In this document: piece by piece, positions 1-37,545 of the stretch | Position numbering within the stretch: position 1 is the first letter of the stretch | Layout of the letters: each line of letters opens with the position of its first letter | NCBI GenBank assembly: GCA_947490395.1 | Contig: CANLGW010000005.1 | Coordinates: forward strand, 1-37,545 | Length of the DNA stretch: 37,545 nucleotides | DNA from: Alphaproteobacteria bacterium | GTDB taxonomy: Bacteria; Pseudomonadota; Alphaproteobacteria; Paracaedibacterales; CAIOTO01 | Direction of reading: 5' to 3' | Notes under the pieces: model-generated | Database searches by the model: none | What the model saw: the letters and a program-made list of their open reading frames with translations, nothing else | Told to the model about the DNA's origin: nothing | Made by a program: the position numbers and the translations under genes

Positions 1-148
1 AAGGTCTTAACTCGATCGTTCAAGCGGCTAAACGAAAAGCACGTGGTTATGGCAAAAAGCATTTTAAAGTGATGGCTTATTTGCTCACTGGAAAGTTGAA
101 TTTAATGAGACATAATCCACATCTACCCACTCAATTTGCATAAGAGCC
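1..148 (+). mobile_element. Right end of an ISL3-like insertion sequence
   Basis: The transposase stop (141-143) is followed at once by AAGAGCC (142-148). Read inward from the right this is GGCTCTT, the usual tip of ISL3 terminal inverted repeats, so the element probably ends at about base 148. An 8-bp target duplication would then start at 149. The left end is outside the window, so neither the inverted repeat nor the target duplication could be verified. Confidence 0.5.
3..143 (+). CDS. ISL3-family transposase, C-terminal end (partial)
   Basis: The reading frame is open from the window edge to the TAA at 141-143 and encodes 46 residues. The segment reads AAKRKARGYGKKHF, then MAYLLTGKLNL, and ends in PHLPTQFA. 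This is the usual C-terminus of ISL3-type DDE transposases, in which a basic ARG(F/Y) stretch is followed by an MIYL-like hydrophobic strand. The catalytic DDE residues lie upstream, outside the window, so activity cannot be judged. The gene converges on hda, whose stop codon is only 18 bases away on the other strand. The family call comes from memory of ISL3 C-termini. Confidence 0.7.
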   Translation, partial: GLNSIVQAAKRKARGYGKKHFKVMAYLLTGKLNLMRHNPHLPTQFA

Positions 149-160
149 ACTTTCTTTAGC

Positions 161-826
161 TTACACATCATGAATAATATTTGATAAAATACTACGGGCA
201 AAAGAAATAGTAATATTTCTTTTTTGTTCTGCTGATAAACGCTCCAGTAGATGCACACACTCATATAATGAAATGTAAGATCGATCAATGCGTTGCGTTA
301 AGTAAGTCAGTACTGATTCATCCACCACAACGCCACAATCATTCAGATTTTTTCGCAGCAGCGCTGAGACCATATCATCATCTGGAAGATTGAGTGTGAA
401 TGTTTGAAGCGTCGATAAACGTGACGTCAAGTCAGGCAGATCACACCATTCATGATGGGGTTTTGTTGTTGTTAAGATAAGATGCCCATCTTTGGCTTTA
501 ATATGATTATAAAGGTGAAAAAGCCATTCAGATGATGCTTTATCGGCATCATCAATAATAAATAGTGATTCATTGAGATCAAATGGGTGGTAGTTCGTGC
601 ACACATAGCCGTTAAACATGCGGGCATGCGAATGCCTTTCTAAAAACGTATAACAAAGATGCGTTTTCCCTGAAAAGGGTTCCCCAGTAATCAGTGTTCC
701 CCTTGTTTCAGACCATGCAGGCCATGCGTGAAGCCATTGATACACATCTGTATTACAAGGGCTTACCACATAGGAACTTGCCCTGTAATCCGGTATATTG
801 GGAAAAGAAAAGGCACGTTGTTTCAC
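161..826 (-). CDS. hda: HdaA/Hda-type DnaA-related AAA+ ATPase
   Basis: The 221-residue protein is a short DnaA homologue made of the AAA+ module without the C-terminal DNA-binding domain of full DnaA. Visible elements are a Walker A motif GEPFSGKT (48-55), a Walker B motif LFIIDDAD (88-95), a sensor-1 strand LILTTTKP (116-123) and a DLTSRL box VII with the arginine finger (132-137). Family knowledge: Hda, bound to the DNA clamp, stimulates ATP hydrolysis by DnaA and so limits re-initiation of replication. The gene follows ssb in the same direction after a 27-base gap, so the two are probably co-transcribed. The N-terminus has FSFPNIPDY where the clamp-binding motif normally lies, but a canonical QLxLxF is not obvious. 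The 3' end is intact although an IS lies immediately downstream. Confidence 0.85.
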   Translation of the reverse strand: MKQRAFSFPNIPDYRASSYVVSPCNTDVYQWLHAWPAWSETRGTLITGEPFSGKTHLCYTFLERHSHARMFNGYVCTNYHPFDLNESLFIIDDADKASSEWLFHLYNHIKAKDGHLILTTTKPHHEWCDLPDLTSRLSTLQTFTLNLPDDDMVSALLRKNLNDCGVVVDESVLTYLTQRIDRSYISLYECVHLLERLSAEQKRNITISFARSILSNIIHDV

Positions 827-853
827 AATTATTTTCCGTTATTCGTGCGCATA

Positions 854-1336
854 TCAAAAAGGCACTTCGTCATCAAGATCATCAAATTTCTGCTGAGTTG
901 GCGAGGCGTTTCGCGCAGGTGCTGCATTTCGTGCTGTATCTTCGTAACCACCACCCATAAACTCAGCATCACCGCCGCCTGAACGATTATTGTCGAGAAG
1001 AGTGAGCTCCCCACGGAAACGTCCAATCACAATTTCAGTTGTATACCGTTCCTGTCCTGATTGATCTGTCCATTTGCGTGTTTGTAATTGACCTTCGACA
1101 TAAACTTTACTGCCCTTGCGAACATATTTTTCGACGATATCAGCAATTTTGTCATTCATAACCGCAATACGATGCCATTCGGTGCGTTCGCGTCGTTCGC
1201 CTGTTGTTTTGTCTTTCCATGATTCGCCTGTTGCAATTGAAAAGTTTGCGATTTTCATACCATCGGGCATAAAACGCATTTCAGGGTCTTTTCCTAAATT
1301 CCCAACAAGAATAACTTTATTAATTGAGCCTGCCAC
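854..1336 (-). CDS. ssb: Single-stranded DNA-binding protein SSB
   Basis: The 160-residue protein has an N-terminal OB fold beginning AGSINKVILVGNLGKDPE and including WHRIAV and a YVEGQLQTRKW segment. A flexible Gly/Ala-rich linker follows, and the acidic tail DDLDDEVPF is the form of the conserved C-terminal tip that recruits partner proteins. SSB coats single strands during replication, repair and recombination. The start codon is GTG (1334-1336). It is chosen because the strong Shine-Dalgarno AAGGAGA lies just upstream at a good distance and the protein begins at the normal family position. Length is ordinary for alphaproteobacterial SSB. hda follows 27 bases downstream. Confidence 0.96.
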   Translation of the reverse strand: MAGSINKVILVGNLGKDPEMRFMPDGMKIANFSIATGESWKDKTTGERRERTEWHRIAVMNDKIADIVEKYVRKGSKVYVEGQLQTRKWTDQSGQERYTTEIVIGRFRGELTLLDNNRSGGGDAEFMGGGYEDTARNAAPARNASPTQQKFDDLDDEVPF

Positions 1337-1358
1337 CAGAATCTCCTTTTTTCAGACG

Positions 1359-1386
1359 TTTATAGGTTCAGACAATCAAATAACAA
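1359..1386 (-). promoter_or_regulatory. Possible sigma70-type promoter for ssb-hda
   Basis: On the minus strand TTGTTA (plus 1381-1386) and TATAAA (plus 1359-1364) are separated by 16 bases, about 20 bases upstream of the ssb start. The match is moderate and the background is AT-rich, so this is a candidate only. No LexA-type operator was recognised. Confidence 0.35.
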
Positions 1387-1507
1387 AACGCGAAAATTCA
1401 TTTGATATATGCTATATACTTTATGCCTGTTTTATGAATGATTGTGAATAGAAAAGTTAATAAAGCTTGTTTCATATATTTAAAGATTGCATTTGGACGA
1501 TGCTTAC

Positions 1508-3421
1508 CTACCCAAATTGAAAACGTGCACCAATATACATAGCGAATCTAGGTATGGCAAATCCAGCAGGGTATTCGTAACATTTATTAGTTGCATTTTC
1601 AATGCGGGCAAAAAGTTCGGTATCAGTGCGAGATGATGATGTGTTGCTGTTCGTTCGCGTATGTGGTGTAAGTTTATATGTTGCCCATAAGCGCATAATC
1701 CCAGTGCCACGTTTATACGTTCTGCCTTGACTTGCAGGATCAAAATCGACATGTTTACCATACTTAATCCACCCCGCTCCTAAATGTACCGCATTTGTAA
1801 CGGTTATAATGGCTTGAGCTGCCACTTTATGCATAGGGCGTCGCATAAGCTGCGTATTATGTATCGCATCTTTTGCATGCAAAAACGTGTGTTCTAGGCG
1901 GATAGTCAATGGTTTTGCAATGGTTGCTGATAGGAATGATTCAACGCCATGGGTTTTTGCGCGCCCTACGTTACTATATTTCCACTGGTCATAAGTGATA
2001 TGCTGATTTTCGATCAAATCTGTAAAATTCTGTGTAAAATAAGTGCTGCCGACCATTAATCGTTTCGCGATAATGTCTTGTTCAAATCCGATATCATATC
2101 CTTTTGATGCCTCAGGGCGAAGGAATGAATTGCCTGAGAAGGGATCATTTAATTGTGCTAAACTTGGTGCACGAATACCTGTGCTATGACTAGCAAGTAA
2201 GGTCGTGCCTGTTTGCCTTAACACATAACGTGTCAGAGCTTTTGTGCTATAGCGTTGTTTAAAGGCGCTATGATGATGCAATCGCCCCCATAATTCAATC
2301 AGCCACACGTCCGTTGGTTTAATGGTGTGTCCGCTGGCGACCGTTTGGTGAATAGCGTGTGCGTTGTTATGTGTATACGGGGCATTTTCTGCCTGATATT
2401 CCTGACGTTCCGTTGTTAGCTGAACGTGCGTTATATAGTGTTTGTTTAGGTGAAAGTCATTTTTGTTGTAAAGTGTGTGAATCCGACCAGTGTAGTCGGC
2501 TTGTTCAGCAAAGGGTGCATGTGCATTTTTCACCGTGCGATCCGTTTGCGCCAATGAATAACCAAATGTTGTTTTATGGCTACCTGGTGTCCCTTCAATT
2601 TCGGCGCGGTGAAGCTGAGTGTCTGTTGTGCTAAAGCGCGCAGGGTTAACACGATAAGCGTCTGCATAAAAGGCATTGGCCTTTTGTATGCGGTTCCACA
2701 TATTCACGCGCCATGTATCATTAAATGAAGCACCTGTCCGTGCTATAAAACTGGTTCGATTGGATGGATCGCAACCCGATTGACGGGGCATCGTGCGTAA
2801 ATAAAGGGGTGTGGTTCGTGTGCCACGACTGTCTTCATGTGCGAAACGAATATAATAATCTGCTGTGTTTGTTGCGCCTTGCACACCTGTATTCATCAAG
2901 TATGTATTAAATGATCCACCTTCAATTAAGGTATCGATTGTTGGCGAACCTTCTCCCCGCTTGGTGTCAAGGATCACATTTCCTGAAAGGGCATCTATGT
3001 TTCCAGCAGCAATAGATGCACCCTTTAGTACTGTGATGGTATCAGCGCCTTCTGTACCAAGGCCTGCAAAATTAAAGGCACCTGATGGGGCTGTTGGATC
3101 GTTTGCCTTTATGCCATCAATAATGACATTGGTGTGTTCTGAATTGCCACCACGAATAAAGACGGCGGTGGGCTGACCTTGGCTTCCTTGTTGTGCAACA
3201 TAGACGCCTGGTACGGTGGTTAAGGCATCTGTTACATGTTCGTATTGATTAATGCGTATATTATTGGCAGTAATTGTTTTTTTTGAAAGATCAGCAGGTG
3301 GACGCTCCGCGGTGACAATAATGGGCGCAAGGGATGTTGGTTGTTCGGCGGTGGCAAGTGTAATTATTCCCAATAACACGATAAAGAGGAAAAAAACGTT
3401 CATATAATAGGAATCTTTCAT
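1508..3421 (-). CDS. TonB-dependent outer-membrane receptor, BtuB-like
   Basis: The 637-residue protein has a signal peptide (hydrophobic residues about 8-25, ending TLATA). It is followed by a TonB-box-like segment APIIVTAERP (about 31-40), a plug domain with the VPGVYV, VFIRGGNSEHTNVIIDG and TVLKGAS motifs, and a long beta-barrel ending in aromatic Phe-Gly. The plug wording is closest to the BtuB/colicin-receptor group, so corrinoid or another metal chelate is the likely cargo. Energy would come from TonB-ExbBD, which are not in the window. Two ATGs six codons apart are possible starts, and neither has a clear Shine-Dalgarno. A degenerate copy of its first 45 or so codons lies at 5387-5530. 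I looked upstream for a cobalamin riboswitch and did not recognise one. Confidence 0.85.
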   Translation of the reverse strand: MKDSYYMNVFFLFIVLLGIITLATAEQPTSLAPIIVTAERPPADLSKKTITANNIRINQYEHVTDALTTVPGVYVAQQGSQGQPTAVFIRGGNSEHTNVIIDGIKANDPTAPSGAFNFAGLGTEGADTITVLKGASIAAGNIDALSGNVILDTKRGEGSPTIDTLIEGGSFNTYLMNTGVQGATNTADYYIRFAHEDSRGTRTTPLYLRTMPRQSGCDPSNRTSFIARTGASFNDTWRVNMWNRIQKANAFYADAYRVNPARFSTTDTQLHRAEIEGTPGSHKTTFGYSLAQTDRTVKNAHAPFAEQADYTGRIHTLYNKNDFHLNKHYITHVQLTTERQEYQAENAPYTHNNAHAIHQTVASGHTIKPTDVWLIELWGRLHHHSAFKQRYSTKALTRYVLRQTGTTLLASHSTGIRAPSLAQLNDPFSGNSFLRPEASKGYDIGFEQDIIAKRLMVGSTYFTQNFTDLIENQHITYDQWKYSNVGRAKTHGVESFLSATIAKPLTIRLEHTFLHAKDAIHNTQLMRRPMHKVAAQAIITVTNAVHLGAGWIKYGKHVDFDPASQGRTYKRGTGIMRLWATYKLTPHTRTNSNTSSSRTDTELFARIENATNKCYEYPAGFAIPRFAMYIGARFQFG

Positions 3422-3737
3422 TTTATTTTAAATTCTTATGAAAAATGGGATGATAAAATTTACCCATTTATTTTTTTACATATACTGATTTATAGATCTT
3501 ATTATTAGATAGCATTAAATGGATTCCCGTGTCACGCGCGTTATGACATAGCCTTAGGCATTACCGGGAGCACGGGGAAAGTATACAAAGGAAATTAGGA
3601 AAGGGGCGGAAAAGTACCCTTCTTCTTTTGTTTCCCACGGACATGATCCGCGGGTCTCTTATGGTATGAAATATCTGTAAGAAAATAAGAACATATTACT
3701 CAATATAATAGCACGCATATTGTTATAGAGATATTAG
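3422..3737. repeat. 316-base intergenic region with two palindromic elements
   Basis: No gene was seen. At 3524-3580 the arms TTCCCGTG and CACGGGGAA enclose smaller hairpins (TGTCA/TGACA and GCC-TTA-GGC). At 3634-3654 the arms CCCACGG and CCGCGGG form a hairpin that pairs fully, with one G-U, in the minus-strand transcript. The second resembles the REP-like hairpins common between genes of alphaproteobacteria, and a related one is at 36953-36973. The region is the leader of the btuB-like gene and lies downstream of the secreted-protein gene, so the hairpins could also act in termination or mRNA stability. Most of this stretch is missing from the second duplicate copy (5531-5607). Confidence 0.5.
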
Positions 3738-5078
3738 TTAAATAAGGCATTTTCTCCATGATGTGAATATCGTCGTATTATTCTGCCTTGGTGCTGATGC
3801 TGCAGAATTTCTAAAAGTTGGATCGATTTGATTAATTATGACCTCGAATGCCTCTTCTGTTTGCTCTAAAGATAGCATAAAATTACTATTATTTTCTTCT
3901 ATATTCAGTATTCCAGCTTCATTATTTGTATCTTCTACGTCTGCGCACCAAAGAATGCACGTCCCTCCAGAATATATATGTGTAATCGTATCACACGTGC
4001 GAATAATTTTTTCTTTACCATTTTTCAATAAATAGGTTTTTGTCCAATTAGGGATATGCTGAGTCACTGCTGTTGCGTTATTTCCTACTGAGACAGGAGA
4101 AAGAACAACCTGATGAGAGGCGTTTTTTGTTGCGTTATTTTCTATTGAAGCAGGAAAAGGTTTAAGAAAGGGTGTTATTGTTGGGGGGCTGTATGTAACC
4201 GTGGGCGGTGTTGTGTCTGTAACCTCTTTTTCAACTCTTGGCGGAGTTGTATAATGTGCAACCGATGAGTCTGTCAGCAGTAAGGGAGTCCTTTTATTAT
4301 TTGCATCATTTCCAGCGTGAAAACCATGATCTTTTATTGGCTCAAATGTTGAAAAGACAGCTTTAAGTTCAGAGGATTCACTCTCATTCGACAGAGTACG
4401 TTCCAACACGACTTCGACAGTGGCAATTGCAGTAACATCAATTTTGGACGCGCTGCCAGTAATGCCTTTTCTTATATCAACACCTACTCGGTGAGTCTGC
4501 TGTGCTAAACCAAATAATTCAATAAATGCATTATGATCAATGCCTGTTAAAAAACTAAGATTACCGAAATAGATTTCTTGCCTTTTTTCAATTAACCTAC
4601 TTGCCAAACCTAGTGCATCTCTTACCAAATGATTAGCTAAGGCTTCAATTGTGTGGAGAGCTGCATAGTGCAAATAGGTAGTATCTGTCTTATAAGTATC
4701 AGAAGCAGATATTTTAAGACCTTTTGCTACCTCACGGAATTTTTGTGTAATCTCTATGTTTTCACCATTCTCTGTAAAAGCCGTGCCAAAAATAGCAAGT
4801 ACGACAGCTTGCTTTGTATCCATAGTGGCTTTCTTTTTAGTATTAACCCCTTTGGTGATTTTAGCATTAATAGCGACGGTGTGTTGATGATAGCTATGCT
4901 CACCCTCAATGTTCATTGGATCCGTATTGAATGCATCTTGGCGTGCACCATCCTGATTATAGATGAATTTTGCCGCCGTGCAGAATTGCTCTTGGTCAAT
5001 GGTATCATACCCAGCAATAGCATACTTCGCGAATACAAAAAGTAATAATATTAGTTTTATATGAATTCTTATTTCCAT
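3738..5078 (-). CDS. Secreted protein of unknown function, paralogue 1
   Basis: The 446-residue product begins with a clear signal peptide (IKLILLLFVFAKYAIA, cleavage near residue 22). The mature N-terminal half (about 23-240) is conserved with the protein at 5608-6969, including the segments FCTAAKFIY, TDPMNIEGEH, MDTKQAVVLAI, TYLHYAALHTIEALANHLV and NLSFLTGID. The middle (about 270-345) is rich in Pro and Thr and differs from the paralogue. A short C-terminal module starting WTKTYLLKNGK and ending INQIDPTF is shared again. I recognise no known domain. It lies between the btuB-like gene and the duplicate joint. The leader upstream of the start is nearly identical in both copies, so they may share regulation. 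An effector or envelope role would be a guess. Confidence 0.75.
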   Translation of the reverse strand: MEIRIHIKLILLLFVFAKYAIAGYDTIDQEQFCTAAKFIYNQDGARQDAFNTDPMNIEGEHSYHQHTVAINAKITKGVNTKKKATMDTKQAVVLAIFGTAFTENGENIEITQKFREVAKGLKISASDTYKTDTTYLHYAALHTIEALANHLVRDALGLASRLIEKRQEIYFGNLSFLTGIDHNAFIELFGLAQQTHRVGVDIRKGITGSASKIDVTAIATVEVVLERTLSNESESSELKAVFSTFEPIKDHGFHAGNDANNKRTPLLLTDSSVAHYTTPPRVEKEVTDTTPPTVTYSPPTITPFLKPFPASIENNATKNASHQVVLSPVSVGNNATAVTQHIPNWTKTYLLKNGKEKIIRTCDTITHIYSGGTCILWCADVEDTNNEAGILNIEENNSNFMLSLEQTEEAFEVIINQIDPTFRNSAASAPRQNNTTIFTSWRKCLI

Positions 5079-5285
5079 TATGTCACATTTATTCCTGTAT
5101 AATGTTTAATCATAATCGCTTTTTAACATAAAAGATTAGAGCGGACAATTATAATAATTGGTTTATAGAAAAATTAATAAATAAAATATTTAAAGAATTA
5201 ATTTATTGCTCATTGTTTAATTTGACGCTTCATTAAAACACAGTATGGCATGTTAAGGCATGATGAATTTTCATGCTGTGTTCGC

Positions 5286-5394
5286 ATGTCATTTAAAAGC
5301 TTAATTGCCTGAGTATCAACTATTTTCCACAGTCAAATGTTCATAGCCAAAATAATGAAATTACGGACATATACGGGAAGGCCGATAATTGTTT
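5286..5394 (+). pseudogene. Truncated, disrupted copy of the cysteine-rich secreted gene at 7172
   Basis: Bases 5286-5394 align with 7172-7280, the start of the intact gene, including the flanks. The copy keeps ATG TCA TTT AAA but meets a stop after eight codons. The later part still reads close to NNEITD and KADNCFF in another frame before it ends at the joint with btuB sequence. The upstream stretch 5210-5285 also matches 7090-7171. It is a by-product of the tandem duplication and cannot encode a working protein. Confidence 0.75.
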
Positions 5395-5530
5395 TTTTGA
5401 AAGATTAATGGGTGGACGCTGTGTGGTGATAATAATGGAGGAAAAGGGGGTGGTTGTTTGGCGATGGTGCGCTACAATCATTCCCCATAATATATATCGA
5501 AGAGAAAAAAACCGCTCAAAAAGGGGCTTT
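5387..5530 (-). pseudogene. N-terminal fragment of the btuB-like receptor gene
   Basis: The minus-strand frame translates to a degraded signal sequence and then SSIIITTQRPPINLSKKQ. This aligns with APIIVTAERPPADLSKKT at the N-terminus of the receptor encoded at 1508-3421. Homology starts at the joint (plus 5387) and runs back to about the receptor's start. Everything after the TonB-box region is absent. An open frame spans 5341-5577 and continues past the joint into antisense of the other gene remnant, so any product would be nonsense after KKQ. Confidence 0.75.
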
Positions 5531-5607
5531 TGCATGACTTGATGCTTGCCAAAAAAATGCAAGGGTTGATATAACATTAATCATTCATGCTATATAAGAA
5601 ATAATTT

Positions 5608-6969
5608 TTACGCGTTACCATCGGGAGTTTTCCCCCAAGAATAACTATTTCTTTTTTTTAATCGTGTCGGAGTTGATGCTGTAGAGTTTCCAAAAGTTGG
5701 GTCGATTTCCTTAATTAGGGCTTCGAAGCCTTCTTCTGATTGCGTTAAAGACAATGTAAAATCACCATGACTTTTTTTTACAATTAGCACTCCGGATTTG
5801 TTACTTTCTTCTGTACTTGTTCCTATTATCCTACCAGGATACGTATACGTAATCTTACCTTCTGTGCGAATAATTGTTTTCTTACCCCCTTTAAGTGAAT
5901 ACGTTTTTGTCCAACTAAGATCAGGCGCAACTGTTGCTGCAGCTTTTATTGGTGTTGAAGATTCTTTGGTAACATCTTTTGCTTGAGAAACTATTGTTGC
6001 TGCAAAATCACCAGGCGCATCGCTAGGTAATGAAGAGATTGCTAATGACGTAGATGTGATTAATGGGTGTGCGCTCAACAAATTTACTGATGGTAAAGTT
6101 ACATCACTAACATCTCTCTCATCTTCATCAGCTTTTTTCTCATCTTTTTGAACTAGGGTGGTTTCTTTACTTGATGCGTTATGACCATCATCTCCATGAA
6201 CAGCACTAACAGTGGGATTTATGGTTGCCACTGCTGATGGTGAAAGGACAGCTTTAAGTTCAGGGGATTCACTATGATTCGACAGAGTACGTTCCAACAC
6301 GACTTCGACAGTGGCAATCGCGGTAGTGCTAACTTCGGACGCGCTGACAGCAATACCTTTTCTTATATCAACACCAACCTGATGCGCACCACGTGCTAAA
6401 CCAAATAATTCAATAAATGTATCGCGATCAATGCCTGTTAAAAAGCTAAGATTACCGAAAAAGATTTTCTGTTTTTCCTCAATTAATCTACTTGCCAAAC
6501 CTAGTGCATCTCTTACCAGATGATTGGCCAATGTTTCAATTGTGTGCAAGGCTGCATAGTGCAAATAAGTAATATCTGTTCTATAAATATCAGGAGATGA
6601 TGTTTTAATTTTCTTTCTTGTCGCCCAAAACTTTCGTGTAATATCTGTATTTTCACCCGTTTCTGTAAAGGCTGTGCCCAAAATAGCTAGTACAACAGCT
6701 TGCTTTGTATCCATAGTGGCTTTCCTTTTAGTATTAACCCCTTTGGTGATTTTAGCATTAATAGCGACGGTGTGTTGATGGTATCTATGCTCACCATTAA
6801 TGTTCATTGGATCCACATTAAATTTTTCTTGGCGTGCATCATCTTCAACATAAATAAATCTCGCTGCCGTGCAAAGTTCGTCTTTATTGATGATATCATA
6901 TCTGGCAATAGCGCATGTTGCCAATACCAAGAGTAATAATATTAATCTAATTTGAATTTTTATTCCCAT
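5608..6969 (-). CDS. Secreted protein of unknown function, paralogue 2
   Basis: The 453-residue protein has a signal peptide (IRLILLLLVLATCAIA). The mature N-terminal half (about 23-245) is closely similar to the product of 3738-5078, again with FCTAAKFIY-like (LCTAARFIY), VDPMNINGEH, MDTKQAVVLAI and NLSFLTGID segments. The central linker is longer, carries a charged run KDEKKADEDERD and is rich in Ser, Thr and Ala. It has no resemblance to paralogue 1. The last 90 or so residues (WTKTYSLKGGK to IKEIDPTFGN) are shared. The pattern of a conserved head and tail with a fast-changing linker points to divergence after duplication. Both frames are intact, so both copies are probably expressed. No known family was recognised. 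Confidence 0.75.
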   Translation of the reverse strand: MGIKIQIRLILLLLVLATCAIARYDIINKDELCTAARFIYVEDDARQEKFNVDPMNINGEHRYHQHTVAINAKITKGVNTKRKATMDTKQAVVLAILGTAFTETGENTDITRKFWATRKKIKTSSPDIYRTDITYLHYAALHTIETLANHLVRDALGLASRLIEEKQKIFFGNLSFLTGIDRDTFIELFGLARGAHQVGVDIRKGIAVSASEVSTTAIATVEVVLERTLSNHSESPELKAVLSPSAVATINPTVSAVHGDDGHNASSKETTLVQKDEKKADEDERDVSDVTLPSVNLLSAHPLITSTSLAISSLPSDAPGDFAATIVSQAKDVTKESSTPIKAAATVAPDLSWTKTYSLKGGKKTIIRTEGKITYTYPGRIIGTSTEESNKSGVLIVKKSHGDFTLSLTQSEEGFEALIKEIDPTFGNSTASTPTRLKKRNSYSWGKTPDGNA

Positions 6970-7171
6970 TATGTCACATTTATTCCTGTATAATGTTTAA
7001 TCACAATCGATTTTTAACATAAAAGATTAGTGCGAGCAATAATAATAAATTTATAGAAAAATTAACGAATGTAGTATTTTAAAATTTATTTAAAAGCAAT
7101 ATCTTAGTTAACGTTTTATTAAAACACGGCATGATATTCTAAGGTATGATGAATTCTCGTGCTGTGTTTCC

Positions 7172-7723
7172 ATGTCATTTAAAATCCTAATCATTTTAGC
7201 GCTAACTATTTTGCTGCTGTCAAATGCCTATAGCCGAAATAATGAAATTACGGATGTATGCGAAAAAGCCGATAATTGTTTCTTTCATTTTTGGGCTGTT
7301 GGTGGTAGTGGGCATAAATGCCAAGTCACAATTAATCAATTTGAAGAAAAATCATGCACTATAAAATGTAAAAATATTACATCACGTATGTATTGTAATG
7401 CTGAGAATAAAAAGTGTGAATGGATTGACCGCAAAGATGCCACTGGAAATGATGATAGTGTTTGTAAGCGAAAAACAGAATTGAAGACATTTATAAAAAA
7501 GCCACTTCCACAAAAGAAATTAAAGGTTAAAGCGTCTGCGACTGATGGTGCAGCCAGTGCCTCTGCTGATGGAGTGAATCCGGCAGCACCAAAAGCTAAA
7601 TGGGGTAAAAAAGAGAAAAATTCGCCTGCCGAAGGCAGCGAAAAACCCGCAACACCTAAGAAAGGCGTGAGCTTTGGTTTTAGTAAGAAAAAGCCAGTAA
7701 CTGATGCGCAGCCTTCTGGATAA
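7172..7723 (+). CDS. Small cysteine-rich secreted protein with Lys/Ala/Pro-rich tail
   Basis: The 183-residue protein opens with a signal peptide (FKILIILALTILLLSNAYS, cleavage near 21). The next 80 residues hold eight cysteines at 30, 36, 50, 62, 66, 75, 82 and 98, an even number that would allow four disulfides in an oxidising compartment. From about 100 on the chain is low in complexity, rich in Lys, Ala, Pro and Ser, and looks disordered and basic. I recognise no family. The upstream region and first 36 codons are duplicated as a broken copy at 5286-5394. It is divergent from the secreted gene at 5608-6969, sharing a 200-base intergenic region. A DNA-, wall- or host-binding role would be consistent with the basic tail but is not shown. 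Confidence 0.7.
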   Translation: MSFKILIILALTILLLSNAYSRNNEITDVCEKADNCFFHFWAVGGSGHKCQVTINQFEEKSCTIKCKNITSRMYCNAENKKCEWIDRKDATGNDDSVCKRKTELKTFIKKPLPQKKLKVKASATDGAASASADGVNPAAPKAKWGKKEKNSPAEGSEKPATPKKGVSFGFSKKKPVTDAQPSG

Positions 7724-7844
7724 CATGCATGGGCACGTAATTGTTCTATTAAATTACCTGTTAAAAAAAGATTATTTAGGTTACGATGAACAAAAAATTA
7801 GTCAATGATGATCATTGATGTAACCTGACCAAGATATACCTAAT

Positions 7845-8666
7845 ATGGCAAATTCCACCCATTTAACGTCTATGCACAAACAACTTATCCTTGTTGATAG
7901 TCATTGTCATTTAAATTACCCAGAGATTCTCCCAAATCTCGATGCTGTTCTTGAAAATGCAAAGGCGAATGATATTCATTATTGTCTTACTATCAATACA
8001 CGTCTTTCGGAAACTGATTTAATTAAAGGCATTGCCAAGGCGTATCCTCATATTTTTTGCACGGTCGGTGTTCATCCCCATGATGCAAAAGATCATGATG
8101 TGGATACGTTATTTGCCACACTTACAGATCATGCACAGGATCCTAATGTTGTTGGTCTGGGTGAAACAGGACTTGATTATTATTATGATAACAGTCCGCG
8201 TGATGAACAAATCGCATGTTTTGATATTCATTTGACGGCTAGTAAACAGCTTAATCTACCTGTTGTTATTCATACACGGGATGCGGATGAGGATACCTTA
8301 GCACGTGTAAGGCAACACCCTGATGCGACGGGTGTTTTTCATTGTTTTAGCGGTAGCATTGATCTTGCGAAGGCAGCCCTTGATCTGGGATATTATTTAT
8401 CCTTTTCAGGAATCATTACGTTTAAAAAGGCCGATGAATTGCGCGAAGTTGTGAAATTTGCACCGCTTGATCGCATACTTGTTGAGACAGATTCACCTTT
8501 TTTGGCGCCTATTCCGCATCGGGGGAAGCCGAATCAGCCAGCTTGGACACGCCTTGTGGCTGAAAAAGTAGCGGACATAAAAGGTATTGCGCTTGAAGAA
8601 GTAGCAGTTGCAACAACCGCGAATTTTTTTCAACTTTTTCATAAGGCTTATAAGATTGCGCAATAG
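7845..8666 (+). CDS. tatD: TatD-family metal-dependent deoxyribonuclease
   Basis: The 273-residue protein is a complete TatD-type TIM-barrel hydrolase. Metal and catalytic residues are in place: the N-terminal HCH of DSHCHL (H20, H22), E107 in GLGETGLDYYY, H143 in VIHTRDAD, H166 in FHCFSG and D216 in ETDSPFLAP. Members cleave DNA as 3'-5' exonucleases and act in repair and DNA turnover. Bacterial genomes often carry several paralogues (TatD, YcfH, YjjV), and this one looks most like the YcfH type. The ATG at 7845 is used, but M10 at 7872 would put DSHCHL at a more usual distance from the N-terminus. The gene stands alone between the cysteine-rich gene and an intergenic repeat. Confidence 0.93.
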   Translation: MANSTHLTSMHKQLILVDSHCHLNYPEILPNLDAVLENAKANDIHYCLTINTRLSETDLIKGIAKAYPHIFCTVGVHPHDAKDHDVDTLFATLTDHAQDPNVVGLGETGLDYYYDNSPRDEQIACFDIHLTASKQLNLPVVIHTRDADEDTLARVRQHPDATGVFHCFSGSIDLAKAALDLGYYLSFSGIITFKKADELREVVKFAPLDRILVETDSPFLAPIPHRGKPNQPAWTRLVAEKVADIKGIALEEVAVATTANFFQLFHKAYKIAQ

Positions 8667-8696
8667 CGTGGTTTTAAAATGATCATTTGTCATCCA

Positions 8697-8840
8697 CCGT
8701 CATCACGAATTTGCGTAGCACATGCGGTGATCCAATAGCTGCTCATGTCCAGTGACTTTTCATGCAGAAAATACCTATTTTCCTGGATGGCCGTGCCAGC
8801 AAAACTGGCTCGCATGACAACGGCAAAAGTTCGCAGAATG
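8697..8840. repeat. Dispersed intergenic repeat, copy 1
   Basis: This roughly 144-bp element opens with CCGTCATCACGAA, contains CAGTGACT and TTTTCCTGGATGGCC, and closes with GGCTCGCATGACAACGGC and AAAAGTTCGCAGAATG. The same blocks in the same order occur at 14676-14832 and, in looser form, at 16221-16340 and 26223-26332. It fills most of the 298-base gap between tatD and the PBP gene. Confidence 0.7.
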
Positions 8841-8964
8841 CTTTGAAAGTGATATATATATCGTTTTAAGTGTATCCATGCCGTATAATTTTAATTCTCG
8901 ACATTTTTTTGATCAGAATATATGCTGGTGGCTGTAAAAATGCGATAATGTGCCATTATAATTT

Positions 8965-11127
8965 ATGAAAATATACCCTGGTTCGCCAGATCGACCACGT
9001 GCTGAAAGAAAGACCACTGCAAAGTCGAACAAGCCAATAAAGCTTAAAAGAAATAAGAAAAAGCCGCATAATTTTTTAACACGTATGCTCATAAAAATGA
9101 TTTATGCGAGCTTTATGATTGGTGTATGGGGTGGCATTCTTGCAACGCTTGTGGTTTTGTGGTTTGCCCAAGATTTGCCTGATATAGGGGTGCTTTCGGT
9201 TCAAACACGAAATCCTTCTGTTACGGTGCAAACGTATGATGGTACTGTGCTTGGAAGTTATGGTGATCTTTATGAAGATATGTTACTGGTCTCTGATTTG
9301 CCAACTTATGTGCCAGAGGCTTTGATGGCGGTTGAAGATCGACGTTTTCGGTACCACTTTGGTGTTGATGTTATTGGTTTAGTACGTGCCGCTTATGCCA
9401 ATTATAAGGCACAACGGGTTGTTCAGGGTGGATCGACGTTAACACAACAGCTTGCTAAAAATATTTTACAAACGCATGGATCCTTTACGGTTCAGGATCG
9501 ATCAATGAAGCGTAAAATCCAAGAAGTTATGATATCTCTTTGGTTGGAATGGAAATTTACAAAAGATCAAATTATGACGATGTATTTAAATCGCGTCTAT
9601 TTTGGTGCAGGGACATATGGTATTGATGCAGCTGCCCGTACTTATTTTAACAAGTCAGCCCGTAACTTAACGATTTTTGAAGCTGCCGTTATTGCGGGGC
9701 TTTTGCAGGCGCCGTCTCGCTATTCACCAGCAAAGCATCCTAAAAATGCGGTTAAGCGTGCAACAACTGTTTTGCAACTTATGAAAGAGGCGGGATACAT
9801 TACCGAATATGAAAGTCATTTGAGGCAAGGAGAAATTGATCTTACAAATATTCAAATGGCGCAAGGACAAGGTGGGCGTTATTTTGCTGATTGGATTTAT
9901 GAAACGCTGCCATCTGTAATTGGACCTATTACAAAAGATTTAATTGTTATAACAACGCTTGATCCAAGTATGCAGCGTCATGCTGAAATGGTTACGAAGC
10001 ATTACAATGTGACAATGGGGAAAGAATTAAATGCCTCTCAAATTGCATTTGTTGCTATGTCACCTGATGGAGCTGTAAAAGCGCTTATTGGTGGACGTAA
10101 TTATTCAGAAAGTCAATTTAATCGTGCAACACAAGCTTATCGTCAATCAGGTTCGACTTTTAAAACATTTGTGTACTTAAGTGCAATGGAAGCAGGGATG
10201 TCACCTGATACATTAATGGATGATACGCCTTACCATGATGCAAAATGGTCACCGAGTAATTTTAAATATATATCACAAGGGGAAACCTCTCTGCGTAATG
10301 CCTTTGCAAAATCAGTAAACAGTATTTCAATTCGACTAACAAAGCAATTAACAACACAAACTGTTGCGAACACGGCATATCGCCTAGGATTAACACGTCC
10401 ATTGCATGAAGGGCTTAGTATGGCGCTTGGGGCGGGTGAAACAACATTGATTGAAATGACATCAGCACATGCAACGTTTGCAAATAAAGGATATGCAGTA
10501 TGGCCGTATGGTGTGATTGAGGTGCGTGATAAAGAAGGTAATATTTTATATCAGCGTAATGAAGGGGTTCAAAAGAAAATTATTAATGATTCAGCACTCG
10601 CAAAAATGCGTGATCTGTTGCGTGCGGTTATTGAATCAGGCGGTGGTCGGGCTGCAAATATTGATTCGACTATTGGTGGGAAAACAGGAAGTAATGGCGA
10701 TGTTGATGCCTGGTTTTTTTGTTATCGCGATGAATATGGCACATTAAATGAGGGTTTTGCTAACGTTGTTGTTGGAGTATGGGTTGGAAATGATAGTAAT
10801 GCCGCTATGCGTAAAGCTTCATTAGGCGGTCGTATACCAGCTCATGTCGCAAAGACATTTTTGTTAGGCCCTAATACGAATTTTTCAAAAATAGTAGCAT
10901 CATCCATACCAGCATCTACTGCAACGATAAAGTCTGTTCCTATACCAGCAACAATTGTTCCTGCCCCTGCGGTGGGTAAAAAAGCAAAGATACCAGAAAA
11001 AAATGTATTAACAAATACCGAAAAAATACAATCCATTGATGAGCTTTTTGATGAAGAAGATCTTGCTTCATCGCCGCAAAAGCTAGAAGAACGATCCATT
11101 GATGAGCTTTTTGGTGATATTGACTAA
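8965..11127 (+). CDS. Class A penicillin-binding protein (PBP1A-like)
   Basis: The 720-residue bifunctional wall synthase has a basic cytoplasmic tail (1-40) and one membrane anchor (about 45-68). The glycosyltransferase domain carries EDRRFRYHFG with catalytic E124, GGSTLTQQLAKN (155-166), a KIQEVM motif and YLNRVYFG (207-214). The transpeptidase domain has SGSTFK with nucleophile S397 and K400, SVN (450-452) and KTGS (573-576). Glycosyltransferase activity polymerises lipid II and the transpeptidase crosslinks stem peptides. It is close to normal PBP1A/1B length. The C-terminus after about 640 is Ala/Pro/Lys-rich and ends with two copies of SIDELF, a possible short binding motif. It fits the wall genes further along the window. 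Confidence 0.94.
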   Translation: MKIYPGSPDRPRAERKTTAKSNKPIKLKRNKKKPHNFLTRMLIKMIYASFMIGVWGGILATLVVLWFAQDLPDIGVLSVQTRNPSVTVQTYDGTVLGSYGDLYEDMLLVSDLPTYVPEALMAVEDRRFRYHFGVDVIGLVRAAYANYKAQRVVQGGSTLTQQLAKNILQTHGSFTVQDRSMKRKIQEVMISLWLEWKFTKDQIMTMYLNRVYFGAGTYGIDAAARTYFNKSARNLTIFEAAVIAGLLQAPSRYSPAKHPKNAVKRATTVLQLMKEAGYITEYESHLRQGEIDLTNIQMAQGQGGRYFADWIYETLPSVIGPITKDLIVITTLDPSMQRHAEMVTKHYNVTMGKELNASQIAFVAMSPDGAVKALIGGRNYSESQFNRATQAYRQSGSTFKTFVYLSAMEAGMSPDTLMDDTPYHDAKWSPSNFKYISQGETSLRNAFAKSVNSISIRLTKQLTTQTVANTAYRLGLTRPLHEGLSMALGAGETTLIEMTSAHATFANKGYAVWPYGVIEVRDKEGNILYQRNEGVQKKIINDSALAKMRDLLRAVIESGGGRAANIDSTIGGKTGSNGDVDAWFFCYRDEYGTLNEGFANVVVGVWVGNDSNAAMRKASLGGRIPAHVAKTFLLGPNTNFSKIVASSIPASTATIKSVPIPATIVPAPAVGKKAKIPEKNVLTNTEKIQSIDELFDEEDLASSPQKLEERSIDELFGDID

Positions 11128-11265
11128 TATGTTTAAGACCAAAAGCGAATTATTTGCAAATTTTCTATTTTATGCTCTTTCAAATAATTAATCATTTATT
11201 AACACTGTTTCTGTAATATATTACTAGATGTAACGTATTATAAATTATAGAAAACAAGGTGATGA

Positions 11266-11733
11266 ATGATTGATATTGGCATACAAAAGAAAGATCGCAA
11301 GTTGATTGCTGATTCACTTTGTCGTATGCTGGCGGATAGCTATTTATTGCTTATGAAAACACAAGGTTTTTATTGGAATATAAGGGGTGAAAGCGCATAT
11401 AATTTGCAGTTGCTGTTTCATGAAAGTGTGGTTGATTTAAAGGGGAGTATTCATTCAATTGCACAACGCGTTCGTGCATTGGATTTTTATGTGCCTATGA
11501 CATTTAATGATTTTTTACAATTGTCGAGTTTAAAAGAAGATCATCATCATTTGCATGAATCCTTGGATATTATAAGGCGATTAATTATTGATAATGAATT
11601 TCTTGTAAGGCGATCACAAGAGGTGTACGAAATTGCTACAGTATCGAATGATCCTGTGACATGTCATATGATGCAAGAGAGAATGCGTATTCATAGCGAG
11701 ATTGCTTGGAAAATGCGTATTCATATTGATTGA
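11266..11733 (+). CDS. Dps-like ferritin-fold protein lacking ferroxidase residues
   Basis: The 155-residue protein aligns without gaps to Dps family helices: ADSYLLLMKTQGFYWNIRG, then NLQLLFHES and IAQRVRALD, with a His-rich loop EDHHHLHE. Normal Dps dodecamers oxidise Fe(II) at an interface site and may coat DNA. Here the five ligands numbered H51, H63, D67, D78 and E82 in E. coli correspond to Y36, Q48, H52, H63 and Q67, so the usual site is gone. The Trp after the first ligand (W37) is kept. The fold is probably retained and the activity changed, for example toward DNA binding or a structural role. It lies 15 bases before mlaD in the same direction. Confidence 0.8.
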   Translation: MIDIGIQKKDRKLIADSLCRMLADSYLLLMKTQGFYWNIRGESAYNLQLLFHESVVDLKGSIHSIAQRVRALDFYVPMTFNDFLQLSSLKEDHHHLHESLDIIRRLIIDNEFLVRRSQEVYEIATVSNDPVTCHMMQERMRIHSEIAWKMRIHID

Positions 11734-11748
11734 GGGAATGAGCAAAGA

Positions 11749-14631
11749 ATGAATAAATCATTCAATAATTTGATAGAGACAATTTTGGGCATGCTTGTAA
11801 TCGGCATTGCTGGTTATTTTATGTATTATGCTTACAACTCAGGACAAGGCGGACGATCCTTAAGTGGTTATTCGATTGTTGCTCGTTTTGAGCGGATTGA
11901 CGGCCTTAATATTGGCAGTGATGTTAAGATAAGCGGTGTTAAAGTTGGTAGTGTTCAAAGTCTTCAAATTGACACGGAGTCCTATCAAGCAAAAGCAACA
12001 TTAATTATTAAGCATGATGTAAAAATACCAACGGATTCAAGTGCTGAAATTGTAAGTGATGGTCTTTTGGGTGGTAAGTATGTTGCTGTTGTTCCTGGGG
12101 TAGAAGAATCCATACTGAAAAATAAAGATGAAATTAATGATACACAGTCTTCGGTTAGCTTTGAGTCTTTGTTGAGTAAATTTTTGTTTTCAAAACAAGA
12201 TGATGAAAAATCAAAATCTTCTAAAAAGAAGGTTTCTGGTAACGACAGTGCTATGAATACGTTTAAGAAAAGAGAAGAGGCAGTAGAAGATGATGAAAAT
12301 GATTTGAATCATCGTAAGCGTGAGAGTGAGCCAAAAGATAAAGTAGATGCTGTACTTAAAAAAGAAGTCGTTTTACGTGATGATAAAAAAGAAATTAATA
12401 AAAAGTTTGACGATAAAGAGTTCATTGAATTTAAAAAAGACGGCTATAAAGATTTTTCTTCTAAAAAGGATCTTAAAAATGAAGAAGACACTAAAAGTGA
12501 TATTGGTGTAAAAAAAAAAGACAATTTTAATGAGCCAGAACAAAGTAATGTAAAAAAAAACGAAACAGTTAAAATAAAAGAATCAAAAAGTGATGATTAC
12601 GAAGGTAAGACTTCTAAAAATATTGATAAAAAAGAAATAAAGAAAAAAAATAAGGCAAAAAAGAAATCCACACAAAAGAAAGAAAAAGAAACAGCGGATA
12701 AAGATGATGTTTCAGAAAATGATGCAGATGATATAAATCAATCTGATGAAGACACTGATGAAGATGATTCTGATGCTACATCTGAAGAAGATGCTGATAC
12801 CGATGAGGAAGATACGTCGGTAGCAGATACTGACGAAGAAGAAGAATCAGATATAATCGTTGAAAACGATGAGGCAACAGATGAAAAATCAGAAGACGAT
12901 GCCCACGAACAAGAGCAAACAGAAGCGAAAGAAAAAAATGATGACGATGAAACAGCGACAAATAAAACACAGGTGAACCAGATTGATCAGGATGTCACCG
13001 CTCTAAAAGCACCAAATCATGCTGCCCTGAAGGTACCACAAAAGGTAAAAAAATCATCTAAAATAGCAGCTGAAAAAATTGTTAAAAAGAAGGCGAATAC
13101 TAAACCAAACTTGGTATCACCAATAAAAGTTGAGCCGAATGAAAAATCAAAGACGGCTGTTAAAGCGTCTGCAAAATCAATTGATAAGAAACAATTAGCT
13201 GCCAAAGTGCAATTAGCTGATAAAAAGAAGTCACTCACGAAGGTGCAGCCAAAGACAGTAAAACCGCATACTGAAAAATCAAAATCAGCGATAGTTAATC
13301 CTAAAAAGCAGCCAAAGGAAAATAACTTAAAAGAAACAGTATCTGCTAAAAAAGTACAATTGAAAAATGCACCACAGAAAAGTATCCCATCAAAAATAGG
13401 TTCATCAGAAACAGCAAAAAATGATGTAGCAAAATCGAAAGTTACGGGAAGAACAGGTGTTGCACAAAAGTCTAATCAACAGCAAAAAGCTGGTTCACCT
13501 AAAAAGCTTAAGGTAGAACAAAAACATATACCGCCCCAAAAATCAGTTGCTGCAATTGCGATGCAAGAGGCATCACCGCCACCAGCTGCTGCTGTGGCGC
13601 TTGATAAGGAAATAGCGGAAGTTTTGCCACCTGAAATGCAGCATCATGAGGCGCCCCCACCAATGGCTGCGAATGCGCTTAATAAGGAAATGGTAGAAAT
13701 AGTGCCACCTGAAATGCAGAAACCTGAAGCACCACCACCGGCTGCTACTGCTGAATTAAAAAAAGAGATTGAAAATGCGGTTTTGCCAGGAAAGATTGAG
13801 CCTGAAGCGCCACCACCAATGGCTGCTGCAGAACTTGAAACTGTAATTGATGCTATTGAAGCCAAAAATGAAGCTGAGGAAGAAGCCAAAGAGGCAAAAG
13901 AAAATGCAGATGGGGATGTTGGTGTAAGTGAAGATGGTGGGACGGCGGATGCCACGTCTGAAGCAGGAGGGGCTATTGAGGCTGAGACGCCTGATGCAGT
14001 AGAAGCTGAAGTGCCAGAGGTTCAAACATTACTAGAAACAGAAATCGTTGCATCAGAAGAAGCATCACCAGAAGTGGAAGCAACGGAGGTTCAAGCGGCC
14101 GATCAACAACAAGGGGCTGAGCAGACTCCAGAAGCTGAAGTACCAGAAGCAGAGGCGGCATTGTCCACTGAAGTAGCAGTACCAGAATCAGTCGTCGTAC
14201 CAGAAACTGAAGCAACGGAGGTTCAAGCAGCCGATCAACAACAAGGGGTTGAGCAGACTCCAGAAGCTGAAGTACCAGAAGCAGAGGCAGCAGTGTCCAC
14301 TGAAGCAGCAGTACCAGAATCAGTCGTCGTACCAGAAACTGAAGCAACGGAGGTTCAAGCAGCCGATCAACAACAAGGGGCTGAGCAGACTCCAGAAACT
14401 GATGAAGCTGAAGCACCAGGAGTAGAGGCGGCAACCTCTCCTGAAGCAGCGGCACCAGAAGCAGTCGTCGTACCAGAAACTGAAGCAACGGAGGTTCAAG
14501 CGGCCGATCAACAACAAGGAGCTGAGCAAGTTCCAGAAGTTGAAGCACCAGGAGCAGAAGTGGCAACATCTTCTGAAGCAGCGGCACCAGAAGCAGTCAC
14601 ACCTGAAGCCCAAACAACCGATCAGCAATAA
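11749..14631 (+). CDS. mlaD: MlaD-family lipid-binding protein with a very long low-complexity tail
   Basis: The 960-residue protein starts as a standard MlaD: one membrane anchor (9-28) and an MCE domain (about 41-118) with GLNIGSDVKISGVKVG and the GLLGGKYV turn. MlaD is the periplasmic ring of the MlaFEDB phospholipid transporter that keeps outer-membrane lipid asymmetry. Family proteins are about 150-200 residues, whereas here some 800 residues follow. They are Lys/Asp/Glu-rich to about 430, then Lys/Ala/Ser-rich, then carry four EAPPP repeats (from 607), and finally four repeats of about 44 residues. No stop or frameshift interrupts the frame. The tail is probably disordered and periplasmic. 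The mlaE, mlaF and mlaC partners are not in the window. The upstream GAGGGAATGAG may be the ribosome site. Confidence 0.85.
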   Translation: MNKSFNNLIETILGMLVIGIAGYFMYYAYNSGQGGRSLSGYSIVARFERIDGLNIGSDVKISGVKVGSVQSLQIDTESYQAKATLIIKHDVKIPTDSSAEIVSDGLLGGKYVAVVPGVEESILKNKDEINDTQSSVSFESLLSKFLFSKQDDEKSKSSKKKVSGNDSAMNTFKKREEAVEDDENDLNHRKRESEPKDKVDAVLKKEVVLRDDKKEINKKFDDKEFIEFKKDGYKDFSSKKDLKNEEDTKSDIGVKKKDNFNEPEQSNVKKNETVKIKESKSDDYEGKTSKNIDKKEIKKKNKAKKKSTQKKEKETADKDDVSENDADDINQSDEDTDEDDSDATSEEDADTDEEDTSVADTDEEEESDIIVENDEATDEKSEDDAHEQEQTEAKEKNDDDETATNKTQVNQIDQDVTALKAPNHAALKVPQKVKKSSKIAAEKIVKKKANTKPNLVSPIKVEPNEKSKTAVKASAKSIDKKQLAAKVQLADKKKSLTKVQPKTVKPHTEKSKSAIVNPKKQPKENNLKETVSAKKVQLKNAPQKSIPSKIGSSETAKNDVAKSKVTGRTGVAQKSNQQQKAGSPKKLKVEQKHIPPQKSVAAIAMQEASPPPAAAVALDKEIAEVLPPEMQHHEAPPPMAANALNKEMVEIVPPEMQKPEAPPPAATAELKKEIENAVLPGKIEPEAPPPMAAAELETVIDAIEAKNEAEEEAKEAKENADGDVGVSEDGGTADATSEAGGAIEAETPDAVEAEVPEVQTLLETEIVASEEASPEVEATEVQAADQQQGAEQTPEAEVPEAEAALSTEVAVPESVVVPETEATEVQAADQQQGVEQTPEAEVPEAEAAVSTEAAVPESVVVPETEATEVQAADQQQGAEQTPETDEAEAPGVEAATSPEAAAPEAVVVPETEATEVQAADQQQGAEQVPEVEAPGAEVATSSEAAAPEAVTPEAQTTDQQ
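13567..13860 (+). repeat. Four EAPPP-type protein repeats inside mlaD
   Basis: Four units of about 24-27 codons, each starting E-A-(S/P)-P-P and containing an Ala-rich patch followed by a helix-like LxKEI segment and a PPEMQ-like end. The fourth is shortened. Base differences between units show this is an old duplication. Confidence 0.75.
14077..14628 (+). repeat. Four tandem repeats of about 132-141 bp at the 3' end of mlaD
   Basis: Units start at 14077, 14209, 14341 and 14482 with GAAGCAACGGAGGTTCAAGC. The first two are exactly 132 bp, the third is 141 bp and the fourth ends with the gene. They encode EATEVQAADQQQG followed by Glu/Ala/Val/Pro-rich sequence. Near identity at the DNA level suggests recent slippage or unequal exchange, so copy number may vary between strains. 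Confidence 0.9.
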
Positions 14632-14675
14632 GTTTAAGCCTCAATTCGGGATTAGATTTTATATAGCTCAACCCT

Positions 14676-14832
14676 CCGTCATCACAAGAAAGCGCTACGC
14701 TTCCGTGGTAATCGAATGGCTGCCTAATGTTCAGTGGCTGCTCATCATGCAGAAATACCTGTTTTCCTGAATGACCATACCCCTTCGGGGCTCGCGCATT
14801 CCGACAGCAAAAGTTCACAAAATGATCTATAA
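14676..14832. repeat. Dispersed intergenic repeat, copy 2
   Basis: This element shares CCGTCATCAC, TCAGTGGCTGCTCAT, CATGCAGAAATACCTG, TTTTCCTGAATGACC, GGCTCGC and AAAAGTTCACAAAATGATC with copy 1, in the same order. It sits between the convergent mlaD and tssA genes. It also has a small internal palindrome, CCCCTTCGGGG. Confidence 0.7.
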
Positions 14833-14882
14833 CCATTCAACTATAAATTGATTATATCGTAAGGCTCCAGGTGAGAACTTCG

Positions 14883-16037
14883 TTATCGCGCACTACTGCC
14901 AGCTAACATCCGCAAGAGGTTGTGCGCCTCCGACTTTCCTTCATTAATATCACTCACAATTTGCAAGAGCTTTTTATCTTCCCACGTAACGATAAGGTCT
15001 AATAAATAAGGTGCTGGACTATGAGGGTCTATTTCCATTAAGAATTTCCCCAATTCATGAATCGCGCGATAGGCATCGGCACGTTGAGCAATAACTTCAG
15101 GTTCACTTTGTGATGACACTGTCTGCTGCACCGCATCTTCATTCGCCATAATTGAAGCAACATCCTTAAGTCCAAAAGGATCACTGATATCCATAGAGCT
15201 TGCTGGAGTCTCTGGCAGACTTTGTTCATTCACGCGTAATTCCAATGCTGAACTAACGATACGTATAAGCGCGTCTAGATTACTACATGTACCAGTAAAC
15301 ATAGGAATATAACTCGGAAATAAATGCTGAGATAAATCTTGAAAATCCGTAAGGGCAGTAAGAAACATAAGAGCATCTGCATAAAGTGCTTCAAGTACTC
15401 TTTTTGGTGCCAACGACAACCCACGTCTAAAACGTGCAAGCGTTACTTTTCCTGATGTTTCAGCATTTGTTAATAGTGCTTGACTATCAGGTGAACGCCT
15501 AGCAATTTTATCAAAATTAACGGCCTCAATCCAATCGGATAAATTAAGTGCATGCAAATCAATGCTTGATAAAACTGGTGTAATTTCAATGAACAATAAC
15601 CTATTTTGAAGCGTCTTATCAATCCAATCAAAGACATTAAGACGTTCTTCAAAATCATTATCCAAAACCTGTGGGTATGCAATATGCCAAAACAGACGAC
15701 AAAATTGATCAAGCACTTGCATGCCAAAAGCACCACCTTTAAGACCATTCAAAATAAGCCACGCTTCCATAAGCCAGCCCATGATTTGCAAATCTTTTGA
15801 TTGAGTACTAAGAGCATCGATACACAAACGTTCAACTTCTGAGAAATCCGCACGCTTTATAGCTGTTGTCCAAATTCCCCTGGATAGCTGTTCATTATCT
15901 TCACGACGCGCTTCCCTAATGTCATCATAAATAGCATCATAACGAAGAGAAGCACCCGCACCTTCATTTAACTCTAAACAGATTAAAATTAGTGATAACA
16001 ACGTGGGCTGCACGATCCCTTCTGCGTGATTTTGCAC
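14883..16037 (-). CDS. tssA: Type VI secretion system protein TssA
   Basis: The 384-residue protein carries the ImpA N-terminal domain of TssA: GASLRYDAIYDDIREARRED (about 28-47), then LSRGIWTTAIKRADFSEVE, LSTQSKDLQIMGWLMEAW and a GGAFGMQVL segment. The C-terminal part holds YRAIHELGKFLMEIDPHSP and the APYLLDLIVTW motif typical of TssA C-termini. TssA binds the baseplate and guides assembly of the sheath and tube. No other T6SS gene is within the window, so the system is either scattered or incomplete. The start ATG lies at 16035-16037. The L,D-transpeptidase upstream is in the same direction but 386 bases away, so a shared transcript is doubtful. Confidence 0.85.
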   Translation of the reverse strand: MQNHAEGIVQPTLLSLILICLELNEGAGASLRYDAIYDDIREARREDNEQLSRGIWTTAIKRADFSEVERLCIDALSTQSKDLQIMGWLMEAWLILNGLKGGAFGMQVLDQFCRLFWHIAYPQVLDNDFEERLNVFDWIDKTLQNRLLFIEITPVLSSIDLHALNLSDWIEAVNFDKIARRSPDSQALLTNAETSGKVTLARFRRGLSLAPKRVLEALYADALMFLTALTDFQDLSQHLFPSYIPMFTGTCSNLDALIRIVSSALELRVNEQSLPETPASSMDISDPFGLKDVASIMANEDAVQQTVSSQSEPEVIAQRADAYRAIHELGKFLMEIDPHSPAPYLLDLIVTWEDKKLLQIVSDINEGKSEAHNLLRMLAGSSAR

Positions 16038-16423
16038 GTGTGCAACCCCTTTAACGAATGATTTAAATTTATTTTAGTCAAATTAACTAAAGTTCGCAAG
16101 CATATCAAAAAAATCTCAGCTGTTCCCGCTAAAAAATCTTTAGAACCTTTTACCGAACTGAATTCGTGTAAAAATAGCTTACAAACGTCTATATCTAATG
16201 AACATGAAGATGCCTATTTTCCGTCATGACGAATCTGCGAAACAGATGTAGCCACCCAGTGATTGTTAATTACAAAAATGCCTGTTTTTCTGGACAGCCA
16301 CGCTACGCTCGCTATGACAACGACGTTGGTAAAAACAGGTGTTTTCATTTCCAATGGATATATTTATAAAAGTAACTCTAACACTACAATCATCAACCTT
16401 AGCGGGAACTATTGCTGTACACC
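16038..16423. other. 386-base gap between tssA and the L,D-transpeptidase gene
   Basis: No gene was seen in either strand. The central part, 16221-16340, is a diverged copy of the dispersed intergenic repeat (see its own entry). The rest is AT-rich sequence with no clear terminator or promoter. Confidence 0.5.
16221..16340. repeat. Dispersed intergenic repeat, copy 3 (diverged)
   Basis: Contains CCGTCATGACGAATC, CCCAGTGATT, TGCCTGTTTTTCTGGACAGCC and GCTATGACAACGACG. These match the order of blocks in copies 1 and 2 with more changes and a shorter end. Confidence 0.6.
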
Positions 16424-16975
16424 TTATTCAATCGTCCAAATAAGACCTTCATCGCATTCATTTACAATCGTTAATAAATCATCTTTCCGTAATGACAAAC
16501 ACCCATCTGTTGGTTTTAATATAGAAACACCATGCTCATTTATATCCTCAGCAGCGATATGAATAAAAATAGCGCTGCCGCGATAAGGAACAACGGGATT
16601 CATATTGTGGTTAGTGATCAGCACCAAATCATACACATGATCATCGCGCCATAAATCTTCATGACTTGCTAAAAACGGCTTGGTGACATAAGCATTATAA
16701 GAAGGATGTGTTGGCTCATCACACCAGCCTGCGTCTTGTGTATTATGATCAATAGAAAGCTTTGATTTTACAAATGTTTCACAGATACGGTCAGTTCTTA
16801 CAATCCCTCGTATCACCTGATACTGCCCTAAAGGAGTACACCCATCCCCTTCACGTTTATCAGACGCAGCAATAACCCCATTTCGCCCAATCGATGCAGG
16901 AAAGCATTTATCACGCCATATGACAAACATAAGACCATTTTCAAAATGAGTGCGAATAATATTATGAGTATTCAT
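16424..16975 (-). CDS. L,D-transpeptidase family protein (YkuD fold)
   Basis: The 183-residue protein has the YkuD catalytic signature late in the chain: His139 in IFIHIA and the nucleophile Cys159 in PTDGCLSL. Earlier elements match the alphaproteobacterial subgroup: REGDGCTPLGQY (41-52), DAGWCDEPTHPSYNAYV and an LWRDDHVYDLVL segment. Such enzymes make 3-3 crosslinks or attach proteins to peptidoglycan. I see no signal peptide in the first 30 residues, so export is unclear; many members of this subgroup look the same. A start at ATG 16973-16975 is used. It is divergent from murG, with 134 bases between them. Confidence 0.87.
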   Translation of the reverse strand: MNTHNIIRTHFENGLMFVIWRDKCFPASIGRNGVIAASDKREGDGCTPLGQYQVIRGIVRTDRICETFVKSKLSIDHNTQDAGWCDEPTHPSYNAYVTKPFLASHEDLWRDDHVYDLVLITNHNMNPVVPYRGSAIFIHIAAEDINEHGVSILKPTDGCLSLRKDDLLTIVNECDEGLIWTIE

Positions 16976-17109
16976 ATCTCAAATCCGAACATATATTACG
17001 TATAGACAATCATTACTCAAGCATACAACAAACATTCATTTTTCACCATCGTATTTAAAATTGTTTTGTGCCATAATGAGAAAAATGGATATTGTCCTGA
17101 TGTTATATT

Positions 17110-18255
17110 ATGAATATTAAAGATCAATCTTGTGGCACGTCCCGTGCAAATGCATCGAATATAGATGCTTTAAGACCTATCGTTTTATCAAGTGGGGGCA
17201 CAGGTGGTCACTTATTTCCAGCCTTAAGTGTAGCAGATGAAATTGAGGCATCAGGTCGAACAGCCCTGTTGGTGACCGATAATCGTGGTGTTCTGTTTTT
17301 TAAAAATCACAAAAAGAAACCAGCGCTTGTTTGCACCATTCACCGAAAACATTGGCTATTCGGACGCTTAGTTTACCCGTTTAGTCTTAGTTTTCAAATC
17401 TTAAAATGTTTTATATGGCTCAAAAAAGTAAAACCAGCTGCTGTTATTGGCTTTGGCGGCTATCCATCATTTCCGTGCACTTATGCGGCACAATGGCTTA
17501 AGATCCCAACTGTTTTACATGAAGGGAATGCTTTTCTTGGTAAGGCTAATCGTACCTTGGCTCCCAAAGCAAAGCGAATTGGCCTATCCTTTCCACCTTC
17601 TGAATCAACTATTATTGATGAGCGCTATTATGTAACAGGAAATCCTGTGCGCAGCGGTATTCGTGAATTAATTTCAGAAACTTATCAAAGCCCTGATATT
17701 AAGGGTGATTTTCAATTGCTCCTTATTGGGGGCAGCCAAGGTGCCAAAATTTTCTCCCAGCTTTTACCACAAGCTGTTCAAAAATTATCACCTAAATTGC
17801 AAAAACGACTTGTAATTACCCAACAGTGCCGTGAACCTCTTTTGAACGATACACAACTCGCTTACGGTGAACAAACCAATTGCCGTGTAGAACTCAAAAC
17901 ATTTTTGTCCCCTATTGAAAATTATTACAAGAAAGCTCATCTTGTAATTGCACGAGCAGGCGCGTCAACTGTAGCAGAAGTATCAATTGCTGGAAAACCA
18001 ACATTACTCGTTCCGTTTCAAGGCTCTATTGAAGGTGATCAGGCACAAAATGCCGCGCAACTTATGGCTGGAAATGCGGTTTGGGTCATGCGTGAAGCCT
18101 CACTTAATCCCGATAAACTAGCTGTATTTTTAAAAGAAAAAATGGAAAAACCAGAATCATTAACAGAGAAGGCGACGTTAATACGCACCTTCGCACATCC
18201 AAAAGCCGCACAAAATGTGTGGAAACTCGTTAAAGATATTTTAGAAGAATCGTAA
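17110..18255 (+). CDS. murG: UDP-GlcNAc:lipid I GlcNAc-transferase MurG
   Basis: The 381-residue enzyme adds GlcNAc to lipid I to form lipid II at the inner face of the membrane. Motifs are GGTGGH (29-34), the GFGGYPS loop (114-120), GGSQGA (207-212) and ARAGASTVAEV in the C-terminal nucleotide domain. The conserved HEQN motif reads HEGN (137-140), and the stretch after VPF reads QGSIEGDQAQNA, both mild departures from the E. coli form. The N-terminus is extended by about 20 residues before the first strand, so a later start is possible, but no better ATG is in view. First gene of the mur-fts group here, with a 305-base gap before murC. Confidence 0.95.
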   Translation: MNIKDQSCGTSRANASNIDALRPIVLSSGGTGGHLFPALSVADEIEASGRTALLVTDNRGVLFFKNHKKKPALVCTIHRKHWLFGRLVYPFSLSFQILKCFIWLKKVKPAAVIGFGGYPSFPCTYAAQWLKIPTVLHEGNAFLGKANRTLAPKAKRIGLSFPPSESTIIDERYYVTGNPVRSGIRELISETYQSPDIKGDFQLLLIGGSQGAKIFSQLLPQAVQKLSPKLQKRLVITQQCREPLLNDTQLAYGEQTNCRVELKTFLSPIENYYKKAHLVIARAGASTVAEVSIAGKPTLLVPFQGSIEGDQAQNAAQLMAGNAVWVMREASLNPDKLAVFLKEKMEKPESLTEKATLIRTFAHPKAAQNVWKLVKDILEES

Positions 18256-18560
18256 ATCGATTTAAATCAATATAATTTACCCAGCATTTTACGATAAAAA
18301 TTAAACTCACAACACACAAATTATGATTTTGTTTATTTAGAAATCGTATGCCATCTCGTATCCTAAATAGCTGCAATAATCCTACCTCCTCCTAACCAAA
18401 TTAAAAACATAATAGACATATCCTTATAAAATTTGCTATTTGTTAAGTACATATCAATAATTTAAACCAAGCCTTTTAATTTTTACCGATTTAATTTGTT
18501 AGAATGTATATTTTAGCGTAATACTATTAATAATAAATAAACTATAAAACAGGAGCCTTC
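18256..18560. other. 305-base gap between murG and murC
   Basis: Strongly AT-rich with no credible gene on either strand. It may hold the promoter for murC-murB-ddl-ftsQ, but I could not single out a convincing pair of hexamers. The ribosome site CAGGAGCC lies just before the murC start. In many relatives murG and murC are almost adjacent, so this gap splits the usual operon. Confidence 0.4.
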
Positions 18561-20069
18561 ATGCACAATCCTCTCGGAATATTTCCACATAAAACACAAA
18601 AAGCGATTCATTTTGTTGGGATTGGTGGCATTGGGATGAGCGGCATTGCAGAAGTACTGCATAATCTAGGATATCGAGTCACAGGCTCTGATATTGCACA
18701 AAATCAAAATATCAGTCGACTTGTTAAATTAGGAATTACCGTTAAAATTGGTCATTTCGAAACGAACATAGATGACTGCCTAGTTGTGGTGATTTCATCT
18801 GCCGTAAAACAAACAAATCCTGAAGTTATTGCGGCAAAAACTCTTCGTATTCCTGTCATTCAGCGTGCTGAAATGCTAGCTGAACTCATGCGTTTAAAAA
18901 AATCAGTGGCCATCGCAGGTACACATGGAAAGACAACAACAACATCCCTGATGGCTTGCTTATTTGAAACGGCTGGTCTTGACCCTACCGTTGTGAACGG
19001 TGGTATTTTAAATGCCTATAATACGAATGCAAAGCTTGGAACGAGTGATTGGATTGTTGTTGAAGCGGACGAATCCGATGGAAGTTTCACAAAACTATTT
19101 CCAACAATCAGCGTTATTACAAATATTGATCCTGAACACATGGAATATTATAAAACGTTTGAAAACTTAGAAGATGCTTTTATTCGTTTTATTTATAATA
19201 TGCCCTTTTATGGTGTTGCAGCACTTTGTGCGGATCATCCTGTCGTTATGGGGCTTCTTGATAAAATCACAAGCAGACGCCTTGTCACTTATGGTTTTTC
19301 TGAACATGCCATGGTACGAGCAATTAATGTGCGGCCAAATGTTAACGGCGTTACCTTTGATATTGAACTTACCCCTGACTTAGCTCTTCATTTTAAATCA
19401 GACCAAACAAATGTTTGCAGTTTCCCACGTCGTATTCGTGATGTGACATTACCTATGATGGGAATGCATAATGTACAAAATGCTCTTTCCTTGGTTGTTG
19501 TTGCACAAGAACTCGGCATTAGTGATGATCTTATTCGTCAAGCCTTTTTGAACTTTAAAGGTGTCAAGCGTCGTTTTACACATATTGGTACAAGTGGTAA
19601 TGTTGCCATTATCGATGACTATGCCCATCATCCTGTTGAAATTCAAACCGTTGTTAACGCCGCCAAACAAGCATGCCCCAAGGGTAATCTTATTGTTGTT
19701 GTCCAGCCGCACCGTTATAGCAGGCTCAATGATTTATTTGATGATTTTTCAAACGCGTTTAAAGGATGCACCCACGTTATTGTCGCACCTGTTTATGCAG
19801 CAGGCGAAGATCCCATTGAGGGGATAGATTCAATTCATTTGGCAAAAGCCATTCGTACAAAAGGTGTGCCACATGTGTACGATCTAAATGACCCAAAAGA
19901 ATTGCCATTTTTAATTGCACGCCTTGCTCATCCTGGTGATATGGTAGTTTGCATGGGTGCGGGTAGCATTACGTATTGGGCAGCTTCATTACCTGTACAG
20001 CTGGATGGATTATGGCAAGCACATGCATCAGAGAAAACCATACAAAACCGTGAAAACCTCAAAAAGTAA
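18561..20069 (+). CDS. murC: UDP-N-acetylmuramate--L-alanine ligase MurC
   Basis: The 502-residue cytoplasmic ligase joins L-Ala to UDP-MurNAc, the first peptide step of wall precursor synthesis. Seen in order: an N-terminal Rossmann motif FVGIGGIGMSGIAEVLH (18-34), the P-loop AGTHGKTTTTS (119-129), EADESDGSF (168-176), NIDPEHMEYY (188-197) and DDYAHHPVEI in the C-terminal domain. Length is normal. The Shine-Dalgarno CAGGAG is about six bases upstream of the ATG. murB starts 10 bases after its stop, so they are co-transcribed. Confidence 0.97.
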   Translation: MHNPLGIFPHKTQKAIHFVGIGGIGMSGIAEVLHNLGYRVTGSDIAQNQNISRLVKLGITVKIGHFETNIDDCLVVVISSAVKQTNPEVIAAKTLRIPVIQRAEMLAELMRLKKSVAIAGTHGKTTTTSLMACLFETAGLDPTVVNGGILNAYNTNAKLGTSDWIVVEADESDGSFTKLFPTISVITNIDPEHMEYYKTFENLEDAFIRFIYNMPFYGVAALCADHPVVMGLLDKITSRRLVTYGFSEHAMVRAINVRPNVNGVTFDIELTPDLALHFKSDQTNVCSFPRRIRDVTLPMMGMHNVQNALSLVVVAQELGISDDLIRQAFLNFKGVKRRFTHIGTSGNVAIIDDYAHHPVEIQTVVNAAKQACPKGNLIVVVQPHRYSRLNDLFDDFSNAFKGCTHVIVAPVYAAGEDPIEGIDSIHLAKAIRTKGVPHVYDLNDPKELPFLIARLAHPGDMVVCMGAGSITYWAASLPVQLDGLWQAHASEKTIQNRENLKK

Positions 20070-20079
20070 TACGTTAATT

Positions 20080-21051
20080 ATGAACAAATCTGCAATACAA
20101 ACAAACCAATCAAAGAATCAGCCCCCATATACATTACCGAATGTTCGTGGTCGTTATTTATTTGATTATGATCTATCAAAAGCCACATGGTTTAAAGTTG
20201 GTGGCAAAGCAGATATTCTATTTAAACCAAAAGATACCCAAGATTTAGCCGAATTCTTACAATTAAAATCGCCTGATATGCCTGTTGTTATTTTAGGAGC
20301 TGGATCAAATATCCTTATACGCGATGGCGGCATAAAAGGGTGCGTCATTAAGCTTGGCTCAGGCTTTTCAACACTTACCTTTGAAAACACAACTGTTACT
20401 GTTGGCGCAGCATGTCTTGATCGAACACTTGTTATGGAATGCGCCCAACGTGATTTAAGCGGTTTAGAATTTCTTGTTGGCGTACCGGGTTCTATTGGGG
20501 GCGCCATTGCCATGAATGCAGGCGCTTACGGAAACGAAGTCGCCGATTTTCTTCTCTGGGTTGAAGTCATTGATCTCAAAGGCAACGTATCACGCATTCA
20601 ACGATCCGACTTACAGATGACTTATCGCCATGGCAATTTACCCGATGAAGCCATTATAACCTGTGCCTGTTTTAATCTAATCCCAAAAAATTCTTCTATA
20701 ATTCATAAGACCATAAACGATTTTCTACAAAAAAGAGAAGACACACAACCTATTCGTGGACGTACGGGTGGCAGCACCTTCAAAAACCCAACACTTAACA
20801 GTACAAAAATGGGGCAGGAGCCAGAGCCAAAAAAAGCATGGGAGCTGATTCATGAAGCAGGTTGCCGTGGGCTTTCCATTAATGATGCACAAGTATCTGA
20901 AAAACATTGCAATTTTATACTAAATTTGGCAAACGCAACCGCCAGTGACCTGGAACAATTGGGTGAAAAGGTTCGTGCTGCTGTAAAGGCAACATCCGGA
21001 GTTACTCTTGAATGGGAAATTATTCGTTTGGGTGAACCTTTATCATCCTAA
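20080..21051 (+). CDS. murB: UDP-N-acetylenolpyruvoylglucosamine reductase MurB
   Basis: The 323-residue FAD enzyme reduces the enolpyruvyl group to lactate to give UDP-MurNAc. FAD-binding motifs are GAGSNILIRDGG and GVPGSIGGAIAMNAGAYG. The active-site serine lies in GGSTFKNP and the C-terminal Glu in LEWE. The open frame reaches back to 19957 inside murC. I take the ATG at 20080 because it lies just after the murC stop (20067-20069) and leaves a normal N-terminus, although its ribosome site is weak. ddl follows 27 bases later. Confidence 0.95.
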   Translation: MNKSAIQTNQSKNQPPYTLPNVRGRYLFDYDLSKATWFKVGGKADILFKPKDTQDLAEFLQLKSPDMPVVILGAGSNILIRDGGIKGCVIKLGSGFSTLTFENTTVTVGAACLDRTLVMECAQRDLSGLEFLVGVPGSIGGAIAMNAGAYGNEVADFLLWVEVIDLKGNVSRIQRSDLQMTYRHGNLPDEAIITCACFNLIPKNSSIIHKTINDFLQKREDTQPIRGRTGGSTFKNPTLNSTKMGQEPEPKKAWELIHEAGCRGLSINDAQVSEKHCNFILNLANATASDLEQLGEKVRAAVKATSGVTLEWEIIRLGEPLSS

Positions 21052-21078
21052 CGGTAAAAGACAAAAAAGGAATTACAT

Positions 21079-22029
21079 ATGCGTCAATCAAATAAATCAG
21101 TTGCCGTCTTAATGGGTGGATGGTCAAATGAACGTGATGTTTCGTTATCAACGGCTGAGGGCGTAATTAAAACGCTAACAGAAAAAGGATATACGGTCAC
21201 AGCAATTGATGTATCTCGTGATTTAGAAAAATTACTATTTGATTTAAAACAAGCAAAACCTGATGTTGTATTTAATGCACTCCATGGTACAGGCGGTGAA
21301 GATGGTGTGATTCAAGGCGTTCTTGATATGTTACGCATACCGTACACGCATTCAGGCGTAACGGCATCTGCTCTTGCGATGGATAAAATCTTATCACGCC
21401 TTATATTCATGCAATCAAACATTCCTGTTCCCGAATATCGTATTATCCCACTTGGAACTTATAAACATGGCGAACATCCTTTTACCTTTCCCTATGTGAT
21501 TAAACCTCTTAACGAAGGCTCTAGCCGTGGTGTTTATATTATAAAAAATAACACTGAGCGCGATATAGCCATGAATGAATGGACATTTGGTGACCATGTA
21601 TTGGCAGAAACCTACATACCAGGGCGCGAAATTCAAATCGCCGTTATCAATGGCAAAGCAATCGGGGCGATTGAATTAAAGCCCCATAGTGGATTCTACG
21701 ACTATGAGGCAAAATACACAGACGGTAAAACAGAACACCTTATGCCAGCGCCATTGACAGACACTGATCAATCACTCCTTTTTTCTTATGCTGAAAAAGC
21801 CCACACGATTTTGGGATGCAAAGGCGTGACACGTTCAGATTTTCGTCTAGATGAAACCGTCGAAAACAATACCGTTAATACTGGCGCACGCCGAATGGCA
21901 CTTTTAGAAATTAATACCCAGCCAGGACTAACCCCACTTTCACTCGTTCCTGAAATTGCAGCATATTATGGCATTTCATTTAGTGAACTTCTCGACCAAA
22001 TCATAGAGCGTGCCACATGCGCCCAGTAA
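21079..22029 (+). CDS. ddl: D-alanine--D-alanine ligase
   Basis: The 316-residue ATP-grasp ligase makes D-Ala-D-Ala for the stem peptide. Visible are the N-terminal VLMGGWSNERDVSLSTAEGV, NALHGTGGEDGVIQG, the ATP-grasp core with PYVIKPLNEGSSRGV, TRSDFRLDE and the metal-binding EINTQPGLTP (272 on). Length is typical. AAAAAAGGAA precedes the ATG. The end overlaps the start of ftsQ by 13 bases, which suggests coupled translation. Confidence 0.96.
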   Translation: MRQSNKSVAVLMGGWSNERDVSLSTAEGVIKTLTEKGYTVTAIDVSRDLEKLLFDLKQAKPDVVFNALHGTGGEDGVIQGVLDMLRIPYTHSGVTASALAMDKILSRLIFMQSNIPVPEYRIIPLGTYKHGEHPFTFPYVIKPLNEGSSRGVYIIKNNTERDIAMNEWTFGDHVLAETYIPGREIQIAVINGKAIGAIELKPHSGFYDYEAKYTDGKTEHLMPAPLTDTDQSLLFSYAEKAHTILGCKGVTRSDFRLDETVENNTVNTGARRMALLEINTQPGLTPLSLVPEIAAYYGISFSELLDQIIERATCAQ

Positions 22030-23006
22030 AAGATAATTATTTAGAAGACAACGCACTATCGTCGCAGCACACACGATCATCAAGCCGAGTAAATAAAGGG
22101 AATCCTTCGCTCAAAAAGCAGTCAAAACGTCCCTTTTTCCTAAGCGCTGCCTTATGGGATCGCTTTTCATTTACACGCGTCAAAACAAAACAAACATCAT
22201 CTGAACGCATAAGGGCACAACGAAGTTGGAGCCAAGCACGCAGCTGGTTTATGCTGATTAGTATTATCACGATGGTGATTGTCCTTACGATTAGCATTTT
22301 CTTAGGTTTACCCCATAAGCTTTACCAATCAACAAAAGATCACCTTATTGATTTTTCAGGTCGTATTGGGCTTGATGTGCGTGATGTTTTTGTGGAGGGA
22401 AGAAAGAACACAAAATTTGATGCTATTTTAGAGGCAACTCAAGTTAAAACAAAAACACCAATCTTGTCGTATGATATTGATGCAATTTTAGAAAATTTAC
22501 TAAAAATTGATTGGATCAAAAGTGTTACCGTACAACGTCGATTACCAAATTTGATCTATATCCGTCTGGTTGAACGCGAACCAATTGCCCTATGGCAACA
22601 TCAAAAAAGTCATTATCTCGTTGATAAAGATGGCGTTGTTATTAAAAGTCCTATTTCAGAAATTTTTAAAAACTTACCGATTGTTGTGGGTTCTGATGCA
22701 CCCGCACATGCGCCAAAACTTATTGGATTATTAAATCAATTTGCAACCATTAAAACACATTTAAATGCAATGATTCGCATTCGGGAACGTCGTTGGAATT
22801 TACTAATCGATGGCACTATTACCGTTAAATTGCCCGAAGAAGGAATAGATGAAGCCCTATCACGCCTCACTATCTTGTTGGATGAAAACAAAATTGCAGC
22901 AAGTGATGTCCTAATGGTTGATTTACGCCTACCAAAACAAGTCATTATGCGATTAACACCAGAGGCGGCTATTCGTGTAAAAATACAAGGAAAAGAAAAA
23001 GTTTAG
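22017..23006 (+). CDS. ftsQ: Cell division protein FtsQ
   Basis: The 329-residue protein has a long basic cytoplasmic head (1-75), one membrane helix (about 77-97), a POTRA domain (about 118-187; DVRDVFVEG, then a PILSYDIDAI segment, WIKSVTVQRRLPN and LVEREPIALW) and the FtsQ C-terminal domain. FtsQ bridges cytoplasmic and periplasmic parts of the divisome. It overlaps ddl by 13 bases. The next gene in alphaproteobacterial dcw clusters is normally ftsA, then ftsZ, but here two tiny genes and anmK follow, so the cluster is broken after ftsQ. Confidence 0.93.
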   Translation: MRPVKDNYLEDNALSSQHTRSSSRVNKGNPSLKKQSKRPFFLSAALWDRFSFTRVKTKQTSSERIRAQRSWSQARSWFMLISIITMVIVLTISIFLGLPHKLYQSTKDHLIDFSGRIGLDVRDVFVEGRKNTKFDAILEATQVKTKTPILSYDIDAILENLLKIDWIKSVTVQRRLPNLIYIRLVEREPIALWQHQKSHYLVDKDGVVIKSPISEIFKNLPIVVGSDAPAHAPKLIGLLNQFATIKTHLNAMIRIRERRWNLLIDGTITVKLPEEGIDEALSRLTILLDENKIAASDVLMVDLRLPKQVIMRLTPEAAIRVKIQGKEKV

Positions 23007-23159
23007 AGCACGCGCAATTCAAGCCGCACATTATTCAATGATTGACAACAATCAGTCGGTTTAGTAGCCTTAAGCTTATACCGTGACATGCATTATAAAT
23101 CATTTATCATATAAGATTTATAACTAAAAAATAATATATCAACAAAAATGGTGACGTAG

Positions 23160-23387
23160 ATGGCTGTAATCCCTACAAGACAAGATACTAAACTTATATT
23201 AGAAATCAATAACGGTGATCTAACAAAGATGGAAGAAGTTATTGAAAAATGGCATTTTAAAGATTTTCAATCTTTTTTGAGATTTTCGACAAGCATCCTT
23301 CTGGAAACTGAAGACCGAACGCTTTGGATGAAAGAAAAAGGAGAACCGATTCGTATTGAACCTGCTAAACATTCCATAAAGGATTAA
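23160..23387 (+). CDS. Small protein of unknown function (75 residues)
   Basis: A short charged protein, MAVIPTRQDTKLILEINNGD onward, with mixed helices, no signal peptide and no membrane segment. It ends two bases before the next small gene, so they form a pair and are probably translated together. I have a faint recollection of similar small proteins being annotated as hypothetical in many genomes, but I recognise no domain. The pair replaces ftsA at this position. A toxin-antitoxin or accessory pair is conceivable but not shown. Confidence 0.6.
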   Translation: MAVIPTRQDTKLILEINNGDLTKMEEVIEKWHFKDFQSFLRFSTSILLETEDRTLWMKEKGEPIRIEPAKHSIKD

Positions 23388-23388
23388 T

Positions 23389-23658
23389 ATGTCTTCAGAT
23401 AATTATGATCCCAGAAATGAAATTTTCAAAGTTAGAGAAAATTTTCATAAAAGTAACAATGAAAAAGTATCTAATTCTTTGTTTTATTGGGTTATAGGCG
23501 GAATAGGAGCCACCTCAATAATAGTAATCACGATTTTTAGCGGCATTTTAAATTATGCATTCAATCGAGTTGATACTATAGATTCAAGACATCAAGGTGA
23601 TCATGATAAAATCATACGCTTAGAAACCCAGATGGAAAAAGTAAAAAACATAAAATAG
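23389..23658 (+). CDS. Small single-pass membrane protein (89 residues)
   Basis: The chain has a polar N-terminus (1-30), one membrane helix (about 31-55, LFYWVIGGIGATSIIVITIF) and a C-terminal charged region, HQGDHDKIIRLETQMEKVKN, that looks like a short coiled coil. The layout resembles small phage or plasmid membrane proteins such as hemolysin XhlA-like ones, but this is not an assignment. It starts one base after the stop of the 75-residue gene and is followed by anmK after 42 bases. Confidence 0.6.
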   Translation: MSSDNYDPRNEIFKVRENFHKSNNEKVSNSLFYWVIGGIGATSIIVITIFSGILNYAFNRVDTIDSRHQGDHDKIIRLETQMEKVKNIK

Positions 23659-23700
23659 CACTATAAATTAAATAGACACCACACAACCATAGAACAAGCA

Positions 23701-24993
23701 ATGCTATCAATTGGTCTTATGAGCGGCACATCCATGGATGGCATCGACGCAGCACTTCTCAGCATGGGCGACGATCAGAGCGCTATAAAAGATTTAGGGC
23801 ACACGTCTTTATCCTATGATACCAAAACAAAATTGCTCCTCAAAGGGGCTGAATATAGCATTCGTAATGCCAAAGGGGTTATGACAACTGCCCATCGTCA
23901 CTTTCCAACAGACCTTTTCAATTATATAGCGAATGAACTTCAGCTACCTGATCCAACCAAAACCATAAAAACCCTCATGCAGTATCTGTATGGTGCTGAA
24001 CAACCTATAAAATTACAGGATGTCATTCAACTATCCACCAATTTGCATATAGATTGCGTGAAAAAACTACTGATCCAAACAGACTATTCAACGAGCCAAA
24101 TTACCGTTATCGGTTATCATGGACAGACGGCTTATCATCAACCATCTGTGCGTCTCTCAATTGTCCTTGGCAATCCACAACATATGGCAAATGAATTGGA
24201 CATCATGGTTGTTTATGATTTCAGACGCCAGGATGTTGAGGCAGGTGGACAGGGGGCTCCATTTGCCCCCCTCTATCATCACGTAATTGCACAGCGCGAT
24301 AACATTACCCCTGCTGGTATTATCAATTGTGGAGGCATTTCAAATATTACCCTTATCCAAGGTAAAGATGAGGCTGATTTAATAAGCTATGATTCAGGGC
24401 CTGGGAATGCCTTAATCGATCTATTCGTTCGAAAAAAAACGATGGGCGTCGAATTCATGGATGTAGACGGCACATACGGTCGAAAAGGCCACCCACACAA
24501 AGCTACTTTAGATGCATTACACGAAAAAGCGCTCTTCATAAATGGTGCAAACTACCTTCATATGCCACCCCCAAAAGCGCTTGATATCGGTGATATCATA
24601 CTCATACCAGAAGTAATGAATTTATCAATTAATGATGGATGCGCGACATTAGAAACCTTTACCGCACAAACAATTGTGCAAAGCCTAGCCCTCATTCCAC
24701 ATCATCACGCCAAAGAAAAGCTATACCCACGGCGATGGATTTTATGTGGGGGTGGATGGAAAAATCCAGTCATTAGACACACCTTTGAAACAGAGTTAAA
24801 AACATATATACCTGATATGCTCACCATTCAAATAGCCGATGAAGCAGGCTGGAATTCAACTGCGATGGAAGCACAAATTTTTGCCTATCTTGCCGTTCGC
24901 TCATTATCAAATCAACCCTTAAGCCTACCAAACACAACAGGAGTTCCAAACCCCACGCCTGGCGGAACACTATATCAACCAAATAAAGATTAA
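23701..24993 (+). CDS. anmK: Anhydro-N-acetylmuramic acid kinase AnmK
   Basis: The 430-residue enzyme phosphorylates and opens 1,6-anhydro-MurNAc released during wall recycling, giving MurNAc-6-phosphate. Motifs are the N-terminal GLMSGTSMDGIDAAL (5-19), GYHGQTAYHQP, DFRRQDVEAGGQGAP (173-187), the SGPGN loop, GGGWKNP and a C-terminal EAGWNSTAMEAQIFAYLAVR. It is about 60 residues longer than E. coli AnmK, with extra sequence near 85-125. It lies after the mur-fts group in the same direction, so synthesis and recycling genes are neighbours here. Confidence 0.94.
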   Translation: MLSIGLMSGTSMDGIDAALLSMGDDQSAIKDLGHTSLSYDTKTKLLLKGAEYSIRNAKGVMTTAHRHFPTDLFNYIANELQLPDPTKTIKTLMQYLYGAEQPIKLQDVIQLSTNLHIDCVKKLLIQTDYSTSQITVIGYHGQTAYHQPSVRLSIVLGNPQHMANELDIMVVYDFRRQDVEAGGQGAPFAPLYHHVIAQRDNITPAGIINCGGISNITLIQGKDEADLISYDSGPGNALIDLFVRKKTMGVEFMDVDGTYGRKGHPHKATLDALHEKALFINGANYLHMPPPKALDIGDIILIPEVMNLSINDGCATLETFTAQTIVQSLALIPHHHAKEKLYPRRWILCGGGWKNPVIRHTFETELKTYIPDMLTIQIADEAGWNSTAMEAQIFAYLAVRSLSNQPLSLPNTTGVPNPTPGGTLYQPNKD

Positions 24994-25055
24994 AATTAAC
25001 TAAGTATTAATCATACAATACATATAATAATAAAAACAAATATGATTAAGAGATT

Positions 25056-26222
25056 ATGATGCATAATTTTTTTCCCTCTTCACATAAAACAAAATCTTCT
25101 GCTTTTAAAAAAATACTTATGACGAGTACAATCTTATGTGGTGCCATAGGATGGTCATCTGGATATGCGGCTTATACAGTCAGCACACTTGCAGGGGGAG
25201 GAACAGCCATTGTCAGCACAACACCTGTTGATGGCAAAACGTTAACCCTAAGTTTAGCAGGCACATTAACAGGTTCGCAAAACACAACAAAGCGTCTTTC
25301 AGGTATTGTTGTTGATGCATCAAATACCATTTATGTCACATCTTTAAATGGCATTATAAAAATCACCCCCAATGGATTAACATCAATTCATGCAGGGTCA
25401 GTAACAGCGGGGGCTGCTGATAACGCGGTTGCAACAACAGCAACGTTTAATATGCCTGCAGGAATATCTCTCAATACAGGTGCCCTTACCATTGTTGATA
25501 GTAAAAATAATTGTATTCGTAAAATGAGTGACGGTGGTATTACACGCATCGCTGGAATCTGCGGGACAGCGACTGGTTATGTAGAGGGAGCCGCAACAAC
25601 AGCTGCTAAATTTAATAGTCCAGATAGCATTTTTATGGAAAACAATGGCACAACTTATATCAGTGATTTTGTTAATTACCGTATACGCAAAATACAAAAT
25701 GGTACGGTATCAACATATGCTGGTAGCGGATCAAGAGATATATCAAATAATACCACGGCTACAGCTGCTAAATTCAAATCACCATCTGGCATTGTCATGG
25801 ATTCGTCTCGAAATTTATATGTTGCTGATACGGATGGGCATTGTATACGTAAAATAGCTACACCAAATGCAACAGGTATAGCAGGCGCTGTATCAACCTT
25901 AGCAGGTGTCTGTAATACAGCTGGCTCAGTAAATGCCACTGGAACATCCGCTAAATTTAATAGTCCCATCGGACTTGCCACCGATAATACATACTTGTAT
26001 GTAGCTGACACGGCAAGTCATTGCATTCGTGCTATTAAACTATCGGATGCATCTGTTACAACAATTGCTGGCGTATGTGGGACAGCTGGCACAACAGATG
26101 GCGCTCTTGGCACAGCAAAATTTTATAGCCCAACAGGCATCACCCTGGATAGTGCCGGAAATATATATGTTGTAGACTCTGACTCTAACAGTCAACGTAT
26201 TCGGAAATTGACGAAGTCATAA
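25056..26222 (+). CDS. Secreted six-bladed NHL-repeat beta-propeller protein
   Basis: The 388-residue protein has an N-terminal export signal (about 20-38, ILMTSTILCGAIGWSSGYA). The rest is a run of NHL-type blades with the pattern AKFNSPxGI, then xDSxxNLYVADT, then HCIRKI. I count six: a first blade LSGIVVDASNTIYV and five fuller ones, the last near the C-terminus. Such propellers bind proteins or small ligands, and some are hydrolases of the SMP-30 type. I see no catalytic set. Frequent GVCGTAG loops with single cysteines join the blades. It follows anmK after 62 bases and is probably transcribed independently. Confidence 0.8.
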   Translation: MMHNFFPSSHKTKSSAFKKILMTSTILCGAIGWSSGYAAYTVSTLAGGGTAIVSTTPVDGKTLTLSLAGTLTGSQNTTKRLSGIVVDASNTIYVTSLNGIIKITPNGLTSIHAGSVTAGAADNAVATTATFNMPAGISLNTGALTIVDSKNNCIRKMSDGGITRIAGICGTATGYVEGAATTAAKFNSPDSIFMENNGTTYISDFVNYRIRKIQNGTVSTYAGSGSRDISNNTTATAAKFKSPSGIVMDSSRNLYVADTDGHCIRKIATPNATGIAGAVSTLAGVCNTAGSVNATGTSAKFNSPIGLATDNTYLYVADTASHCIRAIKLSDASVTTIAGVCGTAGTTDGALGTAKFYSPTGITLDSAGNIYVVDSDSNSQRIRKLTKS

Positions 26223-26332
26223 TGAGATCATGAACGGCTATCGACTTCAATCCTCGTTATGCAATTCTTATAATGACCACACGAGTAAAGCGAACTCACG
26301 CATTTCAATAGCGTTCGTAGAATGATCTATAA
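26223..26332. repeat. Dispersed intergenic repeat, copy 4 (remnant)
   Basis: The end GTTCGTAGAATGATCTATAA matches the closing block of copies 1 and 2. The interior (CTCACGCATTTC, with nearby GCGAACTC) is weaker. It lies in the 193-base gap between the propeller gene and the next secreted-protein gene. Confidence 0.45.
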
Positions 26333-26415
26333 AACGTATCGTTCTTTGAAAAAGATTGTACATATCTCATAAAATTGCTAACATTTCTTTTATATTATTC
26401 CAAGGAATTAAATAA

Positions 26416-27366
26416 ATGAAGAATAAATTACTACTTCTTATTGTTTTTTTTATCTGTTTTGCCTCAAGCAAACACACACAAAGCGCTCACTTAGAGGAGG
26501 GTGAGATTTCAGAAGAAGGGATAACAACAACCCTTGGTAAAACAATGGAAATAAATCGGCTCGTTACCGATCTTGAAAAAGAAACCATATCATCGTTCAT
26601 ATACGATAAAAATGAAGAAGCAAAAATCACTGTTGATTTTATTACAGCAACACATAATGACCCAAATAGTCAATTAGAAATTATAATTCGAAACCATGAA
26701 GATCATGCGCTTATACGAAAGGTATGTAGCACAACCATCTTTAATGGTGCGACGATCATGTTTCGGGCGTTAATAGGCGCCCCCCAATTAATCTACAAAA
26801 ATTCCATTTCATCCCTTGGTAGTAAAAGCAATTATAGTATCCATACCTTAAAACAGGATGATATCTTCTTAAGTGTTTTTAATGAACAAACGAAGAATTC
26901 ATTCATCTTTTGCCAAAATGTAATGGCATTTATTTACGCCGACCGAATAGCATTTTTAGCATTTATAACAGATCAATTAGTGCATATTCGTGAGTTAACT
27001 TCCAGTGATCACCTTGATGTAACACTCATCAGCAGCTATCTTTCTACAGGATTGCAAACATTATATAATATAATTAACGATTTGATCCCTCAACATCGAT
27101 CCATACATATTGATTTTTCTACGTTTGATGCAAATGGTTCTAAAAAACAATATCTTATTCGCACACTTGACCCCCCACAACTCCCCTCAACGATAAGCTG
27201 TCCAACACTCGAAGAAATAGCATATTATCTATCCGTGACACATTATTATGACCCATCCAGTATTCCCAATTTGGGACATTCCCACAAAACAGTATGCTTT
27301 AACAAAGGGGACGGGTCACACCGTTTATTAATACCCAAAGAATTTGACTATGATTCTTTGAGCTAA
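26416..27366 (+). CDS. Secreted protein of unknown function (316 residues)
   Basis: Signal peptide: KNKLLLLIVFFICFASSKHTQS. The mature part has alternating charged and hydrophobic stretches with few cysteines and no repeats. I recognise no domain. CCAAGGAATT upstream of the ATG is a ribosome site. A hairpin follows the stop directly, and the next gene is convergent. Like the other secreted proteins here it may act in the periplasm or outside the cell. Confidence 0.65.
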   Translation: MKNKLLLLIVFFICFASSKHTQSAHLEEGEISEEGITTTLGKTMEINRLVTDLEKETISSFIYDKNEEAKITVDFITATHNDPNSQLEIIIRNHEDHALIRKVCSTTIFNGATIMFRALIGAPQLIYKNSISSLGSKSNYSIHTLKQDDIFLSVFNEQTKNSFIFCQNVMAFIYADRIAFLAFITDQLVHIRELTSSDHLDVTLISSYLSTGLQTLYNIINDLIPQHRSIHIDFSTFDANGSKKQYLIRTLDPPQLPSTISCPTLEEIAYYLSVTHYYDPSSIPNLGHSHKTVCFNKGDGSHRLLIPKEFDYDSLS

Positions 27367-27382
27367 TGGGGCAAAAGCCCCA
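27367..27382. terminator. Hairpin between convergent genes
   Basis: TGGGGC and GCCCCA form a perfect 6-bp stem with loop AAAA right after the stop of the 316-residue gene. No good U-run follows on either strand, so termination is only suggested by position. Confidence 0.4.
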
Positions 27383-27388
27383 CATAAC

Positions 27389-27853
27389 TTATTTCCTTTT
27401 CTTCTTTTTACCAAAAAGATTATTTAATCCTTTCGTGATATCATCAACAGCTTTTGCCCCTACAACCACACCTGCACCAATCTTTTTTACATCTTCAGCA
27501 TGTTTCGGGTCAACTTTCACAATTAAGTCTTCAACTTCATTCAACGCGGCACCTACTGATTTTGCGGTTAACACATCGCCTGTTTCATCAAGAACTAAAC
27601 CTGCCTGGCTTAAACGTACATCACCCGTAACAGCACCAAGAACCGAGAGGGTTTGCCCAATCGCATCAGCTTTAGCACCAAACACATGACTCGTATCAAC
27701 AACCGTATCAATAACGTTTTTTGCTGCAACAACACGACTCACCAAACTATCTGGCAGTTTATCATTTTGATCTGTTTCCATTGCATAAACAGAATTATAA
27801 CCAACACAAACGAATGCAGCACACACAAGCACCTTATTTACATAATGAATCAT
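27389..27853 (-). CDS. Small secreted protein of unknown function (154 residues)
   Basis: The open frame reaches further upstream (to 27889), but the start at 27853 is preferred. GGAGGA lies seven bases before it, and the protein then begins with a proper signal peptide (VLVCAAFVCVGYNSVYA). The mature protein is made of gentle amphipathic and Gly/Ala/Val-rich helices (VFGAKADAIGQTLSVLGAV, IGAGVVVGAKAVDDI) and ends in a basic FGKKKKRK tail. I recognise no family. Such helices are seen in membrane-active or surface proteins, but this is a guess. Confidence 0.65.
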   Translation of the reverse strand: MIHYVNKVLVCAAFVCVGYNSVYAMETDQNDKLPDSLVSRVVAAKNVIDTVVDTSHVFGAKADAIGQTLSVLGAVTGDVRLSQAGLVLDETGDVLTAKSVGAALNEVEDLIVKVDPKHAEDVKKIGAGVVVGAKAVDDITKGLNNLFGKKKKRK

Positions 27854-27956
27854 TAAAAATTCCTCCGTTATGAATGGCTCCATTGCCAATTATAACTATA
27901 AATAAAAATTATTAACAAATTGTTAATATATATTAATATTAAATAAAAAAATAATA

Positions 27957-28493
27957 TTACTGACGAAATTGAGACCACATCGCAGCTACGGTTGAATCTT
28001 TTTCCTTACTCCCGCGGGATGAACCAAATTCAAATGCATAAGCATCCTTTAAACACGCGCCAAAAATACCTGCAATTGTCGAAATAATACCGACTGCCTC
28101 ACCTGGCAAATGATCCGAAAAATACGCCAGTGACACCAAACACATAATCATCCCCATCGCTGCTGCAATCACCATAACATCCGCACGATAATTACGGCGC
28201 CCTAACTCAATAAAAGAAACATCGCGTTCACGGGCACTTTGGCGATCCTTTAAATACCCAAGTTCACGTTCAGTCTCCAATGCCAACATATCTTTTTGAA
28301 AGGCAATAAGTGCCGTCGGATCCGATCGCAATGCATTCATCACAGATGACACATCATCCAACCCCGTCACCCGTTTCGCACGCGTGATTACATCTGCCGC
28401 CACCTGCTCCACATCATCACCCGATAACCATCGCACAATAGACGGCGCAAATTCAGCCAACCCCATGGCGGTTGCAAAAAGTGGAAATGCCAT
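27957..28493 (-). CDS. 3TM-type holin of gene-transfer-agent/phage release
   Basis: The 178-residue protein matches the family named Holin of 3TMs, for gene-transfer release. It starts MAFPLFATAMGLAEFAPSI with RWLSGDD, has a long charged central helix (RELGYLKDRQSARERD) and two hydrophobic helices (about 105-124 and 131-150), then a polar tail. In Rhodobacter-type agents a holin of this kind lets the endolysin reach peptidoglycan. It is in the same direction as the SleB-type hydrolase at 29118-29576, with a toxin-antitoxin remnant between them. The ribosome site is the AGAGGTTTCC just before the ATG. Confidence 0.82.
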   Translation of the reverse strand: MAFPLFATAMGLAEFAPSIVRWLSGDDVEQVAADVITRAKRVTGLDDVSSVMNALRSDPTALIAFQKDMLALETERELGYLKDRQSARERDVSFIELGRRNYRADVMVIAAAMGMIMCLVSLAYFSDHLPGEAVGIISTIAGIFGACLKDAYAFEFGSSRGSKEKDSTVAAMWSQFRQ

Positions 28494-28542
28494 TGGAAAC
28501 CTCTCTTAAGTAAAATTAATGATTAATTGATTATATATAGAT

Positions 28543-28568
28543 AAAAAAACCCAGGCACATGACCTGAG
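28543..28568 (-). terminator. Intrinsic terminator of the toxin-antitoxin fusion gene
   Basis: On the minus strand CTCAGG pairs with CCTGGG (one G-U) around a 7-base loop, followed by seven T. It lies about 30 bases after the stop of the fusion gene. Confidence 0.7.
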
Positions 28569-28599
28569 GAATTAGAAAAAAATATGTTAGAGACTGTCT

Positions 28600-28953
28600 T
28601 CACTTCTCTTGAAAATGACCCGCCGCATATTCATGCAAAACACTCGCTATAAATGTCTGATAAGGCAATCCTTTATAAGCTGCTTTTTGCTTTAACCATT
28701 GCAAATCATTACTTGAAATCCGAATATTCACACGTGTATCTTTTTTAAAATATTTAGATGAAGCCTCACACGAAACATCAGCACTAATAATATCCACAAC
28801 ATATATTCTCTGCTGTGGGTACTTTTCTTGATTAGGAAGCTCTAAAACATCCAAAAGATTTCCATTATCTAAAGCAGATATAATCTCATCAAAACTAATA
28901 TTTCGTTCACTTATAAGCTGTTGATTTTTTTCAGCTGAAAATCCATATATCAA
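28600..28953 (-). CDS. Fused remnant of a toxin-antitoxin pair
   Basis: Residues 1-53 (EKNQQLISERNISFDEIISA, LPNQEKYPQQRIYVVDI) look like the N-terminal half of a BrnT-like small toxin. Residues about 68-117 (KKDTRVNIRISSNDLQ, GLPYQTFIASVLHEY) look like the DNA-binding C-terminal half of its CopG-like antitoxin. In the usual arrangement these are two adjacent genes. Here the toxin C-terminus and antitoxin N-terminus are missing and a single 117-residue frame remains, consistent with an in-frame deletion. AGGAAATTGAT precedes the ATG, and a consensus-like promoter and operator-like repeat lie upstream, so it may be expressed and bind its own promoter. The toxin family name is from memory. Confidence 0.65.
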   Translation of the reverse strand: MIYGFSAEKNQQLISERNISFDEIISALDNGNLLDVLELPNQEKYPQQRIYVVDIISADVSCEASSKYFKKDTRVNIRISSNDLQWLKQKAAYKGLPYQTFIASVLHEYAAGHFQEK

Positions 28954-28972
28954 TTTCCTTACTCCACATTAT

Positions 28973-29003
28973 AATGTATATAACAATGTATGAATTTTGT
29001 CAA
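28973..29003 (-). promoter_or_regulatory. Strong promoter with operator-like direct repeat for the fusion gene
   Basis: On the minus strand TTGACA (plus 28998-29003) and TATACA (plus 28975-28980) are separated by exactly 17 bases. Two ATACATT copies (plus 28973-28979 and 28985-28991) lie 12 bases apart over the spacer and -10 box, as expected for a repressor binding as dimers of a ribbon-helix-helix protein. Confidence 0.65.
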
Positions 29004-29117
29004 AATATAAGATTTTATATATAATTTATTAATAAAATAAATATAAGAATATCTAATTTATATTGTACCAGAAAGATGCAATACTACTAATCCACCAACA
29101 GCACATCTTCATCTCTC

Positions 29118-29576
29118 CTACTTACGTCGCATTTTATAAAAACGATGCTTACCAATTTGCACTTTCTCATCTGCAAAGTGTGCCCACCGTGGGGTGCTAC
29201 CCATATCCGTCGAAAAATAGTGATCCGCCCCCATCGTCATATCAGACACCAACATATGCGCTACAGCATATGCAACTTCTAAACATTCCTGAAAAACAGG
29301 CTTATCTGTTGTCACTCTTAATAATGTTCCTAAATTCATATCGCCCTCATTCCAACACGAAAATTGATAGGGGTATAAACATACTCCCCGAATAGTACGC
29401 CCATACCAAGTCCCCTGATGCACCCGATTCATAATCACATTACCAACGGCAATCAGCGCTTGCTGACCGCACGTTTTAACTTCTCCACGCGCTTCGCCGT
29501 ATAACGTACGTGCTAAAATTTCAACATCATCCATATCACTCAATACTGCCGTTAGACTTGACCGATCTAATACCAT
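29118..29576 (-). CDS. SleB-type cell wall hydrolase of the phage/GTA region
   Basis: The 152-residue protein matches the Hydrolase_2 family: LARTLYGEARGE with the catalytic Glu, QALIAVGNVIMNRV, GVCLYPYQFSCW, and MGADHYFST with a TPRWA ending. It cuts peptidoglycan and is the natural partner of the holin in lysis. The frame extends ten residues further to 29606, but ATG 29574-29576 is preferred. GGATAGGAAA lies before it and the start then falls just after the stop of the preceding gene (29585). No signal peptide is seen, so release would need the holin. Confidence 0.85.
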   Translation of the reverse strand: MVLDRSSLTAVLSDMDDVEILARTLYGEARGEVKTCGQQALIAVGNVIMNRVHQGTWYGRTIRGVCLYPYQFSCWNEGDMNLGTLLRVTTDKPVFQECLEVAYAVAHMLVSDMTMGADHYFSTDMGSTPRWAHFADEKVQIGKHRFYKMRRK

Positions 29577-29584
29577 AATATTTC

Positions 29585-29938
29585 CTATCCCAATAATAAT
29601 TGCCATTTGGTCTCATCAAACGCCTCTGCCACATGCGCCGTTAAACAAAAGTACAATCGACTCTCATAACGTACCCAATCACCAAACGCATACGTTTCAC
29701 CCACCTGCCAATCCCCCCGAAGGCGTGGTATCCATCGAGGCAATGCTGCGCGTCCAATTTCATCACCCATCCCATTTCTAAAAATTAATGTGTCCTGCTG
29801 TGTTTCAATTTGAAGTGGATTATCTGCTTGTGCCAAATCCTCTAACGTTTTAAGACGCTGATCCAACTCCATCAGATTTTGATCCATCTCAGCAATGGTC
29901 AACGGTTCCCCCTTAGTGGTTCGCAAAATAAGTGCCAT
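29585..29938 (-). CDS. Phage-tail-associated protein with chitin-binding-like C-terminus
   Basis: A 117-residue protein: an N-terminal coiled-coil stretch (IAEMDQNLMELDQRLKTLED), a small beta region, and a C-terminal segment GDWQVGETYAFGDWVRYESR, then LYFCLTAHVA. The latter resembles the carbohydrate-binding module found in tail fibres and chitinases, where W, Y and GD-V-Y positions are conserved. The start is fixed by GGAGGAATC just before the ATG. It overlaps the upstream gene by 26 bases and is followed by the hydrolase, so it is part of the same transcript. A role in receptor or wall contact is inferred. Confidence 0.6.
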   Translation of the reverse strand: MALILRTTKGEPLTIAEMDQNLMELDQRLKTLEDLAQADNPLQIETQQDTLIFRNGMGDEIGRAALPRWIPRLRGDWQVGETYAFGDWVRYESRLYFCLTAHVAEAFDETKWQLLLG

Positions 29939-30731
29939 GATTCCTCCGTAAAAATAAAAGTTTTACCCGTACATGCAGTGGGTCATAATCCAATACACGC
30001 GATGATTGATAACCAATCGAATCGTCCAGATTTGGTAAAAAATAATGGATAGAGCCAAACTGAATATGATTCATCAACGTCATTGGTGACGATAATGTGG
30101 CATCATCTTTTTCAAAATCACCCATTGCTCCACAATGTATTTGGCATGCTTGATTAATAGTTGAAGTCAGCTGAAGACACGTTTGGGACTCATCAGGGCA
30201 CAATCGAACATACATAGGCTTTATCGCATCAAGTGCACAACCTGATTGATAAAAGCCACCCAAGGACCAAACAGGTTCTAATACTGAACCTGTCTGTTGC
30301 CAAATGCCTGGCTGCCAAATACCTAATCGATCCTGTGTTGGCAATACATAATCTGAAATAATAGAACGATCCTGCACACCAAAATTAGCGCCCCATGCAA
30401 AGGGTATTTTGAGTGCTTCACACGCCCCTTTATCGTTTTCAATCCATTCCGCATGCCATTCAATGCGACGCAAAGTAGTTATAGAAGAATTATAAAGTGG
30501 AGTAGGGGAGAATCGCTCACCGCTATTATCACAAAACTGCCCTGTTGCACAACTCTCGACCCAATAAGGTTTCAATGTCCCAATCATGATAATCTGATCT
30601 GGAAAAGTAAATTCCTCAGCTTCCACAGTCGCCAATGAATCACGTGTATTGCCTAATTCCCAAATAGGGCAATCGTAGGACAAAAAGGATGAAGGAGTGT
30701 CCCCATCCCGTTGATAGATGATTGTTTTCAT
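29913..30731 (-). CDS. Phage-tail-region protein of unknown function (272 residues)
   Basis: No signal peptide. The protein is rich in Trp, Tyr and Cys (about ten Cys, including CATGQFCDN and CPDESQTCLQL), with predicted beta strands throughout. I recognise no family. The start is backed by GAAGGAAAATCT before the ATG. It lies 33 bases after the 555-residue gene and overlaps the 117-residue gene, so it belongs to the tail transcription unit. A structural role at the tail tip is inferred from position only. Confidence 0.6.
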   Translation of the reverse strand: MKTIIYQRDGDTPSSFLSYDCPIWELGNTRDSLATVEAEEFTFPDQIIMIGTLKPYWVESCATGQFCDNSGERFSPTPLYNSSITTLRRIEWHAEWIENDKGACEALKIPFAWGANFGVQDRSIISDYVLPTQDRLGIWQPGIWQQTGSVLEPVWSLGGFYQSGCALDAIKPMYVRLCPDESQTCLQLTSTINQACQIHCGAMGDFEKDDATLSSPMTLMNHIQFGSIHYFLPNLDDSIGYQSSRVLDYDPLHVRVKLLFLRRNHGTYFANH

Positions 30732-30764
30732 AGATTTTCCTTCATGTAAAATAATGATTTGCTC

Positions 30765-32432
30765 TTAAGGAAGCTGGTACATAATCGGCGTTCCCCGTTC
30801 CCATGTTGTCTCTATCACTGGCTTTGGCTCTAGTGACCGAAACTGAACATTCAAAAAACATAAATGATCACGCAGCACAGCTTTGTAATCGTTGTGGGTT
30901 GGATATTGCGCTGCCATCAACGCGTCAACTTGTGTAGCACTATCACCACCAACACGGATAGATTCAACCAAATCATGAATACGAAACGTTTCTGGGTCAT
31001 CAGGTGCTTCATGATCAATCTCATCCGATCGATGCAATGCCCAATCAGATGATGGTGACTTTGCATAATCATCACTTATAAATTCAGAACAAACCGCAAT
31101 ATCATAAGGATGATCTGATGCATTTTCAGGCACGACTGTTTTTAAAGGTGCGGCAATTTTCACCCAAACAAACCACTGATCAGGCGCTATTATTAATCGA
31201 TAGGCAACAACTTTTCCCGCAATTTTTTTACCTGGAATATCGCTGTGCGCCACAATAACTGTTGTATCCAAATCCACATCTCGAAAACAATCAAACGGCA
31301 CACAACATTCAATTTCCAATTGACGCTGTGATCCTGCCATATGCGCTTTTGCAACTGCGGACGCATAATTCAATAACATTGTTCCACGCTCCGTTCGCAA
31401 AAGGGTCGTTGCTGATTGTTTCGCTAAATAAGAATCACCATGTGCCAGCTTAAACGTGAGCTGCCGTACACCACCGCCTGCGCGTGCATTGACATTTAAT
31501 ACACTAAAATTAACAACCTCACGGCATGGTTGTTTATACTGCCAATTAATCCATAAACTCCCCTTAAACCATCCGTAATTAAAATGTCTAAATCGTGGTT
31601 CTTGACCTGCTTCACTTAAATAAATAGGCGGTGTTACAGTTGGCAAGCCATTAACAGTTCCAAGACGTGTCAACGTACTTTTAACAACTTCATATCCGCT
31701 ATTACGGCGTGTTTTAATGCGCCCAATTTTATCGCCCACTCGCGGCCATTGACGAATCAAGCTTTTAATCGTCAGTGTACTGATCACCTTATGTTTGAAT
31801 TGACGTGCGATCAACGGCGCTAAATTGAAAACATCTTCATAACACTGCGTCCAATTCGCTTCCACCGAGACATGAACCGCATTCAATGGTGTCTGTCCCA
31901 TTCGAACGACAAGTGAATCATGAAAGATTTCATCGGATAATATTTTTGTTTTACGTCCTACGAAAAGATTCGATAATCCCAAATGACCTGTCTCACGATC
32001 CCAATGAATAATGTCTGATCGATTTTCAAGTACTTCTGCAATACCAACTGAATCATAAAAACCCGCTTCAAATGACAGATTCTGTTTTAATTCATCGACC
32101 AAACAACGCATTTGCTGCATGGCATCTGATCGTTCAGCATTCAATTCCCACTCCATAAAACCATCACCTTTAGAATTTGGAATACGTGATACATGCCCAC
32201 GGAAAAGCACATACGCTTGCTGTCCATCATGATAAGAAATAAGGGCATGTGATAGCGTCAGATCACCCAAATTCGCCACATCATCAGTCGTTGCATCCGT
32301 TAAAATACGCGCAACCGCAGCCTCCGTTTCACGTTGCAAAATCACACATTTAAAAATACGTATTGTTTCAACGCAATGAATTTCTGGTATAAAGTCTTGG
32401 TTTGGCTCTATCCAGGCAAAAAATATTTTCAT
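30765..32432 (-). CDS. Large tail/baseplate-like protein of the phage/GTA region
   Basis: A 555-residue protein of mostly beta character, without signal peptide or membrane segment. The frame extends to 32465, but the ATG at 32430-32432 is preferred because AAAGAGGTG lies at good spacing before it. Segments such as YVLFRGHVSRIPNSKGDGFM and WPRVGDKIGRI are of the kind seen in phage tail hub and baseplate proteins, but I cannot name a family. The first 150 residues contain a strand-loop pattern with RGH, resembling surface-deposit domains. First gene of the unit that continues with the 272-residue protein, the 117-residue protein and the hydrolase. Confidence 0.6.
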   Translation of the reverse strand: MKIFFAWIEPNQDFIPEIHCVETIRIFKCVILQRETEAAVARILTDATTDDVANLGDLTLSHALISYHDGQQAYVLFRGHVSRIPNSKGDGFMEWELNAERSDAMQQMRCLVDELKQNLSFEAGFYDSVGIAEVLENRSDIIHWDRETGHLGLSNLFVGRKTKILSDEIFHDSLVVRMGQTPLNAVHVSVEANWTQCYEDVFNLAPLIARQFKHKVISTLTIKSLIRQWPRVGDKIGRIKTRRNSGYEVVKSTLTRLGTVNGLPTVTPPIYLSEAGQEPRFRHFNYGWFKGSLWINWQYKQPCREVVNFSVLNVNARAGGGVRQLTFKLAHGDSYLAKQSATTLLRTERGTMLLNYASAVAKAHMAGSQRQLEIECCVPFDCFRDVDLDTTVIVAHSDIPGKKIAGKVVAYRLIIAPDQWFVWVKIAAPLKTVVPENASDHPYDIAVCSEFISDDYAKSPSSDWALHRSDEIDHEAPDDPETFRIHDLVESIRVGGDSATQVDALMAAQYPTHNDYKAVLRDHLCFLNVQFRSLEPKPVIETTWERGTPIMYQLP

Positions 32433-32572
32433 GAAATACACCTCTTTTACTCGACAAATGTTCAATTTGCGCTTACGTTAATGACAAAATCATTTATTTC
32501 TAAATCACCGTTAACGGCATGCGTTATACGGTTAAAACTGAACAGCATTCACTACAGACAGGGTCATTAACA

Positions 32573-33544
32573 ATGTCACTTCATGCACCAGACACATTAC
32601 CCAAATCATCATTTCTTGATCAGTTAGGCACATACGTACAGTCCCATTCATTTTTGAAGTGGTTCTTTAGTAAGGGCTATAAACAAGGTGTTTTTTGGGT
32701 CTTAATGATTACAGTTGTTAGTGCAACAAATGATGTGCTTATGCGTCTGTTGGGTGAACGTCTTCATGTTGCCGAAATTTCATTTTTTCGGTTCTTTTTT
32801 AGTCTTATTTCTGTGTTACCAATTATCTTTTTAAAAGGCGGCATTAAACTGATTAAGACAAAACAACTCAATCTGCATATTTGGCGTGGTATCATTGGTG
32901 CCGCAGCACTAGGGCTTTGTTGTTATTCAGTAAACATCATGTCCATGTCTGAAAACACAACTATTATGTTTGCCCAACCGTTATTCTTTTTACCAATGGC
33001 CTATTTCTTCCTTAAAGAAAAAGTGGATTCATCGCGGTGGCTTGCTACCTGTATTGGTTTTGTTGGTATTTTAATTATCATGCAACCAGGCACAGAAACA
33101 TTTCGCGTACAGGCATTTGTTCCTATGACAGCAGCTATGTGTTTTGCAATTATCAGCATGCTTGCAAAAAAAATGATTGATGACGAACATTCACTAACTC
33201 TTCTCTTTTACTTTGGCTTAATAACAACACTCGTTACCCTTCCCATTATGGTTCCTTTTTGGCAAATGCCTACGTTAGGAGAACTCCCTTTTCTGTTCAT
33301 GCTCGGTATTGGTGGCAATCTTATTCAGGCGTGTATTTTCCGTGCGTTTTCATCAACAGATGCTTCTGCACTTTCCCCCATTTTCTATACAGAAATTGGC
33401 ATTTCAACAATGTTTGGCTTTTTATTCTTCCATCAAATCCCAACCATATATGTCATGTTTGGCGCCATTCTGATTATTGGTAGCACATTCGCAATCAGCA
33501 TGATTGAAACGCGTCGTGAAAAAAAGCTAGCACCCTTTCAATAA
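32573..33544 (+). CDS. EamA/DMT-family transporter (10 TM)
   Basis: The 323-residue membrane protein has about ten hydrophobic helices in two EamA halves (WVLMITVVSATNDVLMRLLG, IGAAALGLCCYSVNIMS, then PMTAAMCFAIISMLAKKM and GIGGNLIQACIFRAFSSTD). It is of the drug/metabolite superfamily, and similar transporters of Rickettsiales import S-adenosylmethionine, so that is a possible cargo; I cannot confirm it. The frame opens at 32519, but the ATG at 32573 is preferred for its AGGGTC. It is on the opposite strand to the phage-like genes on both sides, so it is likely a cargo gene or an insertion. Confidence 0.85.
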   Translation: MSLHAPDTLPKSSFLDQLGTYVQSHSFLKWFFSKGYKQGVFWVLMITVVSATNDVLMRLLGERLHVAEISFFRFFFSLISVLPIIFLKGGIKLIKTKQLNLHIWRGIIGAAALGLCCYSVNIMSMSENTTIMFAQPLFFLPMAYFFLKEKVDSSRWLATCIGFVGILIIMQPGTETFRVQAFVPMTAAMCFAIISMLAKKMIDDEHSLTLLFYFGLITTLVTLPIMVPFWQMPTLGELPFLFMLGIGGNLIQACIFRAFSSTDASALSPIFYTEIGISTMFGFLFFHQIPTIYVMFGAILIIGSTFAISMIETRREKKLAPFQ

Positions 33545-33654
33545 CGATTGAGTAATAGAAGATCGAGGTTAGAAGCACAGAATTTACATACAATAAATAA
33601 GCACAGAGAATCCGATAACCGATAAATTAATCAATCGTTAGTGAAGTGATATAA

Positions 33655-34149
33655 TTAGATCTCTTCAAGTTCTAAGATCCACCCAGCCTTCAACCCCCAC
33701 TCATCGGTGTTAAGGGTTAAAGCAATAACCCGCATAACAAGCCATGGTCGATAACTGACAAAAGTGTCATCATCCGAAAGTTCCACCGTTTTCGCATCAA
33801 CTTGATGTACAATTCTTAACTTTTGCAAACGATCAATGCCTGCAATTGATCCTGAAACAGCTTCTCGCTCAAGGGTCATGAACCCACGACCACCCTGTTG
33901 CCATAAACGCTGCAAACATCCCACACGAACAGTAGCGCCGCGCATTAAAACCCCTTCATTCACAAGTGTTGTTTTATCTTCGCATCGAATAATTGATTTA
34001 TATTTATGAGTTTTAGGGCCAACATAGTTTAAATCACCATTAACTGTTCGACGGAACGTGCCTTGTTCAACAATGCTAAGTTCTTGCTGACATCCACGCG
34101 CTGATAAAGGTGGGAATCCACACCCCTCTATTGTTAATTCTGTTTCCAT
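33655..34149 (-). CDS. Phage-tail-region protein of unknown function (164 residues)
   Basis: A soluble protein with mostly beta strands: METELTIEGCGFPPLSARGC at the start, LNYVGPKTHKYKSIIRC and a conserved-looking end WLVMRVIALTLNTDEWGLKA. No family was recognised. It could be a tail or tail-tip component, judging only by position between the DUF3168 gene and the large tail-like protein. AGGATGTGATTT precedes the ATG. It follows the 36-residue ORF after 18 bases, and both come after the terminator at 34297-34323. Confidence 0.55.
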   Translation of the reverse strand: METELTIEGCGFPPLSARGCQQELSIVEQGTFRRTVNGDLNYVGPKTHKYKSIIRCEDKTTLVNEGVLMRGATVRVGCLQRLWQQGGRGFMTLEREAVSGSIAGIDRLQKLRIVHQVDAKTVELSDDDTFVSYRPWLVMRVIALTLNTDEWGLKAGWILELEEI

Positions 34150-34167
34150 AAATCACATCCTAAATAT

Positions 34168-34278
34168 TTATGATGGGTCATACCATTGTGGTAAGCTATC
34201 GAGCGCCAACCGCTCACGTTCATAACGTGCTTGTTCAAGAAATGCCTCTAGTTGCTCGCGTGTCAAAAATTCGTTCAT
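34168..34278 (-). CDS. Tiny ORF of 36 residues in the phage/GTA region
   Basis: Encodes MNEFLTREQLEAFLEQARYE followed by RERLALDSLPQWYDPS: one long charged helix and a Trp/Pro end. AGAAGGGAAG lies a few bases upstream of the ATG, as good as its neighbours, and the stop is 18 bases before the 164-residue gene. Codon use looks like the flanking phage-like genes. No family was recognised. Phage tail regions often have such helical proteins as assembly chaperones. Confidence 0.55.
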   Translation of the reverse strand: MNEFLTREQLEAFLEQARYERERLALDSLPQWYDPS

Positions 34279-34296
34279 GTTTCTTCCCTTCTGTAA

Positions 34297-34323
34297 ATAA
34301 AAAACGCCAGGATAAAACCTGGC
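34297..34323 (-). terminator. Intrinsic terminator after the DUF3168 gene
   Basis: On the minus strand GCCAGG-TTTTAT-CCTGGC is a perfect 6-bp hairpin (plus 34306-34323) followed by G and TTTTTT. It lies about 30 bases after the end of the gene at 34352-34753 and divides the capsid-connector unit from the next genes. Confidence 0.8.
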
Positions 34324-34351
34324 ACACAATCATCAAAAATAAGAATATCCC

Positions 34352-34753
34352 TTACCGAACAAGCACATCAAAATACTGCTGCACGGACAACGGCTTCGTT
34401 TGAGATGGCATATCAATAATACTATTCGACAAACGCACAATACCTTGTTTTCCGCCTTCAACATCAAGTGTCTGTCCATCAACGGCACTTCGGATTTTAT
34501 CTGCAATCCCTAATGATTCACGAGACGATAATTTCTGACTATACGTTGATGCTTTTAATTTAAGTTTCACAAAACCTGTTTCTGCTCCCAGGCGAACAGA
34601 TGTCCATATTTCTTCTAATTCAACCAAAACACATGGATAATCAGCCCCTTTAGGGATACTAATATGTATTTGCTGATCAACGCCCGCTTCTTGCAATTGT
34701 GTATCACCGATCAAAAGCTGCCTGAACGCTGCCAAAACACCAAAATCAATCAT
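34352..34753 (-). CDS. Tail completion protein of the DUF3168/GTA gp8 type
   Basis: The 133-residue protein fits the DUF3168 family, with AFRQLLIGDTQL at the N-terminus, ISIPKGADYPCVLVELEE, a central KLKLKASTYS strand, SLGIADKIRSAV and a C-terminal VQQYFDVLV. In Rhodobacter-like agents a protein of this size follows the head-tail adaptor and caps the tail. GGAGGATTTAA precedes the ATG, and the start overlaps the previous gene by eight bases. The intrinsic terminator at 34297-34323 follows. Confidence 0.75.
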   Translation of the reverse strand: MIDFGVLAAFRQLLIGDTQLQEAGVDQQIHISIPKGADYPCVLVELEEIWTSVRLGAETGFVKLKLKASTYSQKLSSRESLGIADKIRSAVDGQTLDVEGGKQGIVRLSNSIIDMPSQTKPLSVQQYFDVLVR

Positions 34754-35120
34754 TTAAATCCTCCTGCCCTTGATCATAAAAGAGCCCCTCTACATATGTA
34801 TTACATGCGTCCAGATTAAAATTATAAAAATTATTTAAAATTTTATTATTCCAGATTAACGCGTTTATTTCTTCATGTCGACCCTTTGCAAAAGCATTTG
34901 CGCGAATCTTTACCTTAAAAAAGCATTTTGCTTGTCTTGGATTACTTTCATTAGAAACGCCCAATGGTAAATAATGCGTTAACGTAATTGGTTTTATATC
35001 GGCCCATACTTCTTTGATGAAAAAAAAAGATTGAATAATATCACCTTTTTCATCTTCAACCTCTTTTATACGTCCTATTTTTACGCGATGTCTTAACCGT
35101 TTAAGAAAATCCTTACTCAT
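34746..35120 (-). CDS. Phage head-tail adaptor (SPP1 gp16-like)
   Basis: The 124-residue protein has the head-tail joining family pattern: LRHRVKIGRIKEVEDEKGDI near the start, EVWADIKPIT, then KVKIRANAF and INALIWNN. It links connector to tail. Its ATG overlaps the TGA of the gp6-like gene as ATGA, so translation is coupled. Confidence 0.75.
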   Translation of the reverse strand: MSKDFLKRLRHRVKIGRIKEVEDEKGDIIQSFFFIKEVWADIKPITLTHYLPLGVSNESNPRQAKCFFKVKIRANAFAKGRHEEINALIWNNKILNNFYNFNLDACNTYVEGLFYDQGQEDLND

Positions 35121-35647
35121 AATTGCACCGTCACATTCTTAAATGGCGCAAGCAACGTCTTTACCAACATTGGTATTTCCATTGCCCCAGATCGATTTTC
35201 ATAAAAATGAACAGCCAGCATAATTAAAGCCTGTCGAATCGCCGCTGGCACATGCTTTGGAACAAGACCAAATCCAGCCTCATAAACAACCTCTACCGAT
35301 TGCGTGGAATAACACAATAATGTTGGGCGCAAATTATACAGGTCAACTGAATAACGCCGAATGGGATGTGATGTACCATTCGGTTGCAAACGACTCACAG
35401 ATAAAATCTCAATCAATGGACACCGGGGTAATTTAATCTGTTGTTGTGCATCTCCCAAAGAATTTACAGCCAACCGCCAGGTCTTTTTTATTAATGTTTT
35501 TCCAAGATACTCTTCCACCATATTGGTAGAGGCAGCAATTAATCCTCCTAACAAATCATCGTCCACATCGGTGTCAAGACGCAGATGCGCCTTGACCTCC
35601 GTTAATGTGATGGGCTCAATTTCACTTGATTCCAACAGTGTCAACAT
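35117..35647 (-). CDS. gp6-like head-tail connector protein
   Basis: The 176-residue protein shows the phage gp6-like connector signature: EPITLTEVKAHLRLDTDVDD at the start, LGGLIAASTNMVEEYLGKTL, LPRCPLIEILSV, and AIRQALIMLAVHFYENR with the C-terminal PMLVKTLLAPFKNV. The frame runs back to 35692, but the ATG at 35645-35647 is preferred. It lies just after the capsid stop (35649-35651), has GCGAGG before it, and gives the usual MLTLLE start. In RcGTA the same gene follows the capsid gene. Confidence 0.85.
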   Translation of the reverse strand: MLTLLESSEIEPITLTEVKAHLRLDTDVDDDLLGGLIAASTNMVEEYLGKTLIKKTWRLAVNSLGDAQQQIKLPRCPLIEILSVSRLQPNGTSHPIRRYSVDLYNLRPTLLCYSTQSVEVVYEAGFGLVPKHVPAAIRQALIMLAVHFYENRSGAMEIPMLVKTLLAPFKNVTVQL

Positions 35648-35648
35648 T

Positions 35649-36731
35649 CTATACCTCGCTAAAACGAATCGCTTTAAAAGCATCAAAATCAATTACATCG
35701 CCGCCAACGCGTTTCGTTGCATAAAATTCAACGAATGGTTTCGCACTATAGGGATCACGCAATAATCGCATTTCGTGACGATCGACAATTTGATAACCCC
35801 GTTTAAAGTTTGCCAAAACCATTGGTGTGCTGACTTCTCCTTCGCGGGCAGATGGCATATCATCGCTTAAGATAACGGGATAACCCAATAATAAATCAGG
35901 TTCACGTAATAAAAGAGACGGTTGCCAAATAGGCATACCATCACGGGTTTTAAGGCGCCTAATTTGCGTCACAGCCGAACGTGCCACATACCACACAGCA
36001 CCATCTAAAAATTCAGGTTTCATGGCTTCGAGTACGGTATACAATGCATCAATATCCGTAATTGAACCATTGTGACCTGTATTAACCGCCTCAATTGAGC
36101 CCCATGTCCCAGCACCAACATTAACCAATGGATAACTGAGGAAACCTTTTGGTTTGCCAACACCATCCCCTTTAACAAAACTTTGATTTTCAAGTTGTGT
36201 CATTTTCTGAGCAACTTTATCAACAAGCCATCCTTCCAAATCAATCGCTGCATCATCCAATAATTTTTGACTGATTCGTGGTTTGGCATAAAGTTCATGA
36301 ACCGTGATCTTATGACGCACTAATTCAGGTGTTGCCGATTCAGGGCGATCACCTGTTTCAGCAACCCATCCTGCATCGGCTAATTTTTTATCAATCAATA
36401 ATTCAAGAGAATCTGTTGATATGCGTGTATGACGTGATAGGCTGCGAAGCCCGCCATGCAAGACTTGCCGTTGTTGGATTTGATCCTGAACAGGCTGTGA
36501 CACGAGATAAGCACCCGATTCATCTTGAGATGAAAGAGCCTTTGTACGCACACCTTCCCGTAAGAAGCTACGCAATTCACGGTCATTTTCCATGCCATTT
36601 GCATCCGCTGTATAACCACCCGAACGCCCAACTGCAGCCCACAGTTGATTCAGCTTTTTTTCCTGACGGTCATGATAATCAATAAGTGTTGTTTTGATTT
36701 CATTCAAACCATTTTCAAATTCGTTTGTCAT
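35649..36731 (-). CDS. HK97-type major capsid protein (GTA gp5-like)
   Basis: The 360-residue protein has an N-terminal charged helical scaffold region (about 1-55, with YHDRQEKKLNQLWAAVGRSGG) and an HK97 fold: SGAYLVSQPVQDQI, GWVAETGDRPES, AKPRISQKLLDDAAIDLEGW, the FVKGDGVGKPKGFLS loop, LYTVLEAMKPEFLDGAVWYV and PVILSDDMPS. It is slightly shorter than RcGTA gp5. The scaffold would be removed by a prohead protease, which is not in the window. AAGGAAACATT precedes the ATG. Two intrinsic terminators lie within 100 bases upstream. Confidence 0.92.
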   Translation of the reverse strand: MTNEFENGLNEIKTTLIDYHDRQEKKLNQLWAAVGRSGGYTADANGMENDRELRSFLREGVRTKALSSQDESGAYLVSQPVQDQIQQRQVLHGGLRSLSRHTRISTDSLELLIDKKLADAGWVAETGDRPESATPELVRHKITVHELYAKPRISQKLLDDAAIDLEGWLVDKVAQKMTQLENQSFVKGDGVGKPKGFLSYPLVNVGAGTWGSIEAVNTGHNGSITDIDALYTVLEAMKPEFLDGAVWYVARSAVTQIRRLKTRDGMPIWQPSLLLREPDLLLGYPVILSDDMPSAREGEVSTPMVLANFKRGYQIVDRHEMRLLRDPYSAKPFVEFYATKRVGGDVIDFDAFKAIRFSEV

Positions 36732-36755
36732 AATGTTTCCTTTGTAGATAGGACT

Positions 36756-36790
36756 AAAAAAATCCCCTAATCAAAGCATTGACTAGGGGA
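36756..36790 (-). terminator. Intrinsic terminator 25 bases in front of the capsid gene
   Basis: On the minus strand TCCCCTA and TAGGGGA form a 7-bp stem (with two further pairs after one mismatch), followed by seven T. The T-run ends 25 bases upstream of the capsid ATG, leaving little room for a separate promoter. Confidence 0.75.
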
Positions 36791-36794
36791 CACT

Positions 36795-36822
36795 AAAAAA
36801 GGGAACACCATATGGTGCCCCC
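36795..36822 (-). terminator. Second, tandem intrinsic terminator
   Basis: On the minus strand GGG, a small internal bulge and CACCATATGGTG form the hairpin, followed by six T (plus 36795-36800). It lies directly upstream of the other terminator in the same direction. Confidence 0.65.
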
Positions 36823-36952
36823 TATCAGGTTTTGCATAACCTTACGATTACCGTTTAAGACATAATCCTAAGATTCACACAAAACAATGATTTCTAAAAA
36901 ATTATAAAGGCTCAACCTTTCACCACTAATGAGGCACCTTTGCCTACTGTCA

Positions 36953-36973
36953 TCCTCGGGCTTGAACCGAGGA
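36953..36973. repeat. REP-like hairpin
   Basis: TCCTCGG and CCGAGGA form a perfect 7-bp stem with a 7-base loop, within TGTCATCCTCGGGCTTG. Such CCTCGGGCTTGA-CCCGAGG palindromes are common intergenic repeats in alphaproteobacteria. A run of six A follows on the plus strand. The rest of the 292-base gap between the capsid gene and the last gene holds only the two terminators. Confidence 0.6.
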
Positions 36974-37023
36974 ACTAAAAAAGTCGAAAGGCACCACAAA
37001 ATATAGTTGGTACTTACAAAAAT

Positions 37024-37524
37024 TTAACGATCGCTAGAATTTTCTGGATATGGAAATTTAGATTCTCTACGGTAGTACATTGAAAAAATTCCCTTACTTT
37101 CAGTAAAAAATGGACGATTGAACAATAAATCCTCATTGTCTAATTTCTTTAAATCCGTAAGAATCCATTCAGCTGGATTAATGCCAGCTGTTTTAACAAA
37201 ATGACCATTTAGCAAATTATCTTCACTATCAAGTTTCTGTAAATCCCAGCGAATTTCTTCATAATGGCGATCCGAAAACTTTTTTATTTCGGGTGCAGGT
37301 TGATCTTGCGTGACCGAACTCATCAGACGTCCCGCAGAGTACCCAAACGATCTAAATGAATCTATCGCATAAACCGATGACCCCATAAACATCACCAATA
37401 ATGTGTAACGACAATTACTTTGACACTCAGTGACAATTAAAAATGAGACATGAATTGGGTCTAAAATTCTTGTAAAACAGGGATACATGAATCTCTTAAT
37501 TTGCGGGAAAATATCATTGACCAT
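37024..37524 (-). CDS. Possible exported protein with two internal repeats
   Basis: The open frame gives 166 residues, but the first 35 or so look unlike a normal N-terminus. A signal-peptide-like stretch, YTLLVMFMGSSVYA, begins near residue 40, so the real start may be further in (perhaps at a non-ATG codon), or the 5' end may be frameshifted. The mature part has two similar blocks of about 25 residues (WDLQKLDSEDNLLNGHF and TDLKKLDNEDLLFNRPF). No family was recognised and the 5' end is near the window edge. Confidence 0.45.
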   Translation of the reverse strand: MVNDIFPQIKRFMYPCFTRILDPIHVSFLIVTECQSNCRYTLLVMFMGSSVYAIDSFRSFGYSAGRLMSSVTQDQPAPEIKKFSDRHYEEIRWDLQKLDSEDNLLNGHFVKTAGINPAEWILTDLKKLDNEDLLFNRPFFTESKGIFSMYYRRESKFPYPENSSDR

Positions 37525-37545
37525 AACATCCAGACAGGTGAAAAA

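Follow-up and report, generated by a model that had tools for sequence, protein, structure and literature searches.

Whether lipids cross the periplasm by shuttle or by bridge is a matter of debate. Proteins of the PqiB/LetB type span the periplasm and carry several MCE domains per chain. In E. coli, the disordered tail of MlaD is short and follows about residue 152; deletion of residues 153-183 is tolerated, these disordered residues being dispensable for MlaC binding and function, while deletion of residues 141-183 is not; the C-terminal tail of MlaA binds MlaC (available text of PMC10245069). Predicted disorder of the MlaD tail is also noted in the accessible part of PMC10474453. Longer forms are described in the available sections of PMC10665443: long forms account for 85% of MlaD homologues, averaging 374 aa, the short form occurs only in Proteobacteria, and many barrel-less long MlaD proteins have disordered C-termini. 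The MlaD of Veillonella parvula (419 aa) consists there of a helix (about 150 helical residues) followed by a C-terminal beta-barrel in an organism that has no MlaA/MlaC, and elongated beta-barrel MlaD tends to co-occur with the absence of MlaA and MlaC. In Brucella, MpcD (331 aa) is MlaD-like, and its C-terminal extension, built of successive helices, has been modelled as a needle (excerpts of PMC12436622). Among other periplasm-spanning elements, domain II of TonB/TolA is Pro-rich or disordered (excerpts of PMC12204202).

The window, by which we mean the whole 37,545-nt stretch of contig CANLGW010000005.1 (assembly GCA_947490395.1) that was analysed, encodes an MlaD of 960 aa, compared with 157-183 aa for canonical MlaD chains (Table 1). 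The gene is a single 960-codon ORF from ATG to TAA and, as the initial annotation had stated, its frame continues without interruption past the MlaD domain. When the tail DNA was simulated 3000 times with a first-order Markov model, the frame never stayed open (mean 46.6 stops), and the two remaining forward frames contain 48 and 144 stops.

In its core, the protein is laid out as an N-terminal transmembrane helix, one MCE domain and a C-terminal pore helix. A match to TIGR04430 (outer membrane lipid asymmetry maintenance protein MlaD, equivalog) covers residues 7-148 with 144.7 bits, above the curated equivalog cut-off of 135 bits, which identifies the predicted gene product as a canonical MlaD; it contains one PF02470 stretch only and hence is not a multi-MCE protein. 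Thirteen distinct PDB sequences were matched at E <=0.01 (phmmer), with 7ch8 at the top (residues 18-155), and the transmembrane helix, single MCE domain and C-terminal helix align with E. coli MlaD (PDB 6zy2) and 7ch8 over residues 7-155. The C-terminal helix, SVSFESLLSKFLF, is conserved, recurs in the MlaD of order relatives and belongs to normal MlaD. Since the TIGR04430 match reaches residue 148 and this helix is a normal part of MlaD, and given the 7ch8 alignment, the canonical protein ends near residue 150 and the tail proper comprises residues 151-960 (810 aa). The initial annotation placed the end of the domain near residue 120, in keeping with the Pfam match; its figure of 840 additional residues is thereby reduced to about 810.

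Table 1. Coordinates of features in and around the long-tailed mlaD gene (positions in the window)
Feature	Coordinates	Strand	Details
Class A penicillin-binding protein (PBP1A-like) gene, upstream neighbour kept in family	8965..11127	+	
Dps-like ferritin gene, 15 nt upstream of mlaD	11266..11733	+	PF00210; in both long-tail genomes (L059)
mlaD gene	11749..14631	+	960 aa, about 103 kDa, pI 4.6
N-terminal transmembrane helix, residues 3-33	11755..11847	+	AlphaFold2 helix, block pLDDT 76-90
MCE/MlaD domain, residues 40-117	11866..12099	+	Pfam PF02470, E 8.5e-22
End of canonical MlaD, residues 118-150, with conserved C-terminal helix LLSKFLF	12100..12198	+	TIGR04430 to residue 148
Tail zone 1, residues 151-310, Lys/Asp/Glu polyampholyte	12199..12678	+	K 28%, D 13%, E 12%
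Tail zone 2, residues 311-410, strongly acidic	12679..12978	+	D+E 48%; net -28 in one 50-residue stretch
Tail zone 3, residues 411-600, Lys-rich basic	12979..13548	+	K 24%; net up to +11 per 50 residues
Tail zone 4, residues 601-715, four 26-residue APPP units	13549..13893	+	Best conserved tail part
Predicted 26-residue helix closing APPP array, residues 693-718	13825..13902	+	AlphaFold2
Tail zone 5, residues 716-960, acidic Ala/Glu/Val/Gln array	13894..14628	+	Lys/Arg nearly absent

A contig scan with the first 137 MlaD residues returned 11 loci, the best of which was CANKZX010000031 (L002), an alphaproteobacterial MAG encoding a 1005-aa ortholog; the gene is also present in G004, another genome of the genus to which the window's own genome (G000) belongs. 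The ortholog is colinear with the window MlaD end to end, from residue 1 to 960 with the tail included (57% identity overall, 93% over residues 1-150), and the order of the charge blocks is identical. Up to the terminal repeats, every gap in the nucleotide alignment has a length divisible by three, and more than 800 tail codons are stop-free in both species, with synonymous sites differing at about half or more of positions. Identity is 57% in zone 1 and 71%, gap-free, in the APPP module, where units 3 and 4 pair one-to-one across species (21/26 identities each, <=14 to any other unit) and the pairing of units 1 and 2 does not resolve. The terminal repeat unit differs, being 132 nt in the window and 162 nt with another sequence in the ortholog. 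At differing columns, the charges of the two proteins correlate with r 0.42, a value equalled or exceeded in 164/5000 permutations, so that charge conservation is marginal there; the long-tail comparison is one of two sequences.

The acidic/lysine-rich, Pro-rich and Ala/Glu zones that had been pointed out in the tail are all present. Zone 4 units are of the type APPPxAAxxLxKExxExxPPEMQ, the last of them running into the predicted helix, and zone 5 contains a tandem repeat of the 132-nt unit (14077-14598); antisense frames there (204 aa at 13973-14587) are regarded as shadows of the repeats. Cys and Trp are absent from the tail and ILMFWYV residues make up 16% of it, which is true of both orthologs. 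Searches of Pfam at E 0.1 returned no match for residues 151-469, 596-715 or 716-960, or for the whole L002 tail; residues 470-595 were searched within the whole protein and, as their counterpart, within the whole L002 tail. No second-gene domain was found in the tail at this threshold, nor did Pfam reveal a TonB/TolA C-terminal domain or a peptidoglycan-binding domain, and no outer-membrane anchor was seen (no Pfam family and no predicted strands). The APPP segment had no match among PDB sequences. Among 42 order genomes, relatives of residues 598-960 were found only in G000 and G004, plus one stretch in G017 at E 0.0088.

Constraint on the sequence was compared with 40 codon shuffles per zone, realigned with MAFFT, setting the real pN/pS against that of the lowest shuffle. 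The MCE domain gave 0.077 (lowest shuffle 0.63). Within the tail, zone 4 is the single clearly constrained module, its value of 0.285 lying below all 40 shuffles (lowest 0.373), whereas zone 1 (0.443, lowest shuffle 0.455) and zone 5 (0.456, lowest shuffle 0.511) pass narrowly. Zone 2 (0.542, lowest shuffle 0.472) and zone 3 (0.547, lowest shuffle 0.511) fall inside the codon-shuffle range and, as the realigned shuffles themselves give pN/pS of about 0.6, any constraint on these two zones goes no further than their composition; on the same grounds, purifying selection over the full length of the tail was rejected. Plain dN/dS (Nei-Gojobori style) was 0.15-0.40 across the tail zones (terminal array not computable), values that look low, but low-complexity sequence readily aligns with itself.

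The full-length AlphaFold2 model was built from an alignment of 9 rows, 2 of which cover the tail. It returned pLDDT <50 in 815/960 residues, including the greater part of the tail and some parts of the MCE domain, and with only 2/9 rows covering the tail these low scores are weak evidence of disorder. The model contains the N-terminal helix and the MCE strands; in the tail, only helix 693-718 reaches block means >=60 (60-79). A separate model of the zone-4 segment (120 residues, 2 alignment rows) predicts four helices, with block pLDDT 85-92 for the final one. No strands were predicted beyond residue 129 in the low-confidence full-length model, nor was a beta-barrel or hydrophobic conduit predicted in the tail. 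The possibility of amphipathic docking helices was rejected, as hydrophobic moments were non-significant for all eight helices. At this low alignment depth, the models are compatible with a spacer that is disordered and a module that is helical in part.

Tail length was then compared across relatives, with frames in the surveys measured stop to stop. An MlaD match is present in 4/6 genomes of the family, and lengths from the first methionine are 224 (G001), 359 (G005), 960 (G000) and 1005 aa (G004), the two shorter proteins also bearing short charged tails. In the order, 49 MlaD-domain places occur in 37/42 genomes, and frames of >363 codons were found only in G000 and G004. In the class sample, 354/385 genomes had a match, and among the 150 places listed the median frame was 172 codons and the top three were 319, 643 and 965. 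The 643-codon frame (G354) was rejected as a second long MlaD, since it reflects an upstream extension in GC-rich DNA and encodes ~158 aa from the MlaD methionine; the longest real frame after the window's is thus 319 among these places, of which only the window's frame and this artefactual one exceed 600 codons. In the phylum sample of 160 genomes, the longest frame besides the window's was 267 among the 116 listed places over the cut-off. Long-tailed MlaD is therefore not common among the genomes sampled, and the possibility raised at the outset, that many known MlaD proteins have such tails, does not hold for the places listed.

The initial annotation had also stated that it knew of no MlaD with such a tail. 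This is too strong, as elongated or disordered MlaD proteins have been described (PMC10665443, PMC12436622); none of those in the available parts of these articles approaches 960 aa. We found no MlaD near this length in the open-access articles consulted, which is not proof that none is in print. The long barrel-less MlaD proteins of PMC10665443 (available sections) share a disordered C-terminal extension without a complete barrel; the window protein differs from them in being ~2.5 times longer, in its charge blocks and repeated APPP module, and in its occurrence within Proteobacteria. Brucella MpcD is likewise an alphaproteobacterial MlaD-like protein with a C-terminal extension, but its helical needle, as given in excerpts of PMC12436622, contrasts with the mostly predicted coil of the window tail. 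By analogy only, the arrangement recalls TonB/TolA, where an inner-membrane helix is followed by a long Pro-/charge-rich periplasmic spacer (excerpts of PMC12204202); the window tail instead ends in an Ala/Glu array.

We tentatively favour, at a little under even confidence, a canonical MlaD carrying a giant, flexible and mostly disordered periplasmic spacer of ~810 residues that displays the conserved APPP module. The tail would have been added to an ordinary inner-membrane MlaD in this lineage and, with MlaD as a hexamer, six tails would leave the mouth of the lipid pore. Each would act as a long charge-blocked flexible spacer holding the four APPP units and helix 693-718 far from the inner membrane, where the displayed module may serve as a docking site for MlaC, for the MlaA side at the outer membrane or for components of the cell wall, and the terminal Ala/Glu array would be a fast-changing extender. 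Here we infer the periplasmic location, the disorder, the hexamer and the display role of the tail. By general polymer scaling, the two ends of an 810-residue coil would lie ~25 nm apart, about the width of the periplasm, so that the tail could plausibly span this compartment. A bolder extension, which we consider improbable, is that six disordered arms per MlaD ring use their APPP arrays to catch MlaC or the outer-membrane side, or else link Mla to PBP1A and the cell wall, so that tethered delivery replaces free diffusion of the lipid shuttle.

Largely neutral expansion is on balance unlikely yet has to be taken seriously, since only about 115/810 tail residues are under firm constraint, as judged from two sequences. 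Under this reading, slippage during replication, together with weak selection on a small genome, would have extended an unstructured C-terminus that is tolerated; its length and composition would drift, and the APPP module would be merely its oldest part. The short charged tails of the 224- and 359-aa family members are consistent with such growth, as are the lineage-specific, repeat-driven terminal array, the behaviour of zones 2 and 3 in the shuffles and, in the available text of PMC10245069, the dispensability of the disordered E. coli MlaD tail. Against it stand the conservation of the APPP module beyond all 40 shuffles, the retention of charge-block order, and a tail that has stayed stop-free in both species despite synonymous divergence.

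The gene neighbourhood suggests a further possibility, namely that mlaD moved beside pbp1A in this family and that its product's tail attaches to peptidoglycan or to the PBP1A machine, linking lipid transport to envelope growth. The gene order is pbp1A, dps, mlaD in both G000 and G004, and pbp1A lies immediately before mlaD in G001 and G005; pbp1A thus precedes mlaD in 4/4 family genomes with an MlaD match. Of 18 pbp1A loci examined, these four, all in the window's family, have mlaD downstream, and the remaining 14 do not. These are the locus of G003 and 13 loci of other families, in whose ~1.5 kb flanks mlaD is absent, one of the 13 being truncated at a contig end. With mlaD downstream of pbp1A only in this family among the loci examined, pbp1A adjacency and tail growth are both family features. 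However, the support for such coupling is gene order, a peptidoglycan-binding domain is absent from the Pfam results for the tail, and in G003, which belongs to the same genus, pbp1A sits beside another neighbour and no MlaD match was found. We regard cell-wall coupling as quite unlikely.

Less probable still, and in our view very unlikely, is a transenvelope bridge of the Veillonella kind, in which the tail would itself convey lipid or touch the outer membrane directly and so dispense with MlaC/MlaA. Its length would be ample, elongated beta-barrel MlaD tends to occur where MlaA/MlaC are absent (available sections of PMC10665443), and the MlaC profile PF05494, which matches in 34/42 order genomes, had no match in G000 or G004. 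Nevertheless, MlaA was found in 39/42 order genomes, including G000 (C36) and G004. With the MlaC protein of G001 as query, we detected a 204-aa frame in G000 (C31; 27% identity, E 1.6e-5) that adjoins groEL, as do the MlaC genes of G001 and G003; by homology and neighbourhood, this frame is a strongly diverged MlaC. In G004, which is 88% complete, MlaC was found neither by PF05494 nor by the G001-protein query. MlaE was found in 4/6 family genomes, including G000 (C25, on a different contig from mlaD), and not in G003 or G004. With MlaA, MlaE and a diverged MlaC in the window's genome, the tail does not appear to replace the shuttle, and the idea that it replaces MlaC was rejected for G000 on the query result and groEL neighbourhood; retention of MlaA and the diverged MlaC means that no bridge is required. 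The window protein shares with Veillonella MlaD, as presented in those sections, an elongation past the MCE domain and differs from it in its low-complexity tail, in which no strands, barrel or hydrophobic conduit are predicted.

Finally, a frameshift, misassembly or two-gene fusion, which the initial annotation had named as a refuting outcome and which is a general risk in a 94-contig assembly with tandem repeats, is refuted by the colinear ortholog of the same architecture in a second species and a separately named record, by the lack of a second-gene domain in the tail and by gaps in multiples of three before the repeat zone, save that the repeat number of the terminal array could be misassembled.

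A canonical MlaD with a giant flexible spacer would represent a design in between shuttle and bridge, in which a short-type MlaD has gained a giant disordered arm without losing its shuttle partners; it would offer a natural setting in which to ask whether a shuttle system can acquire tethering or reach, and an extreme case of tail growth inside one bacterial family. Downstream of mlaD, the window carries a convergent ImpA_N (type VI secretion) gene.

In the genome of G003, a member of the same genus as the window's genome that is 95% complete, we detected MlaA and MlaC; MlaD and MlaE were both not found in this assembly, suggesting either that the pathway has been partly lost or that there is a gap in the assembly. 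The pbp1A gene of G003 (L108) is flanked by different neighbours.

The MlaC of the window's genome is strongly diverged, sharing 27% identity with the MlaC of G001 (same family), whereas the G003 protein shares 58%, and the Pfam MlaC profile (PF05494) returned no match to it. In the MlaA of the same genome, inspection by eye of the N-terminus (...AQIVSHAHNEK...) revealed no lipobox cysteine, and the protein may not be a lipoprotein. This N-terminus also contains a short acidic stretch.

Coordinates of the Mla components and further genes
Feature	Location	Strand	Context
MlaA, window's genome	L110:3801-4652	-	
MlaC, strongly diverged	L063:1444-2058	-	adjoins groEL
183-aa protein	window 7172-7723	+	same strand as, and upstream of, tatD, pbp1A, dps and mlaD
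ImpA_N (type VI secretion)	window 14883-16037	-	adjoins YkuD gene
YkuD L,D-transpeptidase	window 16424-16975	-	adjoins ImpA_N gene

At its C-terminus (window 11020-11127), PBP1A carries a [ST]-[LI]-D-[DE]-L-F motif twice, as SIDELFDEED and SIDELFGDID; this may be a short binding motif. PBP1A ends in TLDDLFQ in both G001 and G003, and NDDLFGFED is present in the MlaD tail of G005 (same family).

The 183-aa protein had no match in Pfam or NCBIfam, and its C-terminal part is of low complexity, rich in Lys, Ala, Pro and Ser. Along the mlaD tail (window 12199-14628), G+C content rises from 27% at 12250-12749 to approximately 51% at 14000-14749, and the + strand shows a strong excess of A relative to T, with the AT skew reaching 0.49.

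Follow-up and report, generated by a model that had tools for sequence, protein, structure and literature searches.

A conserved GTA-type structural gene cluster, probably derived from an ancient domesticated tailed phage, in small-genome alphaproteobacteria

The gene cluster described here probably represents the structural genes of a tailed phage of the gene transfer agent (GTA) type that was domesticated long ago and has been passed on vertically in small-genome alphaproteobacteria; the bacteria carrying it are probably host-dwelling. As judged from sequence comparisons, its genes for head, neck, tail tip and lysis make up a single block that is conserved and maintained by selection, and any particle made from it would be short-tailed, since all members examined seem to have lost the genes for the tail tube and for the ruler of its length. 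The analysed window of 37,545 nucleotides is the whole of contig C5 of the source genome (G000), and the comparisons within its order (Paracaedibacterales) are based on 42 genomes.

Gene content of the cluster

All genes of the cluster in the window, except one, are encoded on the minus strand. The gene at positions 35649..36731 codes for an HK97-fold major capsid protein of 360 aa (PF05065, 3.6e-73; TIGR01554, 5.1e-87), which among solved structures matches best, by profile, the capsid Rcc01687 of the Rhodobacter GTA (RcGTA; E = 2e-118) and whose nearest relative in a named phage is that of Azospirillum phage Cd (44%). It is followed by genes for a gp6-like head-tail connector, or adaptor (35117..35692; PF05135, 1.1e-12; TIGR02215, 3.6e-30; phrog_442, 6e-25), a head-completion or stopper protein in the gp7 position (34746..35120; PF05521, 5.6e-6; phrog_25, head closure Hc1, 9e-4), and a DUF3168/tail completion gp17-like protein in the tail terminator (gp8) position (34352..34753), for which the family match is weak (PF11367, 0.0018, below the cut-off), yet the gene and its position are conserved across the order.

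The tail-tip part of the cluster begins with x164 (33655..34149; conserved family A1), a predicted ring-forming beta protein (AlphaFold pLDDT 84) with weak similarity to the Dit/tail-tube fold, its fold matches being to baseplate, distal-tail and neck proteins (best E of 3e-3 against the PDB). The second protein of this part, x566 (30765..32432; AlphaFold pLDDT 72), is a predicted gp27/VgrG-like tail hub, which in Foldseek searches matches contractile-injection-system hubs, VgrG and the Mu/MuSo2 hubs with E values down to 6.6e-12, and T4 gp27 at 7e-6. Profiles of x164 and x566 gave no match to solved structures. Between these two genes lies, in antisense orientation (plus strand), a gene for an EamA/DMT-family transporter (32573..33544; PF00892, 7.9e-32), whose place and orientation are constant throughout the order and also in many of its deeper relatives. 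Beyond x566 are found x272 (29913..30731), assigned to the tail tip by its conserved position and giving no family match in family-profile and PHROG searches, and a small fibre-like protein with a CBM5/12 carbohydrate-binding module (29585..29938; PF02839, 6.3e-6, at the cut-off), which has weak PHROG tail-fibre and collar matches and the phage homologs of which sit downstream of x566. The cluster is completed by a SleB-type cell-wall hydrolase with a putative endolysin role (29118..29570; PF07486 (Hydrolase_2), 2.9e-17; phrog_938, endolysin, 2.8e-18) and, as its last gene, a holin-like membrane protein (27957..28493). The latter protein matches phrog_1544 (3.8e-20), a family of unknown function; it is called holin-like because of a hydrophobic stretch and its position after the hydrolase, which it also adjoins in relatives, and its dN/dS is 0.038. 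The statement in the initial annotation that capsid, connector, adaptor, DUF3168, tail-like, hydrolase and holin genes are present and intact is borne out in part: family matches confirm the capsid, connector, adaptor, hydrolase and fibre-like protein, and the frames are open, with the DUF3168 assignment resting on a weak match and the holin lacking a match to any holin family. In searches against 50,697 named phages, no similarity was detected for the head-region DNA or, at the protein level, for x164 and for the two hubs, viz. that of the window and that of the phage L118 described below.

Packaging genes and the contig end

Contig C5 ends 814 bp upstream of the capsid gene inside a 144-bp repeat (37402..37545, plus strand), at which C36 also stops with an identical 144-bp suffix; this repeat is a probable insertion-sequence end and gave no match to plasmid records. 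In relatives, the protease and portal genes lie directly upstream of the capsid gene, and their absence from the window should be ascribed to the contig edge and the repeat rather than to biology. When packaging genes appear to be missing at a contig edge, the rest of the genome needs to be checked. The cluster had been described as one without packaging genes, in view of the absence of terminase, portal and protease, which is correct for the window but wrong at the level of the genome. An intact gene for the large terminase (TerL), with both the Terminase_6N and Terminase_6C domains, is present on contig C37, ruling out terminase loss. The end of C36 holds the 5' part of a portal gene, which a one-base frameshift and the 144-bp repeat have disrupted, and no protease gene was detected in the G000 assembly. 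Because the portal gene is broken, the system in G000 is probably inactive, and this inactivation is probably recent, because the remaining genes are still under strong purifying selection.

TerL was found in 38 of the 42 genomes of the order as a single copy (with a second match in a few), and the portal in 30 of them. In most members TerL is unlinked from the cluster, its distance from the capsid gene being 882-991 kb on the long contigs of G029 and G020 versus 4-7 kb in RcGTA-like genomes; adjacency persists in G013, and in G390 TerL lies close to the portal. The portal has likewise moved away from the cluster in some lineages, and the RcGTA-style arrangement, i.e. a single head-tail cluster with the terminase beside the portal, is not seen in most members.

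Apparent absence of the tube and tape-measure genes

The uncultivated siphophage-like L118 (IMGVR_UViG_3300008255_000587) carries homologs of the capsid, gp6, gp7, x164 and x566 in the same order as the cluster. However, L118 differs in having a divergent portal and in keeping, between the neck and x164, the tube, a chaperone and a tape measure of 587 aa, so that its order reads tube-chaperone-tape measure-x164-x566. The succession of tape measure, x164 and x566 is also seen in other phages and in a prophage of a 5.0 Mb genome, and in uncultivated phages x164 homologs directly follow the tape measure. None of the members examined has the tube-chaperone-tape measure block where it would be expected; in 15 of 16 loci only 81-486 bp separate the gp8-position gene from x164, and the siphovirus-like layout with these genes between neck and tip was not found. 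The tape measure, noted earlier as absent from the window, was also not found with the profile used in any of the 42 genomes of the order.

Conservation, selection and inheritance

The gene order portal-protease-capsid-connectors-DUF3168-x164-(antisense transporter)-x566-x272-fibre-hydrolase-holin-like gene is found in different families and also outside the order; from the portal to the holin-like gene it is conserved in 19 loci and, among deeper relatives, in about 15, two of which are single-contig genomes of 0.62-0.63 Mb. In comparison with the nearest relative, the cluster genes show dN/dS values of 0.01-0.21 with all frames open, and against G002 the value is 0.094 for the capsid and 0.078 for the host gene MurC. 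The whole block is present with open frames in several lineages (G002, G009, G020, G026 and G029). Further, all 20 of the order-type capsids fall in one clade with support of 100, and the capsid and MurC trees share 7 of 9 splits (random mean 0.24, maximum 3). The unlinked TerL shares 10 of 17 splits with MurC, and capsid and TerL share 9 of 12; the trees of capsid, portal and TerL, when compared with MurC, indicate that these phage-derived structural genes have been inherited vertically with the host.

The flanks read at several loci show host genes, among them recG, which directly adjoins the cluster in two families, and no integrase was recognised in them. Of a prophage around the cluster, which had been named as an observation that would count against a GTA-like nature, no sign was seen in the relatives examined. 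A complete set of virion genes with an integrase was not found, the terminase being located elsewhere, tube and tape measure not being detected and no integrase being recognised in the flanks read. The earlier suggestion of a scattered or domesticated GTA-like system is supported by the separate location of TerL, the single-copy loci tracking the host tree, the one capsid clade, the conserved gene order, the purifying selection and the lack of a recognised integrase beside the clusters read. Stop codons in relatives, mentioned as a sign of plain decay, do occur together with frameshifts in several of them: the capsid or x566 is split in G005, G012, G031, G008, G006 and G032, and 9 of the 42 genomes of the order gave no capsid match. 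This decay is real in individual lineages, but it is superimposed on long maintenance in others.

Interpretation of the cluster

In the GTA-type reading that we favour, whatever chromosomal DNA is available would be packaged by the headful-type terminase via the portal into a small HK97 capsid, the vertex of which would be closed off, in the form of a very short tail, by the DUF3168 protein together with the x164 ring and the x566 hub. Binding to the target surface would be the role of x272 and the CBM protein, and lysis of the producer cell that of the hydrolase and holin-like protein. A further-reaching form of this reading, which we put forward tentatively and at somewhat less than even chances, is that in the distant past the GTA lineage gave up its tube and tape measure and now functions as a particle with a short tail, the tip ring and gp27/VgrG-like hub sitting directly on the neck, and that obligate endosymbionts, including those with genomes of 0.6 Mb, may have retained it over very long periods for DNA exchange between symbionts within or between host cells.

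It can be argued that this is a normal long-tailed GTA with scattered genes, whose tube and tape-measure genes lie elsewhere in the genomes and have diverged beyond the reach of the profiles used. Further scattering is plausible, the terminase having already moved and the portal likewise in some lineages, and tape measures diverge fast. However, the tape-measure profile, which matches homologs in three phages with this gene order and in the prophage (E values of 5e-39 to 6e-12), found none in the 42 genomes of the order, and the tube profile, which matches two phage tubes (7e-27 and 3e-25), gave only one partial match, in G009; as these poorly conserved genes were each sought genome-wide with one profile, diverged copies could escape. 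Further, in the single-contig 0.62-0.63 Mb genomes the gp8-position, x164 and x566 genes are directly consecutive, and we consider the long-tailed explanation unlikely, albeit with some real chance of being correct. That the cluster is instead a decaying, functionless prophage remnant is suggested by the broken portal of G000, the split genes listed above and its loss from some genomes. For the group as a whole, this interpretation is largely refuted by its single-copy, vertical inheritance across families, capsid dN/dS near that of MurC, the lineages in which the whole block is open and its survival in 0.6 Mb genomes, and we regard it as quite improbable. A domesticated particle with a job other than DNA transfer, e.g. 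a short tailed device killing neighbours or acting on the eukaryotic host, would agree with the gp27/VgrG fold of the x566 hub and the carbohydrate-binding fibre-like protein. A tailocin-like device, however, needs no capsid, prohead protease, portal or headful-type terminase, all of which are kept here under selection, and such a role is similarly improbable.

Most of what is known about GTAs concerns long-tailed RcGTA-type particles from free-living alphaproteobacteria. The cluster shares with RcGTA and RcGTA-like clusters (Rhodogtaviriformidae) the HK97 capsid, portal, protease and gp6/gp7/gp8-type neck genes in identical order, and also a T4-like headful-type terminase, vertical inheritance and the lack of a visible integrase. 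Its capsid, portal and terminase are homologous to those of RcGTA, and by score TerL and portal are much nearer to RcGTA-like genes than to the phages fetched (Cd, D14E and USDA76-1), which, together with the best profile match of the capsid, could be taken to indicate a plain member of the RcGTA lineage with scattered genes. However, it lacks the tail genes gp9-gp15, in place of which is the x164/x566/x272/CBM module, and it differs further in its attached hydrolase and holin-like gene, its unlinked terminase and the antisense transporter inside it. The RcGTA gp15 family (PF13550) is found in none of the 42 genomes of the order but in the five genomes of the class that have RcGTA-like clusters, and no fetched locus has RcGTA tail genes together with x164/x566, ruling out RcGTA membership by tail. 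In portal and capsid trees, the main endosymbiont clade branches outside the RcGTA-tail clade, and plain membership in the RcGTA lineage is very improbable.

Relation to elements described earlier and significance

Work by George et al. (2022, GBE evac099) is reportedly, going by its title, concerned with GTA genes in bacterial endosymbionts of protists, and the endosymbiont GTAs of that work are very likely the same element as the cluster described here. A viriform review (PMC9953437) refers to GTAs that occur in the endosymbionts of diplonemid protists. For the related endosymbionts Candidatus Bodocaedibacter vickermanii and Holospora, the literature records 'incomplete prophage elements' or phage genes for capsid and portal, described as prophage remnants (PMC8163844, PMC5911502); judged from these descriptions, they may be comparable to the cluster. 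GTAs in protist endosymbionts are already on record, the short-tail architecture being the part that is possibly new. Should a second, tube-less GTA type be kept by purifying selection in endosymbionts whose genomes are as small as 0.6 Mb, this would be relevant to how they still exchange DNA and to how often phages have become domesticated as GTAs. The cluster further provides a natural test of the conversion of a long-tailed virion into a short-tailed one by deletion.

Conserved gene set and its packaging genes

The head, neck, tip and lysis genes of the phage-derived cluster (27957-36731, minus strand), together with an unlinked large terminase, form one conserved and selected set. The genes listed in the initial annotation are real: the capsid, the gp6-type connector (35117..35692), the head-completion protein gp7 (34746..35120), the DUF3168-like gene (gp8, 34352..34753), the hydrolase and a holin-like membrane protein. 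The DUF3168 match does not reach the Pfam cut-off. The "holin" is a member of PHROG_1544, a family of unknown function. The G+C content of the cluster (0.404) is similar to that of the remaining window (0.389).

The packaging genes, which had been reported absent from the window, were searched for in the rest of this assembly (G000; 1.58 Mb in 94 contigs, 92.7% complete), where the window is all of contig C5. An intact large terminase of 446 aa with both T4-like headful-type domains is found at C37:158-1498. The capsid starts 814 bp from the end of C5. The last 144 bases of C5 recur without a mismatch, and in the same direction, as the last 144 bases of contig C36, which would be the case if each contig broke off in its own copy of a repeat, probably an insertion sequence. 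Immediately ahead of this repeat on C36 lies the 5' part of a portal gene (PF04860; TIGR01537); in comparison to the relative G003, it contains one additional A within an A run, causing a frameshift, and the repeat starts further along. The portal search did not find the rest of this gene in the G000 assembly, nor was the protease found there with a profile that does recognise the proteases of relatives (2.5e-29 and 2.1e-31); what is absent may lie on a short contig left out of the bin or may have been deleted. Because the portal is broken, current activity of the system in G000 appears unlikely from its sequence.

Distribution in the order and the class

Among the 42 genomes of the order, the capsid is matched in 33, the portal in 30 and the terminase in 38. 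In 19 fetched loci the gene order, with some losses and splits, is portal-protease-capsid-gp6-gp7-gp8-x164 (33655..34149, minus strand), followed by an antisense EamA transporter, x566 (30765..32432, minus strand), x272 (29913..30731, minus strand), a small fibre-like CBM protein, the hydrolase and the holin-like gene. Lineage-specific genes, many with signal-peptide-like starts, interrupt the loci in places. Since recG is the next gene in both of two families (G008, G022, G009, G026, G020 and G029; RecG domains in G020, 52-87% identity among the six), the cluster occupies the same chromosomal site in them.

In the order, and also in many deeper relatives, the EamA/DMT transporter gene (32573-33544, plus strand, in the window; loci L035-L052 and L280-L295) lies between x164 and x566; it is absent from this position in the 0.6 Mb genomes G059 and G190 and in G061, G367 and G371. 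Upstream of the protease, the GTA locus of G003 (L034 1-6300) contains an insertion that encodes a series of trypsin-like secreted paralogs along with short partner proteins.

The x164 profile matched 36 of 385 class genomes, in single copy each (two matches being borderline), and all but one of these are of <=2.6 Mb; the fetched neighbourhoods show the block in many other families too. The smallest carriers, viz. the single-contig genomes G059 (628 kb) and G190 (622 kb), retain portal, protease, capsid, gp6, x164, an x566-position gene (508-515 aa) and a holin-like gene. Genome size, taken together with published work, suggests that the cluster-bearing lineages are protist or animal symbionts of a Holosporales-like kind. 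In the sole large-genome match, G310, x164 belongs to a prophage-like module and has a tape measure of 975 aa as its immediate upstream neighbour.

A separate case is the G061 locus (L296 1-11919), where terminase, portal, protease and capsid are followed by a protein of 149 aa similar to a 143-aa protein of the RcGTA-like G050, then by gp6 and directly by x164/x566. Its portal groups with that of RcGTA-like G051, outside the endosymbiont clade, and the locus may be a mosaic or a second origin.

Descent, selection and decay

The 20 capsids of the cluster type form one clade (support 100), separate from RcGTA and phages. Seven of nine splits are common to the capsid tree and that of the host gene MurC (random mean 0.24, maximum 3), as are 10 of 17 for terminase versus MurC and 9 of 12 for capsid versus the unlinked terminase. 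The dN/dS values against G003 are 0.055 for the capsid, 0.01 for gp8, 0.068 for x164, 0.12 for x566, 0.079 for the hydrolase, 0.038 for the holin-like gene and 0.054 for the EamA transporter; against G002 the capsid value is 0.094 and that of MurC 0.078. Decay also occurs, the capsid being split in G005 and G012 and x566 in G031, G008 and G006, in genomes that are mostly drafts, so that some breaks may be errors. At least five genomes (G002, G009, G020, G026 and G029) keep the full order in open frames, apart from gaps at the position of the CBM gene: some of these fetched loci yielded no such small gene.

The terminase lies 991 kb from the capsid in G020, 882 kb in G029 and 38 kb in G011, the distance in RcGTA-like genomes being 4-7 kb. 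As the terminase still adjoins the portal in G013, and terminase pieces lie close to it in G390, the arrangement suggests that the genes were scattered stepwise out of one cluster. Seven genomes (G001, G015, G025, G027, G028, G034 and G041), some 95-98% complete, have a terminase match without a detectable capsid; the terminase thus seems to outlive the head genes.

A tail region without tube and tape measure genes

Counterparts of x164 and x566 were not found in RcGTA-like loci. The predicted structure of x566 is similar to injection-system hubs, to VgrG and to the hub proteins of Mu and T4 (gp27), with a best E of 6.6e-12. For x164 the prediction is an all-beta protein (pLDDT 84) that weakly matches rings of the baseplate, distal tail and neck. 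A homolog of x164 is present on 19 IMG/VR contigs, two of which (L113 and L114) resemble the endosymbiont locus itself. In the true phages among them, x164 comes after a long ORF and before x566; profile matches show this ORF to be a tape measure in three contigs (L116, L118 and L122). In the clearest case, L118, the order is capsid, gp6, gp7, neck, a DUF3168-sized gene, tube (phrog_807, 7e-27), chaperone, tape measure (phrog_8462, 4e-44), x164 and x566. In 15 of 16 endosymbiont loci merely 81-486 bp separate gp8 from x164, the exception being G010, where opposite-strand genes lie in the gap. Neither the tape-measure profile nor that of RcGTA gp15, which gave five positives among RcGTA-like class members, matched any of the 42 order genomes, and the tube profile had none there except one partial phrog_807 match in G009 (C1:322013-322210, positions 104-172, within a 235-aa frame). 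Most of the uncultivated viral contigs L132-L147, which have RcGTA-like capsid and portal, lack the RcGTA tail genes as well as x164/x566.

Proposed mechanism and relation to known elements

Chromosomal DNA would be packaged headful-wise into an RcGTA-like head, which gp8, x164 and x566 would close as a short tail; x272 and the CBM protein would bind the surface, and the hydrolase and holin-like protein would release the particles. The presence of dprA and comF on C36 would suit uptake of delivered DNA; both genes are widespread.

GTAs of protist endosymbionts were reported by George et al. 2022, and the cluster most likely represents that element. For Rickettsiales, Paracaedibacterales and Caedibacterales, Kogay et al. 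2019 (PMC6821227) list no clusters of the RcGTA-like type and only a small number of RcGTA homologs, as is expected if the tails differ.

Other genes of the window

Between the hydrolase and the holin-like gene, a small protein (28600-28953, minus strand) weakly matches BrnT toxin in its N-terminal part and CopG/BrnA antitoxin in its C-terminal part, and is possibly a fused remnant of a toxin-antitoxin pair. A TssA-like gene of a type VI secretion system (ImpA_N, PF06812, 7e-30) is located at 14883-16037 (minus strand), and further type VI-like genes may be present on C37 (L103 10402-11763). Two paralogous secreted proteins of unknown family lie in tandem at 3738-5078 and 5608-6969 (minus strand).
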